Of a DNA stretch of 64,000 nucleotides, positions 1 to 64,000 are shown in pieces; position 1 is the stretch's first letter; each line of letters opens with the position of its first letter. The notes under the pieces were generated by a model. It was not told where the DNA came from, searched no databases, and saw only the letters and a program-made list of their open reading frames with translations. A program made the translations under genes and the position numbers. Source of the DNA: an uncultured Roseburia sp. (GTDB lineage Bacteria > Bacillota > Clostridia > Lachnospirales > Lachnospiraceae); assembly GCA_947644305.1 (NCBI GenBank), contig CANRYS010000001.1, positions 186,001-250,000 of the forward strand. The letters are read 5' to 3'.

Positions 1-75
1 CGCAATAAACTGAACTGGGATAATGTACATTCGGATTTTATCAAAACCTGTTGGGGAAGAGGGTATCAGATATGA
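1..75 (+). CDS. Response regulator, C-terminal end (partial)
   Basis: The first 24 codons form the end of a protein that begins before the window. The last residues read CWGRGYQI and then TGA, which matches the end of OmpR/PhoB-type winged-helix DNA-binding domains (the usual form is VWGxGYxI). The stop TGA at 73-75 overlaps the ATG at 72 of the next gene (ATGA), so the two are probably translationally coupled. This is the expected layout of a VanR/VanS-type pair. Only the tail is visible, so the phosphoacceptor domain and target genes cannot be judged. Confidence 0.8.
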   Translation, partial: RNKLNWDNVHSDFIKTCWGRGYQI

Positions 76-1253
76 TGCTATCAAAGATAATTCCAAACTA
101 TATTTTAATCAACGGCATTGCCATCGGAGGAACGGTTTTCGTGATTTTTCTGGTTTACAGAAAACTGTCCTCCTCATTCCAAAAACGCCTCACGGCATAT
201 TTCCTGAAAGCGGCCTGCGTTTCCCTTGTTATCAGCTTAGTGGTGATGGCGGTGGTACTGACCATGATGCAGCTTCTGCTCCATTCCGGGATGTGGGATT
301 TTTTTTATGAGCTGGGCTATGGATATCTCATTGCTGCCGAATATCTTCCGTCGGTGCTGGCAGTGGCGTTTCCCGTGATATGCTTTGTTGTCTCCTTTTC
401 CGTCAGGATCAACCGCAGGGTCAGGTATGTGGAGTATCTGTCCCAGGAAATTCAGAGGATTCGAGAGGAGGGCTTTGGAAGGAGCATGGAACTGGAGGGT
501 GACGATGAAATCACCCAGCTGTGCGCCGTCATCAACGAGATGTCCGTCCAGCTCAGGGAAAAGGAGGAAAGGGAAAAAAGGCAGCAACAGAGTAAGAATG
601 AGCTGATTACCAATGTCTCCCATGATCTGCGCAGTCCTCTTACCTCGATTATCGGCTATGTGGAGCTGCTGAAGGAGACGGGGCCTGAAGACAGGCAGCG
701 CTTTGATGAATACATTGAAGTGGTAGAGCGACGTCTGACGGGGCTTAATGGGCTGATCAACGAACTGTTTGAATATACAAAGCTAAACTCCGCCGATCGG
801 TTTCCTGATATAGAGAAAAGGGATGTGCTGGAACTGCTGCGGCATATCCTTTATGAATATAAAATTCTTATGGAGGCAGAGGGCCTGGCGCTTTCATGGC
901 AGCTGGGGGCGAAAAGCCATGCCGCCTATATCAATACGCAGCAGATGGTACGGGTGTTTCAGAATCTGCTGGACAACGCCCGCAGATATGCCGATCATTC
1001 CGCTCCGGTAACCGTGACGGCACAGGAAACGGGCCGACTCCATATCTGTATCACGAACCGATTGACGGATGCTCACGGCATTGAGCCTAACCGAATCTTT
1101 GAGCGATTCTACTGCGGAGACCGGGCCAGAAGCACCCCCCAAAGCTCCGGGCTGGGGCTTGCCATTGTAAAACGCATCGTGGAACTCCACGGGGGCGAGG
1201 TCGATGTATCGTTACAGGGACAGGAACTATCCATCCATCTGTTTCTCAAATAA
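72..1253 (+). CDS. Sensor histidine kinase, VanS-like
   Basis: This is a membrane sensor kinase of about 393 residues. Three hydrophobic segments (about residues 11-30, 46-70 and 92-111) are followed by a HAMP-like linker and a HisKA domain with the H-box SHDLRSPL (His184). The catalytic domain has an N-box (QNLLDNARRYA), an F-box-like FERFY and a G2 box (SSGLGLAIVK). The G1 region (DAHGIEPNRIFERF) is weaker than usual. I chose ATG 72 over the upstream in-frame TTG 51 because GGGGAAGAGGG lies just before it and it overlaps the regulator stop. Its signal and targets are unknown. Membrane topology resembles VanS-type kinases, but no resistance genes are nearby, so a role in glycopeptide response is not supported. 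Confidence 0.9.
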   Translation: MMLSKIIPNYILINGIAIGGTVFVIFLVYRKLSSSFQKRLTAYFLKAACVSLVISLVVMAVVLTMMQLLLHSGMWDFFYELGYGYLIAAEYLPSVLAVAFPVICFVVSFSVRINRRVRYVEYLSQEIQRIREEGFGRSMELEGDDEITQLCAVINEMSVQLREKEEREKRQQQSKNELITNVSHDLRSPLTSIIGYVELLKETGPEDRQRFDEYIEVVERRLTGLNGLINELFEYTKLNSADRFPDIEKRDVLELLRHILYEYKILMEAEGLALSWQLGAKSHAAYINTQQMVRVFQNLLDNARRYADHSAPVTVTAQETGRLHICITNRLTDAHGIEPNRIFERFYCGDRARSTPQSSGLGLAIVKRIVELHGGEVDVSLQGQELSIHLFLK

Positions 1254-1336
1254 AAGAAAAAGCGCCATTACTGCCCAAAGTGCAAACAGTAAACGCTCAT
1301 CAACACAAAAAATTTACAAATAACCATCATCCAAAA

Positions 1337-1534
1337 GTTATATTGCTCTACAACGGCTTCGGCTTCTCGGTAGGTTGCCATAAACGCCTGCATATCGGGA
1401 TAACCGTCCTCTTTCAGAATGTCGGGCAGTTTATCCAGCCTTTCGGAGATTTCCTTTTCCGTCTGTTGTATCTGCTCGGTAAGAAGTATTCCACGGACAC
1501 AGATAATGCTCTTTTTGCACCAATCGTCCTCGCT
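1337..1534 (-). pseudogene. Remnant of MobA/MobL-type relaxase C-terminus
   Basis: The minus strand reads an open stretch with the segments LTEQIQQTEKEISERLDKL, GYPDMQAFMATYREAEAVVEQYN (in part). This resembles the C-terminal helical region of MobA/MobL relaxases from Clostridia mobile elements, as I remember them. It has no start codon, is preceded by an in-frame stop at about 1535-1537 and loses the match after VEQYN near 1337. No relaxase catalytic motif is present. I take it as a scar of a lost mobilisable element beside the two-component genes. The match is from memory and needs a search. Confidence 0.4.
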
Positions 1535-1571
1535 TTAAGCCTTCTTCAAAAATACGTCTGATAATATAGAG

Positions 1572-1620
1572 AAAGCCAGCGTAAAAAGCATTTATGCCTT
1601 TTGCGCTGGCTTTTGCCTTT
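1572..1620 (+). terminator. Hairpin, probable terminator
   Basis: Arms AAAGCCAGCG (1572-1581) and CGCTGGCTTTT (1604-1614) pair, with a further inner AAAA/TTTT and GCA/TGC pairing, followed by T-rich sequence. It could end transcripts of the sensor kinase. The stretch 1254-1683 otherwise holds only the relaxase remnant and a weaker TTACTG/CAGTAA hairpin near 1268-1292. Confidence 0.55.
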
Positions 1621-1683
1621 GTTATCGCCCACGGGTTGTTTTTGTTGATGTTTTCAAATTATTTCCTTATATGGTGACAGCCT

Positions 1684-2142
1684 TTACACCTCATCTTTTG
1701 TTTTCGGCAACAGTCGATTATCTTCTGATAATCTCAGGAAGGGAGCATAGGCAACTTCCCATGGATAACCATCCAGATCCAGAAAATATCCTGAGTACCC
1801 ATCACATCCTCCCCAGTCCTTCCACTGTGGTTTCTGCCAGCTTGTGGCGCCAGCTTTTACTGCCGCCTCAAACAATTCGTCTACTTCTTCTGCACTGCTA
1901 CCGTTAATGGCCAGGGTGAATCCTCGATATTGCGCTTTGGGAGTCACTTCCATTTGTGCATCGTGTCCAAGGAAATCATAGGGAACCAGGCCTAACACGA
2001 TATTGTCGGCAAGCATATAGGTACAGATGTCAGGATCTGACTCTGGTGAACATTCCCATCCAAGAGCTTCATAGAAGCGGATTGACTGTTCCAGATCATC
2101 CACTCCAAGGGTAATGATCGAAATACTTTTTGCTCTTGCCAT
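1684..2142 (-). CDS. VOC (glyoxalase/bleomycin resistance) family protein
   Basis: This is a 152-residue protein of the vicinal oxygen chelate fold: it opens with ISIITLGVDDLEQSIRFYEALGW and ends with the second module containing GYSGYFLDLDGYPWEVAYAP. That C-terminal pattern (DLDGYPWE) is typical of VOC proteins of the YcgJ/PhnB-like kind. An AAAGGAGA ribosome binding site precedes ATG 2142. Family members are metal-dependent lyases, dioxygenases or drug-binding proteins, so the substrate cannot be stated. It is followed on the same strand, in the downstream direction, by no other gene, and lies 88 bases downstream of the TrpA-like gene. It is not obviously part of the nucleoside operon. Confidence 0.85.
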   Translation of the reverse strand: MARAKSISIITLGVDDLEQSIRFYEALGWECSPESDPDICTYMLADNIVLGLVPYDFLGHDAQMEVTPKAQYRGFTLAINGSSAEEVDELFEAAVKAGATSWQKPQWKDWGGCDGYSGYFLDLDGYPWEVAYAPFLRLSEDNRLLPKTKDEV

Positions 2143-2229
2143 TACATTCTCCTTTCTGCTTTCTCAAACGAACACTCTATATTCGTAGCCTGACGGCGTC
2201 AATTTAGGCCCGCCAAGCTACCCTGATTT

Positions 2230-2946
2230 TTAACACTCAGCTTTTAACTCTTTGATCTTTGCCTTCAATACCGGAATATCATCATGCAGTTTCAATATAG
2301 TGCTTCCTACAAATACACCATCTGCCCCTGCCTCTTTCGCCATAGAAACATCTTCTGGCTGGTAGATTCCCACACCACAGTAGATCGGCCTTGTAATACC
2401 GCGGCTTCTTAAGTACTGGATGCAGTCTTTCAGTTCTGGATAGTCTGGGTTGACATATCCTGTCGTTGGTTTCGCCTGAAGATAAACAAATCCATTGGAG
2501 CGAATGGCAGATTCTACTTCTGTTTCATCCAAATAATACTGCACATAGCAGCTCACACGAATGCCGGCTTCAATCAATTTATTCTTAATGGTTTCATCTT
2601 CCAGACCGACTAAAATTAAGTCCTTGAATTCATGTTCCAGACAAAATTTCTCGAACACCTCGTATCCCATTTGTTTGATTGTATTTTCATAGGACAAAAG
2701 AATAAAAGATGTGTTTGGGTTGTTTTTCTTCGCCGTCACCATTCCGTCCATGTATTTGTGAAAATCGCTGCAGTTCTCCAGCGCTTTTGCCATTCTTCCC
2801 GAGATCAGTTCACTTTCCAGATATGGATTCGCAGACGGAAAGTCGATTTCAATGACATCACAGCCGGCCTCTGAATAAATTTCCGCCATCTCAATGCTGC
2901 TTTCTATGGTTGGATATCCATTCGATAAATAACATATAAGTTTCAT
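2230..2946 (-). CDS. TrpA-like TIM-barrel protein
   Basis: The 238 residues resemble the alpha subunit of tryptophan synthase: LSNGYPT at the start, IEIDFPSANPYLES where TrpA has its catalytic Glu and Asp (Glu is kept, the Asp position is Glu), and a C-terminal phosphate-binding part, GVGIYQPEDVSMAKEAGADG followed by GSTIL. It is about 30 residues shorter than usual TrpA, and no TrpB or other trp gene is near. As the last gene of a nucleoside-type catabolic operon, it more likely performs a retro-aldol or related reaction on a phosphorylated sugar. That role is inference. Its start ATG 2946 has AAGGAAGAAAA before it. Confidence 0.75.
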   Translation of the reverse strand: MKLICYLSNGYPTIESSIEMAEIYSEAGCDVIEIDFPSANPYLESELISGRMAKALENCSDFHKYMDGMVTAKKNNPNTSFILLSYENTIKQMGYEVFEKFCLEHEFKDLILVGLEDETIKNKLIEAGIRVSCYVQYYLDETEVESAIRSNGFVYLQAKPTTGYVNPDYPELKDCIQYLRSRGITRPIYCGVGIYQPEDVSMAKEAGADGVFVGSTILKLHDDIPVLKAKIKELKAEC

Positions 2947-2961
2947 TTTTCTTCCTTCCTT

Positions 2962-4110
2962 CTAAAAAATAGTTTTGAACAGTTCCTCCATCTCTTCCTT
3001 TGTCGGAATTGCCGGGTTGGTCTTCGTGCATCCATCGGCAAGCGCCATGTCAGCCATCTCCGGGATTTTCTCCTGATATTCTGCTTTCTGTTCTTCGCTG
3101 AGCAGTGCAGAAATTTTATTTGCAATATGTAACTTCTTATTTAGTTCAAGGATGCCGGCCTCGAAGCTTTCCACCTTTTGCTCTTCCGCCATATTTTTGT
3201 AAATGTCCCGGGCCTCAGCGCTTTTCGTTTCGTTGAAATGAATCACGTAGGGAAGTACGATGGCGTCGCCAAGTCCATGAGCGATATGAAAGAAACTTCC
3301 CAGTGTATGTGCGATGGAGTGTACAATCCCAAGTGACACATTCGTGAAAGCCAGACCTGCAACCATGGAGGCATTCAACATTTTTTCTCTTGCTTCCCCA
3401 TCCTCCCCATCCTCGTATGCCAATGGCAGATATGTGAAGATATCTTTGATTGCCTGTTTTGCAAGAATATCCGATAAATAGTTTGCACGCTGGGAAACCA
3501 GGGCTTCCACCGCATGTGTCATGGCGTCCATTCCCGTTTCAGCCGTAATGTGCGCAGGCATAGACATAGTGACTTCCGGATCACAAATGGCAATGTCAGG
3601 CATCATTTCCATGTTTCCTATCCCGTGTTTTATGCCGCGTTCATTGTCGGAGATCACGATCGAACGGGATACTTCACTGGCTGTTCCGCTTGTAGATGGG
3701 ATACAGCACAGTCTTGCCTTTGTCCGCAATTTGGGAAACTCATTCGGCGGCAGGATTTCTTCAATTGTTTTCAATTCTGGATGTTCATAATAAATCCACA
3801 TGGCTTTTGCTGCATCCATTGCGGACCCGCCGCCTAAGCCAACGATCAGGTCGGGCTGGAACTCCAGCATCTCACCTGCTCCGCGCAGAACCGTTCCAAG
3901 GGACGGATCCGGCTCCACACCGCGGATCACGCTTACCTGTGCCCCTGCTTCACGGAACAGTTCCTGCACCTTTGCCAGCATTCCGCTTTTCTCCATACTG
4001 CTTCCACCGACAACAATACTTGCTCTCTGGGCATGGATACTTTTTATGTATTCCAGGCTGCCAGCTCCGAACATCAATTCAGAGCCAGCCAGTTTCATAG
4101 GTCTCATCAT
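2962..4110 (-). CDS. Iron-containing alcohol dehydrogenase
   Basis: This 382-residue protein belongs to the type III (iron) alcohol dehydrogenases. It has the nucleotide-binding motif GGGSAMDAAKA near residue 95 and metal-ligand regions MDAMTHAVEA and HSIAHTLGSFFHIAHG. A ribosome binding site AAGGAGAGAG precedes the ATG. Such enzymes reduce aldehydes with NAD(P)H or oxidise alcohols. It lies 15 bases upstream of the TrpA-like gene and 14 bases downstream of the BtpA-like gene, so it is co-transcribed with the catabolic genes. An attractive but unproven job is reduction of an aldehyde released by a barrel-type lyase in this operon. Confidence 0.92.
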   Translation of the reverse strand: MMRPMKLAGSELMFGAGSLEYIKSIHAQRASIVVGGSSMEKSGMLAKVQELFREAGAQVSVIRGVEPDPSLGTVLRGAGEMLEFQPDLIVGLGGGSAMDAAKAMWIYYEHPELKTIEEILPPNEFPKLRTKARLCCIPSTSGTASEVSRSIVISDNERGIKHGIGNMEMMPDIAICDPEVTMSMPAHITAETGMDAMTHAVEALVSQRANYLSDILAKQAIKDIFTYLPLAYEDGEDGEAREKMLNASMVAGLAFTNVSLGIVHSIAHTLGSFFHIAHGLGDAIVLPYVIHFNETKSAEARDIYKNMAEEQKVESFEAGILELNKKLHIANKISALLSEEQKAEYQEKIPEMADMALADGCTKTNPAIPTKEEMEELFKTIF

Positions 4111-4124
4111 AATATTCTCTCTCC

Positions 4125-4913
4125 TTATGCTAATCCATCTAATACTTTTTTCACCAGGTCATAGTCGATCGGATTCGTCAGTATTCCGCCTTCTTTTAAG
4201 CTGGAACCGATGATTGCACCATCCGCAACCTGCATCTGCTCCTTAATATTTTCTGCATTCACGCCACTTCCGGCAAATACAGGGAGCTTCACTACCTGTT
4301 TCACACGTTTAATCAAATCAATGGGTGTTTCTTCTCCAATCTGATTCCCGGTTACAATAATCCCGTCTGCACCACTGCCTGCCGCTTCGCTGGCGGACTG
4401 TTCAATGGTGATATTGGGAAGCAGCATGTGAGCATGTTTTACCTGGACGTCTGCCAGGATTTTAACATGTTCCAGACCCATTTGTTTCCGAAATTCCATA
4501 CATTTCTTTGCACAGGGATAAATGATTCCATCGGTGGTACAAACAGTGTCGACAAAGACCGGAACCCGGATAAAGGATGCTCCTGTTACCGCCGCGATAG
4601 CGATGTCTGCCTCGCAGTCATTAAAAGCTGCGTCGATTCCAATCGGGATCTTCACTGCATTCCCTACGGCTGCTGCCGCCGCTGTCAAGGCTGCTAATTG
4701 TGCTTTATTGATATGTGCAGAGAATGGAGCATCCCCCATGTTTTCTACAATGACTGCGTCCACCCCGGCCTGTTCGAGCGTCACTGCGTCCTGCACTGCC
4801 TGGTCTATCATCTTCTGATAGTCTCCTGAAAAACCGGCTGTCGTCGGCAGTGGAAGGCAATGTACCATACCGATAATAGTAGATGATTGTAATTGAAATA
4901 ACTGTTTACCCAT
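4125..4913 (-). CDS. BtpA/SgcQ family protein
   Basis: The 262 residues form a predicted TIM barrel: IIGMVHCLPLP at the N-terminus, the variable centre ADVQVKHAH, and a phosphate-binding C-terminal part, GADGIIVTGNQIGEETP and FAGSGVNAENIKE with GAIIGSSLKEGG. The first motif is characteristic of the BtpA/SgcQ family, named from a cyanobacterial photosystem I factor and an E. coli sugar-operon protein. The biochemical function of the family is not settled. Operon position after a nucleoside phosphorylase and a PfkB kinase points to handling of a phosphorylated sugar. GGGAGG lies ten bases before the ATG. Confidence 0.88.
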   Translation of the reverse strand: MGKQLFQLQSSTIIGMVHCLPLPTTAGFSGDYQKMIDQAVQDAVTLEQAGVDAVIVENMGDAPFSAHINKAQLAALTAAAAAVGNAVKIPIGIDAAFNDCEADIAIAAVTGASFIRVPVFVDTVCTTDGIIYPCAKKCMEFRKQMGLEHVKILADVQVKHAHMLLPNITIEQSASEAAGSGADGIIVTGNQIGEETPIDLIKRVKQVVKLPVFAGSGVNAENIKEQMQVADGAIIGSSLKEGGILTNPIDYDLVKKVLDGLA

Positions 4914-4964
4914 TTTCTATATACCTCCCTTTTATATTTTTAACTTACTCCTGTATTCATTCTG

Positions 4965-5732
4965 TCACTGGGCCTGCTCCTGCTTGTGTTTTAAATGATA
5001 ATTGTAAATTCCCTCCAACGCCGCTCTGCACAACAGGTCTTCTGCGTCCGTACGTTCCTGGCCCTGGAGTGTCTCCTTAAGATTTTCCAGAACGGTTACC
5101 ATTGTAAGTACACAGGTTTTTACATTCATCAATCTTCCCAGAGTCATCATGCAGGAGGATTCCATATCAATTCCGGTCACACCAAGTTTTTTTAATTCCT
5201 CAAAGGTTTTGGACATATCCCGGCCCCATTCTTTGGAGAATTTGGAATCGTGCATACAACTATAGAATCCGTCCATTGTGCAGTTTAGACCGTTTGCGTA
5301 TCGTCTGCCCATTGCTGTAACCGTTTCGTTCATAACATTTACCAGTTCAAAATCAGCAACTGCTGGATAGCTTAAATCCACATATGTCTGACTGGTGCTT
5401 TCCCGTCTCATAGCAGCCAGTGGTATCATGAAATGCCCCAGCATATCGTCCTGCATAGACATCACCGTTCCCATACGCAGGGCAACTTCCATGCCTGCCT
5501 CGTACATTTCCTCCATCGCGATTGCCGACGACGGGGCTCCGATCCCCGTGGACGTCACAGTGATATCCACGCCTTTATATGTTCCTGTATACGTATTGAA
5601 CTCCCTCATAAATGCAACTTTTTTCGGTTCATCCAGATATTTTTTTATCACTTCCACTCTCCACGGATCTCCCGAAAATAGTACATATTTTGACACGGTT
5701 TCTCTGTCAGCACCCATATATAAAGTACTCAT
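4965..5732 (-). CDS. Nucleoside phosphorylase, uridine phosphorylase-like
   Basis: The protein (about 255 residues from ATG 5732) belongs to the PNP/UDP phosphorylase family: phosphate-site SGDPWRV, MREFNTY, STGIGAPSSAIAMEE, and the ribose-site GIDMESS. Compared with E. coli uridine phosphorylase, the uracil-recognition stretch FYPGQER is FYSCMHD, and RIGTTGA is RMGTVMS, so the base and phosphate environment is changed. It probably still releases a sugar-1-phosphate from a nucleoside-like compound, but not necessarily uridine. ATG 5732 fits the family length better than the in-frame GTG 5750, though its GTGAGG is 13 bases away. It sits between the PfkB kinase and BtpA genes. Confidence 0.88.
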   Translation of the reverse strand: MSTLYMGADRETVSKYVLFSGDPWRVEVIKKYLDEPKKVAFMREFNTYTGTYKGVDITVTSTGIGAPSSAIAMEEMYEAGMEVALRMGTVMSMQDDMLGHFMIPLAAMRRESTSQTYVDLSYPAVADFELVNVMNETVTAMGRRYANGLNCTMDGFYSCMHDSKFSKEWGRDMSKTFEELKKLGVTGIDMESSCMMTLGRLMNVKTCVLTMVTVLENLKETLQGQERTDAEDLLCRAALEGIYNYHLKHKQEQAQ

Positions 5733-5786
5733 GCTTATCCATCGCCTCACTTTCTATCTGAACTTTCTACTCCCACCTAATCACTT

Positions 5787-6746
5787 TTATTTCGTCCTGT
5801 TCTCTTCTGCCTTCGCAAGAAGTTCCTGCTCCGTTGGAATATTTGAGCAGCATCCTTCTTTTTGCAGTACAAAATGAGACAGCGCGCTCCCCAACTCACA
5901 GCAGTTCTTTGGATCGCAGCCATTCAAATAGCCATAAATAAACCCTGCCATATAGCCATCACCGGACCCGGTAGCATCCACTACATGCTCCACTTCACAG
6001 ATTTCGATTTTCTCCTGGCGAATCGCCTCCCCTTCACGAATATAGCACAAACTTCCATCTTTCCCCAAGGTAGTCACGATGATATTCGCTTTTCCGATCT
6101 GAAACAGCTCTTTGATGTCTTTCATCCCAAGCAGTTCCTCTATGATTTTCCGCTCTACCTCATTTGAAAAAATAATTTCACTTTCGGTCAGTAATGTTTT
6201 TAAAAATTCCTCTGGAAAGGCATCAAAATCATCTTTCATTCCAAATACAATTGGAATGTTATGTTTCTTACATTTCTTAAAAAATTCCCGGTTATCCTTC
6301 TGTGGCGCCACTGTGATGACGCCAAGACGAACATTTTCAAACATTTCATCCTTCATTGGTCCCGCATACTTTTCATCCATCGCACCAGGATAGAAAATGG
6401 TGATATGATCGTTATGATTATCCTGCAATAGATAACATACACTGGTTTTTTCATCTGGAATCTCTGTTATGCCGTCTAAGGGAACATTTCCGTCCATCAG
6501 GAACTGCTTAAACCCATTGGACTCAAAGTCCTCACCGACACGAAGGATTGGTATTGCACGCATGCCAAGCCTGCACAGCGCATAAGCAATATTGACAGAG
6601 CATCCGCCATAGTTGATATTTACATTAGATTTGTTCTCAACGAGAGAGGTGAACCCAATGCGCGCCGGCGAAGCGATTCTAATGATATGGTCCATACTTA
6701 CATAACCACTTGTCAGCACATCTGTTTTTCTTATACTCATTTCCAA
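5787..6746 (-). CDS. PfkB family sugar/nucleoside kinase
   Basis: This 319-residue ribokinase-like protein has the N-terminal motif NINYGGCSVNIAYALCRLG and the C-terminal ATP/catalytic motif VDATGSGDGYMAGF, where the Asp is the expected catalytic base. The family phosphorylates sugars, nucleosides or sugar-1-phosphates. Next to a phosphorylase it could add a second phosphate to ribose-1-phosphate, as in archaeal nucleoside degradation, or phosphorylate the intact substrate. AGGAGG is six bases before TTG 6746 and twelve before ATG 6740, so either start is possible. Sequence alone does not distinguish adenosine, pseudouridine or sugar-phosphate kinase activity. Confidence 0.88.
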   Translation of the reverse strand: MEMSIRKTDVLTSGYVSMDHIIRIASPARIGFTSLVENKSNVNINYGGCSVNIAYALCRLGMRAIPILRVGEDFESNGFKQFLMDGNVPLDGITEIPDEKTSVCYLLQDNHNDHITIFYPGAMDEKYAGPMKDEMFENVRLGVITVAPQKDNREFFKKCKKHNIPIVFGMKDDFDAFPEEFLKTLLTESEIIFSNEVERKIIEELLGMKDIKELFQIGKANIIVTTLGKDGSLCYIREGEAIRQEKIEICEVEHVVDATGSGDGYMAGFIYGYLNGCDPKNCCELGSALSHFVLQKEGCCSNIPTEQELLAKAEENRTK

Positions 6747-6781
6747 GCCAGACCTCCTAACACTAGTTTTTGCCGATCATT

Positions 6782-7348
6782 TTATAGTTCTTCATTGTCT
6801 AACATCTCCTGAAACTTCTTCATGTCAATTACATGCCCTAGATATTTATCAATATCCGTTAAATGAACTTCATTGACCACTTTGTTATCCGTAGCGACAC
6901 ATTCCCGGATCACATAGGGTGTGTAGTCCAGATAAAAGGCGTCGGTTACGGTTGCGCGGATGCAGCAATTTGTTTTTGTTCCGACAACTATCGTATTTTC
7001 AATACCGTTTTCCCGCAGTACCAGATCAAGATCGGTACCGAAGAATCCACTGTATCTTCTCTTTGGAATCACATAATCCTTCTCTTCATCCACGGTGAGA
7101 AGCGGATCGATTTCTATTCCAAATGTCCCCTCGATGCAGTTTGGTCTCATAGCGGCCGCTTTTCGATCAATCTTTCCTCTGCGGTTCCGATGCTGAAGGA
7201 AGATAACAAGAAGATTTCGTTTTCTGGCCGCCTCCAGCACCTCCTGAATATTTTTCAGGATATTCCTGTTTTCAGGATAATAGACTAGTCCCTCAGGATC
7301 GGTAAAGTCCCGAACCATATCTACTATTATTAAAGCACTTTTTCTCAT
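6782..7348 (-). CDS. Isochorismatase-family cysteine hydrolase
   Basis: The 188 residues carry the catalytic triad pattern of this family: Asp in ALIIVDMVRDF, Lys in VIPKRRYSGFFGTDL and Cys in VGTKTNCCIRATVTDAF. The KRRYSGFFGTDL stretch is closest to ureidoacrylate or biuret-type hydrolases. The Asp-x-His-x-His metal site of nicotinamidases is not seen. Such enzymes hydrolyse C-N bonds of amides, which would suit processing of a base released from a nucleoside. The start is three bases after the permease stop and GAGGGG lies before it, so it is translated with the transporter genes. Confidence 0.87.
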   Translation of the reverse strand: MRKSALIIVDMVRDFTDPEGLVYYPENRNILKNIQEVLEAARKRNLLVIFLQHRNRRGKIDRKAAAMRPNCIEGTFGIEIDPLLTVDEEKDYVIPKRRYSGFFGTDLDLVLRENGIENTIVVGTKTNCCIRATVTDAFYLDYTPYVIRECVATDNKVVNEVHLTDIDKYLGHVIDMKKFQEMLDNEEL

Positions 7349-7351
7349 ACC

Positions 7352-8260
7352 TTATACCCCTCGCACTTTATGATTTCGATATTTCACGATAGATACAACG
7401 GTCAATACCACCGTCATAACCACATAGGGAATGACGTCAAATACAGCGGCAGCGGCACCAGCATGTAAGCTCAAATTTACAGCAAGCGCCCTTGCCAGCC
7501 CGAAGATCACGGCATACACAGATGAGGAAAGCGGGTCTCCCCTTCCACAGTAGATGGCCGCAATCGCGATAAATCCACGTCCTGCTGTCATGTTGTTTGT
7601 AAAAATCGTCATGCGCTCCAGTGCCAGGTTGATTCCTGCCAGTGCACAGAAGAAGGAGCCAAGCAACACAGCAAGATAACGATATTTGTTCGTATTTAAT
7701 CCAAGACTTTTCGCCGAATCTTCATTTTCCCCAACGACACGTACATAGATTCCAAACTTCGTTCGGTACATCAAGAACCAGATGAGCACGATAAATACAA
7801 AGGAAATGTAAGTAATGACCGTGTGTCCGCTGATCATGCTTCCCAGAATTGGAATATTTTCAATCACTGGAATATTAATCTTAAAGTCCGCAGCATTTGT
7901 AAAATCCAGTCTAATGTTTGCGGAATTCATAAGCTGTAAAACAAAACCTGCAATCGCGGTCACTGACATATTAATAGCAAGACCAATGATGATTACATTT
8001 CCTTTACAGGAGACTCCAAAGAATGCGAAAATCAATCCGATTACCAGGCACGCGCCGATAGCCGCCAAATATCCCAGTACAATGTTACCTGTCTGATAGC
8101 TGATCAGGACAGAGAAGAAGGAGCCAGCCAGCATCATACCTTCCAGCGCTATATTCAATACATTTGCCTTATAGGCGAAGATTCCACCAAGTACACAGAG
8201 CAGAATCGGCACTGCGTGATAAATAGAATCATATATTATTCCGTTAAGAAATGCCATCAT
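7352..8260 (-). CDS. ABC transporter permease, nucleoside (NupQ/YufQ type)
   Basis: This is a hydrophobic protein of about 302 residues with eight or more membrane segments and the branched-chain/ribose permease family motifs ANVLNIALEGMMLAG and YRAVVGEN-like IYVRVVGENEDSAKSLG. It pairs with the larger permease upstream, as in BMP-type nucleoside importers. The true start is ATG 8260: AAAGGAGG is placed correctly before it and it overlaps the upstream stop as ATGA. The in-frame ATG 8284 would lie within the upstream gene. Function as one half of the membrane channel is well supported; the exact ligand is not. Confidence 0.93.
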   Translation of the reverse strand: MMAFLNGIIYDSIYHAVPILLCVLGGIFAYKANVLNIALEGMMLAGSFFSVLISYQTGNIVLGYLAAIGACLVIGLIFAFFGVSCKGNVIIIGLAINMSVTAIAGFVLQLMNSANIRLDFTNAADFKINIPVIENIPILGSMISGHTVITYISFVFIVLIWFLMYRTKFGIYVRVVGENEDSAKSLGLNTNKYRYLAVLLGSFFCALAGINLALERMTIFTNNMTAGRGFIAIAAIYCGRGDPLSSSVYAVIFGLARALAVNLSLHAGAAAAVFDVIPYVVMTVVLTVVSIVKYRNHKVRGV

Positions 8261-9339
8261 GCTACCTCCTTTCGACCGATCCATTTACGAATACGCTCTT
8301 TCAACCCAAAGCGCTCATCCAGGAACTGCACGGCAAGGAAGAGAATAATCAGGCTCTGAAGGACGCCTACGATTTCCTTTGGTACCGATGTATACATGTT
8401 AATGTTGTCAGCGCCGGTTTTCAATGCGCTAAAGAAAATAGCCGCCAGCAGGATACCGATTGGATTATGTCTTCCTAAAAGTGCAATTAACATTCCATCC
8501 CATCCAAGTCCCGTTGTACCGGAGAATGTCAATGTATATTTGAATTTCTCACTCATCATCTGTCCAGAGCCAGCAAGCCCGGCCAGGGCACCGCTGATAC
8601 ACATAAGGAGAATAACCTTTCTTCTGACGCGCATTCCAGTTGCTTCCGCAAAGTCCGGGTTATTCCCGATGGCGGTAATTTGCAATCCGAGTTTCGTTTT
8701 CCTGAATATGAATGTCATGACAATCAACACCGCCATTGCAAGAAAGAAAAACATGGTCAGTCTGGAATTATCAATGCCAAGCCGCTTAAACATAGCACTT
8801 TCGTTTATCGTCGGCGTACAGACATATCCAGAACCAGCTTCCCGGAAGGGACCGGATGATAAGTATTCCAACACTTTGATCATGGCATAGTTCAGCATCA
8901 GGGTAACAACCATCTCATCCACATGAAAATATGCCCGTAGGATTGCCGGAACCAATGCGAACAAAACACCGCAGGCCATTCCGATCGTCATGCAGATCAC
9001 CTTCTCCAGTACCGAGCTGGATAAATCCAGGGATGCACCGACAATTCCCGCGAAAAACCCTCCAAATAAAAGCTGTCCCTCTACTCCCATATTGAAAATA
9101 TTCGCTTTAAAGGTAATGGCGATCGCAAGCCCAGTCAGCAGCAACGGGGAAGCATAATGCAGGGTATTCAAAAATCCTCTCGTCGTAAAAAGAGATTTCC
9201 CAAGCATCATGCCATAGGCCTCAATTGGATTTTCTCCAATACAAAGTATGATAATGCCGCCAATAAAAAATGCCAATGCAACAGGAAGCAGTGTATTTAG
9301 TATTTGTGGACCAATGTAACTTGATTTACTCTTCCCCAT
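8257..9339 (-). CDS. ABC transporter permease, nucleoside (NupP/YufP type)
   Basis: This 360-residue polytopic protein contains ANIFNMGVEGQLLFGGF, a family hallmark, the cytoplasmic coupling segment FRKTKLGLQITAIGNNPDFAEATGM and the GLGWDGMLIALLGRHNPIG stretch. It is the larger of the two permeases in a Nup/RnsC-type importer. Its start overlaps the ATPase gene by 14 bases and its stop overlaps the next permease by four, an arrangement that keeps subunit synthesis balanced. The ATG is preceded by GGAGGGGG inside the ATPase coding end. Confidence 0.93.
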   Translation of the reverse strand: MGKSKSSYIGPQILNTLLPVALAFFIGGIIILCIGENPIEAYGMMLGKSLFTTRGFLNTLHYASPLLLTGLAIAITFKANIFNMGVEGQLLFGGFFAGIVGASLDLSSSVLEKVICMTIGMACGVLFALVPAILRAYFHVDEMVVTLMLNYAMIKVLEYLSSGPFREAGSGYVCTPTINESAMFKRLGIDNSRLTMFFFLAMAVLIVMTFIFRKTKLGLQITAIGNNPDFAEATGMRVRRKVILLMCISGALAGLAGSGQMMSEKFKYTLTFSGTTGLGWDGMLIALLGRHNPIGILLAAIFFSALKTGADNINMYTSVPKEIVGVLQSLIILFLAVQFLDERFGLKERIRKWIGRKEVA

Positions 9340-10867
9340 GTCCGCCCCCTCCTTTCTGACCGGCGCCTGCCATCAGTAAGCCAATTTCCTCCGAAGTCGT
9401 CACCCGTGGATCCACCTCACCGATGATGCTGCCCTTATACATAACGGCAACCCGGTCAGATAAACTCATAATTTCCGACAATTCACTGGAAATAAGCAAA
9501 ACTGCCTTTCCCGAATTGCGAAGGGCCAAAAGCTGTCGATGGATAAATTCGATAGAACCGATATCGACGCCCCGGGTTGGCTGACAGGCAATGATTAAGT
9601 CAGGATTATTCTCAAACTCTCTTGCGATGATCACCTTCTGCGCATTTCCACCAGATAACTGAGATACAAGGCCATATCGGTCAGAAACACGGATGTCGTA
9701 TTTCTGGATAAAATCATTGCACAATTGTTTCATGTTTTTCCCTCTGAGAATGCCTTTACTGCAGACATTATGGGTGTCAAAATATCCTGCGATACAGTTC
9801 TCTGGAATGGACATATCCCGGCATAAGCCCTGTGCATAGCGGTCCTCCGGTATGATTCCGATGCCAAACTTGCGAAGCTTATCCGGCCAGGCGTTCGTAA
9901 TGTCCTTGTTATTCAATACCACCCTTCCCCTGGTCACGGTCATCACACCCGTTAATACCTTGATCAACTCGCTCTGCCCGTTGCCTTCCACACCGGCAAT
10001 TCCCAATACCTCACCTTTACGCACAGACAGAGAAACATTGTGCAAGATCTCCTGATTGGCATCGTTTACCGTGTATACGTTTTCCACACGATAGGCCTCT
10101 TCTTCTTTCGGAGCCGGACCATCTTCGTTCTTTACGGTGAGAACGACATCACGTCCAACCATCATCTGTGCCAACTCGGTCTCACTGGTATCCTGTGTCT
10201 TCACATTCCCAATCACCTGCCCGCTCTTTATCACTGTCACACTGTCACTCAGATACATAACTTCCCGTAACTTATGGGTGATAACAATGATGGTCTTGCC
10301 CTGGTCCCGCAGCACCTTCAAATTTTCCATCAACTGATCGACTTCCTGAGGTGTAAGAACCGCCGTCGGCTCATCCAAAATCAGAATATCAACGTTGCGG
10401 TATAACATTTTCAGAATTTCAACTTGCTGGCACAATCCCACCGAAATATCCTGAATCCTTGCCATTGGATCAATCTGAAAATGGTACTGCTCTATTAACT
10501 CGTTTACCTTTTCGATCTCTTTTCGTCGGTCAATCAAACCCTTTTTCGTAATCTCACTTCCAAGCAGAATGTTCTCGTACACGGTAAAGCTTGGCACCAG
10601 TTTAAAATGCTGATGTACCATACCGATTCCATGCCGGATTGCATCTGTTGGAGAATTCATAACAAGCTCTTTCCCATTTAGAAGTATCTTTCCACTTGTC
10701 GGTCTGAATACACCATAGAGCATATTCATTAATGTTGATTTACCGGCACCGTTTTCCCCAACAATACATTTAATTTCTTGCTTTCCTACTTGGAGATTAA
10801 TATTATTATTTGCGACAAAATCACCGAATTTTTTCGTCAAATTTTGTGTTTCAATAATCATATTCAT
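9326..10867 (-). CDS. ABC transporter ATP-binding protein, nucleoside (NupO/YufO type)
   Basis: About 513 residues hold two ABC domains in tandem. The first has Walker A GENGAGKST and Walker B ILILDEPTAVLT; the second has the Walker A-like GVEGNGQSE, signature LSGGNAQK and LIIACQPTRGVDIGS. As is common in this family, the second half departs from the canonical Walker A (it lacks GKS/T). Start ATG 10867 follows GAGGGG; an in-frame codon at 10918 would fall in a hairpin. The protein energises import with the two permeases. It is separated from the substrate-binding gene by a strong hairpin that could lower expression relative to that gene. Confidence 0.93.
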   Translation of the reverse strand: MNMIIETQNLTKKFGDFVANNNINLQVGKQEIKCIVGENGAGKSTLMNMLYGVFRPTSGKILLNGKELVMNSPTDAIRHGIGMVHQHFKLVPSFTVYENILLGSEITKKGLIDRRKEIEKVNELIEQYHFQIDPMARIQDISVGLCQQVEILKMLYRNVDILILDEPTAVLTPQEVDQLMENLKVLRDQGKTIIVITHKLREVMYLSDSVTVIKSGQVIGNVKTQDTSETELAQMMVGRDVVLTVKNEDGPAPKEEEAYRVENVYTVNDANQEILHNVSLSVRKGEVLGIAGVEGNGQSELIKVLTGVMTVTRGRVVLNNKDITNAWPDKLRKFGIGIIPEDRYAQGLCRDMSIPENCIAGYFDTHNVCSKGILRGKNMKQLCNDFIQKYDIRVSDRYGLVSQLSGGNAQKVIIAREFENNPDLIIACQPTRGVDIGSIEFIHRQLLALRNSGKAVLLISSELSEIMSLSDRVAVMYKGSIIGEVDPRVTTSEEIGLLMAGAGQKGGGGHGEE

Positions 10868-10893
10868 AGCAATTCCCCTCATTTTGGATAAAA

Positions 10894-10936
10894 TAAGGGC
10901 GCCTAAAGCCCTTCTCAAAACCCTTAGGCGCCCTTA
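10894..10936 (-). terminator. Intercistronic hairpin between binding protein and ATPase
   Basis: A 13-base perfect inverted repeat (TAAGGGCGCCTAA at 10894-10906 with its complement at 10924-10936) lies between the lipoprotein gene and the ATPase gene. There is no long U tract after it. It probably acts as a partial terminator or a 3' stabiliser, giving more binding protein than transporter. Confidence 0.75.
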
Positions 10937-10949
10937 GTCGGTTGAACGC

Positions 10950-12131
10950 TTATTCCGTTTTCACTATTACATTTGGACAGGTTGACGGATCAAAGTCTTC
11001 GTTTAACTGTTTGTTCGTCACGTCGATTGTTCCATTTCCAATCTGATCGCTGATCGCCTGTACCTTCTCTTTGATCTCTGTCCATACCGTCTGATCCTGT
11101 ACATGTTTACCCATCTCCTCCAGATCGGTAATTCCGGTAGCCCCGGACGCAAGGTTGTACGTCTGCAGCCTGTCCATCTCGTTAATCTTACCGTCTGCAT
11201 AAGCCTGGGTGATTGTCTTCACAGGAACGCCTGTAATCTTCAATACACTTGTCAAAACGAAACCTGGCTGCTGCGCATCTAAATTGGCGTCTGTCTGAAT
11301 TGCCAGTTTACCAACTTCTTTTGCCTTTGCCGTGATACCGTCGCCAACAACCCCCGCATCCGCAAATACTACGTTTGCTCCCTCATCGTAGAACGTTCCT
11401 GCAACGGTACTTCCAAGGGCGGAATCGGTAAATCCTGCATCGTATTTCGCATAGTAGTTGTATTTTGCCTTATACTCTTCAGCAGCCTTGTTGATACCTT
11501 CGATAAACCCATAGGAATACACAAGAATTCCATTCGAATTTGTTCCGCCGATGAATCCGATTCCCCTTGACTTATCCAAAGGCGTCAGGTTATAAGATTT
11601 ATCAAAGAGTTTTTCCATATTTTCATTTACCTGGACAGATAAGTAACCAGCAAGGTAAGATGCTTCGTGTACATCAAACAATACGGAAATTACATTGCTG
11701 TAGATCTGTTTGCCCGATTCATCCTTGTTGGGATCGTCGTTAAACACGACAAATGTTGTATCAGGATATTGCGCTGCAATCGCCTCGGAACCACCGACAC
11801 CTTTGATCAACGCATCGAAGTCATATTCCAGGGAGAATATCAGATTGTAACCATCCCCTGCTAATGTCTCCAGCGCTTCGGGAACACCGTTGGCAGGCTC
11901 GATTATCTTATACTCGCATCCAATCTGTTCGGATAATTCCTTGATTCCGTCGCAGGCAGACTGGTTATATCCATTGTCATTTTGTCCAGAATTAGAACAT
12001 ACAATCGCGACTTTCAAGTCACTGGAACCACCAGCTTTATCCCCGGAACCCCCATCACTGCCGCAGCCTGTAAATATAAAAGAACATAATAATGCCATAA
12101 CTAAAACTAGAGTACCCACTTTTCTTTTCAT
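10950..12131 (-). CDS. BMP family substrate-binding lipoprotein
   Basis: About 393 residues. The N-terminus is a lipoprotein signal: charged MKRK, a hydrophobic core and IFTGC with lipid-anchored Cys23, followed by a Gly/Ser-rich linker. The mature part resembles PnrA/BMP nucleoside-binding proteins: VAIVCSNSGQNDNGYNQSACDG, GYNLIFSL, RGIGFIGG and YDEGANVVFADAG. These proteins capture purine or related nucleosides outside the membrane for the NupOPQ-type transporter. ATG 12131 follows AAAGGAGA and begins the signal sequence; the longer frame upstream overlaps the regulator and is not needed. The gene starts 19 bases after the GntR stop. Confidence 0.93.
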   Translation of the reverse strand: MKRKVGTLVLVMALLCSFIFTGCGSDGGSGDKAGGSSDLKVAIVCSNSGQNDNGYNQSACDGIKELSEQIGCEYKIIEPANGVPEALETLAGDGYNLIFSLEYDFDALIKGVGGSEAIAAQYPDTTFVVFNDDPNKDESGKQIYSNVISVLFDVHEASYLAGYLSVQVNENMEKLFDKSYNLTPLDKSRGIGFIGGTNSNGILVYSYGFIEGINKAAEEYKAKYNYYAKYDAGFTDSALGSTVAGTFYDEGANVVFADAGVVGDGITAKAKEVGKLAIQTDANLDAQQPGFVLTSVLKITGVPVKTITQAYADGKINEMDRLQTYNLASGATGITDLEEMGKHVQDQTVWTEIKEKVQAISDQIGNGTIDVTNKQLNEDFDPSTCPNVIVKTE

Positions 12132-12150
12132 ACCATTCTCCTTTCTTTTG

Positions 12151-12879
12151 CTATCGTAATTGATGAATATAAAACTTGAACTTATCTGTTCTGTAACAAC
12201 ATTTGAAATACTCAATGGGAATTTCTTTCCCGTTCACCTGCCCATATGTCGTGCAGCAAAATTGCAGCAGTGGAACATTTTCTTCAACGTCCAGATTCTC
12301 CGCAAGCTCCCCATGGGCGCTGATTGCTTCGATGGTTCGTGTCGCTTTCGTAATCTTCACACCATATTTTTCTTCTATGATTTTATATAAAGAAACCTTT
12401 GAAAAATCATATAGATCAATATCTGGAAAAATTTTATACGGAAGGTAGGTTGTTGTAAAGTTCAATGGTTCCTCGTCTGCAAAATAAATACGGGATAGCC
12501 GAAACACCTGATCCGCATCGCTCAAATTCAAGCTTGTCCGCCTCTTTGCATCCGCAGGGATGACTTCCTCGCTTAATACCTTCCGACTCGGTGTATAGCC
12601 CAGTTCCTCAATATCCTGCGTACAACTGGTGATGGATACCAGGTTGTTCTGGTCCCCTTCCCCTTTTACATATGTGCCTTTTCCGTGAATACGATATAAA
12701 TATCCCTCATTGACTAATTCGCCAATTGCCTTCCGAACCGTAATTCTGCTCACATCGAAAAGTGTAATCAATTCCCTCTCACTCGGAATCGCTTCCTTTT
12801 CCTTATATGAACCGTTATCAATATTATGTATTATTTTCTGTTTGACTTGGAGATATTTAGGCGCCTTAAATTCCTCCAT
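12151..12879 (-). CDS. GntR/HutC family transcription regulator
   Basis: The 242 residues hold an N-terminal winged helix (PSERELITLFDVSRITVRKAIGELVNEGYL, then RIHGKGTYV) and a C-terminal UTRA effector domain (VFRLSRIYFADEEPLNFTTTYLP). HutC-type regulators repress catabolic operons and release DNA when the UTRA domain binds a pathway metabolite. The gene is first in the transporter and catabolic operon, so it probably controls itself and the ten genes after it. Three palindromic sites of the form TGGnnATAnCCA lie just upstream. AAAGGAGG precedes the ATG. The effector may be the imported nucleoside or a sugar phosphate. Confidence 0.92.
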   Translation of the reverse strand: MEEFKAPKYLQVKQKIIHNIDNGSYKEKEAIPSERELITLFDVSRITVRKAIGELVNEGYLYRIHGKGTYVKGEGDQNNLVSITSCTQDIEELGYTPSRKVLSEEVIPADAKRRTSLNLSDADQVFRLSRIYFADEEPLNFTTTYLPYKIFPDIDLYDFSKVSLYKIIEEKYGVKITKATRTIEAISAHGELAENLDVEENVPLLQFCCTTYGQVNGKEIPIEYFKCCYRTDKFKFYIHQLR

Positions 12880-12900
12880 TTCAGTTCCTCCTTTCTATTC

Positions 12901-12912
12901 TGGTCATATCCA
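12901..12912. promoter_or_regulatory. Possible GntR operator, site 1
   Basis: TGGTCATATCCA matches TGGnnATAnCCA. It lies 22 bases before the regulator start codon, inside the expected leader, so bound regulator would block elongation or initiation. Confidence 0.5.
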
Positions 12913-12920
12913 AAATTCAC

Positions 12921-12932
12921 TGGTTATAACCA
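12921..12932. promoter_or_regulatory. Possible GntR operator, site 2
   Basis: TGGTTATAACCA is a perfect 12-base palindrome just downstream of the predicted start of transcription. It is the best of three related sites and a good candidate for autoregulation. Confidence 0.65.
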
Positions 12933-12946
12933 CATCTGTTGAGATT

Positions 12947-12975
12947 ATATTATTATAGTACCAGCAAATTGTCAA
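12947..12975 (-). promoter_or_regulatory. Predicted promoter of the nucleoside operon
   Basis: On the minus strand, TTGACA (12975-12970) is followed after 17 bases by TAATAT (12952-12947). An alternative TATAAT lies three bases further on. The downstream operators would be at about +8 and +28. Confidence 0.5.
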
Positions 12976-13073
12976 TATCGTAAAAATATCTAGTTTTTTT
13001 AATATTTTTTTGTATAATATCAACAATTTTTTTCGTACTTTTTGTTAAAAAATAGTAAAATTATACATTTAAC

Positions 13074-13085
13074 TGGATATAACCA
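13074..13085. promoter_or_regulatory. Possible GntR operator, site 3
   Basis: TGGATATAACCA lies within the inverted repeat AACTGG-ATATAA-CCAGTT (13071-13088). It is about 100 bases upstream of the predicted operon promoter, which would allow looping with the two proximal sites. Confidence 0.45.
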
Positions 13086-13112
13086 GTTTTAAGTGGTCTT
13101 ATCGAAATAAAT

Positions 13113-13156
13113 CAAAAAAATAAGGAGTAATTTCTAATCCAAATCACTCCTTATTT
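13113..13156 (-). terminator. Terminator after the small lipoprotein gene
   Basis: Read on the minus strand, AAATAAGGAGTGATTT and AAATTACTCCTTATTT form a stem of about 16 pairs with a short loop, followed by a run of T residues. It lies 12 bases after the stop of the small lipoprotein gene. Confidence 0.85.
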
Positions 13157-13167
13157 CGTTTCAATAC

Positions 13168-13524
13168 CTATTTAACAAATTGTATCAATACGGTACCATC
13201 AATCTCTGAGGGAAAAGTTTCTGCAAGAGTGCCTGTATATGTGGCAATGATATGCTCTCCCTGCTCTATTGAATCAAGAGTTCTGCCATCAGAGATAACT
13301 GTGTCCTCCTCAATAGGTATGTAGCAGTCACCCATATATTCCTCATTCGATATATTCTTGGGGTCATAGCAAATTAATATTCTTCTATCGTCCAGGTAGA
13401 CCTTCTTTACATAGCCCTCAACAGTGGAACTACTTGTTGTTTGGCTGCCATTGAAATTGCAACTACAAACACCAGCCACGATTATTAAAAGTACAACAAT
13501 AATAGCAACTATTTTTTTATTCAT
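13168..13524 (-). CDS. Small secreted or lipoprotein of unknown function
   Basis: The 118 residues start with MNKK and a strong hydrophobic stretch ending in VCSCN, which could be a lipoprotein cleavage site (Cys at about residue 22) or a signal anchor. A Ser/Thr-rich spacer follows. The rest (about residues 36-118) looks like a small beta-rich domain, VEGYVKKVYLDDRRILICYD and GEHIIATYTGTLAETFP. I do not recognise the family. It lies between the operon regulator and a membrane protein but has its own terminator, so it is probably a separate unit or the last gene after the PAP2 and membrane genes. GGAG precedes the ATG. Confidence 0.7.
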   Translation of the reverse strand: MNKKIVAIIVVLLIIVAGVCSCNFNGSQTTSSSTVEGYVKKVYLDDRRILICYDPKNISNEEYMGDCYIPIEEDTVISDGRTLDSIEQGEHIIATYTGTLAETFPSEIDGTVLIQFVK

Positions 13525-13547
13525 AGCAACAACTCCATAACTTCATT

Positions 13548-14228
13548 CTACAGCTTTTCCTTGTGCTCTCTCTTTCTCCTCACCCGGATCTTCACGGTCT
13601 CACAGGTCCCCACATATTTTCTTGTGGTGACCAGATATACCACATAAAAAATGGTGGCCAAAATGGATATCACCTGGTATACACGGCTCACACCAGTATG
13701 ACCCACGAAATATAAAAAGGTCATAAACACACGGCAGAACACAGTAACCCACCACCCAAACAATATCCTGGTATTGGTGGCACGGTTTACCAAAGCGTCT
13801 GTGATGCCGGCTGTGGAGTAAAGCACAAAGTATTCCATAAAAAGCTCCGAGGCTGCCAGTCCATAATATAGCACCAGAATCCATACGACCAGCTCCGGCC
13901 CCTGTACAAGAAATCCAGACATTCGCAGCAGTACCGATAAAACTGCTGTCAGTAGGATCAAGGGAATGCTGTATAAATATTGCCTGTTGTAACGCAGCAA
14001 CATGCAAACTCCCACCAGCAGAAGCACACAGCCCAGCACATCCGGTAAATAATCAATTCTAACCTGTTCACCGAGCACATTTGTCACCGTATAGGTACGG
14101 ATCGAATCACTTAGCTCATGAGATCCCACCGCTCCTTCCAGATCAAATGCCGGATAACTCCATGCAGACATCCCGTGGATATCGATTCCCGTCAACAAAA
14201 GTCCGATTGCGATCAATATAACAGCCAC
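13548..14228 (-). CDS. Multi-pass membrane protein of unknown function
   Basis: This 226-residue protein has about five or six hydrophobic segments (for example LGCVLLLVGVCMLL, SIPLILLTAVLSVLL and VVWILVLYYGLAA) and a basic C-terminal tail (KIRVRRKREHKEK). An extracytoplasmic loop after the first segment is predicted. I do not recognise a family. It starts with GTG one base after the PAP2 stop, and its AGGAGG is formed by the last PAP2 codons. That tight coupling suggests it works with the phosphatase, perhaps in envelope lipid metabolism, but this is inference. Confidence 0.75.
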   Translation of the reverse strand: MAVILIAIGLLLTGIDIHGMSAWSYPAFDLEGAVGSHELSDSIRTYTVTNVLGEQVRIDYLPDVLGCVLLLVGVCMLLRYNRQYLYSIPLILLTAVLSVLLRMSGFLVQGPELVVWILVLYYGLAASELFMEYFVLYSTAGITDALVNRATNTRILFGWWVTVFCRVFMTFLYFVGHTGVSRVYQVISILATIFYVVYLVTTRKYVGTCETVKIRVRRKREHKEKL

Positions 14229-14229
14229 T

Positions 14230-14760
14230 TTACTTCCTCCTTTTTTCTTCTGTCCTCTGTATAATGCAGATGCTGAGCAGCGCCATCGCCGTTCCCATCA
14301 CCACTCCCGCAATGATGTCGGTGGGGTAATGCACATAAAAATACATCCTTGATGTCGCGATCAATACCGCCAATCCAAATGCGATGTAGCCATATCGGCG
14401 CTTCCAGTAAAAAATCGACACGGCCCCCGCAAAAGAAGAAAAGGTATGCCCAGAAGGAAAAGAGTAATCCTTGGGGATGCCAATCAGCATCTCCACTTCC
14501 GGATGCCGCCAGCAAGGTCTTGGTCTGGCGATGAGATTTTTCAGCAGACCATTTCCAAAAATCAGACACATCAAAAGGGACAATAGCAGTATACAGCCAT
14601 ATTTTCTGTGCTCACTTTTCACCAGAAGCAACATGCCTGCCAAAATCCAGACAATACCCGCCTCACCTATAGACGTAAAAAATTCGTAAATCCCCGTGAG
14701 AACCGGGTTGTGAATCTGTTGAAAAAAATCCAGAATACCAGCGTCAAATGCTTCGATCAA
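14230..14760 (-). CDS. PAP2-family phosphatase
   Basis: The 176-residue membrane protein carries all three acid-phosphatase motifs of the PAP2 superfamily: KNLIARPRP, PSGHTFSS and SRMYFYVHYPTD. Members dephosphorylate lipid phosphates such as undecaprenyl pyrophosphate or phosphatidic acid at the outer face. The short length and five or so membrane spans fit BcrC/YodM-like enzymes. The predicted start is TTG 14760, with AAAGG about ten bases upstream. It is followed at once by the coupled membrane gene. Confidence 0.9.
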   Translation of the reverse strand: MIEAFDAGILDFFQQIHNPVLTGIYEFFTSIGEAGIVWILAGMLLLVKSEHRKYGCILLLSLLMCLIFGNGLLKNLIARPRPCWRHPEVEMLIGIPKDYSFPSGHTFSSFAGAVSIFYWKRRYGYIAFGLAVLIATSRMYFYVHYPTDIIAGVVMGTAMALLSICIIQRTEEKRRK

Positions 14761-14798
14761 TGTGTCACTGCCTTTCTATTTCTTTTAGGAGAACACGC

Positions 14799-16070
14799 CT
14801 ATTTTACCTGAATCCTGATATAGCCTTTCCGGCTGCCTTTTTTGGCATATATCTTTACCGTTCCCCTTTTTTTCGCTTTTACTACACCACTGTTAGAAAC
14901 TGTGGCAATTCTCTTAGAAGATGAGCGCCAAGTCACACTCTGTCCCAGTCTCAGCGGCCAGACAGATGCTTTTAATTTAAGCTTCTGCCCTCTTTTTAAG
15001 GATTTGCCGCCAGAAATCTTTACCGTAGAGATCCTTGCCAGCATATTTTTTACCTCAGTTCGGCAGGCTTTTTTATACAGACTCTCATAACTGTACAGGG
15101 AATAGCCGGATACATCGGCATATTTTCGCGTCTTGCTGATCTCACTGGCCACTACCTTCGAGCTCCGTTTCCAGCCAATATCATAACTGTCCCGCATACC
15201 ACCCCGGTAGAGTCCCAGACCGATATACATCGGAACTTTCGCCGTGTTCAGCCCTCTCCACTGTCTTAATCTCTGGTCAAATAATTTGGTAAATTTTCCT
15301 CCCAGCATATAAGCGTTGGACCAGTAGATCTGCGGCACGATATAGTCCACATATCCGGGTACACTGAGCCAGGTCTTCACATCGGCGCCAATTGCCTCAC
15401 AATTATCCACATTCCCCGCAGGGCTTATACCAAAGAGCAGGTTGGGAGATTTCTGCTTCACGGTATTGTACACCGACTTTACCATCTGATTCACATAACT
15501 TTTTTTCTTTTTCTGGGAGAGAGATGAATATTTGGAATATTGTTTGTGTCCCTTGGATGGATAAAAATAATCGTCAAAATGGATGCCATCCACGGGATAA
15601 CCATCGATCACTTCCCTGACCGCCAGCAAAATACGACTGTTTGTCGACTCTTGGGCTGGATTGTATATCTTTTTCTGGGTGATTCGGTAGGGATTCATCC
15701 AGGCATGAAAGGAGAGTTTGTATTTATGCGCCGTCTCTACAAGGATCGCCAGCGGATCATAGTTCGGCTCCGCATCACCCATGTATGTACTGAAGTCAAA
15801 ATTATCTGACTTCCAGATGGCGTCATCAAAAGCTCTCACATGAAAATAAACGGTATTACATCCATTGTCCCGGATGTTACGAAACATTTTATCTGCATTC
15901 TGGCGGAAGGTGCTCTCCGGTTTATTCTTTAAACCTGCCACCTCGTACTCGTAAAAGGACACCCATACAGCCCGCGTCTCCTTCGCCTCCGCTGCCCCTG
16001 CATTGACTGTCCACAACAGCACTGCCGCCAAAAACATCATGAAACTATAGAAACTTCTTCTTTTTATCAT
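14799..16070 (-). CDS. Secreted GHL10 (DUF187) glycoside hydrolase-like protein with Big_2 domain
   Basis: About 423 residues. A signal peptide (MIKRR, hydrophobic core, AGAAEA) is followed by a GHL10/DUF187 barrel, recognised from ETRAVWVSFYEYEV, NGCNTVYFHVRAFDDA, FHAWMNPYRI and the acidic VDGIHFDDYFYP. The last 75 residues form a bacterial Ig-like Big_2 domain (TWRSSSKRIATVSNSGVVKA). Proteins of this type are thought to act on cell-wall or surface glycans. ATG 16070 is favoured over 16085 since GAGGGAAG is placed before it. The Big_2 domain resembles those of the large surface protein at 18-20 kb. Confidence 0.87.
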   Translation of the reverse strand: MIKRRSFYSFMMFLAAVLLWTVNAGAAEAKETRAVWVSFYEYEVAGLKNKPESTFRQNADKMFRNIRDNGCNTVYFHVRAFDDAIWKSDNFDFSTYMGDAEPNYDPLAILVETAHKYKLSFHAWMNPYRITQKKIYNPAQESTNSRILLAVREVIDGYPVDGIHFDDYFYPSKGHKQYSKYSSLSQKKKKSYVNQMVKSVYNTVKQKSPNLLFGISPAGNVDNCEAIGADVKTWLSVPGYVDYIVPQIYWSNAYMLGGKFTKLFDQRLRQWRGLNTAKVPMYIGLGLYRGGMRDSYDIGWKRSSKVVASEISKTRKYADVSGYSLYSYESLYKKACRTEVKNMLARISTVKISGGKSLKRGQKLKLKASVWPLRLGQSVTWRSSSKRIATVSNSGVVKAKKRGTVKIYAKKGSRKGYIRIQVK

Positions 16071-16172
16071 TCTGTCTTCCCTCATTTCTGTAAGTATCTT
16101 GTATTACTATTTTTCTATCATACCCGAAAAATATACAAACATATGGCAGTCCGGTTGATTCGTGTCAGAACA

Positions 16173-17075
16173 CTATCCCAGCAGTCCCGTGCTAAAATAT
16201 CTCTCCATGCGGTCTGCCAGCACGGTGGCAATCACTTTGTCTTTACCATATTTTTCAGCCAGCATTTTGCATGCCCACACATTTGCGCCAGAAGAAGTCC
16301 CACACAACAATCCCTGTACACTGGCGAGCTCTCTTGCAGTGCGTATTGCATCCTCATCCGTCACTTCTATGATATCGTCGATCAGGGAAGTATCCAGCAC
16401 ATCGGGAATAAAGCCATCCCCGATCCCCTGGATGCTGTGAAGTCCCGGTTCATGCCCCAGCAGCGCAGATACATTTTTTGGTTCTACTGCCGCCACTTTC
16501 AGGTTGGGATTCTTTTCCTTCAGATACTTTCCGATGCCCTGGAGGGTACCGCCACTGCCCAGGCCGGAAACGAAAATATCCACCTTTCCCTCCAACTGAT
16601 CGTATAACTCCACGGCTGTAGTATTATAATGGATCGCGGGATTATTGGGATTGACAAACTGCTGCGGAATAAAACAGTTCCCCATCTCTTCTGCTAGTTC
16701 CTCCGCCTTTTTCACTGATCCGTCGATACTCTCCTCCGGCGGGGTAAGAACCAGTTCCGCCCCCAGGGCGCGAATGATCTTTTTTCGCTCCTCGCTCATA
16801 TTCTCCGGCATTACGATGATCACACGGTATCCCTTGCGCACCCCCACGAAAGCAAGACCTATACCTGTATTGCCGCTGGTAGGCTCCACAATGGTCATTC
16901 CCGGTCTCAGCTCGCCGGATTTTTCCGCCTGTTCAATCATATTTTTAGCAACCCGGTCTTTGATACTGCCTCCCGGATTCAGAAATTCTGCCTTCGCATA
17001 AATGGACAGCCCTGTCATCTGTCTCAAGCTTACCAATGGTGTATTTCCAATCAGGTCAATCACATTTTCAATCAT
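16173..17075 (-). CDS. cysK: Cysteine synthase (O-acetylserine sulfhydrylase)
   Basis: The 300-residue PLP enzyme shows the PLP-lysine motif LNPGGSIKDRVAKNMI, the substrate-binding loop TSGNTGIG, the phosphate-binding GLGSGGTLQGIG and the C-terminal GTSSGANVWA. It makes cysteine from O-acetylserine and sulfide in the cytoplasm. The length is close to CysK/CysM. No neighbouring cysE or sulfur-transport gene is present, so it appears to be a single-gene unit. No T-box or S-box-like leader was visible upstream. Distinction from CysM or a cystathionine beta-synthase-like enzyme rests on overall pattern only. Confidence 0.92.
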   Translation of the reverse strand: MIENVIDLIGNTPLVSLRQMTGLSIYAKAEFLNPGGSIKDRVAKNMIEQAEKSGELRPGMTIVEPTSGNTGIGLAFVGVRKGYRVIIVMPENMSEERKKIIRALGAELVLTPPEESIDGSVKKAEELAEEMGNCFIPQQFVNPNNPAIHYNTTAVELYDQLEGKVDIFVSGLGSGGTLQGIGKYLKEKNPNLKVAAVEPKNVSALLGHEPGLHSIQGIGDGFIPDVLDTSLIDDIIEVTDEDAIRTARELASVQGLLCGTSSGANVWACKMLAEKYGKDKVIATVLADRMERYFSTGLLG

Positions 17076-17136
17076 TTTTCTTTCCCGCCTTTTATTCCCA
17101 TTTTCATATTTAGTCAGAGAATGCCCTGCATATCCG

Positions 17137-17664
17137 TCAATATTTTTTCAAGCTCCGAATATACCGGAAGGTCTCCTTCTCCCCCTTCTCCTTCAACATG
17201 CGCAGAAGCTTCTCGATGAGGTCAGATGTCTCCGGATGAATCATACGACAGTATTTGCCTTTCTCAAAATATGCCAGGGGCATATCTTCTTTATAATTCT
17301 TTCCATAATAAATCTTACTCGCTGCCACCCGATCACAGAACATTTCTTTCACATATTTCACCGGCATCTTCACCGGCTCCTTGAATCTTGTCTTTGGATC
17401 ATAGTCCTGCCAGTATTCAAAATGATGTTTATTCCTTCCCTGATGGTGAAGCCATGCGATGGAATAACCGTTGCGCTCCCGCTCCTCCGCGTTCGGGCTC
17501 CGGTCCCCTTGATAATACCTGGCCCCCTGCATAAATTCTGTAGGGGAATATTTCGACAGGTCATGCCGCAGCCCCTGCCATAGTATTCCGGCATGAAAGC
17601 AGTTCCGGATCACCTCATGTCTGTGCCTTGTAATCGTACAAAAATGTTTCCATGGCTGCATTGT
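17137..17664 (-). CDS. DUF5662 family protein
   Basis: About 175 residues with HRHEVIRNCFHAGILWQGLRHDLSKYSPTEF and HHQGRNKHHFEYWQ. The conserved His, Asp and Glu residues suggest a metal-binding helical protein of the DUF5662 family, common in Clostridia, whose function is not known to me. ATG 17664 (MQPWKHF) is preceded by GAGGGTGAG; the in-frame ATG 17682 is six codons upstream. It has its own promoter and the hairpin-rich leader described separately. It is not clearly linked to cysK 61 bases downstream. Confidence 0.8.
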   Translation of the reverse strand, partial: TMQPWKHFCTITRHRHEVIRNCFHAGILWQGLRHDLSKYSPTEFMQGARYYQGDRSPNAEERERNGYSIAWLHHQGRNKHHFEYWQDYDPKTRFKEPVKMPVKYVKEMFCDRVAASKIYYGKNYKEDMPLAYFEKGKYCRMIHPETSDLIEKLLRMLKEKGEKETFRYIRSLKKY

Positions 17665-17710
17665 TCTCACCCTCACTATCATTTTTCCTGTATTTTTATC
17701 CTAATTATTG

Positions 17711-17772
17711 TGTGCTTTTTGCACAAACCAAGTTGCGCAAGCAACTTGCCAATAAGTTTGACAGAACTTATT
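17711..17772 (-). repeat. Structured leader element A (three hairpins)
   Basis: Three consecutive hairpins: TGTGC/GCACA (17711-17725), AAGTTGC/GCAACTT (17730-17747) and AATAAGTT/AACTTATT (17751-17772). They occur in the same order and spacing in element B at 28.2 kb, with many base changes that keep pairing. On the minus strand they form the leader of the DUF5662 gene. The loop of the middle hairpin (TTGCGCAA) could pair with TTGTGCAA near the start side. Further upstream (17812-17856) two more hairpins, GGTGCG/CGCACC and AAGAAT/ATTCTT, are present. Confidence 0.7.
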
Positions 17773-17774
17773 TT

Positions 17775-17803
17775 ATCATAACAAATATTGAGAGTTTTTG
17801 CAA
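17775..17803 (-). promoter_or_regulatory. Predicted promoter for the DUF5662 gene
   Basis: Minus-strand TTGCAA (17803-17798), 17 bases, then TATGAT (17780-17775) preceded by TG, an extended -10 form. The predicted start falls at the first stem of element A, so the transcript would begin with that structure. Confidence 0.55.
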
Positions 17804-17900
17804 CCGAAAAAGGTGCGACTGAGAAGCGCGCACCTCGCAAGAATTGCCTTCGGCCATTCTTTTGCTCCGCGAATTGAGAAGTTTCCTATAATGCGAAAAA

Positions 17901-17930
17901 GGGCCCCGGCAGATATTCCGCCGGGGTCCT
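17901..17930 (-). terminator. Terminator of the large Big_2 surface protein gene
   Basis: GGCCCCGGC and GCCGGGGTCC pair around a short loop; on the minus strand the stem is followed by TTTTTCGC. It lies about 40 bases after the stop of the gene at 17971-20130. Confidence 0.9.
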
Positions 17931-17970
17931 TCTGACTACTAAAATTTATTCGTTTCTCTTTCCATGTGGA

Positions 17971-20130
17971 TTAGTTATTTCCCTCTACCTTTATAACAGT
18001 TATAGAAACAGCACCTGTTCCAGCTACCGTAAAGTTCCCGGACAACTGATAGTTACCAAGATAGGAATCTTCATCAACATATTTTCCGTATCCATCCATA
18101 TAGGTATTAAGTTTTCCATATGCCGAAATGATATCACTGTTCGTTCCTGCTGCCGGTGAAAACTCATAGGTTCCAGCCTTCAGATAGGTGTACAGAGAAT
18201 AGTCATCATAGTCACAGCGGATGGAAGTTGATACTCCGTTACCATCATATACATATGGACGGCTCTCAATCTCATAACCAGCAGCCCCTGGGATAGATGG
18301 TACAATATTTACTTTGTAAACAGGAAGTGTGTAATCCTTCACTACTGCTCCTGCTGTATACACATTACCTACGGTAAACTCATATCCGCCATCAAAGTAT
18401 GCCATCTGAGAGTACTCGCCCGGAATGATCCTTGCCTTGTAGGTTCCATCTGCTCTAGCTTTACCTGAAAAAGCATCATAATTTCCATAGGCATCTCTCT
18501 TCGTATTTCCTGTTACCTCAATGCCCTTTGCCGGAGCTCCAGAAGCATCCTTAACCGTACCAGTCAGCACGACACCATCTACAATCGTAAGAGTGAATGG
18601 GAAGGAAGCCTGACGCGCCGGATTTAATGCGTCCTTCACAACAACGTTTACATTGTAGGTTGCAGCCGGTACTGCTACATAATTTCCGTTGGCGTCTTTC
18701 GCATGACCGAGATCTCCTTCGATGGAGCAGGTATCTACCTGAGCGGGAAGACCTGTCACAGAATACTCATAGTCACCAGAACCACCTGCGATCACACCAT
18801 TACCTAAATCTTTAATATTTTCATAGTTGAAATTAAAACCGGAGGCCTCATTGATATCCTTCGTCATCGGGTTGTCTGGCTGATAGGAAAGGATCGTATC
18901 GCCAAGGAAGTTTCCTACGATGGTATTTTCATCACCAACATAGAAGACATAACTTCTCTTAAAGGTCTTACCGTTCTCGTCTACTCCAGTAAGCACTGCT
19001 GTTGTTCCATTTTCAACCTTTTTGAACTTACCTTTTACATCAACGTTTGTCCCCTCTTTGCTGATGTATGCCTTCAAACCTTCTGGAAGACCTGTGATGG
19101 AATATTTCACAACACCAACTGCTCCTACATTCTGAAGACTAAGATCTTCATCAAAACTTTCACCTACCATACCTGTTACACGTGTAACTGTATCTGTCAC
19201 ACCATAGGCAGTTGTTCCCGGAACATCCCCTACATAGACCTCTTTGGATTTGTCAACAGCCAGAGCTGAAACCGTAACCTTAACATAAGAGTAGCTCATG
19301 ATACTGCATGTGTTGTCAAGAAGAACATCATAAGTTTTTCCACCATCTGTAGAAATTACTTTTTCGATTCCCTTAGAAGTTCCATACGTACCATTTGGTG
19401 TCTTCTTATTCTGCACAACAAAGTTAGCAGCGGTCAATGCCTTGGCGCTTGTCAATGATACACGTACCACACCGTCGTTTGGAACAGTGATGTCTTTGAT
19501 ACCGGCACCAACGGTAACTTTACATGTTGCTTTTTTACCGCTTCCATCGGCAGCCTTTGCCGTGATCGTAGCAGTACCTTCTTTCACTCCCTTAACAACA
19601 CCCTTAGAAGTTACAGAGGCAATCTTCTTATTGGAAGAAGACCATGCGATCTTATTGCTCACATTCTTCTTCGGTGTAACCTTAGCGGTAAGTTTCTTTG
19701 TGGCACCAACAGCCAGAGTTGCCTTCTTGGTGCTAATGGTTACTTTCTTAACAGCAGCCTTCTTTACAACTACTTTGATCACAGCTTTTTTCTTACTATT
19801 CTTTCGGGATGTAACTGTGATTTTCGTGCTACCTGCTTTTACACCCTTTACCTGACCTTTGCTGTTTACGGTAGCAATTTTCTTGTTTGATGATTTATAC
19901 GTTACCTTTTTGTTAGCCTTTTTATTTGGCGTAACTTTTACAGTCGCGGTAAGCTTAATTTTCTTCCCTTTAGCAACATAGGCTGTCTTGCCTGATGGTG
20001 CAGTAACTGTAACCTTTTTAACCGTTACTTTTTTAGCCTCTGCAGTTTCTGGATTTACAACTGCGGTCATCCCCAAAACCATGGCTAATGATAAAGCTCC
20101 GGCTAAACCCTTTTTTGCGAACCTTTTCAT
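17971..20130 (-). CDS. Large secreted surface protein with Big_2 domains
   Basis: 719 residues. A signal peptide (MKRFAKKG, then AMVLGMTAVV, cut near AEA) leads to a Lys-rich mature N-terminus with at least two bacterial Ig-like (Big_2) repeats, recognised by YKSSNKKIATVNSKGQVKGV and WSSSNKKIASVTSKGVVKGV. The middle holds cadherin-like or He-PIG-like segments (YSITGLPEGLKAY and YSVTGLPAQVD). Residues about 525-600 resemble a carboxypeptidase regulatory-like domain (LTGTVKDASGAPAKGIEVTG). No LPxTG or SLH anchor is seen. It is probably a cell-surface or secreted structural protein. GGAGG precedes the ATG, with a strong promoter of its own and a clear terminator. Confidence 0.85.
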   Translation of the reverse strand: MKRFAKKGLAGALSLAMVLGMTAVVNPETAEAKKVTVKKVTVTAPSGKTAYVAKGKKIKLTATVKVTPNKKANKKVTYKSSNKKIATVNSKGQVKGVKAGSTKITVTSRKNSKKKAVIKVVVKKAAVKKVTISTKKATLAVGATKKLTAKVTPKKNVSNKIAWSSSNKKIASVTSKGVVKGVKEGTATITAKAADGSGKKATCKVTVGAGIKDITVPNDGVVRVSLTSAKALTAANFVVQNKKTPNGTYGTSKGIEKVISTDGGKTYDVLLDNTCSIMSYSYVKVTVSALAVDKSKEVYVGDVPGTTAYGVTDTVTRVTGMVGESFDEDLSLQNVGAVGVVKYSITGLPEGLKAYISKEGTNVDVKGKFKKVENGTTAVLTGVDENGKTFKRSYVFYVGDENTIVGNFLGDTILSYQPDNPMTKDINEASGFNFNYENIKDLGNGVIAGGSGDYEYSVTGLPAQVDTCSIEGDLGHAKDANGNYVAVPAATYNVNVVVKDALNPARQASFPFTLTIVDGVVLTGTVKDASGAPAKGIEVTGNTKRDAYGNYDAFSGKARADGTYKARIIPGEYSQMAYFDGGYEFTVGNVYTAGAVVKDYTLPVYKVNIVPSIPGAAGYEIESRPYVYDGNGVSTSIRCDYDDYSLYTYLKAGTYEFSPAAGTNSDIISAYGKLNTYMDGYGKYVDEDSYLGNYQLSGNFTVAGTGAVSITVIKVEGNN

Positions 20131-20184
20131 ACTTTAGTTCCTCCTTATCCATTTTTGTGATACTTTATTTAAGATACGCGTTTC

Positions 20185-20213
20185 ATTATACCACTGCAAT
20201 AGTCAGTTCGCAA
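20185..20213 (-). promoter_or_regulatory. Strong predicted promoter of the Big_2 surface protein
   Basis: Minus-strand TTGCGA (20213-20208), 17 bases, then TATAAT (20190-20185) preceded by TGG, an extended -10. The transcript would have a leader of about 45 bases ending in AAGGAGG. Confidence 0.7.
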
Positions 20214-20293
20214 CCCCAAATAATTAATTTAATATTTTGGAAAGGATATCGTAAGAAAATGTTACCATTTTTAGCAGTTTCTACACCAAATGG

Positions 20294-20860
20294 TTATTTT
20301 GAGACAGTGTTATATTTAAAAACGATCTGCTGGCGGATTTCCTCTGCTTTTTCCTTTGAGACCAACTGCTGCAAAAGAGCAAAACCGAATTCCATCGAGG
20401 TCCCCAGTCCCCGGCTGGTTACGACATTTCCGTCTATCACTGCCATCTCGTCCACAAACTCTGCTCCTGTCAACTGATCCTCAAAGCCGGGATAACAAGT
20501 AGCCTTTTTTCCTTCCAGTATACCACAGGCACCAAGTACCGACGGCGCTGCGCAGATTGCCGCAACGATTTTTCCCGCTTCATTCATCTGTTTCAATGCC
20601 TTCGTCACCCTGTCACTAGCTCCCAGATTTTTTGTTCCCGGCATCCCTCCGGGAAGAATGATGGCGTCCTGCTCTTCCATAGAAATCTGTGCCAGAGTTC
20701 TATCCATAGATACAGCGATTCCATGGGAACCGGTAACCTGTATCGCCTCCGTGATAGACACCAGTTTCAGATCCACACCACCCCGCATCAAAATGTCTGC
20801 GGTCATCAACGCCTCTACCTCTTCAAATCCTTCTGCAAATAACATCACTGCCTTTTTCAT
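20294..20860 (-). CDS. DJ-1/PfpI family protein
   Basis: 188 residues with the DJ-1 fold pattern: MLFAEGFEEVEALMTADIL at the start (Glu that pairs with the reactive cysteine), ILPGGMPGTKNL, and the nucleophile elbow IVAAICAAPSVLGACGIL with the reactive Cys. It is closest to bacterial YajL/ThiJ-type proteins, which have been linked to repair of glycated or oxidised proteins and to chaperone roles. The exact activity is debated. Its ATG overlaps the RluA stop (ATGA), so both are translated together. Confidence 0.9.
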   Translation of the reverse strand: MKKAVMLFAEGFEEVEALMTADILMRGGVDLKLVSITEAIQVTGSHGIAVSMDRTLAQISMEEQDAIILPGGMPGTKNLGASDRVTKALKQMNEAGKIVAAICAAPSVLGACGILEGKKATCYPGFEDQLTGAEFVDEMAVIDGNVVTSRGLGTSMEFGFALLQQLVSKEKAEEIRQQIVFKYNTVSK

Positions 20861-21852
20861 AATCGTTCATCCTTTCTCGCTTTTTTTATTAATTGTTTTA
20901 CTCTGTTCTCCTGATAAAAATCTTTCGGAAGCTCTGCCCGGAATACCTTTTCACTCAGATCTGAAAAATCTCCCTCCAACACCGGAAATTTTAGTTCATA
21001 GGCATGAAGCAGTTGCCTTTTCATGTGGCTGCTGGCGATCCCGTCTCCATACTTGCGGTCCCCCAGAATCGGATGGCCAAGACTGGCAAGATGGCTGCGG
21101 ATCTGATGGGTTTTTCCGGTATAGAGACGAATCCGCACAAGGGTACATGTCCCGTCTGCCGCAAGGGGTTCATATCCTGTCTTTATATAAGACGCCCCTG
21201 GGGTTTCCTGTGCCAATATCTCTACTTGATTGGTCTTTTTATCTTTTTTCAGCCATGCTTGCCGGATCTCTTTCTCCTCCATAACTCCATGCACTACCGC
21301 CAGATAGTATTTTTCGATCTTCCGCTCCCGGAGAAGTTCCGACATACACTGCAATCCGCACAGGGTTTTTCCCCCGATCACAATTCCGCTGGTGTTGCGG
21401 TCCAGACGATTGCAGATCCCCGGACGGAATCCCATCTCCCCACCGCCGGTGTATTCGAGAAAGTATTCCACCAAGCTGACATCTCCTGCCGCCGCTTTTT
21501 GGGAAAGCATTCCCGGCGGCTTATTGATCAGGGCAATGTGCTCATTCTCATAGAGGATATCCAGAATGGCAGCCTCCCTACGGGAAATCACAGCGTCCTC
21601 TGCTCTTCGGGATCTTACTGGGCCTGGCCCGCTACCAGAGAACTTTTCCAGCGTCTCATCGGATAAAAAAAGGGTCAGCACGTCTCCCTCCCGGAGTATC
21701 TCACTGCCCTCCGCCCGTTTGCCATTTCGTTTGATATTTTTTTTCCGAAGCATCTTGTACAGGAAACTTTTGGGCGCTTCTGTCAAATATTTCTGCAGAA
21801 ACTTGTCCAGTCTCTGCCCGCACTGGTTTTTCCCGATCCGGATCTCTTTCAT
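20857..21852 (-). CDS. RluA family pseudouridine synthase
   Basis: 331 residues. An N-terminal S4-like RNA-binding segment (QRLDKFLQKYL, KRNGKRAEGSEILREGD) is followed by the catalytic RluA domain with NRLDRNTSGIVI, whose Asp is the catalytic residue, and a C-terminal YTGKTHQIRSHLASLGHPILGDRKYG. It isomerises uridine in rRNA or tRNA. Which subgroup (RluC or RluD type) cannot be told. GGAGG lies before the ATG. The gene overlaps the DJ-1 gene by four bases. Confidence 0.93.
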   Translation of the reverse strand: MKEIRIGKNQCGQRLDKFLQKYLTEAPKSFLYKMLRKKNIKRNGKRAEGSEILREGDVLTLFLSDETLEKFSGSGPGPVRSRRAEDAVISRREAAILDILYENEHIALINKPPGMLSQKAAAGDVSLVEYFLEYTGGGEMGFRPGICNRLDRNTSGIVIGGKTLCGLQCMSELLRERKIEKYYLAVVHGVMEEKEIRQAWLKKDKKTNQVEILAQETPGASYIKTGYEPLAADGTCTLVRIRLYTGKTHQIRSHLASLGHPILGDRKYGDGIASSHMKRQLLHAYELKFPVLEGDFSDLSEKVFRAELPKDFYQENRVKQLIKKARKDERL

Positions 21853-21893
21853 GCTTCTCCTCCATTTTCCCGTTGCTTTGATATAAAACTGAT

Positions 21894-22484
21894 TCAGACC
21901 GCCAAGATCTTCAGATACTCTGACACCTTGTCCTGTCTCGCTATATATTCCGCATCTCTCTCCTGTTTGCTGCTGCCCTCGGTCAATCGGCGGTAATATT
22001 TAACAAATTTCTCATCGGAGGAAAATAATTTCACATGATAGCCGGAGGTCTGACTATCCACGCCTTTTTGTAAATAGTTGAGGATGTATGCTTCCTCTTG
22101 CTTTTTTTCACTTAATATCCCCATGACATTCTGATTTTGAATGATAAGAAAATCAAAACTCATGATCTTGTCCGGCGAAGTGAATACATAATCTGTATAT
22201 AGAATTCCCTCTTCTGCCACCATCTCCCGCATCCGGTCATACCGTTCCTTGTCCACAGACCTGCGGGGAACCATTACCACCAAGGCGATGATCCTTTTCG
22301 CCGCCGGAAGCACCATAAGAATTCCCAGGACCGTAAATATATTTGCCCTCGTTCCCGTGATCAGCAGACCTGTCACAAACAAACCCACACCCACTGCCAC
22401 AAACAACAGAAGCATGAGGCTCTGAAAGATTTTCTGTTTCTGTATATAACCAAATTCACATTTTGTCCCTTTGATCTTCTCCAT
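21894..22484 (-). CDS. Membrane protein of unknown function
   Basis: About 196 residues. Two hydrophobic segments near the N-terminus (SLMLLLFVAVGVGLFVTGLLI and IFTVLGILMVLPAAKRIIALVVMV) precede a soluble part with YTDYVFTSPDKIMSFDFLII and EAYILNYLQKG. I do not recognise the family; a similar two-TM plus cytoplasmic layout occurs in other Clostridia proteins of unknown role. GGGAGGAAG sits before ATG 22484, and the ATG 22499 reading belongs to that binding site. The gene follows the M23 peptidase by 18 bases, and is likely co-transcribed with murI, the peptidase and RluA. Confidence 0.75.
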   Translation of the reverse strand: MEKIKGTKCEFGYIQKQKIFQSLMLLLFVAVGVGLFVTGLLITGTRANIFTVLGILMVLPAAKRIIALVVMVPRRSVDKERYDRMREMVAEEGILYTDYVFTSPDKIMSFDFLIIQNQNVMGILSEKKQEEAYILNYLQKGVDSQTSGYHVKLFSSDEKFVKYYRRLTEGSSKQERDAEYIARQDKVSEYLKILAV

Positions 22485-22502
22485 GTTCTTCCTCCCCATT
22501 TG

Positions 22503-23324
22503 TTAAGTTTCCAAATATCGCAGTATTTCATAGGGATTTATGCTTACCTCCTGCCCCTGGATGTCGATATACATCCCAAAGTGAAGGTGCACGTCAAATT
22601 TTCCCTTTGTCCCCTCTTTTCCATAACCGCTGTTTCCCACGTACCCCAAAGTCTCACCAGCCTTTACTGTATCCCCCGACGCAAGCCCTTGGCGGTATGA
22701 ATCCAGATGGGCATAATAGGCATACAGTCCATGCTCGCTCCGGATGCCGATACGGTAACCGCCCAACTCCAGCCAGCCGATTTTTTCTATCACTCCATCA
22801 CAGATGCTCACAGCAGGAAAATATCCGGGAACATTGTTTGAGGTCATGATGTCGACCCCTTCATGCCTTCGGTCTCCGCCATAACTCCTGGCGTTCCCCC
22901 AGGAATTTTCATAGGAAAAGCTCGCTTCTCCGCTGCCGTCCAGCGCGACGGGAAAACAACTAATATCACGGAGCACAGACCCATAGGCGTCCAGGTAAGA
23001 GTTCACCACCTCATCCTCTGCCTGCCATTGGAAAAAAAATGGCACCCGCTTCGCTTCTCCGTACATCGACCGGAATGCCAGCTCCCGGAAATATGCGTCT
23101 CTGAAAGGAGCTTTCTCTGCCAGTTCCTCCGCCTTGATATCAAAACACCGGAATTCCTCAGAATCCGCCGACAAAGCCGGTACTTTCGCTGCCTTTGCCC
23201 CATTCAGAATCCATCCTGTCTCCAATGGCACACTGATACATAACAGCAAAAGAAAGATCCAGCGGAATCTGCCTTTGTTCCAGCGTAAAAATCCCTTGTT
23301 TCTTTTTTTTAGCTTATTTCCCAC
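22503..23324 (-). CDS. M23 family metallopeptidase
   Basis: 273 residues with one N-terminal membrane segment or signal (RWIFLLLLCISVPL) and a C-terminal LytM/M23 domain. Zinc ligands are seen as RRHEGVDIM (His and Asp) and DVHLHFGMYI (HxH). Such enzymes cut peptide bonds in peptidoglycan stems or cross-bridges. The start is GTG 23324, with GGAGG seven bases upstream. It lies 14 bases after glutamate racemase, giving a wall-synthesis and wall-remodelling pair. Confidence 0.9.
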   Translation of the reverse strand: MGNKLKKRNKGFLRWNKGRFRWIFLLLLCISVPLETGWILNGAKAAKVPALSADSEEFRCFDIKAEELAEKAPFRDAYFRELAFRSMYGEAKRVPFFFQWQAEDEVVNSYLDAYGSVLRDISCFPVALDGSGEASFSYENSWGNARSYGGDRRHEGVDIMTSNNVPGYFPAVSICDGVIEKIGWLELGGYRIGIRSEHGLYAYYAHLDSYRQGLASGDTVKAGETLGYVGNSGYGKEGTKGKFDVHLHFGMYIDIQGQEVSINPYEILRYLET

Positions 23325-23338
23325 CCAAAAACCTCCAG

Positions 23339-24151
23339 TTAAAAGGATTCTATGTCAATGATCTCCGCCTTTTCCACATGGCAGGACAACACATCATCAG
23401 CAAAGGAAATAAATTTTTCCACGCCATCACTGACAAAATAATCATATGAAGGTTCTTTCTCATCTATGCCTGTTGTATTCAACAGATCTTTCTCCGTCAA
23501 CAGTGTTTTCAGGGACTTTGCCGTCTCATAAGCGGGATTCACCAGCTTTACATTTTCTCCCATCTCCTGGCCGATGATCCTCCGAAGCAGGGGATAATGG
23601 GTACACCCCAGAATCAGCGCATCGATGTCATATTCTTTCAGCTCATGAAGATATCTGCCTACAATGTCCTCTGTGACCCGGTCCTCCCAAAGCCCTTCTT
23701 CTACCAACGGCACAAACAGTGGACAAGCCTTGCTCACCACCGTGATATCTGGATCGATGCGATGCAGAAATTTATTATAAATTCCACTTTTGATCGTGCT
23801 CTCGGTGCCGATGATACCGATGTTTTTCGTCCTGGTGGTCTTGGCTGCCATAACTGCGCCTGGCTCCACCACTCCCAGGACAGGAATGTCAATCTCATCC
23901 CGAATCTCATCGAGAGCGAGGGCACTGGCTGTATTGCACGCTACTACCACAGCCTTGACATTCTTTGTCTGCAGAAAACGCACGATCTGCCTGCTGTATT
24001 TGCATACCGTTATTTTTGATTTGCTTCCGTAGGGAACTCTGGCGGTGTCTCCAAAATAGACCAGATTTTCTCCTGGCAGTTGCCGCATAATCTCTTTGAC
24101 AACCGTAAGTCCTCCCACTCCCGAATCAAAAACTCCAATCGGTGCATCCAT
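23339..24151 (-). CDS. murI: Glutamate racemase
   Basis: About 270 residues. It has the substrate site FDSGVGGLTV, the two catalytic cysteine motifs VVACNTASAL and LGCTHYPLL, and YFGDTARVPYG. It supplies D-glutamate for peptidoglycan. ATG 24151 is favoured on homology (MDAPIGVFDSGVGG), with AAAGGAG 12 bases upstream. A bidirectional terminator separates it from the RND gene. Confidence 0.95.
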   Translation of the reverse strand: MDAPIGVFDSGVGGLTVVKEIMRQLPGENLVYFGDTARVPYGSKSKITVCKYSRQIVRFLQTKNVKAVVVACNTASALALDEIRDEIDIPVLGVVEPGAVMAAKTTRTKNIGIIGTESTIKSGIYNKFLHRIDPDITVVSKACPLFVPLVEEGLWEDRVTEDIVGRYLHELKEYDIDALILGCTHYPLLRRIIGQEMGENVKLVNPAYETAKSLKTLLTEKDLLNTTGIDEKEPSYDYFVSDGVEKFISFADDVLSCHVEKAEIIDIESF

Positions 24152-24189
24152 ATTCCATATCCGCTCCTTTATATTTCCTACGATATTAT

Positions 24190-24225
24190 AAAAGGTCACC
24201 TGGGCAAATGCCCTGTGACCTTTTT
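24190..24225 (-). terminator. Terminator between the RND gene and murI
   Basis: AAAAGGTCAC and GTGACCTTTTT flank an inner GGGC/GCCC pair. The stem is strong with T-runs on both sides, so it works for the RND gene on the minus strand and could work in both directions. Confidence 0.9.
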
Positions 24226-24267
24226 ATTATAGTATGTTTGCATTTACTGTGCAACTACATTTTCCCT

Positions 24268-27200
24268 CTATTTTCCTAAATCTTCAAACTTAACATCTTT
24301 CTTGCGGTTCAAGATTGCATAGATACACGGCACCACAAATAGAGTAAGCAGCGTACCATAGATCAGTCCTCCGATGGTAACGATCGCCATCGGACGCACC
24401 ATATCTGACCCGCTGTCCCCGCTGACCACCATCGGCACCAGACCGAGGATCGTTGTGATGGCCGTCATAAGAATCGGACGAAGCCTTGTCTGGCCGGCCT
24501 CCACGATGGCATCCAATTTGTTCATTCCCTGCTCCCGCAACTGGTTGATATAGTCCACCAGCACGATTCCATTGTTTACGATTATACCGGAAAGCATGAC
24601 AAATCCGATCATTGCAATCACGCTGATCTCACTGCCAGATATCCAGAGTCCCAGAAATCCTCCCGTAAAAGCAAGGGGAATCGTAAACAGGATAATAAAT
24701 GGTGAGAGCAACGACTGGAACTGGGCAACCATGATCAGGTACATAAACAGTACACCCACAATAAACATCAGCGCCACCTGTCCCATAGACTCATTGATGT
24801 TCTCATCTTCTCCGGTATATTCCAGTTCGTAACCTGCCGGGATCTCATAATCTTTTAGTGTATCTCTGAGTTCATCACTGACCAGCCCGATATTGTGGTC
24901 GTCATCCACTACTGCCGATACCGTCATATAACGTGTCTGTTTGTTGCGGTTGATGGACTTGGGTGAATCGGCAAGACTGAAATCTGCAATCTTACTCAGT
25001 TTCACCTTTTTCGTCTTCTGAGTCTCTGTATCCGTATATTCGATCTTCATTTTCTGGATATCCGTCCGTTTCATGGACTCATCCTGGTCGTCGCTGACGT
25101 ACACATTTAGCTCTTCTGTATCGGTGGAAACGGTAGTGGCTGTACTTGCGTCCTTAATCTTTCCGTTGATCTGCTGGAATACCTGGGCTACCGTAAGGGA
25201 GTACTTCATCGCCTTATCCTTATTTACCGCGATACGGAACTCTTTATTTCCCTCTTCCATTCCGTTGGAGACCTCAGCAATTCCCTCAACTTTTTCTACT
25301 TTCGCCATGATGTCTTCGGATATTTTCTGAAGTTTATCCAGATCCTTTCCCTTGATCTGGAGAGTGATTCCAGAACCAAACATAGATCCCATATCCATAG
25401 CCGAAGTACTGACTTCGATATCACAGGCGATATCCTTTGTCTTGCGCTCGATCTCCTTCTTTAAGTCCTTGTTTGAGTGGGGGGTATCTTCATCCAGAAG
25501 CACATACATGGATACGGCATTTCCTCCGCCAGACATCATGGACATGGTCCCTCCACCGGACATAGCGCCCACGGTATGGATCCCGTCGATTTCAAGGATC
25601 CGGTTCATCGCTTCTGTAGACATCTCCTGAAGATCGCTCTCTGACATCGCCTTATTGTCATCCGGCGGCGACACGGTGATCGTCATCTGAGTACTTTCCA
25701 TATCCGGCATAAAGGTCGTTCCCCTCGAAGCCGACAGTACTGCAAAAAGGACAAGCAGAATAAGTGATCCCAAAAATACCAAAATCTTTTTTCTCAAAAG
25801 AATAGATAAAAGTGTTCCATATACATTTTGAACCTTGGGAAGAAATCTCCCCCTGTGCTCCTTTGTTCTGCGGAGCATTCCCTGGGACATCGCCGGCACC
25901 AGTGTCAGACCGACCACCAGACTGGCAAGCAGCGAGTACGCCAGTGTCAGAGCAAGATCTGTAAAGAGCTGTCTGGTAATTCCCTCGGTAAATATAATAG
26001 GTGCAAACACACACACTGTCGTCAGCGTAGAGGCAAGGATCGCTCCTGCTACCTGTTTTGCTCCCTCGATGGATGCCTCTTTCACGGAATATCCCTCTTC
26101 ATTTCTCAGACGGAATATGTTCTCGATCACCACGACTGAGTTATCCACCAGCATTCCGACTCCCAGCGCTAATCCTGACAGGGAAATGACATTCAGGGAT
26201 ACACCGCTGAAATACATCAGCACGATAGCGGTCACCACACTGAGCGGTATGGAACACGCCACGATGATCGTCGGACGTAAATCCCATAAGAACAACAGGA
26301 GGATCAAAATGGACAGAATACCACCGTACAACAGATTTTGTACCACAGAATCTACCACCAGATCGATGTATACACCCTGATTCATCAAAACGCTGATGTG
26401 AAGTCCCTCTTCTGAATTCTCTAACTCCTCAAACTGTTCCAAAATCCGGTCCGTCACATCTCCGGTAGAATATCCCGTCGCCTTTTCCATCGTCAGCGCC
26501 ACCGCCGGATTTCCATTTACCATGGCATACACTTCATCCGCATTGTTCGTGACTGCCACATCTGCCACATCCGACAGTTTAATCGGGTCCAGTCCGTCCA
26601 GTCCCATATCACAGATCACCAGATCCTGAACCTCTCCGTCAGATTCCAGCTTATCCCCCACTCTTACGAGATAGGAGGCGTCTTTCTCCGCGATATACCC
26701 CGCCGGCATATCAAAGTTTTCGGCTGAAAGAATTTGTTCAACCATTGACTTTGTAATTATTTTATCAAGATTTGTATTTTCTTTCGTCGCTTTGGAACTG
26801 TCTTTCAGTGCGGTCTCTGCCTCGTTCAGTTTTGATTCCCCACTTGTCACCTCTGCCTCCGCCACACTAAGTTTGATGGCAGCCAAAACTTTCTGTTTGC
26901 TGAGCTCCTGTGCCGCTTCCTCCAAGGAGATCTGTCCCTTTTGCAGTTTTGCCTTCGCATCTGTGAGCTTTTTCTTCGCCTCCTGAATCTGCTTTTTACC
27001 CTTGGTGATCTCTTTCTTGCTCTTAACAAGCTTGGTCTCCTCTGTGTTGATCTTTGTAAGACCAGCTTGCGCCTGGGCAAGCCCCGACTCAATTTCAGCG
27101 ATCTTAGCGGGGAGATCTTCCTCTTTGATTCCCTGTTCTTTCAGCTTTGCCTGGATCACTTCAATCTGCGCTTTGACGGACTCTAGCTTTATGTTCAGTT

Positions 27201-28212
27201 CCTGATTTCCCCCCATCGCTGCAATCTGGGCTTCCAGTGCTTTTTTCTGAGCATTTAGACCATTGAGCCCGGTCTGCAGTTGCACCAGTCCGTCCTTCGC
27301 AGAGGTAAGGGATTTTACCGTGGTCTCCAACTGCGTTTTCTGGGTTCTGAGCTGCACCAGTCCCTCATTCAGTTTTTTCTCCGAATCCAGGACGGTCTTT
27401 TCTTTGGACTCCAATGTTTTCAGGTTGGTATTGAGAGTTTCCAAAGTCTTTTCCATCTTTTCTGAGTTTTTGGCAATCTCTGCCTCCCCCTCAGCAAGCT
27501 TTTGTGCTGTCTCTTCCTGCTTTTGATTCAGCGTCTTCTTTCCACTCTCGATCTTTTCTTTGTTGTCAGAAATCTTTTTGCTGGCATCATCCAGTTTTCC
27601 TTCTACAGCATCTTTGACCTTTTTATTCATCTTATCAATCTTATCCTGCTGGATGATTACTTCTACTTTTTTGCGAACCTTTCCGGAGGCATTGACTGAC
27701 GCAACCCCCTCCACACTCTCCAGCTCCGGAATTACATCATTTTCTGCCTTTTCCGTAACCTGTGTGCTGTCCAGTTTATCATAATCCACCGCAGCCACCA
27801 TAATCGGCATCATATCTGGATTCAGCTTCATAATAGTAGGGCTGCCAATGGTATCATCCCACTGTGCCGATACCATATCAAGACTCTCTCTCATATCAAT
27901 GGTAGCCGCATTCATATCTGTGCTCTCATTGAATTCTAAGATCACCACAGAAACATTGCTGTTGGACACCGATGATACTTCTTTCATATTACTGATACTT
28001 GCCATCGCCTGTTCAACCGGCTTGGTAACGGCAGTCTCCACCTCTTCCGGGCTAGCCCCCGCATATGTGGTCATCACAATGGCATAGGGAAGTTCCATAT
28101 CCGGCATGAGATCCGTACTCATATTCCGAAAAGACAAAAAACCTAGTACGAGAATAAGCACTACTGCTACAAGTACCGTATACGGTTTCTTTACACTTAA
28201 TTTGGGTAACAC
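24268..28212 (-). CDS. RND-family efflux permease with long coiled-coil insertion
   Basis: 1314 residues of AcrB-type layout: an N-terminal membrane helix, two porter regions and two membrane bundles with PATH-like ALGVGMLVDNSVVVIENIF and IVNNGIVLVDYINQLREQG. Between about residues 185 and 490 there is a coiled-coil insertion rich in Lys, Glu and Gln (KLDDASKKISDNKEKIESG and QAQAGLTKINTEETKLVKS). Ordinary AcrB proteins lack this. Export of a lipid, drug or peptide substrate is likely, the insertion perhaps replacing a periplasmic adaptor in a cell without an outer membrane. The start is GTG with AGGAGG upstream, and the leader carries element B. The divergent TetR gene is the likely regulator. 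Confidence 0.9.
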   Translation of the reverse strand: MLPKLSVKKPYTVLVAVVLILVLGFLSFRNMSTDLMPDMELPYAIVMTTYAGASPEEVETAVTKPVEQAMASISNMKEVSSVSNSNVSVVILEFNESTDMNAATIDMRESLDMVSAQWDDTIGSPTIMKLNPDMMPIMVAAVDYDKLDSTQVTEKAENDVIPELESVEGVASVNASGKVRKKVEVIIQQDKIDKMNKKVKDAVEGKLDDASKKISDNKEKIESGKKTLNQKQEETAQKLAEGEAEIAKNSEKMEKTLETLNTNLKTLESKEKTVLDSEKKLNEGLVQLRTQKTQLETTVKSLTSAKDGLVQLQTGLNGLNAQKKALEAQIAAMGGNQELNIKLESVKAQIEVIQAKLKEQGIKEEDLPAKIAEIESGLAQAQAGLTKINTEETKLVKSKKEITKGKKQIQEAKKKLTDAKAKLQKGQISLEEAAQELSKQKVLAAIKLSVAEAEVTSGESKLNEAETALKDSSKATKENTNLDKIITKSMVEQILSAENFDMPAGYIAEKDASYLVRVGDKLESDGEVQDLVICDMGLDGLDPIKLSDVADVAVTNNADEVYAMVNGNPAVALTMEKATGYSTGDVTDRILEQFEELENSEEGLHISVLMNQGVYIDLVVDSVVQNLLYGGILSILILLLFLWDLRPTIIVACSIPLSVVTAIVLMYFSGVSLNVISLSGLALGVGMLVDNSVVVIENIFRLRNEEGYSVKEASIEGAKQVAGAILASTLTTVCVFAPIIFTEGITRQLFTDLALTLAYSLLASLVVGLTLVPAMSQGMLRRTKEHRGRFLPKVQNVYGTLLSILLRKKILVFLGSLILLVLFAVLSASRGTTFMPDMESTQMTITVSPPDDNKAMSESDLQEMSTEAMNRILEIDGIHTVGAMSGGGTMSMMSGGGNAVSMYVLLDEDTPHSNKDLKKEIERKTKDIACDIEVSTSAMDMGSMFGSGITLQIKGKDLDKLQKISEDIMAKVEKVEGIAEVSNGMEEGNKEFRIAVNKDKAMKYSLTVAQVFQQINGKIKDASTATTVSTDTEELNVYVSDDQDESMKRTDIQKMKIEYTDTETQKTKKVKLSKIADFSLADSPKSINRNKQTRYMTVSAVVDDDHNIGLVSDELRDTLKDYEIPAGYELEYTGEDENINESMGQVALMFIVGVLFMYLIMVAQFQSLLSPFIILFTIPLAFTGGFLGLWISGSEISVIAMIGFVMLSGIIVNNGIVLVDYINQLREQGMNKLDAIVEAGQTRLRPILMTAITTILGLVPMVVSGDSGSDMVRPMAIVTIGGLIYGTLLTLFVVPCIYAILNRKKDVKFEDLGK

Positions 28213-28230
28213 CTTTTATTCCTCCTTTTT

Positions 28231-28429
28231 GTGTGCATTTTTTGCACATCCCAAGTTACGCATGCGCACTTGTTAATAAGTCCGTCAGGACTTATTTTAA
28301 CTGGCATAAGCACTCACGTCGAAACCTGCGGTTTCTCCGTGTTCGTTAGACTCACATAGACTTTTTCAGAATGCGCTTTGCCTGTAAACAGGCACCGCAT
28401 TCTTTAAAAGTCTGCGTTCGTGCTTATGC
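28231..28429 (-). repeat. Structured leader element B with three-way junction
   Basis: Start-proximal part: hairpins TGTGC/GCACA (28232-28248), CAAGT/ACTTG (28252-28272) and AATAAGTCC/GGACTTATT (28275-28296), homologous to element A. Distal part: an outer stem GCATAAGCAC (28304-28313) with GTGCTTATGC (28420-28429) encloses GAAACC/GGTTTC (28321-28335) and a long arm AGACTTTT..AGAATGCG with its complement (28358-28413) ending in a perfect GCCTGT/ACAGGC hairpin. The predicted RND transcript begins at the outer stem. Confidence 0.75.
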
Positions 28430-28433
28430 GTTC

Positions 28434-28461
28434 ATTGTATCACAACTGTTTTTTTTGCCAA
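28434..28461 (-). promoter_or_regulatory. Predicted promoter of the RND gene
   Basis: Minus-strand TTGGCA (28461-28456), 16 bases, then TACAAT (28439-28434) preceded by TG. It places the start near 28427, at the first base of the outer stem of element B. Confidence 0.5.
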
Positions 28462-28484
28462 TGAAAAGAATGTTTCTATTTTGT

Positions 28485-28521
28485 AAACACACGTGTTCAC
28501 AGTTATTAAACACGTGTTGAC
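28485..28521. promoter_or_regulatory. Tandem ACACGTGT sites, probable TetR operators
   Basis: AAACACACGTGTTCAC (28485-28500) and TTAAACACGTGTTGAC (28506-28521) share an ACACGTGT palindrome, spaced about 21 bases apart. They lie between the divergent promoters and the second overlaps the -35 box of the TetR gene. That fits autoregulation plus control of the RND gene. Confidence 0.6.
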
Positions 28522-28545
28522 TTTCTTACAGCGTTATATTATAAT
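28517..28545 (+). promoter_or_regulatory. Predicted promoter of the TetR gene
   Basis: TTGACT (28517-28522), 17 bases, TATAAT (28540-28545). The leader would be about 190 bases, in which I see no strong structure or open reading frame. Confidence 0.7.
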
Positions 28546-28741
28546 CATTCACAACGAAAATTACAACCAACAGTATTTTACATTCTGTAAGATATGCAAC
28601 ACTTTCTTAAAAATATGTTTATCATCTTTGTAATACTACCTGGTTGCCTGACGGCATAGCGGTGGCTATAACTAAGATATTCAGCGTAGTAGATGGACAA
28701 ATAGGCAAGTCATTTGGCGAAATGTGGAGGGGATATCTGTA

Positions 28742-29329
28742 ATGGGAATCGATGCAAGAACAAGATATACGAAAATGATGATTCGAGAGAGTTTTATCCA
28801 ACTGCTAAAAGGGCAGCCCGTCTCTAAGATCACCGTCACAAAAATCTGTGAGATGGCAGAGATCAACCGTGCCACTTTTTACAAATATTATGAAGATGCA
28901 TTTGATCTTCTACAAAAATTGGAACAGGAACTTTTAGAAGAAATTCTTAACAGCCTGTCCCAATTTGAACAGCTCAGCATCCGAGAGAGCTTTATCCAGT
29001 TATTGGAACACCTGAAAAAAAGAGGCGAATGGTTTCAGATCGTGGGCTCTTCCCACGGTGATCCCCAGTTCGCCTCTCGAATCCTGTCGGTCTGTTATGA
29101 AAATGCTTCCTTTCTAATTCAGAAGTTTTTTCCTCATCTCACCGAGACACAGAAAAAATGGCTGTACTATTTTCTCGCCCACGGGTATGGCGGTATGTTG
29201 GGCTGTTGGCTTGACAACGGACTGCAGGAGCCCACAGAGGAAATCGCCCGTTTTGCCGAAGAACTCCTCCTCAAGGTCGCTCGACGGTGCGAATTTGAAA
29301 CAGGGTTCAAATTGTCGCCGTCAAGCTAA
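28742..29329 (+). CDS. TetR/AcrR family regulator
   Basis: About 195 residues. The N-terminal helix-turn-helix reads SKITVTKICEMAEINRATFYKYY, typical of the TetR family; the rest is a helical ligand-binding domain with a C-terminal aromatic-rich part. ATG 28742 follows GGAGGGG; the upstream GTG reading is part of that site. It is divergent from the RND exporter gene and the two share palindromic sites, so it is probably that gene's repressor. Its end overlaps the convergent GH18 gene by nine bases. Confidence 0.9.
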   Translation: MGIDARTRYTKMMIRESFIQLLKGQPVSKITVTKICEMAEINRATFYKYYEDAFDLLQKLEQELLEEILNSLSQFEQLSIRESFIQLLEHLKKRGEWFQIVGSSHGDPQFASRILSVCYENASFLIQKFFPHLTETQKKWLYYFLAHGYGGMLGCWLDNGLQEPTEEIARFAEELLLKVARRCEFETGFKLSPSS

Positions 29330-30445
29330 CTGCTCTGCCAGCCACATCCCCCGAAACCAGCGCATGATCTGCCACACGCCAATCCCCTTGAGGCCGTATT
29401 CCGGGAGAAGGGCATATTTATCACGAATACTCCTGGCATCTTCAAACCAGACCACATGCTCGGTTCCACTTTCATCCAAATATTCAAAATATGGGCTTCT
29501 AGCTATATCATCAAAACGAATCTCCGCGCCATTCTGAATGGCAATCTGCACCGCTTCCACATTGCCGATGGTTCTCGCCTCCGTTTCCCCGCGCACAAAG
29601 GGAAGAGGCCAGTCATAACCATAGTTAGGCACTCCCAGATTGATCTTCGCCGGATCGATCTCAGTCACCGCATAATCTACTACACGTCGAACCATGTTTA
29701 AGGGGGCGACCGCCATTGGTGGACCATATTTATAGCCCCACTCGTAGGTCATCAGCAGAACCTCATCTGCTGCATTTCCCAAAGCCCCATAATCTTTCCC
29801 CTCATACAGAAGCCCCTTCTGATCCGCCGAAGTTTTTGGCGCCAGGGCAACAGATACCACATATCCATTTTCGTGCATCCGCCCCACGGTTTTCTCCACA
29901 AAGGCGGTAAAGGCATCTCTGTCCTCTGCCAAAATGAATTCAAAATCAATATCGATGCCACCATAGCCCTTTTGCTGCATGACAGACACCAGATTGTCTA
30001 AAAGCTGGTCGGCCACTACGTCATTGGTGACCAGTTGATGGATCAAATTATTGTTAAATTTGCCGTCACTGCCAAAGGGAGTGAGAGTCAGTACTGGCAT
30101 CGTTGCATTTTCCTGACATAACTCGATCATCCAACTCTCATCCCTGGGCGGATAGACCAGCGCCCCCTCCAGGGTAAAGCCATAGGAAAAGATGAACAGC
30201 CGGTTCAAAAAAGGAATGGTCTGCCCCAGAACCCAGTTGCTGATATAGGTATAAGCGTATCCCCCGGCATCGATCCGCCTCGGATTTGCTGTCTCGTCAT
30301 ACTCTCCTATCAGAAGCGCCTGCCCCACCGCCAGCGGATAGGGAAAGACCAGTTGGTTGTTCCAGATGATGCTCTCTGCCGACACAGAAAATTCCTGGGC
30401 GATCCGGTCTACGGAATCCCCCGGCCTCACTACATAGATCTCCAT
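29321..30445 (-). CDS. GH18 family protein with LysM, spore germination YaaH/SleL-like
   Basis: About 374 residues. One N-terminal LysM motif (MEIYVVRPGDSVDRIAQEF, NNQLVFPYPLAVGQALLI) is followed by a GH18 barrel with the catalytic DxDxE motif in YGGIDIDFEFI, plus VSVALAPKTSA and LMTYEWGYKYGPP. The layout is that of cortex-lytic enzymes YaaH/YdhD/SleL, cytosolic-made and placed on spores, which cleave muramic-delta-lactam-containing glycan. There is no signal peptide, as for such spore proteins. ATG 30445 opens directly into the LysM; AAGGAAGG precedes it. This suggests that the organism is, or descends from, a spore former. Confidence 0.87.
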   Translation of the reverse strand: MEIYVVRPGDSVDRIAQEFSVSAESIIWNNQLVFPYPLAVGQALLIGEYDETANPRRIDAGGYAYTYISNWVLGQTIPFLNRLFIFSYGFTLEGALVYPPRDESWMIELCQENATMPVLTLTPFGSDGKFNNNLIHQLVTNDVVADQLLDNLVSVMQQKGYGGIDIDFEFILAEDRDAFTAFVEKTVGRMHENGYVVSVALAPKTSADQKGLLYEGKDYGALGNAADEVLLMTYEWGYKYGPPMAVAPLNMVRRVVDYAVTEIDPAKINLGVPNYGYDWPLPFVRGETEARTIGNVEAVQIAIQNGAEIRFDDIARSPYFEYLDESGTEHVVWFEDARSIRDKYALLPEYGLKGIGVWQIMRWFRGMWLAEQLA

Positions 30446-30577
30446 AACAGCCCTTCCTTTTGTTCGTGCCGCCAGAGCAAAACTATTACCTTGATTTTGC
30501 AAGTGTCATAATACCGAGCGGCAAATGTCATGAATAATATATGCCGCGAAACTCAGATTGTGACCGGAAAAGGTATT

Positions 30578-32524
30578 TTAACATTGTTGTTCTACATAAC
30601 GGATAAACTCAGACTCCGGCACCGGCTTGGAAAAATAATATCCCTGAAGATAATCACAGCCCATCTCTGTCAATTTATTCTGATGCTGTTCATTTTCAAC
30701 GCCCTCTACCACCACCTGCAGCTTCAGCCGCTTGGCAAGATCGATGCTGCTCTCCAGTGTGATCATCGCCTTTTCATTCTCAAAAGCTCCCCATAAAAGG
30801 CTCTTGTCAAATTTGACAATACGAAATGGAAATTTGTATAAAAAGCCGATATTTGAGTATCCGGTTCCGTAATCATCCAGAGAAAAGCCTATTCCCTTCT
30901 GGTTCAGGGCAGATACATTGTCCTGAAAAGCCCCCATCTGGGTTACCTCGGCAGTCTCCGTGATCTCCAGATTGATCTGTTCTGGCTCTACCTCGTACTC
31001 CGCCATGATATCCCAGAGCTGCTTGTGAAGCCTCTCCTGCATACACTGCACCACAGAAAGATTCACTTCGATAAAACGGACTCCATACTGTTCCAGCCCA
31101 TGCGCCCGGATAAACTGGCAGACGGATCGAAAGGCAAACTCCCCAATCTTCATAATAAGTCCATTCTGTTCTGCGATGGGGATAAATTCCTCCGGGGATA
31201 TGAAACCGTGTTCTGTATTTTTGAGGCGGATCAAAGCTTCCGCCGATACCACACGTTTTTCCTCCACCGAATAGATCGGCTGATAATACATCTCAAAGCC
31301 ATCCTGGTCCACCGCTTCCTGAATCAACTTCTGCACCAGAAGACTCCGTGCCACCGCCCCGATCTTCATATCCTTAACCGTCAGTACCGGATGATCGATG
31401 AGGCGGGAGTAATCATTGATATAGTCCAGACACTCTTTCAACTTTCCCGCCTGATTGAGCTCTTCTTCTTTTCCCCAGGAAAACATGCCGATATGGTAAG
31501 CACACCGGATCTGATTGTCTCCGATCTGCCATGCCCCACTGAACCTCTCATTCAGCCGCTGCAGGGCGCTGTCTGCCGCCTCCTGCCCAAAATCCTTCTT
31601 AAAGGCAAGCAAAAACTGGCTGTTGGTATAATGAAATACATACCCTTGGGGAAATGCTTCCTGCAGATACAAAATAACAGTTCGTGCCAGTCTCTCCTGA
31701 AAATCCTTTCCCAAGGTAACCCGGTACAACTGAAAATCATGAACCTTGATCACAAAGAGATACCGTTTGCCGATCCAGTTTAAACTACTGTTAATAATAT
31801 CCATGAAAGCATGACGGTTCAACACCTTAAAGTCATCATCATAAAAGTCGGCTAATTTCGCTGTAGAAAAAAACAGGATCATAAGCGCCACCGTGACACC
31901 AAAACATTCCACCAAAAGCTTTGGGTAAAAATACTGAACCCCAGCGCTTACGATACAAAGCATAATATAAAAATATGTAACCACCCTCTGAAGCCAGGAT
32001 AGTCTTTCCCGGTATTTGCTAATCATAACAAGAGATAACAAAACATAAAACAGCACAACAGCATAAACCACCAGGATCATACGTCCCCGGTAATATCTAA
32101 AGTTTTCGTCCAAGCGAAAGATACAGTCCGTCCAGTAATTCGATGCCACCAATGCAAAAATACCCATCATCGGAAGACAGGTCATGATCTGAAGCCACCG
32201 CTTCCCTGCGCCATACTGGTCTGCCATTAAACAACAGTAAAAGAAAAAAGCAAAAGCTGTCACGCTGTGCAGCAGAAAATAGCACAGATGGGAGCCATAC
32301 AAAATCTGATAGAGAAAAGGCAGGGTAAGCTTCGGCCCGATCACATTGATGATATCCATACCGATAACCAGAAAATGGCTCCACAGCATAATCTTCAGCA
32401 TTCGATTCTGTATATTATTGATATGTTTGATCATATAAAAGGATATGATCAGCACCGACATAACAATCAGAGAAGCATAATCAAAATATACGATATAGTT
32501 CATATTGGCGTAATCCAATCTCAT
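30578..32524 (-). CDS. Membrane EAL-domain c-di-GMP phosphodiesterase
   Basis: About 648 residues. Seven or so membrane helices (residues 10-235) lead to a degenerate GGDEF-like domain (no GGDEF motif; the sequence around VIKVHDFQLYRVTLG) and a C-terminal EAL domain. The EAL part has AEALIRLKN, EVNLSVVQC, LEITETAEV, LDDYGTGYSN and VVEGVENE, so the catalytic metal and base residues look intact. It should hydrolyse c-di-GMP. ATG 32524 follows GAAGGAGAG. It lies 29 bases after the polymer transferase gene, so it may tune surface polymer production. Confidence 0.9.
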   Translation of the reverse strand: MRLDYANMNYIVYFDYASLIVMSVLIISFYMIKHINNIQNRMLKIMLWSHFLVIGMDIINVIGPKLTLPFLYQILYGSHLCYFLLHSVTAFAFFFYCCLMADQYGAGKRWLQIMTCLPMMGIFALVASNYWTDCIFRLDENFRYYRGRMILVVYAVVLFYVLLSLVMISKYRERLSWLQRVVTYFYIMLCIVSAGVQYFYPKLLVECFGVTVALMILFFSTAKLADFYDDDFKVLNRHAFMDIINSSLNWIGKRYLFVIKVHDFQLYRVTLGKDFQERLARTVILYLQEAFPQGYVFHYTNSQFLLAFKKDFGQEAADSALQRLNERFSGAWQIGDNQIRCAYHIGMFSWGKEEELNQAGKLKECLDYINDYSRLIDHPVLTVKDMKIGAVARSLLVQKLIQEAVDQDGFEMYYQPIYSVEEKRVVSAEALIRLKNTEHGFISPEEFIPIAEQNGLIMKIGEFAFRSVCQFIRAHGLEQYGVRFIEVNLSVVQCMQERLHKQLWDIMAEYEVEPEQINLEITETAEVTQMGAFQDNVSALNQKGIGFSLDDYGTGYSNIGFLYKFPFRIVKFDKSLLWGAFENEKAMITLESSIDLAKRLKLQVVVEGVENEQHQNKLTEMGCDYLQGYYFSKPVPESEFIRYVEQQC

Positions 32525-32553
32525 CTCTCCTTCACAAAGCAACAAAATTTATT

Positions 32554-33720
32554 CTACAATCCACATTCATCTTCCAACATATTGGTGATCCGTACTGCTG
32601 ACCTTCCGTCCACATAAGAATGGAACATCTCCTTTGCGCGCATTCGCTCTGTTCTGCCAGTATCGATACCCTCTGCCGTATCCCGGATAAACTGAATAAG
32701 ATCCTCTGTGTTCTCAATGTAAGATCCCTTGATATACGCTTTATAATCTGGAAATGCCGGAGTAAAATGCTGGAAATATTCCTCTCCATCCTCGATGGTA
32801 AGGGCCACTGGCTGATCCGTCAGCAAATAGTCAAAATATACGGAGGAATAGTCGGTGATCAATCCCCCTGAATTTGCCAGAAGCTCATACAGTGTTATCT
32901 GAAATTCTTCCAGATACGAGTCGTCTGCAATCCTGATATGAGTCAACCCGCTGTCCCGGAACAGAGACAACTCCTGAACCGGATGAGGTCGGAACAGAAC
33001 AAGGATATTTTTCTCACGGAGTACCCGGTGAAAGGCTTCCAACTCTTTTCTGTCGTGGATACAGGGCATACCGTAGGGATATTCATTCGCCATGGCTCCC
33101 TCCAAATGCCGCCGGTGCTGGCGGTAGGTAGGCATCCAGACGATCACCCTGTGATAATCAGCCACCGCTTCCTTCCATGTCAAACAGGAAGGCGGATTTA
33201 CCAGCACATCATTCCTCGGATAACCCAAATAGCATAATTTCTGTTCTGGGACAAGAATCTGCTCTGTATAGATTTCTTTCCAAAACTCTGACAAAACCAG
33301 GTATTTGTCACAGTCCCCAAACTTTCTGCTATAATTCAGATCGATCTTCACTGGCATGCCATGCCCAAGATGAATACGAATCTGCCCTTTTCTCCGCTTG
33401 TAAATAAAAGAATTGCAGTCAATGATATACTTTGACGTATTCAGGATATAGGTCCTGCGGATCATCTCTGACAATCCTCCAGGCTCATTTTCAAAGACAG
33501 ACACCCCTTCGGGAAGCTCTGGCACTTCACCGCCGCGAAAGGTCTTCATCCAGTACAGACGATACCGCCTCTGAATCCCCCGCCTCAAAAACTCCCGGTA
33601 TAAGGCAAAAGTATTATCCGAAAAGTCTGGATGACTCTCAAAGATAACAGCCCTTCTCAAAGGAAGGATCTGAAAAAATAAAATAAATATCTTTTTGATT
33701 AGTTTTCCCAAATTTTCCAT
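32554..33720 (-). CDS. CDP-glycerol glycerophosphotransferase family protein
   Basis: 388 residues of the TagB/TagF family: LYWMKTFRGG, HLGHGMPVKIDL, the catalytic-type GYPRNDVL, WMPTYRQHR, FRPHPVQEL and LITDYSSVYFDYLL. It would transfer glycerol- or other polyol-phosphate units from a CDP donor to a membrane-linked primer. It starts two bases after the dehydratase stop and likely forms an operon with it. Whether it is a primase or a polymerase is unclear. Confidence 0.88.
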   Translation of the reverse strand: MENLGKLIKKIFILFFQILPLRRAVIFESHPDFSDNTFALYREFLRRGIQRRYRLYWMKTFRGGEVPELPEGVSVFENEPGGLSEMIRRTYILNTSKYIIDCNSFIYKRRKGQIRIHLGHGMPVKIDLNYSRKFGDCDKYLVLSEFWKEIYTEQILVPEQKLCYLGYPRNDVLVNPPSCLTWKEAVADYHRVIVWMPTYRQHRRHLEGAMANEYPYGMPCIHDRKELEAFHRVLREKNILVLFRPHPVQELSLFRDSGLTHIRIADDSYLEEFQITLYELLANSGGLITDYSSVYFDYLLTDQPVALTIEDGEEYFQHFTPAFPDYKAYIKGSYIENTEDLIQFIRDTAEGIDTGRTERMRAKEMFHSYVDGRSAVRITNMLEDECGL

Positions 33721-33722
33721 AA

Positions 33723-35693
33723 TTAATGCGGAAGTTTCTTGCTGGATTCATAAAATTCTGTAAATTTGTGATCCAAGCTCTTTTTCTCCCGTCTTCGTTC
33801 CTCTTCTTTTATGTGATAGGTAGGGACGAGATCCGAAATGATTTCTTTGATATTAGAGACCTCGCTGTATACCTCTTCATACAATCGCTCCAACTGGTCA
33901 AAAAATGCAGCTTCATCAAACTGAATTGGCTTTCCAATATGAATCAAGGCATTTTCCGTCTCCGTCAGCCCCTCCTCATCCATAAGAATCTCCTCATACA
34001 GTTTCTCTCCCGGACGAAGCCCGGTGTAAACGATCTTTATATCCTCGTCGGGAACATATCCGGAAAGCTTGATCAGGTTTCTGGCAAGATCATCGATCCT
34101 CACCGGCTCTCCCATATCGAGAACGAAGATCTCACCACCCTTGGCAAAAGCTCCCGCCTGCAGAACCAGAGAAACTGCCTCTGGTATCGTCATAAAATAC
34201 CGGATGATGTCCTTATCTGTCACCGTCACCGGTCCTCCCGCCTCGATCTGCTTTTTAAACAACGGAATCACGCTTCCATTGCTGCCCAATACGTTTCCAA
34301 ACCGTACTGCCACAAAATCCGTAGAGGACTGTCGGTTCAACCCCTGCACAATCATTTCACAGATCCGTTTGGAAGCCCCCATGATATTCGTAGGATTCAC
34401 TGCCTTGTCGGTAGAGATCAAGACAAACTTTTTGGAGCCGTATTTATCCGCCGCCAGGGCTGTCTTATAGGTACCAAATACATTATTTTTGATCGCCTCA
34501 TTCGGGCTGTCCTCCATCAGCGGCACGTGCTTGTGGGCCGCGGCATGATAGACGATATCCGGCCGGTATTGCTCAAAAATCTTATCCACCCGGCTGGTGT
34601 TGCGCACAGAACCGATCAAAACTTCCAGATGCATATGGGGATACTTTGCCCGGAGCTCCTGCTGGATGTCATAGGCATTGTTTTCATACACATCAAAAAT
34701 GATCAACATCTTGGGTTGATTTGCCGCCAACTGCCGGCATAGCTCGCTGCCTATGGAACCGCCCCCACCGGTGACCAGCACCACTTTATTTTTCACATAA
34801 CCGGTGATGGATTTCAGGTTGGTCTCCACCGGCTCTCGTCCCAAAAGGTCCTCGATCTGAACCGGACGAAGCTTTTCTACTGCCGCTTCGCCATTCACAA
34901 ACTGATACACCCCTGGAAGGATCTTTAACTCCGCCCCGGTCTGCTGGCACAGCTCCAGGATCTCTTTCACATCCTTTTTTGGGGCACTGGGCATGGCGAG
35001 CACGATCTCATCGATGGCAAAATACTTCGCCGCATCCAAGATCCGTTCTCTGCCGCCGATCACCTTTACACCGTTGATAAACGTGTTGTGCTTGGCTTTG
35101 TTATCGTCGATGATACAGCAAATATTGCTGTCCAGCTTCTTGCTCATTTTCAGCTCATTGATCACGATATTACCAGATTCTCCCGCTCCGATCACCATCG
35201 TATTGCGCATCCCTACGCCATGGACGTTTTCGTTGTACAAAAGCCGGATGATCCGGTAGGAAAACCGGACGCCCAGCGTCATAATAAACAGAAGCAGCAG
35301 ATAGATCACAAAATAAGATCTCGGCAGTCTCCGGTAGGTTCCAAACACTGTCAAAAAGTGGACCACCGCAGACAGTGCACATGCCACGGCAATATTTAAT
35401 ACCTCTCCGAGACTGGCATAGCGCCAAAGACTGTTATACAGACGGAACAGGGCAAAGATCAGCAGCGTGATCAGTGTATTGATAATGATAAGCTCCTGCA
35501 GCGTCGTCACATACCCCTGGGGATAATCCGACGTGATACCGCTTTTTATGAACCGGTCCCATCGCAATTCATAGCGGATAAACAACGCCGCAAAAGAACA
35601 CAGGTTAATACAGGCTGCGTCCCAGACCACCAACAGAATCCGATAGATCATAGACAGCCTGCCACTTTCCACATATTTTTTAAACCAGAGCAT
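33723..35693 (-). CDS. Membrane nucleotide-sugar 4,6-dehydratase (CapD/WbpM/PglF family)
   Basis: About 656 residues. Four N-terminal membrane helices and a CoA-binding-like region (VIGAGESGNIVINEL) precede a short-chain dehydrogenase domain with TGGGGSIGSEL, HAAAHKHVPLME and STDKAVNPTNIMGASKR. The C-terminal signature YFMTIPEAVSLVLQAG and GLRPGEKLYEE match UDP-GlcNAc 4,6-dehydratases that begin bacillosamine-type or FucNAc/QuiNAc synthesis. ATG 35693 follows GGAGGAAGG. It is the first gene of its minus-strand unit and has element C upstream. Confidence 0.92.
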   Translation of the reverse strand: MLWFKKYVESGRLSMIYRILLVVWDAACINLCSFAALFIRYELRWDRFIKSGITSDYPQGYVTTLQELIIINTLITLLIFALFRLYNSLWRYASLGEVLNIAVACALSAVVHFLTVFGTYRRLPRSYFVIYLLLLFIMTLGVRFSYRIIRLLYNENVHGVGMRNTMVIGAGESGNIVINELKMSKKLDSNICCIIDDNKAKHNTFINGVKVIGGRERILDAAKYFAIDEIVLAMPSAPKKDVKEILELCQQTGAELKILPGVYQFVNGEAAVEKLRPVQIEDLLGREPVETNLKSITGYVKNKVVLVTGGGGSIGSELCRQLAANQPKMLIIFDVYENNAYDIQQELRAKYPHMHLEVLIGSVRNTSRVDKIFEQYRPDIVYHAAAHKHVPLMEDSPNEAIKNNVFGTYKTALAADKYGSKKFVLISTDKAVNPTNIMGASKRICEMIVQGLNRQSSTDFVAVRFGNVLGSNGSVIPLFKKQIEAGGPVTVTDKDIIRYFMTIPEAVSLVLQAGAFAKGGEIFVLDMGEPVRIDDLARNLIKLSGYVPDEDIKIVYTGLRPGEKLYEEILMDEEGLTETENALIHIGKPIQFDEAAFFDQLERLYEEVYSEVSNIKEIISDLVPTYHIKEEERRREKKSLDHKFTEFYESSKKLPH

Positions 35694-35722
35694 CCTTCTT
35701 CCTCCATGCATGTTTTCCTCTA

Positions 35723-35853
35723 TGCCGCCACAGACGGCACAAACAATTTGTGAAGAACGCTGCTTTTGCGTTCTTCCGGTGTAAATAGGCGGCTTTGCCG
35801 CCGTAGAACTTCTTAGCTTTCATTTATTGAAAGCTTAGTAGTTCTATTCACAC
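35723..35853 (-). repeat. Structured leader element C (multi-hairpin)
   Basis: Five hairpins in a row: TGCCG/CGGCA (35723-35739), CACAAA/TTTGTG (35738-35752), GAAGAACGC/GCGTTCTTC (35752-35776), GGCGGC/GCCGCC (35788-35802) and AGAACT..AGCTTTCA with complement (35805-35845). An outer GTGTAAAT/ATTCACAC pair (35779-35853) encloses the last two, a three-way layout like that of element B. The first hairpin recurs in element D. It is upstream of the dehydratase gene. Confidence 0.7.
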
Positions 35854-35907
35854 TTTTTCCTTTTCTACAATTATTATATAAAAAAAAGTTGAAAAAATCA
35901 ACATATG

Positions 35908-35933
35908 AGAGTATACTCACTAGAGTGTACTCT
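35908..35933. promoter_or_regulatory. Inverted repeat upstream of the ligase gene
   Basis: AGAGTATACTC and GAGTGTACTCT are separated by ACTA, a near-perfect 26-base palindrome about 20 bases before the start codon. It may be an operator or a leader hairpin. Confidence 0.45.
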
Positions 35934-35955
35934 TAGGAAGAAATGGAGGATCATC

Positions 35956-37317
35956 ATGAAAAATAAATTGCAACGGATTATCTGCTGTTATATTATCTTT
36001 TATGCTCTATACAGCGTTTCAACTCGGTTTATACCAACAGCAGTACTGTGGGAAGGACCGGCGGCAGATATTTTATATAAGTCCATCATCATCGGAAGCG
36101 GCATTCTTTCGCTCCTCTGCCTGTATGTTTTGAGAAACAGCCGGAAACCGGATATCCAGACCATTCTTCTCGGTGTATTTATCCTAGTTCTCGGTGTATC
36201 TTCCCTTCTGAATTACAAATATGAACTGGCAGGTAATATTCTTGGACTTGTTACCTTTGCCTCCCAACTGATTCTTTTTTATTTTCTGCCAAAGATTCTT
36301 ACGGAAAACAGACTTGTGCGCTGTCTGCAACTCACAGCCCTTTTATCCTCTTTTTTTTGGAACATAGGCTGCATCGCCTCTCTCTGGCAATATATAAGAA
36401 ATATCCACTATACGATTTTGAATCCAGAAGGACACAGAATTAGACAGGGCATCGTCGACGGCAGGCTCTTTGGGTTATTTTCAGATCCGAATTTCGCCGC
36501 CTTTACTTCCCTGATCCTGATTCTCCTTCTGCTGTTTACGATCCGTAAGACCAACTTTTTCCCATTAAAGATCTACGGCTGGACAAGTATCGTTCTCAAC
36601 ACCTGTTATATCATTATGTCAAACTCCAGGACGATCTTTATCGCAGCAGCAGGTACGATCTTATTTACCGTGGTTCTCATTACCTATCGGCAGTACCGTT
36701 CCAAAGAGGAATTCGACCTGGGCAGTTTTTTTATTCAGAGTGCAAAAAGGGGGGTGATCGTCCTGGCTGCCATGATCGCGGTTTACTCTCTTATCTTTTT
36801 CCCACTGCGCCAGATCGGACAGATGTTGGAGCCGGAACGCGCCGTAAATGACATGATCCGCGAGGATGTGAATACCGATAACATCACCAATAATCGCTCT
36901 ACCATCTGGAAAAATTACCTGTCTCTGTATAAAGAAAAACCCCTGTTTGGCTTTTCTGTCCGAAGTGCTCTTCCCTATGTGACAGACAAGTACCCGGACA
37001 GCTATCTGGCTAAAACTCAGTACGTCACCCACAATGGCTATCTCTCCCTCCTAGTGGAGACCGGAGCCGTCGGTTTTTGCGTGATGGGTACTTTTTTCCT
37101 GCTAATCTTTTTGCAGTCTGTAAGAAAACTTCAGCAAAAAGAAACAGTCAGTGAGAGCTACTTATTTTTTGCCTCGCTGACTGTTTCCATCCTAATCTTT
37201 TTGATGTGCTTTCACGATGTGTTTTTTACGGTAAATATTGAGACCATGCTGCTTTATATCGCCATCGGCTATCTCCACTGTGCCAACAAAGGAAGTTTGG
37301 CAGCACAGTCAGCCTGA
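35956..37317 (+). CDS. O-antigen ligase/polymerase family protein
   Basis: About 453 residues with ten or more membrane segments. The ligase-type loop follows LFGLFSDPNFAAFTSLIL and NSRTIFIAAAG, and a large outer loop holds the RSTIWKNYLSLYKEKPLFGFS and HNGYLSLLVETG stretch seen in WaaL/Wzy proteins. It would join or polymerise lipid-linked oligosaccharides at the outer membrane face. ATG 35956 follows GGAGGATC. It faces the GT4 gene and the ends overlap by nine bases. Confidence 0.88.
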   Translation: MKNKLQRIICCYIIFYALYSVSTRFIPTAVLWEGPAADILYKSIIIGSGILSLLCLYVLRNSRKPDIQTILLGVFILVLGVSSLLNYKYELAGNILGLVTFASQLILFYFLPKILTENRLVRCLQLTALLSSFFWNIGCIASLWQYIRNIHYTILNPEGHRIRQGIVDGRLFGLFSDPNFAAFTSLILILLLLFTIRKTNFFPLKIYGWTSIVLNTCYIIMSNSRTIFIAAAGTILFTVVLITYRQYRSKEEFDLGSFFIQSAKRGVIVLAAMIAVYSLIFFPLRQIGQMLEPERAVNDMIREDVNTDNITNNRSTIWKNYLSLYKEKPLFGFSVRSALPYVTDKYPDSYLAKTQYVTHNGYLSLLVETGAVGFCVMGTFFLLIFLQSVRKLQQKETVSESYLFFASLTVSILIFLMCFHDVFFTVNIETMLLYIAIGYLHCANKGSLAAQSA

Positions 37318-38415
37318 CACCATATCCTCGATCAGTGCCCGCCACTGGCTGAGGATTTTTTCTCTTCCGAAATCTTCAAGATTCCTACCGGAACACTCTG
37401 ACATCTGAACCCGTTTCTCCTGGCTGCACAGAAGCTCATAGATCTGACATGCCATCTCTTCTGTGTCATAGGGCGGTATCAATATACCATCTGTTCCATT
37501 TTCTATGATCTCCCCTGGTCCCGACACGATATCAAAACTCACCAGTGGCAGATGATTGGCTTTCGCCTCTAAAAGAACCAGAGGAAGCCCTTCCCGGTAA
37601 GAAGTAAGCACATACATGCTGTGTCCCCGGTAACAGCGCTCCATCTCGTTGGTCAATCCCATAAGTTTTACATTCTCCTCCAGTCCCTCTTCCTGTATCC
37701 GCTGGTGGATCTTCTCCCACAAATCTCCTTCTCCATAGACTTCCCAGACAAAATCCGTCGTCTTCTTTTGCAGCGCCGCCGCCACATTTACCAGAAGGTC
37801 CATTCCCTTTTCCCTGGAAAAACGTCCCGCTGTCAGTATCTTCCGGCTGTCCGCATCATAATCCCTGGTCTCTCCCCGGACCACATCATCAATCCAGTTG
37901 TAAATCGTAATGACCCGCCCCGGCGGATACCCAAATTTCTCATAATACGCTTTCTCACTCTGTCTGGTCAGTACCACCGTCCGTTCCGAATACCGAGAGC
38001 CAATGGTTCTCATGATCCGTGCCGGCTTCTCGTGCCACTGATTCAATAGGGCTCCATGATCACAGAACACCTTTGGTATCTTCAATCTCCGTCCCAGCAG
38101 GCCTCCGCACAAACCAGCATAGGCGCCCACATAAAACAAAAGATCAATATTTTCCTGGCGGCAGAAACGACGAAATTTCTTTCCCGCTTTCAAGATCACA
38201 TCCCGTATCCTCCCCTTATAGGGCAGGATATTCTCATAATGAATGCCTTTTTCTAACGAATAGGCACACACCGATTTCTCATGGATCAGGCTGATAATAT
38301 AGATTTCATACCCTTCGTCCTCTCTGGCAAGTACGTTGGCAAGGTTTTGAAGTACCTGCTGGGCGCCTCCCCTGGTACTCATATCAAAATTTACAAAACC
38401 GATCTTTCTCTTCAT
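37309..38415 (-). CDS. Glycosyltransferase family 4
   Basis: About 368 residues of the GT-B fold: N-terminal GGAQQVLQNLANVLARE and a C-terminal donor-binding domain with ILTAGRFSREKGMDLLVN, GEGDLWEKI, LMGLTNEME and PLVLLEAKANHLPLVSFD. The EAKA stretch is the usual nucleotide-sugar site. It adds a hexose to a lipid-linked glycan in the cytoplasm. ATG 38415 follows AGGAAG. It is the last gene of the minus-strand operon running from 42.3 kb. Confidence 0.92.
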   Translation of the reverse strand: MKRKIGFVNFDMSTRGGAQQVLQNLANVLAREDEGYEIYIISLIHEKSVCAYSLEKGIHYENILPYKGRIRDVILKAGKKFRRFCRQENIDLLFYVGAYAGLCGGLLGRRLKIPKVFCDHGALLNQWHEKPARIMRTIGSRYSERTVVLTRQSEKAYYEKFGYPPGRVITIYNWIDDVVRGETRDYDADSRKILTAGRFSREKGMDLLVNVAAALQKKTTDFVWEVYGEGDLWEKIHQRIQEEGLEENVKLMGLTNEMERCYRGHSMYVLTSYREGLPLVLLEAKANHLPLVSFDIVSGPGEIIENGTDGILIPPYDTEEMACQIYELLCSQEKRVQMSECSGRNLEDFGREKILSQWRALIEDMVSG

Positions 38416-38482
38416 AATCCATCTTCCTTCCAAAATCCCACCTGGCGCCGTCGAGCTAGTTCAAAGAATCCATCGAGCTAAG

Positions 38483-39469
38483 CTAATCTCCCATGATTTT
38501 GTAATACAGATATAAAACTCTTGTCCTCTGGCGCTTCATGAGATTCAACAAAACTCTGTCTTTTACCCCAAAACACTGCTTCCTGTCATAAAGCCTGCCC
38601 ACGCTTTTCATGTTTCCCCATTTCCTCATGTATTCCCGACAGGTTCCGACATCAAATCCAGATCTCCCCACCAGGGCATATAATTTATTTTTGACCGCGG
38701 TCAGATAAAAATGGTATAAAAATTCGGGGTCCGGCTTTCCTCCGCAATGATCCCAAAAAACAGCCACACTCTGGAACAGCCGCTCCTCGATCTCCATGGA
38801 ATCCTCCCGGAATTTGAAAGAGAGGGACTGATCATTCACGTTGTGGTAAAAATACAACGCCTCTGGTAGCAGACTGATTTTCTCCGCCTGCTCCAGCACC
38901 ATTAGGTTAAACAACAGATCCTCTCCTTTGTTAAGATCCAGCGGAAATGCCGCCTCTGCCTGCTCGAGCACCCTTCTCCGGTACAGCTTGTTCCAGGGAA
39001 CATGAATCAAAAACTGGGTAAAAAGAGAGGGAAACTGCTCCCGGATGCCCTCCCGACCCTTGAGCAAAAGATCCAGAGGCAGAACCTTCCCCTGCTCTCT
39101 TTCGTTATAGTAGCCACAGATGACAAGATCACTGGCATCCCGCTCCATGCGTTCCACCAGAAGACGGCAGGCATCCGGATACAACATATCGTCACTGTCT
39201 GCAAACTGGATGTACTCCCCCTGTGCCCTGGCAAGACCGTAATTCCTCGCCGCCGATACGCCCTCATTTTCTTTTGTGAACACATGGAAACAAGCGTAGT
39301 TTTTTTCATACTCCCTGCAAAGTTCCAGACTTCCGTCACTGGAACAGTCATCCACCACGATGACCTCCAGTCTGTCAAAATTCTGGTTTACAATACTCTC
39401 AAAACATTCTGCCAGCCGGTCCCTGGAATTATAGACTGGAATAATAATAGATAGCAGCCCTTTGTTCAT
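38483..39469 (-). CDS. Glycosyltransferase family 2
   Basis: 328 residues. A GT-A domain at the N-terminus shows IIIPVYNSRDRLAECFESIVNQ, VDDCSSDGS and the metal-binding QFADSDDML, followed by a helical C-terminal part. The donor sugar is unknown. A short intercistronic gap of 67 bases downstream holds a direct repeat of TCGAGCTA. GAGGG precedes the ATG. Confidence 0.92.
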   Translation of the reverse strand: MNKGLLSIIIPVYNSRDRLAECFESIVNQNFDRLEVIVVDDCSSDGSLELCREYEKNYACFHVFTKENEGVSAARNYGLARAQGEYIQFADSDDMLYPDACRLLVERMERDASDLVICGYYNEREQGKVLPLDLLLKGREGIREQFPSLFTQFLIHVPWNKLYRRRVLEQAEAAFPLDLNKGEDLLFNLMVLEQAEKISLLPEALYFYHNVNDQSLSFKFREDSMEIEERLFQSVAVFWDHCGGKPDPEFLYHFYLTAVKNKLYALVGRSGFDVGTCREYMRKWGNMKSVGRLYDRKQCFGVKDRVLLNLMKRQRTRVLYLYYKIMGD

Positions 39470-39485
39470 CTTTCCCTCGTTCCTC

Positions 39486-40370
39486 TCATGGTTTTTCTGA
39501 TCTACGTTTCACCGGATAACTCTTTCCCCGATACTTTTTGTAGCTGTTATGAACATCCACACACATGCCATCGTGGGAGGGAACCTGCTTCTCCTCCGGC
39601 GGCAGCTCCATATAATTACCGAAGGCCATTTTCAGATACGTGTCATAACCGACAGGAATAGGCAATTTGTAGCCCTCGAAGTCTTTGTACACAGCAGATT
39701 CAAAGATCTCCCTGGGATATTCATTCACCATATAATTGTAACGCACACAGAGTTCTGTCACACAGTCGCAATCGCGGATAGGATACCGGGACATATGACG
39801 TTCACAGATTCGCGCCATCCGCCAGCGGTTCTTCCATCCCGGAGCCAGGGCTAACATACACTTTCCGATGGCATACAATAATTTCCCCTTGCTGGTGGGC
39901 GCCTCCTGGTTGATGTAGATCTGATAGGCAAGTCCCCACAGAAGCTGGCATTTGCGTCTCCAGCGGGAAGAAGGACAGCCATCCAGAGGCAGGATCTCCA
40001 ACCGGATACCGTGGGCCATATCAAGATCCATCTGTCTCTCCTTTACAAAGGTAGTCTCCTCATCGGTGATCGCGGTGAGCTGAGACCGTAAAAACTCCTT
40101 TTCACTGGTCCGGCTCAGCCGGTACTTGCTCTCATCCATCTCCTGCTTCCACAGACGGCACATTTTCTCATAATCCTCCCTGGGCATAAATACGTCGATG
40201 TCATCGTCCCAGGGAATAAACCCTCCATGGCGCAGCGCGCCAATACATCCGCCGCCGCACAGATAAAACAGCAGATGATGTCTCTCACAAAATTCCTGAA
40301 ACACCAGCGTGATCTCCAGACATTTTTTCTGAAGCTCTTTTAATTCTGCCAGCTCTTTTTCACTCAGCAT
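39486..40370 (-). CDS. LicD family phosphotransferase
   Basis: 294 residues of the LicD family, with the diagnostic CGGGCIGALRHGGFIPWDDDIDVFMPREDYEKM and DVHNSYKKYRGK near the end. LicD proteins transfer phosphocholine or related groups onto surface glycans and teichoic acids. It is a tandem paralogue of the next LicD gene (both about 290 residues), 16 bases after the GT2 and 10 before the second copy. No choline uptake or LicC cytidylyltransferase gene is in the window, so the transferred group may be something other than choline. Confidence 0.9.
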   Translation of the reverse strand: MLSEKELAELKELQKKCLEITLVFQEFCERHHLLFYLCGGGCIGALRHGGFIPWDDDIDVFMPREDYEKMCRLWKQEMDESKYRLSRTSEKEFLRSQLTAITDEETTFVKERQMDLDMAHGIRLEILPLDGCPSSRWRRKCQLLWGLAYQIYINQEAPTSKGKLLYAIGKCMLALAPGWKNRWRMARICERHMSRYPIRDCDCVTELCVRYNYMVNEYPREIFESAVYKDFEGYKLPIPVGYDTYLKMAFGNYMELPPEEKQVPSHDGMCVDVHNSYKKYRGKSYPVKRRSEKP

Positions 40371-40379
40371 AGTTTGTCC

Positions 40380-41255
40380 TCACATTTCCTCTCTATCTTC
40401 CACTGGAACACAGGGCCTGTCCAGATCCAACAGGACGCAGTCATGGTGTGCCTTCTGTTTTTCCTTTGGCGGCAACTGCATATAGTCGCCAAAGGCTTCC
40501 CTGAGATATCCGTCGTAACCGATGGGAATGGGCATCTTCCGTCCCTCAAAATCCACGAAAACCGCCTTTTCAAACCATTCTTTCCGGTATTTTTTCTTCA
40601 TATAATATGGTCCCGAACAGAGCTCGGTAATATAGCGGCATTCCCGAATCGGATAGCGGGTCATCTTTTTCTTTGCCAGCTTCCAAATCCGACAGCGGAT
40701 CTTCCTTCCCCGGAAAATCCCTAGAAGCAGGCGGCTTCCCGCCGCCATCAGCCCCCCATGCTTTTCTGGCACAGTCTGCGCCCGAAACAGCGAGTAGATC
40801 AGCGCCCATATACACTGAAAGGTTCTCTGCCACCGTCCCTCCGGATACCCATCCAGGGGGATCACATCCAATGCCACTCCGTGGGGGATGGCAAGATCCT
40901 TCTGATAGGGCTTCACCTGAGTGGTCATGCTGTCTCTGAGGGTGGCAAAATTGTTCCGGTCCACATAATCTTCTGTGGTATCTGACAGAAGATAGCGCTT
41001 TCCCTTCTCATAAGACCGCCACTGACTCACAAATACCTCATAGTCCTCTCTCGGCATAAAAAAATCCAGATCGTCATCCCAGGGGATAAACCCTTTATGC
41101 CTTAGCGCCCCGATACATCCCCCACCGCAGAAATAACAGACCAGTCCCCGTTCCTGACAGAACGCCACAAACACCTCTGCCATTTCCAGGCTCACCCTGT
41201 GCAGTCCCTCTAATTCTTTTTCCGAATATTCTCTCTGTTCCATCGGCTCTCTCAT
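40380..41255 (-). CDS. LicD family phosphotransferase (second copy)
   Basis: 291 residues with CGGGCIGALRHKGFIPWDDDLDFFMPREDYEVF and a C-terminal stretch, LDLDRPCVPV. It is clearly related to the neighbouring copy. Its ATG overlaps the stop of the upstream glycosyltransferase (ATGA). Two LicD proteins in one operon suggest two acceptor positions on the repeating unit. Confidence 0.9.
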   Translation of the reverse strand: MREPMEQREYSEKELEGLHRVSLEMAEVFVAFCQERGLVCYFCGGGCIGALRHKGFIPWDDDLDFFMPREDYEVFVSQWRSYEKGKRYLLSDTTEDYVDRNNFATLRDSMTTQVKPYQKDLAIPHGVALDVIPLDGYPEGRWQRTFQCIWALIYSLFRAQTVPEKHGGLMAAGSRLLLGIFRGRKIRCRIWKLAKKKMTRYPIRECRYITELCSGPYYMKKKYRKEWFEKAVFVDFEGRKMPIPIGYDGYLREAFGDYMQLPPKEKQKAHHDCVLLDLDRPCVPVEDREEM

Positions 41256-42340
41256 TCCTTTTCCGGTTGGTTTTCACAAGTAAAACGATTCTTTGTACTT
41301 ACCTGTTTTCTCCGCCAAAAAGGCATCTTTACCAGTCCTGCCAGCGTCCCCACTCCATAGCTCACATGCAGAAAAAAGAACAGTACCGGCAACAAAAGAT
41401 GTCCTAAATATTTTTTCTGTCCTCTGATAGCCAAGACCGCCATCCCCACAGCCATCAGCCAGTACATCGACCACATCAGCACCGCCAGCAGAGGATAGGA
41501 CAGCCATGCCAGAAGGGAAGTAAACAATATCCCGCACACAAAGGCAAAGGGCACAAAGTGATACAGAGAGAGACAGCCAGGACAGACGCCCACTGTCAAT
41601 CCGATCCAATAGCCATTGGCACACTTCTGACGGCACATCTTTCCCAGATTCGGCCGAATCATCTGGTAGGAAATGATCCCCGGTACCATACAGAGCCGGA
41701 ACCCGTTCTGGCGCAGGCGGTAGTGAAATTCATTGTCCTCCGTCCGCCCCAGATCCTCCCGGAATACCCCTGCCTTTTCAAAAACTTCCCGTCGGTAGGC
41801 TCCGTGAAAAAATGACTTCACATAAGCTTTTTTCCCCTCCCGGCGAAATCCTGCGGCGCTGCTGCCGAACATAGAACTCTCAGCGGTGAGAAGAACCTGT
41901 TGCCAAGGGGAGTCCTCTTCTACAATATTGGGCCTGACGCCTCCTGTTACCATCTCTCCCTCTTCTAGCGCCTCCACATTCCTCGTCACAAACTCCGGCG
42001 GTATACTGCTGTGGGCGTCCACCCGAATCAGCGCCTCTGTGGTAAATGCCTGGATAGCACAGTTCCAACCGCAGCTCTGACGCCGTTTCGTATTATCCAC
42101 CACCTGGATATTGAAAAACTCTTCTTCATGCTCTCCCGCAAACTTCTTCATCAAATCCCTGGTGCCATCCTCAGACCGGCTGTCCACCAGCACCACTTCC
42201 ATCTGATCGTGGGGATATGTCTGTTTTACCACATCCTCCAGAATCTTCGGGAGATTTTTTTCCTCGTTATATGCGACGATGCCAACTGAAACCTTCAAGC
42301 TATCCCTCTTTTCATCCCAATTATAAAATACCCTTTTCAT
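41252..42340 (-). CDS. Glycosyltransferase family 2, ExoA-like, membrane-bound
   Basis: 362 residues. A GT-A domain (VGIVAYNEEKNLPKILEDVV, VDSRSEDGTRDLM, VRVDAHSS, EDNEFHYRLRQNG) is followed by three or more C-terminal membrane helices (FAFVCGILFTSLLAWLSYP). This resembles succinoglycan ExoA-type transferases. The metal-binding DxD is present as DAHS. It is the first gene of the operon, and GGGGAAGGG lies upstream of the ATG. Confidence 0.9.
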   Translation of the reverse strand: MKRVFYNWDEKRDSLKVSVGIVAYNEEKNLPKILEDVVKQTYPHDQMEVVLVDSRSEDGTRDLMKKFAGEHEEEFFNIQVVDNTKRRQSCGWNCAIQAFTTEALIRVDAHSSIPPEFVTRNVEALEEGEMVTGGVRPNIVEEDSPWQQVLLTAESSMFGSSAAGFRREGKKAYVKSFFHGAYRREVFEKAGVFREDLGRTEDNEFHYRLRQNGFRLCMVPGIISYQMIRPNLGKMCRQKCANGYWIGLTVGVCPGCLSLYHFVPFAFVCGILFTSLLAWLSYPLLAVLMWSMYWLMAVGMAVLAIRGQKKYLGHLLLPVLFFFLHVSYGVGTLAGLVKMPFWRRKQVSTKNRFTCENQPEKE

Positions 42341-42414
42341 ACTTGCAAGCCCTTCCCCGGAAAAACTTCTTGCCCTTCCGTTCCGAAAGGTTTATACTTA
42401 AAATTATATTGATG

Positions 42415-42443
42415 TTGGGGACAGAAGGTATACTGACCCCCAA
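42415..42443. repeat. Short inverted repeat in a divergent intergenic region
   Basis: TTGGGG and CCCCAA flank CAG/CTG, a near-perfect hairpin. Another inverted pair, CCGCAA (42478-42483) and TTGCGG (42519-42524), lies nearer the plus-strand gene. The 233-base gap 42341-42573 holds no gene. It might be a remnant of an insertion sequence, which I cannot show. Confidence 0.35.
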
Positions 42444-42573
42444 TAAATGCTACAGATTGCTTCGTTGTTTACAACTCCCGCAATCCTTTAAACATTATCA
42501 TATCATAAAATTTAGTACTTGCGGAATTTTTTTCCACCCTCCGGCGACGCGCTGGAATTAATAGGAGAAGATT

Positions 42574-43674
42574 ATGGGGACATTTTATCACGAAATAGCC
42601 ATTGTTATTCCCGCCCTGAATCCAGATGACCGGATGATCACTCTCGTAAAGGAACTGACGGAGGCCGGCTTTGAAAATATTATTCTGGTGGACGATGGCA
42701 GTGAGATCAGTAATCGAAAATACTTTAAGACCTGTAAAGAAGAATATAACTGCCGCATCCTGCGGCACGTCATCAATTTTGGAAAGGGCATTGCGCTGAA
42801 ATCTGCTTTTAATCACATTCTGGACAACCGTCCCGATATAAATGGCACCGTGACGGTGGACTGTGACGGACAGCACGTGATCGAAGATATCCTCACCTGT
42901 GCCAGACTGGTGCACGAACACCCGGATCACCTGATCCTCGGCTGCCGCCAGTTTGACAATAAGAAGATTCCTCTGCGCAGCCGTTTTGGCAACAAATTTA
43001 CAAGACACTTTATCAAACTTTTGTGCGGGATCAACGTATCCGATACCCAGACCGGGCTGCGCGGCATGTCCCGGACGCTGATACAGGAATATTTTGCCAA
43101 AACGAAAGGAGAGCGCTTTGAATACGAAATGAATATGCTCCTGTGCGCCAGGGAGTGCCAGATCCCCATCCTGGAATTTCCCATCCGCACCATTTACCTG
43201 GAAAACAATGAGAGCTCACATTTTAACCCCTTTATCGATTCCATACGGATTTATAAGGTATTTCTGAAATTTATGCTCAGCTCCCTTTCCAGCTTTGTTA
43301 TTGATATCGCTCTATACTACGTGCTAGGACTGATCTTCCGCCCACTGATCGGCGACAAGGTCCAGATCTCCTTTTTCGGTCTGGAAATCTCGCTGTTTAT
43401 TTTATTGCGCAGTGTTCTATCCAGGTTGGGATCCTCCCTGTACAACTTTACCATCAACAAACGCCAGGTATTCCACAACGAATCGAAGGATTATAGAATC
43501 ATATTAAAATATTACACGCTGTGTATCTGCCAACTGATTATATCTGCACTGCTGGTGGACAAGGCTTTGACGTTTATTTTCTCATCCACCATCCGCAAAT
43601 GCATTATTGATACGATCTTATTTACTGTCAGTTTCCAGATCCAGAGGGAATGGGTATTTAAAAAATGTAAGTAA
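42574..43674 (+). CDS. GT2 glycosyltransferase fused to GtrA-like membrane domain
   Basis: 366 residues. A GT-A domain (IVIPALNPDDRMITLVKEL, VDDGSEISNRKYF, TVDCDGQHVIED) occupies about 1-225; the rest has four membrane helices of the GtrA family (SSLSSFVIDIALYYVLG, NFTINKRQVFHNES, and an end IQREWVFKK). GtrA proteins flip or help transfer undecaprenyl-phosphate sugars, so this single protein may make and move a lipid-linked sugar used for side-branch addition. GGAG precedes the ATG. Confidence 0.9.
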   Translation: MGTFYHEIAIVIPALNPDDRMITLVKELTEAGFENIILVDDGSEISNRKYFKTCKEEYNCRILRHVINFGKGIALKSAFNHILDNRPDINGTVTVDCDGQHVIEDILTCARLVHEHPDHLILGCRQFDNKKIPLRSRFGNKFTRHFIKLLCGINVSDTQTGLRGMSRTLIQEYFAKTKGERFEYEMNMLLCARECQIPILEFPIRTIYLENNESSHFNPFIDSIRIYKVFLKFMLSSLSSFVIDIALYYVLGLIFRPLIGDKVQISFFGLEISLFILLRSVLSRLGSSLYNFTINKRQVFHNESKDYRIILKYYTLCICQLIISALLVDKALTFIFSSTIRKCIIDTILFTVSFQIQREWVFKKCK

Positions 43675-43697
43675 TATTTCTTTTGCTTACTATCGCT

Positions 43698-44654
43698 CTA
43701 CTTATCATCCAATATATCCTGGATGGCATATTTGGGTCTTCCCTTTGCCTCCATGTACACCTTCCCGATGTATTCTCCCACGATACCGATGGCGAGAAGC
43801 TGCAGCCCTCCCAGCGCCCAGATCGAGACGATCAGACTACTCCATCCCGGCACCGTATCACCTAGAACAAACTGCATGATAGAATAAAACAGCATGAGAA
43901 CGCTGACAAAAAATACAACAAATCCAAGCCATACGATAAAACGAATGGGCTTGACACTAAAGGAAGAAATTCCGTCAAAAGCAAATGCCAGCATTTTTTT
44001 CAGGGGATACTTACTCTCTCCGGCAAACCGCTCGTGTCTTTCATAATACACCGTATCCGATGGATAACCGATCAACGGAATCATCCCTCTCAAAAACAGA
44101 TGGACTTCTTTATAATCCTCCAACTGCTCCAACACACGCCGGCTCATCAACCGATAATCTGCGTGATTGAATACGATATCCACTCCCATCCATTTCATTA
44201 TTTTATAAAAGCCCTCCGCTGTGGTCTTTTTAAAAAATGTATCCTTTTTCCGGCTGCTCCTCACCCCATAGACCACATCATTTCCGGCATAATATTTATC
44301 TATCATCTCATCGATAGCGTTCACATCATCCTGCAGATCGGCATCGAGGGAGATCGCCACATCTGCGTACTCTTTGGCATACATCAAACCCGCCAGCACC
44401 GCATTCTGGTGCCCCCGGTTCCGAGACAGATTCAGCCCGCTCACCAACCGATGATCCCCATGCAGACGTTTGATAATGATCCATGTCTGGTCTCTCGAAC
44501 CATCATTTACAAAGACGATCCGGCTGGCATCACTGATCTTCTCCGCGGCGATCAGGTCTTCCATCTTCCGGGTCAACTGTTTTGCCGTCTCATCTAGTAC
44601 CTCTTCCTCATTGTAGCAGGGTACCACAAGATAAAGCGTACTTTTTTCCTTCAT
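43698..44654 (-). CDS. GT2 glycosyltransferase, DPM1/GtrB-like
   Basis: About 318 residues. A GT-A domain (LVVPCYNEEEVLDETAKQL, FVNDGSRDQTW, ISLDADLQDDVNAI) is followed by two C-terminal membrane helices (FIVWLGFVVFFVSVLMLFYSI and GLQLLAIGIVGEYIGKVY). This is the polyprenyl-phosphate glycosyltransferase form (GtrB/ArnC-like). It faces the GT2-GtrA gene and could provide its lipid-linked sugar. ATG 44654 follows GGGGG. Confidence 0.93.
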   Translation of the reverse strand: MKEKSTLYLVVPCYNEEEVLDETAKQLTRKMEDLIAAEKISDASRIVFVNDGSRDQTWIIIKRLHGDHRLVSGLNLSRNRGHQNAVLAGLMYAKEYADVAISLDADLQDDVNAIDEMIDKYYAGNDVVYGVRSSRKKDTFFKKTTAEGFYKIMKWMGVDIVFNHADYRLMSRRVLEQLEDYKEVHLFLRGMIPLIGYPSDTVYYERHERFAGESKYPLKKMLAFAFDGISSFSVKPIRFIVWLGFVVFFVSVLMLFYSIMQFVLGDTVPGWSSLIVSIWALGGLQLLAIGIVGEYIGKVYMEAKGRPKYAIQDILDDK

Positions 44655-44685
44655 ATTTTTTCCCCCATATCGTATATTTGTTTTC

Positions 44686-44714
44686 ATTTTATACATTGTT
44701 GCTCCGGTTGTCAA
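44686..44714 (-). promoter_or_regulatory. Predicted promoter of the GtrB-like gene
   Basis: Minus-strand TTGACA (44714-44709), 17 bases, TAAAAT (44691-44686), close to consensus. It is back to back with the plus-strand promoter 30 bases away. Confidence 0.65.
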
Positions 44715-44745
44715 ACTTAAAATACTGGTAGAATGTTTTATAGAA

Positions 44746-44773
44746 TTGACATAAAATACAAATATGGTAAAAT
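44746..44773 (+). promoter_or_regulatory. Predicted promoter of the ulosonate cassette
   Basis: TTGACA (44746-44751), 16 bases, TAAAAT (44768-44773) preceded by TGG. It leads into the TagF/DUF115 gene and the three genes after it, which have no other clear promoter. Confidence 0.65.
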
Positions 44774-44822
44774 AGATTGAGATACACGTTTATGAAGAAA
44801 GATATTGAGAAAGAATAAGAAT

Positions 44823-46925
44823 ATGGATAAACGATTGAAATATAGATTAAAACAAGATCTGTCTTTTTTAAAAAACCGGATCAAATACAAATTGTGCCGG
44901 ATCTTTTATGTCACCCAGGATAAAATGGTCTTTTTTGAATCCTATCACGGAAAACGTTGTGGAGACAGCGTAAAAGCTATATATGACGAGATGGCAGAAG
45001 ACGATGCCTTTCGGGACTACACCTTTGTGTGGGCATTTACAGATCCGAAAAAACACAGAGAACTGGCAGAAAATCCCCATACGATCCTAGTAAAAAAAGG
45101 AAGCCGGGATTATTTCCGCTATGCGGCTGCCTCCCGGTTTTGGGTAAATAATGTGAGTGTTCCTGACTTTCTGATTCCTGGGAAACATCAGGTCTATATC
45201 GAAACCTGGCATGGAACACCACTGAAACGGCTGGGCTGCGATATCGAGACGGACAGCGATCCGAGACAGTCCAAAGAGCGTATGCACAAACGTTACCGAA
45301 AAAAAGGAAAGAAAGTGACTCATTTCCTCTCTCCTTCCCCCTATTATAGTGAAAAGATCGCGTCGGCCTTTGGTCTGGAGCATCCGAAGGATAATCCGTT
45401 CTTCGAATGCGGCTACCCCAGAAACGATGCGCTCTTCCACTACAGTGAGGAAGACATCGCGCAAATCCGGGAACGGCTGAGTATCCGGGAGGGACAGAAG
45501 GTGATCCTCTATACTCCCACTTGGAGAGATACAGATTTTCAGGCACAGTCCGGTTTCCGTTACAATGCTTCTGTGGATCTAAAAAAAGTGATGAAAGGGT
45601 TACCGAAGAATTGTGTGCTCTTATTCCGTGCCCATCATCAGATCGGTCTCTCTGGTATTATTGAAAACACACCCGGGATCATCGACGTCACTGATATAGA
45701 CGACATCAATGATCTGTATATCATCAGCGACCTGATGATCACCGACTACTCTTCTACCATGTTTGATTTCAGCGTGCTAAAACGCCCCATGGTATTTCAT
45801 ATGTATGACAGGGAAGAGTATGCCAATAACATCCGGGGTTTTTACTTTGACCTCTCGGAACTGCCAGGTCCCATCACCGAAGATGAGACGGCGCTTGCCC
45901 AGGCGGTCAAACAGCAGTTAGAACACTTTGACTACAGCAAGGATGCCAAATATCAGGCCTTTCATAATAAATTCAATCAATGGGAGGATGGACAGGCTGC
46001 CAGGCGGGTCATCGACAACTGTATTGCCATTCCGGCCCACAAGCCCGGACTGTGGGAATGCCTGATCCAGACCTTCAAAAAGAATATGAATCGCATCCGC
46101 ATCGTATACATGATCGTCCGCTACAACATTACCGGATGGTTTAATATGCACGGTTTTTTCCTGAACAACAATGGAAGACGCCTCATGGATATGAAGGACT
46201 GCCACAAAGGAGAGCGGTGCTTTCTGATCGGCAACGGTCCCAGCCTGTCACCGGAGGATCTCCACCTGTTAAAAGACGAGTACACCTTCGGGACAAACAT
46301 GGTGTACAAAATATTTGATAAAACTGACTGGCGCCCCAGTTTCCACTGCGTATCCGACAGCATCTATGCCACAAAGCTGCGGGACGAGTTGTATAACAAT
46401 GTAAAATCACCGTTATTTACCATTGAGAAAACCTATCATAAAATGACTAAACGAACGCTGGACACCACCTATGTTCACACCATAGCCAGCGAACGATATA
46501 AGGTGAGAGGAAATATCTTCGCCTACTGTATGGTGAAGGCAACCGTTCTGTCCCTTGCCGCCGAGTTTGCCTTTCATATGGGCTTCTCAGAAATCTATCT
46601 ACTGGGGGTGGACTGCACCAATCCCCATGCCGCCGGAGGGCATTTTACCGACAATTATACAACGAAAGAAATCGCCCAGACTGATATTTCCCGTATCAAA
46701 ACCCGTATGAATAAAGAAAATGTAACCACGGAACAAATCGGGGAACATATCATTGACCGGTCCCTGTTCGTCTACCGGCTGCTGAAAAAATATGCTGACC
46801 GACACGGGATCAAGATCTACAATGCTACCCGGGGTGGGAATCTCGAGGTCTTTCCAAGAGTCCAGTTGGAAGATGTTCTCGCAGCCGAAAAACCAGGTCT
46901 GGGTACCCATAAGAAAAAGAAATAG
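44823..46925 (+). CDS. Bifunctional CDP-glycerol-type polymerase with DUF115/GT42-like domain
   Basis: About 700 residues. The N-terminal two-thirds is a TagF/TagB-like glycerophosphotransferase: ETWHGTPLKRLGCDI, GYPRNDAL, YTPTWRDTDF, FRAHHQIGL, ITDYSSTMFDF. A C-terminal domain (about 460-680) has CFLIGNGPSLSPEDL, FGTNMVYKIFD and MVKATVLSLAAEFAFHMGF with EIYLLGVDCT, similar in pattern to DUF115/MptE-like and GT42 sialyltransferases (CstII). It may add a polyol phosphate and a CMP-ulosonic acid to the same polymer. An earlier TTG start at 44805 is possible. The next gene starts 15 bases on. Confidence 0.85.
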   Translation: MDKRLKYRLKQDLSFLKNRIKYKLCRIFYVTQDKMVFFESYHGKRCGDSVKAIYDEMAEDDAFRDYTFVWAFTDPKKHRELAENPHTILVKKGSRDYFRYAAASRFWVNNVSVPDFLIPGKHQVYIETWHGTPLKRLGCDIETDSDPRQSKERMHKRYRKKGKKVTHFLSPSPYYSEKIASAFGLEHPKDNPFFECGYPRNDALFHYSEEDIAQIRERLSIREGQKVILYTPTWRDTDFQAQSGFRYNASVDLKKVMKGLPKNCVLLFRAHHQIGLSGIIENTPGIIDVTDIDDINDLYIISDLMITDYSSTMFDFSVLKRPMVFHMYDREEYANNIRGFYFDLSELPGPITEDETALAQAVKQQLEHFDYSKDAKYQAFHNKFNQWEDGQAARRVIDNCIAIPAHKPGLWECLIQTFKKNMNRIRIVYMIVRYNITGWFNMHGFFLNNNGRRLMDMKDCHKGERCFLIGNGPSLSPEDLHLLKDEYTFGTNMVYKIFDKTDWRPSFHCVSDSIYATKLRDELYNNVKSPLFTIEKTYHKMTKRTLDTTYVHTIASERYKVRGNIFAYCMVKATVLSLAAEFAFHMGFSEIYLLGVDCTNPHAAGGHFTDNYTTKEIAQTDISRIKTRMNKENVTTEQIGEHIIDRSLFVYRLLKKYADRHGIKIYNATRGGNLEVFPRVQLEDVLAAEKPGLGTHKKKK

Positions 46926-46940
46926 AAAGAAGGTATTTTT

Positions 46941-47681
46941 ATGAAAATTATCGGAGTTATCCCTGCACGTTATAAATCCAGCCGTTTTCCCGGCAAACCA
47001 CTGGTAGATATCTGTGGCAAACCAATGATCTGGTGGGTGTACCAGCAGGCCAAAAAAGTCCCTGAATTCGATGAAGTTTACGTAGCTACCGACGATGAGC
47101 GTATCAAAGCAGCCTGTGACGAGCATACTATGAAAGTGATCATGACCTCAGACAAGCACGAAACCGGATCGGACCGGGTGGCTGAGGTAGCATCCAAGGT
47201 AGAGGGCGACCTGTTCATCAACATCCAGGGGGATGAGCCCGTCATCAATCCCGAGATGATTCAGGAGGTCATCTCCATCTTTTTCGAGGATGATTCCGTT
47301 TACTTTGGAAGCCTGAAAAAAGAGATTACCGATCCAGAGGAGATCAAAGCGACCAGTACCGTAAAGGTTGTTACGGACCAACGGGGAGATGCCATGTACT
47401 TCTCCCGCTCTGTGATCCCCTCCAACGTAAAAGACGGACATCTGGCAAGAGTGTTCCGCCATGTAGGAATTTATGCCTATAAGCGGGATTTTCTCAAAGA
47501 ATTTTCAGAAATGACCCAGACCGAGCTGGAACTGGGAGAGGGAATTGAACCACTGCGCGCCATGGAACGGGGCTATAAAATGCGCCTCAAGGAGACAAAA
47601 CATTCCTCCATCGGCGTGGATCTTCCTGAACACATTGAAAAAGTGGAGCGGGTGATCCAGGGAATTGATACATTGGATTAG
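46941..47681 (+). CDS. CMP-ulosonate cytidylyltransferase, KdsB-like
   Basis: 246 residues with the KdsB features VIPARYKSSRFPGKPL, CGKPMIWWVYQQA, VATDDERI, NIQGDEPVI and the C-terminal GVDLPEHIEKVE. KdsB activates 3-deoxy-manno-octulosonic acid as CMP-Kdo, and relatives activate other ulosonic acids. A Gram-positive cell has no lipopolysaccharide, so the product is expected to go into a capsule or teichoic-type polymer. AGAAGG lies before the ATG. No KdsA-like synthase or KdsD isomerase is nearby; the aldolase gene downstream may supply the acid. Confidence 0.9.
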   Translation: MKIIGVIPARYKSSRFPGKPLVDICGKPMIWWVYQQAKKVPEFDEVYVATDDERIKAACDEHTMKVIMTSDKHETGSDRVAEVASKVEGDLFINIQGDEPVINPEMIQEVISIFFEDDSVYFGSLKKEITDPEEIKATSTVKVVTDQRGDAMYFSRSVIPSNVKDGHLARVFRHVGIYAYKRDFLKEFSEMTQTELELGEGIEPLRAMERGYKMRLKETKHSSIGVDLPEHIEKVERVIQGIDTLD

Positions 47682-47762
47682 CCAGTCCCTGTGCAGTGGG
47701 ATCTATGACAACAGGGAGCTAGCCTGCACTCCGGAACTCCCGGAGAGAAAGGATTGTGAGAT

Positions 47763-49373
47763 ATGAAACGAGTACAACTATTGGACTGTACACTGCGGGA
47801 TGGAGGATATCTCGTGGATGCCCAGTTTGGAAATACAGTGATCAAAGGTATGATCAAGGGACTTGCAGAAAGCGGCATCGATGTGGTGGAATGCGGTTTT
47901 TTAAAGGATGAGCCCCACGAAAAGGGAAGTACGATATTTAACAATGCGGCGCAATTGCGCCCCTTTTTGCCGGAGGACCGCCGCCAGGCCTCCTATGTCT
48001 GTCTGGCAGACTACAGCCGGTACACCATCTCCAATCTGGAACCCTTTGACGGCACTTCCATCGATGGCGTCCGCGCCTGTTTCTTTAAAAATGAACGCTA
48101 TGATGTGATTGATTTTTGCCGGGAGATCACAGAAAAAGGCTATAAACTCTATGTACAGCCCGTGGATATCCTGGGTTACTCCGACGCAGAGCTTTTGGAG
48201 CTGATTGAAAAGATCAATCCACTGGAGCCCTATGCCTTTAGTATCGTGGACACTTTCGGTTCCATGTACAAAGAAGATCTTCGGCGAGTATTTTATCTGA
48301 TTGACCGGAATCTGAATGCCTCTTCTCGCATCGGCTTCCACTCCCACAATAATCTTCAGATGTCTTTCTCCTTATCCCAGGAATTTGTGGATATGACCCA
48401 GGGACTAAGAAAGGTTGTCATTGATGCCACCATGGCGGGCATGGGCCGCGGCGCCGGCAACACCAATACCGAACTGGTCATGCAGTATATGAACCGCAAA
48501 TACAATGCCGGCTATGATATCGATGTCGTTCTCGATCTCATCGACAACTACGTCGATGGAATCCGCAGCACTTGTAGCTGGGGATACTCCACCCCCTATT
48601 TCCTCGCCGGTTCCTACAGCGCCCACGTCAACAACATCGCCTATCTGACGGCAAAAGCCGGGATCTCCAGCCGGGATATCAATTATATCCTGAACCGCAT
48701 CGGCGGCGACGCCAGAAAACGTTATGACTATGATCTTCTGGAAAAAACTTATATGGAATATAACGGGACGATCCGGGATGATGAAAAAGATGTGGCTCTG
48801 TTAAAAGAGAATCTTCAGGGCAAGGATATCCTGATGCTGCTTCCGGGTCACAGCATCGTCACCCACAAAGAGGAGATCCTGAAATATTGCCAGGAAAAGA
48901 AACCCGTAGTAGTCAGCGTCAATCTGCTCTCCCACGATTATCCCATCAATTATGTGTATTTTAGCAATAAAAAACGGTATAATTACTGGAAAAACGCAAG
49001 TCGCTTCAAAGAATACAAAAAAATCGTCACCTCCAATGTGACGAACGTCGAGGATAAAAACCAGCATATCATCGATTTTACAAGGCTGGTAAAATGCGGA
49101 TGGGATCAGCTAGACAATTCCGGCATCCTGCTTCTTCGTCTCCTGGACGAACTGAACCCTGCTTCCATCGCCATGGCAGGCTTCGACGGCTACAGCCACG
49201 ATTCCAGCAGCAACAACTACATGCACAAAGAAATGGAAAAAACACGAAATATCAAAAATGCCGATGAGGCAAACCGCGATGTCCAGAGTATGCTGGAAGA
49301 CTATCTCAATACTAGACAGTCTAACTGCCCGATCCAGTTCCTGACACCATCCCGGTTTGAGATCAATCAGTAG
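47763..49373 (+). CDS. HMGL/DmpG-type aldolase fused to DUF115-like domain
   Basis: 536 residues. The first 290 are a DRE-TIM metallolyase: LDCTLRDGGYLVD (Asp ligand), VDTFGSMYKED and GFHSHNNLQMS (HxH metal ligands), then GMGRGAGNTNTE. This group includes 4-hydroxy-2-oxovalerate aldolases, which make or break 2-oxo acids from pyruvate and an aldehyde. Residues about 345-520 form a Rossmann-like part (DILMLLPGHSIVTHKEEI, VVVSVNLL, YVYFSNKKRYNYW, MAGFDGYSHD) related in pattern to DUF115. Between a KdsB-like and a KdsC-like gene it probably makes a 2-keto-3-deoxy acid. Confidence 0.82.
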   Translation: MKRVQLLDCTLRDGGYLVDAQFGNTVIKGMIKGLAESGIDVVECGFLKDEPHEKGSTIFNNAAQLRPFLPEDRRQASYVCLADYSRYTISNLEPFDGTSIDGVRACFFKNERYDVIDFCREITEKGYKLYVQPVDILGYSDAELLELIEKINPLEPYAFSIVDTFGSMYKEDLRRVFYLIDRNLNASSRIGFHSHNNLQMSFSLSQEFVDMTQGLRKVVIDATMAGMGRGAGNTNTELVMQYMNRKYNAGYDIDVVLDLIDNYVDGIRSTCSWGYSTPYFLAGSYSAHVNNIAYLTAKAGISSRDINYILNRIGGDARKRYDYDLLEKTYMEYNGTIRDDEKDVALLKENLQGKDILMLLPGHSIVTHKEEILKYCQEKKPVVVSVNLLSHDYPINYVYFSNKKRYNYWKNASRFKEYKKIVTSNVTNVEDKNQHIIDFTRLVKCGWDQLDNSGILLLRLLDELNPASIAMAGFDGYSHDSSSNNYMHKEMEKTRNIKNADEANRDVQSMLEDYLNTRQSNCPIQFLTPSRFEINQ

Positions 49374-49401
49374 ATTTACGGTGCTAAACAAAGGAGTAAG
49401 T

Positions 49402-49905
49402 ATGAAAGACCTGAAAGAAATCAAATTATTTGCCATGGACGTAGACGGTACTCTTACCGATGGCAAGATCTATATGGGAAACGACGGAGAACTGTTGAAA
49501 GCCTTTAACGTCAAAGATGGGCTCGGCATCAAGCTCCTGAAAGATGCCGGCATCGTTCCAGCCATCATAACAGGAAGAAACTCTCAGATCGTCGCCAACC
49601 GCTGTCAGGAACTGGGCCTGACGGAGTTCCATCAGGGAGTAAAAAATAAGGCGGAAAAGCTCATAGAAGTGATGAAAAAATATGGGCTAACTTCGGAGCA
49701 GACCGCCTACATCGGGGATGACATGAACGATCTCAGCGCCATAAAGACCGCCGGGATCACCTTTGCCCCCTCAGACTGCGCCGAGAGCTTGAAACCCTAT
49801 ATCGACATCCTCCTGACCAGACCTGCCGGACAGGCACCGGTACGGGAGGCCATCGATATGATTCTAAAAGACAGATATGATTTCAGCGAATTTCTGGACC
49901 TATAA
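49402..49905 (+). CDS. HAD phosphatase, KdsC-like
   Basis: About 167 residues of the HAD-IIIA KdsC/YrbI type, with FAMDVDGTLTDGKIYM (the catalytic pair DxD), ITGRNSQIVANRCQELG and YIGDDMNDLSAIKTAG. KdsC removes phosphate from Kdo-8-phosphate, and relatives act on nonulosonate-9-phosphates. ATG 49402 follows AAAGGAG; the in-frame upstream codons at 49357 overlap the aldolase. It closes the cassette, with a strong terminator after it. Confidence 0.88.
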   Translation: MKDLKEIKLFAMDVDGTLTDGKIYMGNDGELLKAFNVKDGLGIKLLKDAGIVPAIITGRNSQIVANRCQELGLTEFHQGVKNKAEKLIEVMKKYGLTSEQTAYIGDDMNDLSAIKTAGITFAPSDCAESLKPYIDILLTRPAGQAPVREAIDMILKDRYDFSEFLDL

Positions 49906-49942
49906 AGGACACAACTCGATGGAACCAAACTGAATTTAAAAT

Positions 49943-49996
49943 AAAGGCGGCCTTTCACTATGATTTATTCCGTCATAGTAAAAGGCCGCCTTTTTT
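49943..49996. terminator. Bidirectional terminator between convergent genes
   Basis: AAAGGCGGCCTTT and AAAGGCCGCCTTT pair, with inner ACTATGA/TCATAGT pairing, then a T run. It serves both the plus-strand cassette and the minus-strand gene ending at 50004. Confidence 0.93.
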
Positions 49997-50003
49997 ATAT
50001 AGC

Positions 50004-52058
50004 TCAGATAAAATCATCCAGATCCACTCGGTCGAACACTTCCAATGCCCCGCCTCTGGTGGCATTGTAGATCGTCACACCGTGCTTGATAGCATGCTCT
50101 TTCAAAAGCGTATAGGCATTCAGTGAGCCGTCCAGAAAATATTTCTCATAATCATCACTCTGGATTCCCAGACGACGCATCCGGTCAACAATCTTTTTCG
50201 CATCTCTTGCCTTCAGCTTATCATCGGTATACCCCTTGATAAAATGGGTGTTGCCGCTGAAGGTAGAGGTACAGTCACAACCGATCAGATAGATCTCAGA
50301 AAATCCCATGTATACCGCCATCTCGATCATCAGCGACATCACCGTAGATCCCGACGGGATATAATAAGCGAGCGGAGAACGCTTCACCTTATATTTATCT
50401 CTGGCAATATTATATAGAATCACCGGATTTTTAGGCTTTTCACGAAAAATATTGTAGGTGGTGATATTCGTAAACAATGGAATCTCCCCGATGGCCTCAT
50501 TGATCTCCTCACTCTGGAATTTGGCACAGATGCGGTCGATCAGGAAATAATAATTCGGACGCCAGATGGTCTCGCCAAATACTTTTGTCACCAAATTACA
50601 GCCAAAGGTGATCTCTCCTTTCTTGTTCAGTCCCTCCAGGTCAGAGAGTTGCAGACTGGGACCATTTCCAACGAGGAAACACCTCTGCCCCTTATGTTTA
50701 TTCTTATAAGAATACAGGAGCTTACTGTTCTCTGTCCGGCAGAGCCCCATACAGCGAAGCATGCCAGAAAAGGCGATGTATCCGTCACGAAAGGCCTTGC
50801 GGATGACATTTTTCGTATGGATCACCCACTTGTAAAAACGAAAAGCAGGACCCATTTTGGTTTTTATGGTTGCTTCGATGACCCTTCTGGCCCCATGGGC
50901 ATCGTCGAGATAATTAAATTTCTCCGTAAAAGCACGATATTTCTCATCATAGACAAAGTTTGCAAACTGGTCTTTGATTGCCTTTACCAGCTCTGGCTGG
51001 GTCTTGACGATAGGTCCCGGAAGCTCATTGATATCAAAATAAAAATCCCGGATCTCACCCTGGTACTCATCCAGGTCATACATATAAAATACCATCGGAC
51101 GCTTGAGATCGCCGTAGTCAAACATGGTAGAAGAATAATCTGTGATCATCAAATCACTGATGATGTACAGATCATTGACATCATCCACCTCCGTCACATC
51201 GATCACGCCTGGTACATCCGAGGCGATATTCTTAAATCCAATCTGGTGATGGGCACGGAACAATAGGACATATTCCTCCCCCAGCTCCTCCATAAGAGTT
51301 TGAAAATCCAGCTCCGTATTGTACTGGAACCCCTCTCCTTTTTTAAACTGGTTGTCCCGCCAAGTCGGTGTATACAACACCACTTTTTTTCCCTCTGGCA
51401 CTCCGATCTCCTCTTTGATGCGTGCCACATCCTCTTCGGTAAATTTAAACAGAGCATCATTTCTCGGATAACCGGTCTCTAAAATAATATTTTCTTTATG
51501 TGACTTGTCCAGCCGGAAGGATGAAATCATTTTCTCAGTATAAAACCTTGAGGGAGAGATCAAATAGTCCATCTTTCTTCCCTTGATGTAATATTTTTTG
51601 TGCATCTCCGACAGAGATTGTCTCGGATCCACCTCATACTGGATATCATTTCCCAGCCTTTTCAGAGGCGTTCCGTGCCAGGTCTCCACGTATACCTGAT
51701 GTGGTCTCGGAATGAGGTAGTTAGGCAGCGCCACATTGTTGAACCAATACTTCGCCTTAGCGTATAAAATAAAGGCAGAACGGGAGTCCTTCAGCACAAC
51801 CCGCGTATGCCGTCTCACTTTCAGGTCGGCATGGGCTTCCACATCATTTACGATCCAAACAAAGCGGAAATCGCGGTATCGCTCATCCTCCATCAGTTCC
51901 TCATAGATCGCCCGGAGATTGCCACCGCACCGCTTGCCACTGAATGCCTCAAACACAATGAGATGTTCATTCAGGATCGGATGTGTCAGGCAGTAAAACC
52001 AAAATTTCAGCCTTTTTTTCAAAAACCGTTTTGTCTTATTCGATAGAAAACCACTCAT
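50004..52058 (-). CDS. Bifunctional CDP-glycerol/ribitol-type polymerase with DUF115/GT42-like domain
   Basis: About 684 residues, a paralogue of the protein at 44823-46925 over its full length. Polymerase part: ETWHGTPLKRLGNDI, YTPTWRDNQF, FRAHHQIGF, ITDYSSTMFDY. C-terminal part: CFLVGNGPSLQLSDLEGL, TFGCNLVTKVF, MSLMIEMAVYMGFSEIYLIG and CDCTS. It follows tarI and tarJ, so it is a candidate ribitol-phosphate transferase (TarL-like) with an added transferase domain. ATG 52058 follows GGAGG; the in-frame GTG 52061 overlaps the TarJ stop by one base. Confidence 0.85.
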   Translation of the reverse strand: MSGFLSNKTKRFLKKRLKFWFYCLTHPILNEHLIVFEAFSGKRCGGNLRAIYEELMEDERYRDFRFVWIVNDVEAHADLKVRRHTRVVLKDSRSAFILYAKAKYWFNNVALPNYLIPRPHQVYVETWHGTPLKRLGNDIQYEVDPRQSLSEMHKKYYIKGRKMDYLISPSRFYTEKMISSFRLDKSHKENIILETGYPRNDALFKFTEEDVARIKEEIGVPEGKKVVLYTPTWRDNQFKKGEGFQYNTELDFQTLMEELGEEYVLLFRAHHQIGFKNIASDVPGVIDVTEVDDVNDLYIISDLMITDYSSTMFDYGDLKRPMVFYMYDLDEYQGEIRDFYFDINELPGPIVKTQPELVKAIKDQFANFVYDEKYRAFTEKFNYLDDAHGARRVIEATIKTKMGPAFRFYKWVIHTKNVIRKAFRDGYIAFSGMLRCMGLCRTENSKLLYSYKNKHKGQRCFLVGNGPSLQLSDLEGLNKKGEITFGCNLVTKVFGETIWRPNYYFLIDRICAKFQSEEINEAIGEIPLFTNITTYNIFREKPKNPVILYNIARDKYKVKRSPLAYYIPSGSTVMSLMIEMAVYMGFSEIYLIGCDCTSTFSGNTHFIKGYTDDKLKARDAKKIVDRMRRLGIQSDDYEKYFLDGSLNAYTLLKEHAIKHGVTIYNATRGGALEVFDRVDLDDFI

Positions 52059-52060
52059 CA

Positions 52061-53113
52061 CTAAGCCTCCCAGATCATAATCGTTTTTCCAAATTCTTTA
52101 TAGATATCAGCTTCAAATGCCTTTTTCATATCCTCGATGGTCCGCACTCGCATCCGGACTCCGATCAGGTTCCGCAGATAGGCCGGGATCTCTGGATTGG
52201 ACTGGTATAGTTCGATAGTCCTGATAAAATCCGCCCGCCCGCTGCGGCTGCTGCCAAACATCCGTAGTCCCTTTTCCAGCATCATCCGCGTATTGATCGC
52301 CGCCTCATTCTCAGAAACTCCAAGGATCGAGATCGTCCCCTCTGGCAGAATGTTGTCGATGATCTGATTGATCGCTTTCGGAGAACCTTCTCCTCCCACG
52401 CACTCAAAGGCATGATCAAATTTCAATCCTACCGGAATATGGGTCACGAGAAAGGTATCGTCAGCAAAGGTAAAATCCGACAGCTTGTCCCGGTTCAGTC
52501 CAAAGACATACAATTTTGTCTCCGGAAACATCGCCTTAAAAAGCAGCGAAGTGATATAACCGAGATTTCCATCTCCCCAGACTCCCACTGCATCCCGCTT
52601 TTTATGGGCGATCTCATCAAAACGGCTCAGGGCATGGACACTGACCGTCACGATCTCGGTAAAAGCCGCCACACAGGGATCGATGCCCTTCGGAAGCCGG
52701 ATCAGTCGGTCCCGTCGGATATCCACCGCATCCTGCATAAAACCGTCAAAACCACTGGCGCGAAACCGGGAATCCAGCCGGTAATTTTCTGCCACCACAT
52801 CTTCGTCTGTCACCCCAGCCACATCCTCTGTGATCTGCTTCGGAGTATTGGGGATCATGACCACCCGTTCTCCCGCCTTAAAATCGCCTTCTGGATCATA
52901 CACTACCTCACCGATCCCCTCATGGATCAGCGCCATGGGCAACTTTTTCCGCAGAATATCGTTGGCCCGCTTCCCCTGATAATACCTCTGGTCTGCATTG
53001 CAGATCGACAGATGGGTGGGACGCACAATCACGGCCCCGCTGCACAGATCTATATCTGTAAATTCCACCTCAAAACGTCTGGGCGCCACAAGGCGGTACA
53101 CTGCGTTTAACAT
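52061..53113 (-). CDS. tarJ: Ribitol-5-phosphate 2-dehydrogenase, TarJ
   Basis: About 350 residues, zinc-alcohol-dehydrogenase family. NAVYRLVAPRRFEVEF at the N-terminus is the TarJ form rather than a general dehydrogenase. Other features are HLSICNADQRYY with the catalytic-zinc region, EGIGEVVYDPEGDF, and VGVWGDGNLGYI for NADP binding. It reduces ribulose-5-phosphate to ribitol-5-phosphate. The start is ATG 53113 (GGAGG 5 bases before) since the longer frame runs into leader element D. It pairs with tarI upstream for CDP-ribitol synthesis. Confidence 0.9.
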   Translation of the reverse strand: MLNAVYRLVAPRRFEVEFTDIDLCSGAVIVRPTHLSICNADQRYYQGKRANDILRKKLPMALIHEGIGEVVYDPEGDFKAGERVVMIPNTPKQITEDVAGVTDEDVVAENYRLDSRFRASGFDGFMQDAVDIRRDRLIRLPKGIDPCVAAFTEIVTVSVHALSRFDEIAHKKRDAVGVWGDGNLGYITSLLFKAMFPETKLYVFGLNRDKLSDFTFADDTFLVTHIPVGLKFDHAFECVGGEGSPKAINQIIDNILPEGTISILGVSENEAAINTRMMLEKGLRMFGSSRSGRADFIRTIELYQSNPEIPAYLRNLIGVRMRVRTIEDMKKAFEADIYKEFGKTIMIWEA

Positions 53114-53124
53114 ATTTTCCTCCA

Positions 53125-53377
53125 TGCGCGCACGCCTTTCGCGCATCACACAAGTTTGGGCGTGCGCGCACAAACTTGCAGAGTGAAAAATTTATTTTTC
53201 ACTCTTTCCTCCAAACATGCCGCCACAAACGGCACTAACAATTCGTGAAAAGCGTGTGACCCTGTGCTTCGCACAGGCACATTCGTACTTCGCTTCGCTC
53301 GTACTCATGATGTCCGTCGCTCAAATGTCAGTGGACAAGCAAGCTTGCCACTGCCGCTCTCGCGACTTTAGTCACAC
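53125..53377 (-). repeat. Structured leader element D before tarJ
   Basis: On the minus strand, from upstream: outer GTGTGAC/GTCACAC stem (53254-53377) enclosing CCTGTGC/GCACAGG (53261-53277) and AGTGG..CCACT (53330-53352); TGCCG/CGGCA (53218-53234); the 24-base palindrome GAGTGAAAAA/TTTTTCACTC (53181-53204); CAAGTTT/AAACTTG (53151-53178) whose loop can pair as a perfect 12-base stem with TGCGCGCACGCC (53125-53136). This last segment touches the GGAGG of tarJ. The 258 bases between tarI and tarJ are almost all structured. Confidence 0.75.
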
Positions 53378-54073
53378 TTTCAACAATGCTTCTGCCACCC
53401 GCAGATCATATGGATAGGTGATCTTTATATTGAATACCTCTCCCTCCACGATGTGCACCTTCTCCCCCTTCATGACAAAGATCTTTGCCGCATCGGTGAG
53501 AAGCTCTTTCTCCGCCGGCGTCAGCGCCTGGTACAGCTCTTTGAGCTTCATAGCCTGGAAAGTCTGGGGCGTCTGACCCTGGTACATCTTCCGCCGTTCT
53601 GGAATATCACTGATCACTACATTGTCCTCACTGCACACGATGGTATCCGTCGCCGCCACCGCGGTATCACACGCCCCGTACTCCTTGGCATAACGGATAT
53701 TTTCCTCCAGGATTCTTTGTGTGACAAAGGGACGCACCGAATCATGGGTAACGATGATCGTCTCCTGATCCAGATTCCCCTCCTGCTCGATATAATCAAT
53801 GGCATTCATGATCGTTTCATTGCGGGTATCGCCGCCCTCCAATACCACGATCCGGTCCTTGTCGGGAATATATCTGCGAATCAGATTCTTTGTGTGGCTG
53901 AGCCATTCCACCGGACAGAGCACAAGAACCTTCTCAAACTCACTCTGCATATAAAATTTTTCCAGGGTGTGAATGAGAATCGGTTTATCCCCGATCAAAA
54001 GATACTGTTTTGGTTTTCCCATATTTCCCATACGGCTTCCCACTCCACCGGCAAGTACTACTCCATATATCAT
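53372..54073 (-). CDS. tarI: Ribitol-5-phosphate cytidylyltransferase, TarI
   Basis: 233 residues, IspD/TarI family: AGGVGSRMGNMGKPKQYL at the CTP site, VEGGDTRNETIMNA, HDSVRPFVTQ and GEVFNIKITYPYDL. Both IspD and TarI share these motifs; adjacency to tarJ decides for TarI, which makes CDP-ribitol from ribitol-5-phosphate. GAGG is before ATG 54073. An in-frame GTG at 54169 inside element E follows a strong GGAGGA and would add 32 residues beginning KNKFFT; I consider it part of the leader. Confidence 0.87.
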   Translation of the reverse strand: MIYGVVLAGGVGSRMGNMGKPKQYLLIGDKPILIHTLEKFYMQSEFEKVLVLCPVEWLSHTKNLIRRYIPDKDRIVVLEGGDTRNETIMNAIDYIEQEGNLDQETIIVTHDSVRPFVTQRILEENIRYAKEYGACDTAVAATDTIVCSEDNVVISDIPERRKMYQGQTPQTFQAMKLKELYQALTPAEKELLTDAAKIFVMKGEKVHIVEGEVFNIKITYPYDLRVAEALLKV

Positions 54074-54085
54074 AGTTTCCTCGTT

Positions 54086-54171
54086 TCTGCGCTGTTTATG
54101 CGAATAAGCGATGTTTGTGGCAAGCAGCGCGCAGACACAAACTCGTTGAGTGAAAAATTTATTTTTCACTC
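54086..54171 (-). repeat. Structured leader element E before tarI
   Basis: The 24-base palindrome at 54148-54171 is identical to that in element D. Next, GTTTGTG/CACAAAC (54113-54142) encloses a loop CAGCGCGCAGA (54125-54135) that can pair with TCTGCGCTG (54086-54094) next to the tarI ribosome binding site. The topology equals that of element D. Confidence 0.7.
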
Positions 54172-54202
54172 TCTCCTCCAATTGGTTCAAATTTATTTCA
54201 AC

Positions 54203-55354
54203 CTATATTTTAAAGCTTTTCCATGGAAATGTAAAGAAAAGCTTTATCCGCGTTCTCTTCTGCAGGGGCGCTGCAAACAGAATCCTCTTCTCCGCCTTCC
54301 AAAGATACCCGTCCTGCAGTCGGAAATTATGCCTGGTATCCGGCGCCATACCAAGAGTCTCTGCAAACTCCATCCGCACCCTCGCCTGATACATCCCCCG
54401 GTAACAGTACATAAACCGGATTCCCGCCGGTTTCTTCCCTGCAGGAAATTCCACCAGAAATCGCTTCCTCCTGTGAAGCAGCTCACCGAGAAAACAAATC
54501 TCCCCGTCCTGTTCCAGAGACAGCTCATAGCGGTGGTTCCGGTTGTCCATACAATAGTACTCGATCTCACTGTGTTCCAGAGGCAGAAGGACATGACCAG
54601 ATATTTTAAATCTGCCTTTTACCAATTTGATCTCCGACACCACAAAAGGGATCTCTTTCAAAGGAAACAGAGAGAGATTCTGATATTTCAGTTTCCCGCT
54701 CCGGTAAACCAGCTTTTCTTCCACATCCTCCCCATACTTAAGAGAAAGAATTTTAAGCAGCACATCCTCGTAAATACAGCCGGTGCCACAGAGGATATCG
54801 TCGTCGATATCTACAAGTATCTGTTTCAAAAGAGGCTTCCGGCTGTCATCCTCCCCCAAAAACAGAGGAAGCATATCCTTGATCATCATATTCTGAAAGA
54901 AGGGAAGAAGCTCCCCATATCTTTCCCGCAGTTCACCGGATAGCTCCATGTATTTTTGCGGCTCTGTCCCGAAACTTCCCTCATCCCGCTTCTCATAGGC
55001 ATAACCTTTTTTCTCCGGCTTTCCAGAAGCCAGATCCCACACAGCAAAACGCCCCTCCTCCGCAAACAGCCGGCAGAGTCCGGGAAAATCCAGCGGTGAA
55101 AGCTTCTCTGCCAGGTTTTTCCGCAGATAGATCATTGTCGGATCTACCGTGGCAAATTCATAGTGCTCCCTCACATCTGCGATGTGGTTCTGGCATTCAC
55201 AGGGCCCTCCGGTAAAGACAAGGAGATTGACCATCGGATCTGTCCTCTTTTCCACCCTGGGCAGCCTCCGCTCACACCGCACATTCACTGTCCCGCTTCC
55301 CTCCGGTCCGCGATATGCCTTAGTATAGTGTGCCAGGCAAACAAACTCTTCCAT
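54203..55354 (-). CDS. Protein related to the linker of the neighbouring GT2-polymerase
   Basis: 383 residues with no transferase motif I can see. Its second half (LKILSLKYGEDVEEKLVYRSGKLKYQN and the beta-rich rest) aligns by eye with the middle of the 886-residue protein upstream (YALSLKYGYDIRKELKYRKGSLYFNN), including IDDDIL against MDDDLI before it. It looks like a stand-alone copy of the region between the GT-A core and the polymerase domain. It might bind glycan, or it might be an inactive relative. GGAGGG precedes the ATG. It lies 130 bases before tarI. Confidence 0.65.
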   Translation of the reverse strand: MEEFVCLAHYTKAYRGPEGSGTVNVRCERRLPRVEKRTDPMVNLLVFTGGPCECQNHIADVREHYEFATVDPTMIYLRKNLAEKLSPLDFPGLCRLFAEEGRFAVWDLASGKPEKKGYAYEKRDEGSFGTEPQKYMELSGELRERYGELLPFFQNMMIKDMLPLFLGEDDSRKPLLKQILVDIDDDILCGTGCIYEDVLLKILSLKYGEDVEEKLVYRSGKLKYQNLSLFPLKEIPFVVSEIKLVKGRFKISGHVLLPLEHSEIEYYCMDNRNHRYELSLEQDGEICFLGELLHRRKRFLVEFPAGKKPAGIRFMYCYRGMYQARVRMEFAETLGMAPDTRHNFRLQDGYLWKAEKRILFAAPLQKRTRIKLFFTFPWKSFKI

Positions 55355-55373
55355 CCCTCTTCCCTCCTTATGA

Positions 55374-58034
55374 CTAGTCCAGTCCTCTTATATCATCATA
55401 CACCCGCTGACAGTTCTCCGCATCAAACCAGCGGTAAAAACGATTCCCTCTCTCATCATAGACCGGGTCCAGCCGGCAGTCATTCTCCACATAATCAATA
55501 ATAGTCTGAAGAGTGGTCTCATAATCATAGCATACCGGTCCCAGTCCATCCCTCTCGTACTCAAAATAGCCCTTGGAATAAACCTGCCCTTGGAAAAAGG
55601 TATCGATATCAAACTGGGTGTAGATCACCGGCTTTTTCAGATAGGCAAAATCAAATGCCACACTGGAAAAATCTGTGATCAGCAAGGCGTTGTTCTGGAA
55701 CTCTTTTTGATAATCAATCCCCTCCCGAAGCACTTTCACCGCCTCGCTGTCGGTAAAATCTCCGATCTGAACCTTGTGGTGGGTGTGCAGAAAAAATTTT
55801 CCAGTATACCCTTTTTCCTTCAGAACCCGGTTCAGACGCTCATCGTGGATCAGGCGGTCATAAAAATGATAAAACTCCGACTGTTTAAAGAGGGGATTGT
55901 AGATCCTCTCTCCGGTATCGTTATTCAGCCGGCAGGCCAGAGAAAACCGCCAGGTGGGCATAAAGATGATGGACTTCTCCGGCGCTATATTCTGTTTTAA
56001 GTTATCGTATCTGGGCAGACCAGTCAGCCGCACCACCCTTTCATCATAAAAATAATCCCCTTTTAGTATGGATTCATATTCCGGTTTCGCCGAGGTCACA
56101 AACATCTGCAGGTTTTTATTGAACTTGTTCAGCCATTCCGAGAGATCATCCTTTATGATGCCATGCTGTAGAAATATAAAATGATACTTGTAAAGATCCC
56201 GGATATAGACGCTGTCCTTGTCCCAGGGATTAAAAATATTATCCTCTCCCTGAGAAGAAATAATATTTTTTGCCAAAAGTACATTTAATTTATATCGAAA
56301 CTTTCGGAAGGGAAGCACTCTGCCAATGCGGCGCATTTTCTCAAAATCATCACTGTCCTCGGATATGGTAAAATAAGATTTTATATCCCTGTCACCGTAT
56401 TCTTGGAGAAACTTGAAAAAATGTTCTGCATTGTCCCCCGCCACATTGATCCTCTCCATAACGATCCAGCGCTCTTTTCGAAGAAAGGGCTTTATCAGAT
56501 GGTACAGGCACCGATAACCGGCGATCTCATATCTTTTGTTCCTCACACAGCGCAGAAGCAGCCTTAGCTCTTTTGCCAGATGGGGCAGCGCATGCTTTTT
56601 CTGTACACAGAGTCTTGCCCCCTCCTCGTCATAACTGACCATATATCCATCCTCGTGATAGTAGAGCTCCGGCACCTCCTGGCTCAGATGAGAAAACTTC
56701 CCCACCCGCATATACAGCTTCTGGGGGTATTTGTCCCTGTACTGCCCATATACACAAAACTGCTTCACCCCTTTTAAGGGAAGCTTGACCTCATACCCCC
56801 TCACCCGGACCAGCTCTTCCCCGAAGATCACTGCCTTGCGGAAACCGGCGGGCTTAGATTGCACCTCATAGCAATCTCCCCGGTCATTCTCTATGATGAT
56901 AGTCAGATCCTCTGCAAAGGGGCACCAGATCCGTCCCGACAGATGTAGCACACCATCCTTGATCTGCAAAACATCCGCTGTAAATAGAGATTTTGCCTGC
57001 AAACTGTAGATCTTAATGTTGTTAAAATACAGGCTCCCCTTGCGGTATTTCAATTCCTTTCGTATGTCGTATCCGTATTTCAGGGAAAGGGCATAGATCT
57101 TGTATTCAGCATACATTTTATCCAGATGGCAGATCAGGTCATCGTCCATATAGGACAACATTTCCTTCAGACAGTCCTTATACCAGCCCTGTTCCTCTTC
57201 CGTCAAAATCCGCGTCAGATCATCCCGCAGCCTCCACTGGAAATCATAGAGGATCAGGTACTGGATGTAGAGCAGCACACTCCCATATTTTTCGATGGAT
57301 TCCCGGATGATCTCCAGATAATAAAGCCTGGGAGTATCCAGATACCACTCCTTGGAGGTCCCTTTATTCTGGATCGCCGAAGAGGCATTCACCCGCTTGC
57401 GGTACAGATGAAGCGCCTCTGCCACCACCCCGTATTTGAGCTTCTCTAAGATGACCGAGGTCACGAACTTGGAATCTTCTGCAAATTTCAGGTCTTCATC
57501 AAAACGATGATGTTCCAACACCTCTGCCTTTACAAAAGAAGCGGTGACGTGCATTTGAATAAAATTATACTTATCCAACACATCGATGATCCGGCTGCCA
57601 TTTTCATATTTAAACCGCAGCCAGTGATACTCATTTCTGGCCTCGAAAAATTTCTGGGGACAAGAGACCAGATCGATCTTATCCTGGCGCTTTTCAAAAA
57701 ATTCATACACCGCCCGGAAACTGTTTTTCGTCCACTTGTCGTCAGAATCCAGAAAATTCACGTACTTTCCACGGATGTAGGAAATGGCATGGTTCCTGGC
57801 CGCACTCACTCCCAGGTTTTCCTGCTTTCGATAGACAATATTATCTGGATACCGTTTCTGATACTCCAGACAGATCTCCTCACTCCGGTCCGGACTTCCG
57901 TCATTCACCAGAATGACCTGAATGTTTTCTTCAAATCCAATATCCTGTTGTATAACGGAATCCAGTGTCTCACGAAGATATCCGTACACGTTATAAACCG
58001 GTATCACCACCGAGAACTTATATTGATATTCCAC
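55374..58034 (-). CDS. GT2 glycosyltransferase fused to CDP-glycerol-type polymerase
   Basis: About 886 residues. An N-terminal GT-A domain (FSVVIPVYNVYGYLRETLDSV, VNDGSPDRSEEI, NFLDSDDKW), a helical and beta-rich linker (about 215-560), and a C-terminal glycerophosphotransferase domain (FLQHGIIKDDL, FMPTWRFSL, HTHHKVQIG, LITDFSSVAFDFAYL). One chain could add a sugar and polyol phosphate alternately, as in Tar/TagF-like co-polymerases. The start is GTG 58034 with AAGGAG upstream and overlaps the YfhO gene by 17 bases. The in-frame extension to 58154 lies in YfhO and is not used. Confidence 0.9.
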   Translation of the reverse strand: MEYQYKFSVVIPVYNVYGYLRETLDSVIQQDIGFEENIQVILVNDGSPDRSEEICLEYQKRYPDNIVYRKQENLGVSAARNHAISYIRGKYVNFLDSDDKWTKNSFRAVYEFFEKRQDKIDLVSCPQKFFEARNEYHWLRFKYENGSRIIDVLDKYNFIQMHVTASFVKAEVLEHHRFDEDLKFAEDSKFVTSVILEKLKYGVVAEALHLYRKRVNASSAIQNKGTSKEWYLDTPRLYYLEIIRESIEKYGSVLLYIQYLILYDFQWRLRDDLTRILTEEEQGWYKDCLKEMLSYMDDDLICHLDKMYAEYKIYALSLKYGYDIRKELKYRKGSLYFNNIKIYSLQAKSLFTADVLQIKDGVLHLSGRIWCPFAEDLTIIIENDRGDCYEVQSKPAGFRKAVIFGEELVRVRGYEVKLPLKGVKQFCVYGQYRDKYPQKLYMRVGKFSHLSQEVPELYYHEDGYMVSYDEEGARLCVQKKHALPHLAKELRLLLRCVRNKRYEIAGYRCLYHLIKPFLRKERWIVMERINVAGDNAEHFFKFLQEYGDRDIKSYFTISEDSDDFEKMRRIGRVLPFRKFRYKLNVLLAKNIISSQGEDNIFNPWDKDSVYIRDLYKYHFIFLQHGIIKDDLSEWLNKFNKNLQMFVTSAKPEYESILKGDYFYDERVVRLTGLPRYDNLKQNIAPEKSIIFMPTWRFSLACRLNNDTGERIYNPLFKQSEFYHFYDRLIHDERLNRVLKEKGYTGKFFLHTHHKVQIGDFTDSEAVKVLREGIDYQKEFQNNALLITDFSSVAFDFAYLKKPVIYTQFDIDTFFQGQVYSKGYFEYERDGLGPVCYDYETTLQTIIDYVENDCRLDPVYDERGNRFYRWFDAENCQRVYDDIRGLD

Positions 58035-60813
58035 CGCTTTTCTCCTTCTTTGCTGCGTAGGTGATCCAATATCCGACACATGCCAAAAGTCCTGCCAGGC
58101 TGATGCCAAGCCCCAGCCTGAGATAAGGCGTCTCATAATACAGCTCCACAGCATTCTTTCCCGCTTTCAGCGGCAGCGCCATATACGCCGTATTGGAAAG
58201 GCAGAGCGGAGTCTCCTTTCCATTGACCACTGCTTTCCACCCCTCACTGTAAGGAATGGATAAGAACAACAGTTGGTCCGCCGGCACTGTCACTTCACCG
58301 CGTATACTATTTTTATCGGTCACCACATGTTCCAGGGCGTGTTCTTTCCTCGCCTGGATCGTTTCCCCATAATCCTCCATACCCTGGGCGATCACCTTTA
58401 ACTTATCCAATTCAAAACTGCCCTTGAACTGGAAACGGATCTTACATAGGGTTTCTCCTTCCTCCCCCTCTGCCACGCCGAGATGAAACAAATATTCCTC
58501 CCTACCAAAGTACCAGTTCCACTGATTTGTCAGCGCTCGGATGGTCTTCTTTTGCTTTCCCATAACCGCTGTTATGTCACAATAGGTCCGGTTTTTCTGT
58601 GTCATCTGATACCCCGGAAGGCGCAGGTACAGCTCTGCCTCCGACACAGGCTCTCTTAGGCGAAGAGTAAGGCTCCCCCCATTTTTCTTCACCACAGCCT
58701 TTCCTCCCCGGATCTCAACCTGTTTCGTAGATTGGATCTCATAGGGGATCTCTCTGCTGTTTAACTCTGGAACACTGCTCCTTTTGTTCACCTTTTCGAT
58801 CTGTCCTTGAAAACCAGAATCCCTGTCTGTCAGGGCTTCACCGTCCAGGATCACGGTCTTAAGCATAATCTCCTGCAGCTTCACACCATCTTTTCGGATC
58901 TCCTTCTCTAGCTGGTCCTGGGTCATATAACTGTCATAGGTAATACCAAGGGGAAGAAAATACTGATTTTCGTATAGTCCATAGGTTTTCTTTCCCCTCT
59001 TAAACTCCCTCACCAGCTTATATCCATAGGGAAGCTGGAACTCCTTCCCCTGTTCCACCGCATAGTATCCCACAGAAGCTAGAGCTGCCAGCCAGGTACG
59101 GTCATCTAGACCTTCGATCTTAAACATGCTGTCTAACACCCCACCATCTTGCATCTGGAGAAGATACTGTATCCGGTTCGGATTGGACATGCTAAAATAA
59201 CTGGATACCCCGTACTTTCCGGTGATCATGCCTGTGTTTTCCGTCCGCTTCGCCGGAGAATCTGTCCGATAAATTCCCTTAACTGCACCGATCTGAGAAG
59301 CTTCTATCTCCCCGTTTCCCTTTACCTCTGCCTCCGGGGAGCCTGCGACGTACTGGTATGCCGTTCCCCGGTCGATAAAACTCTCCGCATATCCCTGTCC
59401 TTTATTACTGAACAGGAGCCATCCACTGCCTATGATATTCAGGGCAACCGTCAAGGTAAGCAGCACATAAATATTCTTTTTCAGCCATCCCGCCATGGAG
59501 GGAGGCAGCCGTTTTCCCCAAAAGCCCTTTTTTGCACAGCACCAGTTCCAGATCAGCAGCACCAGCAATGTCATCACCAGCATGGCAAAACCAAACCAGC
59601 CGGTGAGCTGATCCACATCCGATGAAAAAAGTACCAGAACCAGATAGATCCCTGCCCCGCCGATACAGACCAATACCTTCTTTCTTGTCAGTTTTAACAA
59701 CTCTGGCAGCCCATAAACCATACCCATAGCAAATACAAAGGTGGTTAAGTACATAAAACGCCCAGAAACATAAGAAAAGCCATTCATCATATAGCCGCCA
59801 AAGGGAACTAGCATCAAGATCGTCCAGCACAGAATATTAGCCTTTAACTCCACATTCTTCTTTCGCCCGACGGCAAAGAGCACAAGGACCGCCGGCAGTA
59901 CGAGAGAGGCCATACCCAGATAGTCCCAGGTAATTCTTGGCGGACCGATAATCCGCGTCAAAATGGCATGGTAACGACTGGCGTCAAAAAGCAACAGATT
60001 CCCCGGATCAAAAGCGCTCTCGCTCCGGGTACTGGAGAGATACGCCGCGATAGATGGCACAAAGAGCACCCCTGCCATCGCCGTTCCCATGACGTACGCT
60101 GCTATGCACCGCCAGCACCGGACAAACAGTTTTTTCTGGCAGACCACCCGAATCAATGCGTAGATCACCAAGAAAATCGTGTTCATATAGAAAAAATAAA
60201 ATCCGTTCAGCGCAGTAAAAAACGTGACAAGGATTAGCAGCGTCAGTCTTTTATTCTCCAGTGCCCGGTCCACTCCCACCACTGCCAGCGGCAGAAAGAT
60301 CATGGGAATGACAAAGAAGGGGTGCTTCACCGCCACGTGTAGAATGTAGCCGGAAAAAGCATACACCAGCGCTCCAATCATGGTAGTGCTCCAGCTTCTT
60401 CCCTTCATCCGGCAGCACCAGGAAAAAGAAAGCCCCGCAAGATAGATCCGAAGAACCACCAGAACGTCATACAGATATTCCGTCTTCTCCTCCGGCACCA
60501 GCGCTGCCAGTAAGGTCAATGGATCTCCCAGCCCATAGAAATTTAGGGTAGTCATAATATCTTCCCCCATTCCCAGGGAGAGGTCAAACATTGGCGGCAC
60601 AAAATCCCCCCGCAGCATACCAGAACAAATTTCCCGGTAATATCTACCCAGATAACAGAGCGCCGCGTAATGCTGTTTGATCCCATCGTAATTCCAGATA
60701 AAGGACTTTCCATTCTTCCAGAAGACAAAATAAGTACAGCCAAAAACTACCACAAAGACAACGGAAAATAAAAGCAAAAAGCAGAGTGCCTTTTGCTTTT
60801 TATTTCTTTTCAT
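58018..60813 (-). CDS. YfhO family membrane protein
   Basis: 931 residues with about 13 membrane helices and two large extracellular parts. The N-terminus FFGCTYFVFWKNGKSFIWNYDGIKQHY and the TLNFYGLGDPLTLLAALVP segment are typical of YfhO. Family members use lipid-linked sugars to glycosylate teichoic acids or lipoteichoic acids outside the membrane. The C-terminal Ig-like region ends with FLSIPYSEGWKAVVNGKETPL. The gene overlaps the mutase gene by four bases. Confidence 0.9.
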   Translation of the reverse strand: MKRNKKQKALCFLLLFSVVFVVVFGCTYFVFWKNGKSFIWNYDGIKQHYAALCYLGRYYREICSGMLRGDFVPPMFDLSLGMGEDIMTTLNFYGLGDPLTLLAALVPEEKTEYLYDVLVVLRIYLAGLSFSWCCRMKGRSWSTTMIGALVYAFSGYILHVAVKHPFFVIPMIFLPLAVVGVDRALENKRLTLLILVTFFTALNGFYFFYMNTIFLVIYALIRVVCQKKLFVRCWRCIAAYVMGTAMAGVLFVPSIAAYLSSTRSESAFDPGNLLLFDASRYHAILTRIIGPPRITWDYLGMASLVLPAVLVLFAVGRKKNVELKANILCWTILMLVPFGGYMMNGFSYVSGRFMYLTTFVFAMGMVYGLPELLKLTRKKVLVCIGGAGIYLVLVLFSSDVDQLTGWFGFAMLVMTLLVLLIWNWCCAKKGFWGKRLPPSMAGWLKKNIYVLLTLTVALNIIGSGWLLFSNKGQGYAESFIDRGTAYQYVAGSPEAEVKGNGEIEASQIGAVKGIYRTDSPAKRTENTGMITGKYGVSSYFSMSNPNRIQYLLQMQDGGVLDSMFKIEGLDDRTWLAALASVGYYAVEQGKEFQLPYGYKLVREFKRGKKTYGLYENQYFLPLGITYDSYMTQDQLEKEIRKDGVKLQEIMLKTVILDGEALTDRDSGFQGQIEKVNKRSSVPELNSREIPYEIQSTKQVEIRGGKAVVKKNGGSLTLRLREPVSEAELYLRLPGYQMTQKNRTYCDITAVMGKQKKTIRALTNQWNWYFGREEYLFHLGVAEGEEGETLCKIRFQFKGSFELDKLKVIAQGMEDYGETIQARKEHALEHVVTDKNSIRGEVTVPADQLLFLSIPYSEGWKAVVNGKETPLCLSNTAYMALPLKAGKNAVELYYETPYLRLGLGISLAGLLACVGYWITYAAKKEKSGGISI

Positions 60814-62489
60814 CCCTTACATACCTCCGTAAAATATGCTTCCAGCGCGGCTGTGATCCGATCTCCTGCCTCCTCGCTGTCTCCCTTCACCAGATAATAC
60901 ATCTTGATCTTTGGCTCCGTTCCCGACGGTCTCACCAGCACATTTACGTCATTTTCCATATTAAATTCGAGCACGTTGGATCTGGGAAGATCTCCCACTC
61001 CTGCTCCATAGTCTTTCACATCCTCCACCTTAAATCCGGCGATCTCTGAGGGCGGATTCTTTCTGAGGGAATCCATCAGTTCTGTCATTTTCTTTGCTCC
61101 GCTGGCGCCCTCAAAAGTGATAGACTGCAGCGCCTCCTTAAAATAACCATACTTCTCATAAAGAGCGTTTAACACTTCCACTAAAGAAAGTCCCTTTGCT
61201 TTATAGTGGGCGAACATCTCACAGATCAGCAGCGATCCGTTGACACCGTCTTTGTCTCTCACATGGCTGCCACTGAGATAGCCATAACTCTCTTCAAACC
61301 CAAAGACATAGCGGTCCGCTTCACCCGCCGCCTCCAGAAAACCGATCTGCTCACCGATAAACTTAAATCCCGTAAGCACCCGCCTTACCTCCACACCATA
61401 GTCGGCGGCGATCTTATCGATCATCTTTGTGGACACGATGGTAGTCACTACCACTGGATTTTGTGGCATCGTTCCATTATCAGTATAAGTTTTGCAGATA
61501 TAATCAAAGAGCAGTATCCCCATCTGATTGCCAGATATGAGCTTATAATCTTCTCCATCCTTCACGGCGATGCCCACGCGGTCACAGTCCGGGTCCGTCG
61601 CCAGCAGCAGATCGCTTCCTACCTCTTTCGCCTTTTTCAAACCGACCTCAAGAGCTTCCCGGATCTCTGGATTGGGATAGGGACAGGTGGTAAAATTCCC
61701 GTCCGGCATCTCCTGCTCAGCCGGGATTGTGATCCTGGTATACCCATTTTCCCTCAGACATCTTGTCACCGGCATCCGTCCAGTACCGTTCAGAGGCGTA
61801 TATACGATGGATACGTCTTTGTCGATTTCTTTCGGGTTCAGCGCCCTCTCAGAAACCGCATCGATAAAACCTGTGATGATATCTTCCCGGATAAAATGGA
61901 TCTTACCCTGGCCGCATCCCTCTTCAAAATCCATCTGCACCACATCATCAAATACATCCACACTGTCGATCTCATGCAAGATCGCCTCTGCCACCTCCAG
62001 CGTGATCTGGCAGCCATCTGCCCCATATACCTTATAACCATTATATTTCGCCGGATTGTGGCTTGCCGTCACCACAATACCGCCGTCACAGTGAAGGGCG
62101 CGCACTGCATAGGACAGCGCCGGCGTCGGCATCAATTCTTTATAGATGTGAACCTGGATTCCATTTGCCGCAAAAACCCCGGCGGCAGTTCTGGCAAATA
62201 GATCGGATTTGATCCGGCTGTCATAAGCGATAGCCACCGAAGGCTCTGCCGTTACCTTTTTCAGATAATTGCTGTATCCCTGGGTCGCTTTTGCCACAGT
62301 ATGCACGTTCATACGGTAAGTTCCGGCGCCGATCACACCGCGAAGCCCACCGGTGCCAAATTCCAGCTCCCGGTAAAAACGGTCATTGATCTCTTCTTCC
62401 TTCCCTTCCACACTCTTTAATTCTTCCAGCAGGTCTTCTTCCTTTACCTTCTCCATCCATCTTTTATAATTAGATATAATATCCATCAT
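60810..62489 (-). CDS. Phosphohexomutase (phosphoglucomutase/phosphomannomutase)
   Basis: 559 residues. It has the phosphoserine loop VTASHNPAKYNGYKVYG, metal loop ATDPDCDRVGIAV, sugar loop GFEESYGYLSGSH and the phosphate loop RPSGTEPKIKMYY. The 559-residue length and GGLRGVIGAGTYRMN match the PgcA-type (alpha-PGM of Firmicutes). It interconverts hexose-1- and 6-phosphate. Here it may supply glucose-1-phosphate or mannose-1-phosphate for the glycan and for GDP-mannose used by the gmd/rmd genes. GGAGG is before the start. Confidence 0.93.
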   Translation of the reverse strand: MMDIISNYKRWMEKVKEEDLLEELKSVEGKEEEINDRFYRELEFGTGGLRGVIGAGTYRMNVHTVAKATQGYSNYLKKVTAEPSVAIAYDSRIKSDLFARTAAGVFAANGIQVHIYKELMPTPALSYAVRALHCDGGIVVTASHNPAKYNGYKVYGADGCQITLEVAEAILHEIDSVDVFDDVVQMDFEEGCGQGKIHFIREDIITGFIDAVSERALNPKEIDKDVSIVYTPLNGTGRMPVTRCLRENGYTRITIPAEQEMPDGNFTTCPYPNPEIREALEVGLKKAKEVGSDLLLATDPDCDRVGIAVKDGEDYKLISGNQMGILLFDYICKTYTDNGTMPQNPVVVTTIVSTKMIDKIAADYGVEVRRVLTGFKFIGEQIGFLEAAGEADRYVFGFEESYGYLSGSHVRDKDGVNGSLLICEMFAHYKAKGLSLVEVLNALYEKYGYFKEALQSITFEGASGAKKMTELMDSLRKNPPSEIAGFKVEDVKDYGAGVGDLPRSNVLEFNMENDVNVLVRPSGTEPKIKMYYLVKGDSEEAGDRITAALEAYFTEVCKG

Positions 62490-62517
62490 CCTTTAATTCC
62501 TCCTTACACATCCTCCG

Positions 62518-63462
62518 CTATGAAATCTGTTCTCTCCAATAATTCAGCGTATCTTCCAGTGTTTTCTCCAGACGAATCTTGCGCGTCCAGTCCGTGTGCT
62601 CTGTGATCTTAGATATATCTGCTGAGATGATCGGCACATCGATGGGCCTCAGTCGTTCCGCCTCTACCTGCACCCGGATCTCCTGTCCAGAGAGAGCGAT
62701 GATCTGATCCAGGATCTCCTGGATCGAATATGCATTTCCCGCTCCCACGTTGTAGGTCTCACCAGCATGCCCCTGACGTACCAGGCACTCATAGGCGGCG
62801 ATCACATCTCTCACATCTGTAAAATCCCTTTTGGCTTTCAGATTTCCCACATGGATCACCGGTTCCCGCAATCCCTTTTCCACTTCCACTACCTGTTTGC
62901 AAAAATCCGACACCACAAACTGGGGAGACTGTCTCGGTCCCACATGGTTAAAGGCGCGGACCATTACAAGATTGAGTTGGTATGCCCTGGCATAGATCGC
63001 CGCCAACATATTCTGACAACCCTTGGTGGCAGCATAAATATTTCCGGGACGCAAAACCGTATCCTCAGTGATCGGGACCTCATCGGGATTGACATACCCA
63101 TATTCCTCTCCGGAACCGATCAAAAGTACTCTTCCTGTATATTTTCTTTCCTTTAGCACATCCAGCAGATTCAAAGTCCCCTTAATGTTTACATCCACCG
63201 TAAGCTGCGGATTGGACCAGGATAGAGCCACGGAACTCTGGGCCGCAAGGTGGAAAATATAATCCGGGGCACACTTTGCCAACACCTGCTCCACCTCTTC
63301 TTTCACCAGAAGATCCATGTCCAATATGTTAGCGTTCGCGTCCTCCAGCACTTCCTGTTTCATTTTTGTTATACTAACCTTATATCCACATTCCCCGCTC
63401 AGATATTCTGCCAGATACCTCCCCACAAAACCGGCGCCGCCGATAATCAATACTTTTTTCAT
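62518..63462 (-). CDS. GDP-4-keto-6-deoxymannose reductase, RMD-like
   Basis: About 314 residues of the extended SDR family: GGAGFVGRYLAEYL, HLAAQSSVALSWSNP, IGSGEEYG, YAATKGCQN (YxxxK catalytic) and RAFNHVGPRQSPQFVVSDF. The last stretch is the reductase (Rmd) form that makes GDP-D-rhamnose. It follows a gmd gene on the same strand. ATG 63462 follows GAGGG. Confidence 0.85.
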   Translation of the reverse strand: MKKVLIIGGAGFVGRYLAEYLSGECGYKVSITKMKQEVLEDANANILDMDLLVKEEVEQVLAKCAPDYIFHLAAQSSVALSWSNPQLTVDVNIKGTLNLLDVLKERKYTGRVLLIGSGEEYGYVNPDEVPITEDTVLRPGNIYAATKGCQNMLAAIYARAYQLNLVMVRAFNHVGPRQSPQFVVSDFCKQVVEVEKGLREPVIHVGNLKAKRDFTDVRDVIAAYECLVRQGHAGETYNVGAGNAYSIQEILDQIIALSGQEIRVQVEAERLRPIDVPIISADISKITEHTDWTRKIRLEKTLEDTLNYWREQIS

Positions 63463-63493
63463 TGTTTCCCTCATTTCTACTGCTGTCCTAAGG

Positions 63494-63508
63494 CTCAGCT
63501 TTGCTGAG
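63494..63508. repeat. Small hairpin upstream of rmd
   Basis: CTCAGC and GCTGAG form a six-base stem with a TTT loop, about 30 bases before the rmd start. Confidence 0.5.
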
Positions 63509-63558
63509 ACTATGCGCATTCATGCAATTCCCTCGTTCTATAGAGGAATATATAAGGC

Positions 63559-63605
63559 AGCGGCGCGAATTCTCCGTTTTCAGGCGGGTTCCGATTCGCG
63601 CCGCT
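63559..63605 (-). repeat. Strong hairpin between gmd and rmd
   Basis: AGCGGCGCGAAT and its complement form a perfect 12-base stem around a 23-base loop in the 193-base gap. There is no U tract, so it may be a processing or attenuating structure. Confidence 0.6.
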
Positions 63606-63655
63606 AAGCCAATGTAACAGCGCCTCATGATACCTCATGTTTGACGCCAAATCAA

Positions 63656-64000
<345 letters not shown>

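Follow-up and report, generated by a model that had tools for sequence, protein, structure and literature searches.

The genome of an uncultured Roseburia sp. carries an aldolase gene flanked by genes for a KdsB-like CMP transferase and a KdsC-like phosphatase, raising the question of how a CMP-activated sugar acid might be made at a locus that encodes neither of the usual synthases. To our knowledge, Kdo, sialic acid and other sugar acids of this kind are each made by a dedicated synthase that uses PEP (KdsA or NeuB). The window analysed here is a stretch of 64,000 nucleotides containing this locus. We consider it probable (about 0.72) that a four-gene surface-polymer operon produces a CMP-activated 2-keto-3-deoxy sugar acid by means of a pyruvate aldolase and also puts it to use. 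It appears that an unusual acidic sugar on the surface of this gut bacterium is assembled by an aldolase that consumes pyruvate, not by a PEP-using enzyme.

The three genes are consecutive and lie on the plus strand (Table 1), as described in the initial annotation, and the terminator proposed downstream of them was recovered as a hairpin followed by a T run. This terminator sits between convergent operons. The single promoter that had been placed upstream of the trio was not upheld: the start of kdsB lies only 15 bp past the stop codon of a gene on the same strand, and kdsB is therefore probably inside a longer operon, which probably starts one gene earlier, at a TarF-MptE fusion. Promoter-like matches between positions 46000 and 51000 were somewhat more numerous than in shuffled sequences (13 on both strands, versus a mean of 7.2, sd 2.5). 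The more likely start codon of KdsC is the ATG at 49402, which is preceded by AAAGGAG. On the minus strand, the dehydrogenase is named TarJ-like because it adjoins the gene for a ribitol-5-P cytidylyltransferase, a name inferred from context. Two features go beyond the initial annotation: the aldolase has a C-terminal domain of about 200 residues, and a TarF-MptE gene lies upstream of the trio.

Table 1. Features of the locus, with positions in the window.
Feature	Position	Strand	Remarks
TarF-like CDP-polyol phosphotransferase fused to MptE-like domain	44805..46925	+	PF04464 E 2e-98, PF01973 E 7.5e-10
MptE-like C-terminal part of TarF-MptE	about 46035-46922	+	
KdsB-like gene	46941..47681	+	predicted CMP-ulosonate (CMP-Kdo type) synthetase
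DRE-TIM aldolase gene, whole	47763-49373	+	between KdsB and KdsC
Aldolase N-terminal domain	47763..48782	+	HMGL-like pyruvate-aldolase-type, residues 1-340
Aldolase C-terminal domain	48783..49370	+	residues 341-536, predicted Maf/sialyltransferase-type fold
KdsC-like HAD phosphatase	49402..49905	+	
Intrinsic terminator (hairpin and T run)	49943..49993	+	MFE -31.7 kcal/mol, z -7.72
Second TarF-MptE fusion, convergent	50004..52061	-	PF04464 E 7e-103, PF01973 E 1.6e-14
Zinc-type dehydrogenase, TarJ-like	52061..53173	-	PF08240/PF00107
D-ribitol-5-phosphate cytidylyltransferase, TarI-like	53372..54190	-	NF001183 358 bits, cut-off 166

Curated models bore out the identification of the genes on either side of the aldolase. 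The KdsB-like protein scored 193.3 bits with TIGR00466, above the curated kdsB cut-off of 155.2, and 304 with NF009905 (cut-off 255); with the equivalog model NF003948 it scored 193.5, below the cut-off of 281. Its closest solved structure is a 3-deoxy-manno-octulosonate cytidylyltransferase (1gq9, E 1.4e-58). The KdsC-like protein scored 164.8 bits with the YrbI/KdsC subfamily model TIGR01670 (cut-off 106.95) and has KdsC 4um5 as its closest solved structure. Its score with the KdsC equivalog NF007019 (160.2, below the cut-off of 208) was higher than that obtained with the KDN-9-phosphatase model of the KDN pathway (113.4, also below the cut-off of that model). By family, both proteins are of the Kdo type.

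The aldolase matched PF00682 (HMGL-like/DRE-TIM) with an E value of 1.5e-18, and Pfam and fold together place it in the DRE-TIM superfamily. The metal ligands, said at the outset to be intact, are indeed so: R12, D13, H193, H195 and N233 are invariant in all 23 aligned sequences, and the HxHxN motif is present in 111 of 111 aldolase rows. The label DmpG-type holds for the LRDG and HxH motifs, but not for family membership (TIGR03217, 72.9 bits, cut-off 286); on the same score, DmpG proper, the 4-hydroxy-2-oxovalerate aldolase, was ruled out. Among structural matches with an assigned function, DmpG-type aldolases come closest, and the class II pyruvate aldolases DmpG and BphI have their fold and metal-ligand motifs in common with the window's enzyme. 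There are also clear differences. In the alignment to 1nvm, Tyr16 lies at the position of His21, the catalytic base of DmpG; the GMGxxxGN motif has Arg or Lys in 109 of the 111 aldolase rows, whereas DmpG has Ala; DmpG is paired with an acetaldehyde dehydrogenase, whereas the other genes of this operon encode KdsB, KdsC and TarF-MptE; and the window's aldolase has an extra C-terminal domain relative to DmpG and BphI. Another structure, 3dxi (BVU_2661 of Bacteroides vulgatus, a “putative aldolase” in titles), matches the aldolase domain only. BphI is reported to join pyruvate to aldehydes (PMC3962088).

When modelled alone, the C-terminal domain is predicted to adopt the fold of Maf and of CstII-type sialyltransferases, with 10-16% identity over the aligned part to the Maf flagellin glycosyltransferase and CstII/CstI. 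A profile search of solved structures with this domain gave nothing significant (best E 0.09), and Pfam identified an MptE-like domain in the corresponding region of 2 of 19 aldolase members, the window's own not being one of them. The profile of the MptE-like domain itself matches the Maf glycosyltransferase 5mu5 (E 5e-5) and alpha-2,3/2,8-sialyltransferases (from E 9e-5), making the TarF-MptE protein a candidate CMP-ulosonate transferase. The Maf/Cst-type domain occurs here as a fusion with an aldolase or with TarF, and the predicted CMP-sugar glycosyltransferase fold in the aldolase itself strengthens the link to ulosonates.

Relatives were drawn from the best 80 of 581 confirmed GTDB matches, seeded with one motif; this set leans towards close relatives and includes near-identical pairs (e.g. 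L122 and L123), and its neighbour labels are BLAST matches to reference genes from these loci rather than curated models. Curated models were applied to one or two members each of the ThDP, DegT and polysialyltransferase-like clusters, and the PF07388 match of one of two polysialyltransferase-like representatives spans only 64 residues. The co-occurrence search suggested in the initial annotation was successful: the trio recurs in related loci, and neither KdsA nor NeuB (the latter being in the reference set) lies in any of the best 80 of 581. In 53 of these 80 loci, the gene immediately upstream of the aldolase encodes a CMP-transferase (KdsB in 26, a short CMP-transferase in 27), and in 35 the gene immediately downstream encodes a phosphatase (KdsC in 27, another HAD protein in 8). 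Over these and the other annotated loci, the median gap was 3 bp for 75 adjacent CMP-transferase/aldolase pairs (near-duplicate loci included) and 2 bp for 37 aldolase/KdsC pairs; the linkage of CMP-transferase and aldolase is far beyond chance. In 17 of the same best 80, the aldolase instead has ThDP/DegT genes as neighbours, and the aldolase family is therefore not confined to ulosonates. MptE-like or polysialyltransferase-like genes accompanied 26 of 58 CMP-type loci, versus none of 17 ThDP-type loci.

In sister operons of the same order (L111-L113, L115-L118 and L120), the gene directly after the CMP-transferase encodes KdsA, and the CMP-transferase of L116 shares 50% identity with the aldolase-adjoining one of L061. 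L060 and L061 are KdsD-linked loci with a short aldolase. The sequences support the view that the aldolase occupies the slot of KdsA in these operons. The earlier proposal that a pyruvate-type aldolase replaces the synthase is favoured by this slot, by the CMP-transferase and KdsC neighbours and by the KdsD genes adjoining it in two genomes; the ThDP/DegT loci (17 of the best 80 of 581) count against it. KdsB reached 100 bits in 17 of 295 genomes of the order, and KdsA (270 bits) was missing from 11 of these 17; the aldolase was present in 8 of the 11, versus 29 of the 295 overall (Fisher p 1e-8 for KdsB with the aldolase). For these counts, aldolase genomes had a match of >150 bits, excluding a paralogue of about 330 residues; the threshold for KdsA was 270 bits (nine over the cut-off and a fragment in G198, excluding the distant KdsA-like gene of G249); and of the 20 KdsB matches that reached 100 bits, 19 were kept after a partial match (G198, contig C59) was dropped. 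Neither synthase was found at 4 of the 19 KdsB places, which counts against replacement. KdsD was over its cut-off in 8 of 40 hand-picked genomes, adjoining KdsA in six and the aldolase in two; partial matches below the cut-off (G198, G251, G286 and G133) were excluded from this count. Among 20 hand-picked genomes, seven named Gram-negative ones had KdsA over its cut-off alongside the CMP-type set, whereas the two spirochaetes tested had no KdsA over it.

The canonical Kdo pathway (KdsD, KdsA, KdsC and KdsB) has the KdsB and KdsC families and the operon logic in common with this locus; here, the slot of KdsA is held by an aldolase of an unrelated family. As the initial annotation had indicated, no KdsA was in view, TIGR01362 having no match at E 0.001 in the window's genome, which has one match to the DAHP-synthase family (PF00793). 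No match to the KdsD model TIGR00393 exceeded the cut-off in this genome (best E 3.4e-4). NeuB, also reported as not seen, is indeed missing from this locus but not from the genome: two homologues lie elsewhere, on contigs C10 and C6. The initial annotation had counted a KdsA or NeuB homologue feeding the KdsB-like activity from elsewhere as evidence against its proposal, and the two off-locus NeuB genes partly bear this out. A CMP-transferase-like gene lies one gene away from the C10 NeuB, and no CMP-transferase was identified in the neighbourhood of the C6 gene. NeuB and KDN pathways produce CMP-ulosonates with a PEP-dependent synthase, a phosphatase where needed and a CMP-transferase.

Families, metal ligands, folds, gene order and recurrent linkage are read from sequences or models; what reaction takes place, in which direction and on which substrate, and how the sugar is transferred, is inferred. 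The DRE-TIM aldolase would couple pyruvate, as its metal enolate, with the aldehyde group of an aldose phosphate, replacing the PEP-dependent KdsA or NeuB; KdsC would then remove the phosphate, rendering the step irreversible, and KdsB would convert the product to a CMP-sugar. The Maf/sialyltransferase-type domain of TarF-MptE would move this sugar onto a teichoic-acid-like polymer, and the second domain of the aldolase may also transfer it. As KdsB and KdsC belong to the Kdo type, an octulosonate closely related to Kdo is the most likely product. Neither KdsA nor KdsD has a match over the cut-off in the window's genome, and plain Kdo is therefore not the default product; with KdsD, the arabinose-5-phosphate isomerase, missing, the simplest candidate for the acceptor is D-ribose-5-phosphate.

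Ordinary Kdo would nevertheless result if the aldolase combined pyruvate with D-arabinose-5-phosphate that comes from a source not yet recognised, only the synthase then being unusual. The family of KdsB and KdsC is consistent with this, as are the KdsD genes adjoining the aldolase in G118 and G230, both without KdsA over the cut-off, and the KpsF-family SIS protein encoded by the second gene past the aldolase in Treponema (L175). In addition, the KdsB of L122 and L123, 99% identical to that of the window, clustered with three KdsA-linked KdsB in one 17-row group (SH-aLRT 88). In the trees, as in the 111-row and 100-row sets, this near-identical pair stands in for the window's own proteins; both trees are quick ones, that for the aldolase excluding 5 of 111 rows (L039, L062, L063, L173 and L189) and that for the CMP-transferase being limited to proteins of 181-299 residues. 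Ordinary Kdo seems rather unlikely, however, given that the window's genome has no KdsD-family match over the cut-off, its SIS-domain matches being a two-SIS protein of 644 residues and another protein of 333 residues, that the CMP-type set is kept in the seven genomes with KdsA, and that similar loci with and without KdsD occur inside one genus. Kdo synthesis by all members was rejected as a single explanation, on the missing KdsD and the coexistence of KdsA with the CMP-type set.

It is improbable that a NeuB homologue elsewhere makes the sugar acid, with the aldolase adding to or modifying it. The genome does have two NeuB genes, and one aldolase relative lies in a CDP-dideoxysugar locus (L148, with RfbF, RfbG, RfbH and a ThDP enzyme) in which the precursor is a nucleotide sugar, but a CMP-transferase-like gene lies one gene from the C10 NeuB, and in 26 of the best 80 of 581 loci the aldolase has KdsB as its direct neighbour, whereas NeuB is in none of the 80. 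A Claisen-type DRE-TIM synthase, joining an acyl-CoA to a 2-keto acid to yield a polymer substituent and not an ulosonate, is very improbable.

Synthesis by the pyruvate aldolase can be extended, tentatively and at somewhat less than even odds, to a joint reading: a widespread second route to CMP-ulosonates, yielding sugars other than Kdo and sialic acids, within a general C3-extension module. A DRE-TIM aldolase fused to a sialyltransferase-fold domain would replace the PEP-dependent synthase, and with ribose-5-phosphate it might give a Kdo epimer, for example. In branched-sugar loci, members of the same family would provide ThDP enzymes with 2-keto-3-deoxy acids, and the aldolase would be a C3-extension module of general use in the surface glycans of bacteria. 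Recurrence in many bacteria suggests that a class of surface sugars may have an unrecognised route; if so, genome-based prediction of such sugars would change, and sugars chemically unseen so far in Gram-positive gut commensals would be indicated. Among titles and abstract openings, from a literature with few subscription journals covered, we found no account of this aldolase type in ulosonate synthesis, which is weak evidence of novelty. The available part of a 2025 review of gut surface polysaccharides includes Kdn and legionaminic acid, but not “Kdo” or “ulosonic” as whole words (PMC12413058).

According to record titles, relatives of the trio occur in several bacterial phyla. Phage records gave one weak match (26.6% identity over 39% of the query), and a plasmid of the alphaproteobacterium Leisingera carries the aldolase (27.8% identity over 72% of the query), an annotated KdsB and a HAD protein in a different order.

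Three plus-strand genes occupy positions 46941-49905, as initially annotated: the products of the outer two score over the curated cut-offs for KdsB and KdsC, and the middle product is HMGL-like. The nearest solved relatives of this aldolase are 3dxi, a putative aldolase (E 1.9e-23), and DmpG 1nvm (E 7e-11). The surrounding TarF-MptE, dehydrogenase and ribitol-5-phosphate cytidylyltransferase genes indicate a setting of teichoic-acid-like surface polymer synthesis. The trio is flanked by two convergent TarF-MptE fusions; in both, a polyol-phosphate transferase precedes or follows no separate gene but shares one protein with an MptE-like domain, which is related to Maf and sialyltransferases.

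Features of the trio and its surroundings (positions in the window)
Feature	Position	Direction	Description
TarF-MptE gene	44805-46925 (15 bp upstream of kdsB)		TarF-like phosphotransferase fused with MptE-like domain
kdsB	from 46941	+	246 aa; TIGR00466 193.3 (cut-off 155.2)
aldolase gene	between kdsB and kdsC	+	536 aa; HMGL-like, PF00682
kdsC	ATG 49402 to 49905	+	167 aa; TIGR01670 164.8 (cut-off 106.95)
terminator	3' of kdsC		strong
second TarF-MptE gene	50004-52061	opposite to trio	
dehydrogenase gene	beyond terminator	opposite to trio	
ribitol-5-phosphate cytidylyltransferase	beyond terminator	opposite to trio	NF001183 358 (cut-off 166)

The initial annotation proposed that a pyruvate-type aldolase replaces the PEP-dependent synthase, with KdsC and then KdsB acting on its product. 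Judging from comparison and prediction, this proposal is probably right in essence, and it is stronger than first seen because the arrangement recurs across several phyla (according to record titles) and the aldolase bears a predicted sialyltransferase-fold domain. The three-step logic is known; the proposed synthase, from an unrelated family, would be the new element.

Within the order, the aldolase query gave matches at E 1e-10 or better in 78 of 295 genomes, many to a paralogue of about 330 aa, and matches above 150 bits in 29 of 295. Of 581 confirmed GTDB matches, the best 80 supplied the loci compared; species names are those of record titles, and many records are metagenome bins. Among these best 80, the gene directly upstream of the aldolase encoded a CMP-transferase in 53 (26 KdsB and 27 a shorter CTP_transf_3-type protein), and that directly downstream a KdsC or HAD phosphatase in 35. 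Within four genes, 58 of the 80 had a CMP-transferase (CMP-type; 42 of these also with KdsC or HAD), 17 had ThDP or DegT genes without one (ThDP-type) and five had neither; the corresponding numbers for the order's own 30 loci were 22, 4 and 4. Median gaps were 3 bp for CMP-transferase/aldolase pairs (n=75) and 2 bp for aldolase/KdsC pairs (n=37). The aldolase was preceded by kdsB in all seven of its closest relatives (L122-L128; 74-99% identity), and kdsB by a TarF-MptE or MptE gene in all six with a sufficiently long contig. Two cases were independent: a Leisingera caerulea plasmid carried, in a different gene order, an aldolase (27.8% identity), an annotated KdsB (over the cut-off of NF009905 but not that of TIGR00466) and a HAD gene, and a Treponema locus had a KpsF-family isomerase as the second gene past the aldolase.

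The initial annotation saw neither KdsA nor NeuB. The window's genome has no KdsA (TIGR01362), but two NeuB genes lie elsewhere in it. It is unlikely that these feed KdsB. Neither KdsA nor NeuB was found in the best 80 of 581 aldolase loci, and a KdsD-family protein was found in one. KdsA exceeded the TIGR01362 cut-off in nine of the order's 295 genomes, with one additional fragment. In sister operons (e.g. L116 and L118), the CMP-transferase is followed by KdsA, then KdsD and KdsC; in other loci the aldolase takes the KdsA slot. KdsB matches of at least 100 bits marked 19 places after exclusion of a partial match: 10 had an aldolase within 5 kb, four KdsA, one a distant KdsA-like gene and four neither. 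KdsA was absent from 11 of the 17 KdsB genomes, eight of these 11 having the aldolase. KdsD was over the cut-off in eight of 40 chosen genomes, adjoining KdsA in six and the aldolase in two. In genus g10, that of the two aldolase-linked KdsD, similar CMP-transferase neighbourhoods took two forms: L050, L052 and L053 have a full-length aldolase and no KdsD, L060 and L061 a short aldolase accompanied by KdsD. One NeuB homologue (L066 8903-9988, contig 6 of the window's genome) adjoins ATP synthase subunit-like genes, with no CMP-transferase identified nearby.

Several features point to an octulosonate as the product. Among solved structures, those most similar to KdsB are CMP-Kdo synthetases, headed by 1gq9, the E. 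coli capsule-specific enzyme. The KdsB of L122/L123, 99% identical to that of the window, clustered with the KdsA-linked KdsB of L111-L113, all three of them in one group of 17 rows (SH-aLRT 88, quick tree). End to end, the KdsB of L111-L113 share 47-50% identity with the window's KdsB. The window's KdsC scored 160.2 with a KdsC model and 113.4 with a KDN-9-phosphatase model, both below cut-off. Such an octulosonate might be plain Kdo; against this, no KdsD match over the cut-off was found in the window's genome, where SIS-domain matches comprised a 644-residue two-SIS protein, probably GlmS, and a 333-residue protein. Likewise, KdsA was over the cut-off in 10 of 20 named genomes tested, and seven of these 10 held a CMP-type set in addition (L142, L146, L153, L165, L177, L183, L197). 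The simplest acceptor would be a pentose phosphate of central metabolism, ribose-5-phosphate first.

Candidate CMP-sugar glycosyltransferases, MptE-like (counted anywhere in the locus) or polysialyltransferase-like (within four genes; PF07388 in the two representatives tested), were present in 26/58 CMP-type, 0/17 ThDP-type and 1/5 other loci among the best 80 of 581. With curated models, one ThDP/DegT-type locus (L148 4742-12363) encoded glucose-1-phosphate cytidylyltransferase (RfbF), CDP-glucose 4,6-dehydratase (RfbG), RfbH and an acetolactate-synthase-like enzyme, a set resembling yersiniose-type pathways, in which YerE acts (PMC12247030), and suggesting a branched CDP-sugar pathway. A putative unifying idea is that the aldolase's 2-keto-3-deoxy acid would go either to CMP activation or, as an acyl donor, to the ThDP enzyme. 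The paralogue of about 330 residues (L064 8652-9626, contig 11 of the window's genome; about 25-30% identity) occurs widely across the order, and none of the other reference genes searched for was found at the six loci examined (L064, L068-L072). On a Desulfobaculum bizertense plasmid (L210 2846-7014), RfbH, a split transketolase and an aldolase relative lie side by side. Fusions of the aldolase domain occurred with an IspD-type cytidylyltransferase (L063 5569-7326) and with a family 2 glycosyltransferase domain (L062 6466-9666).
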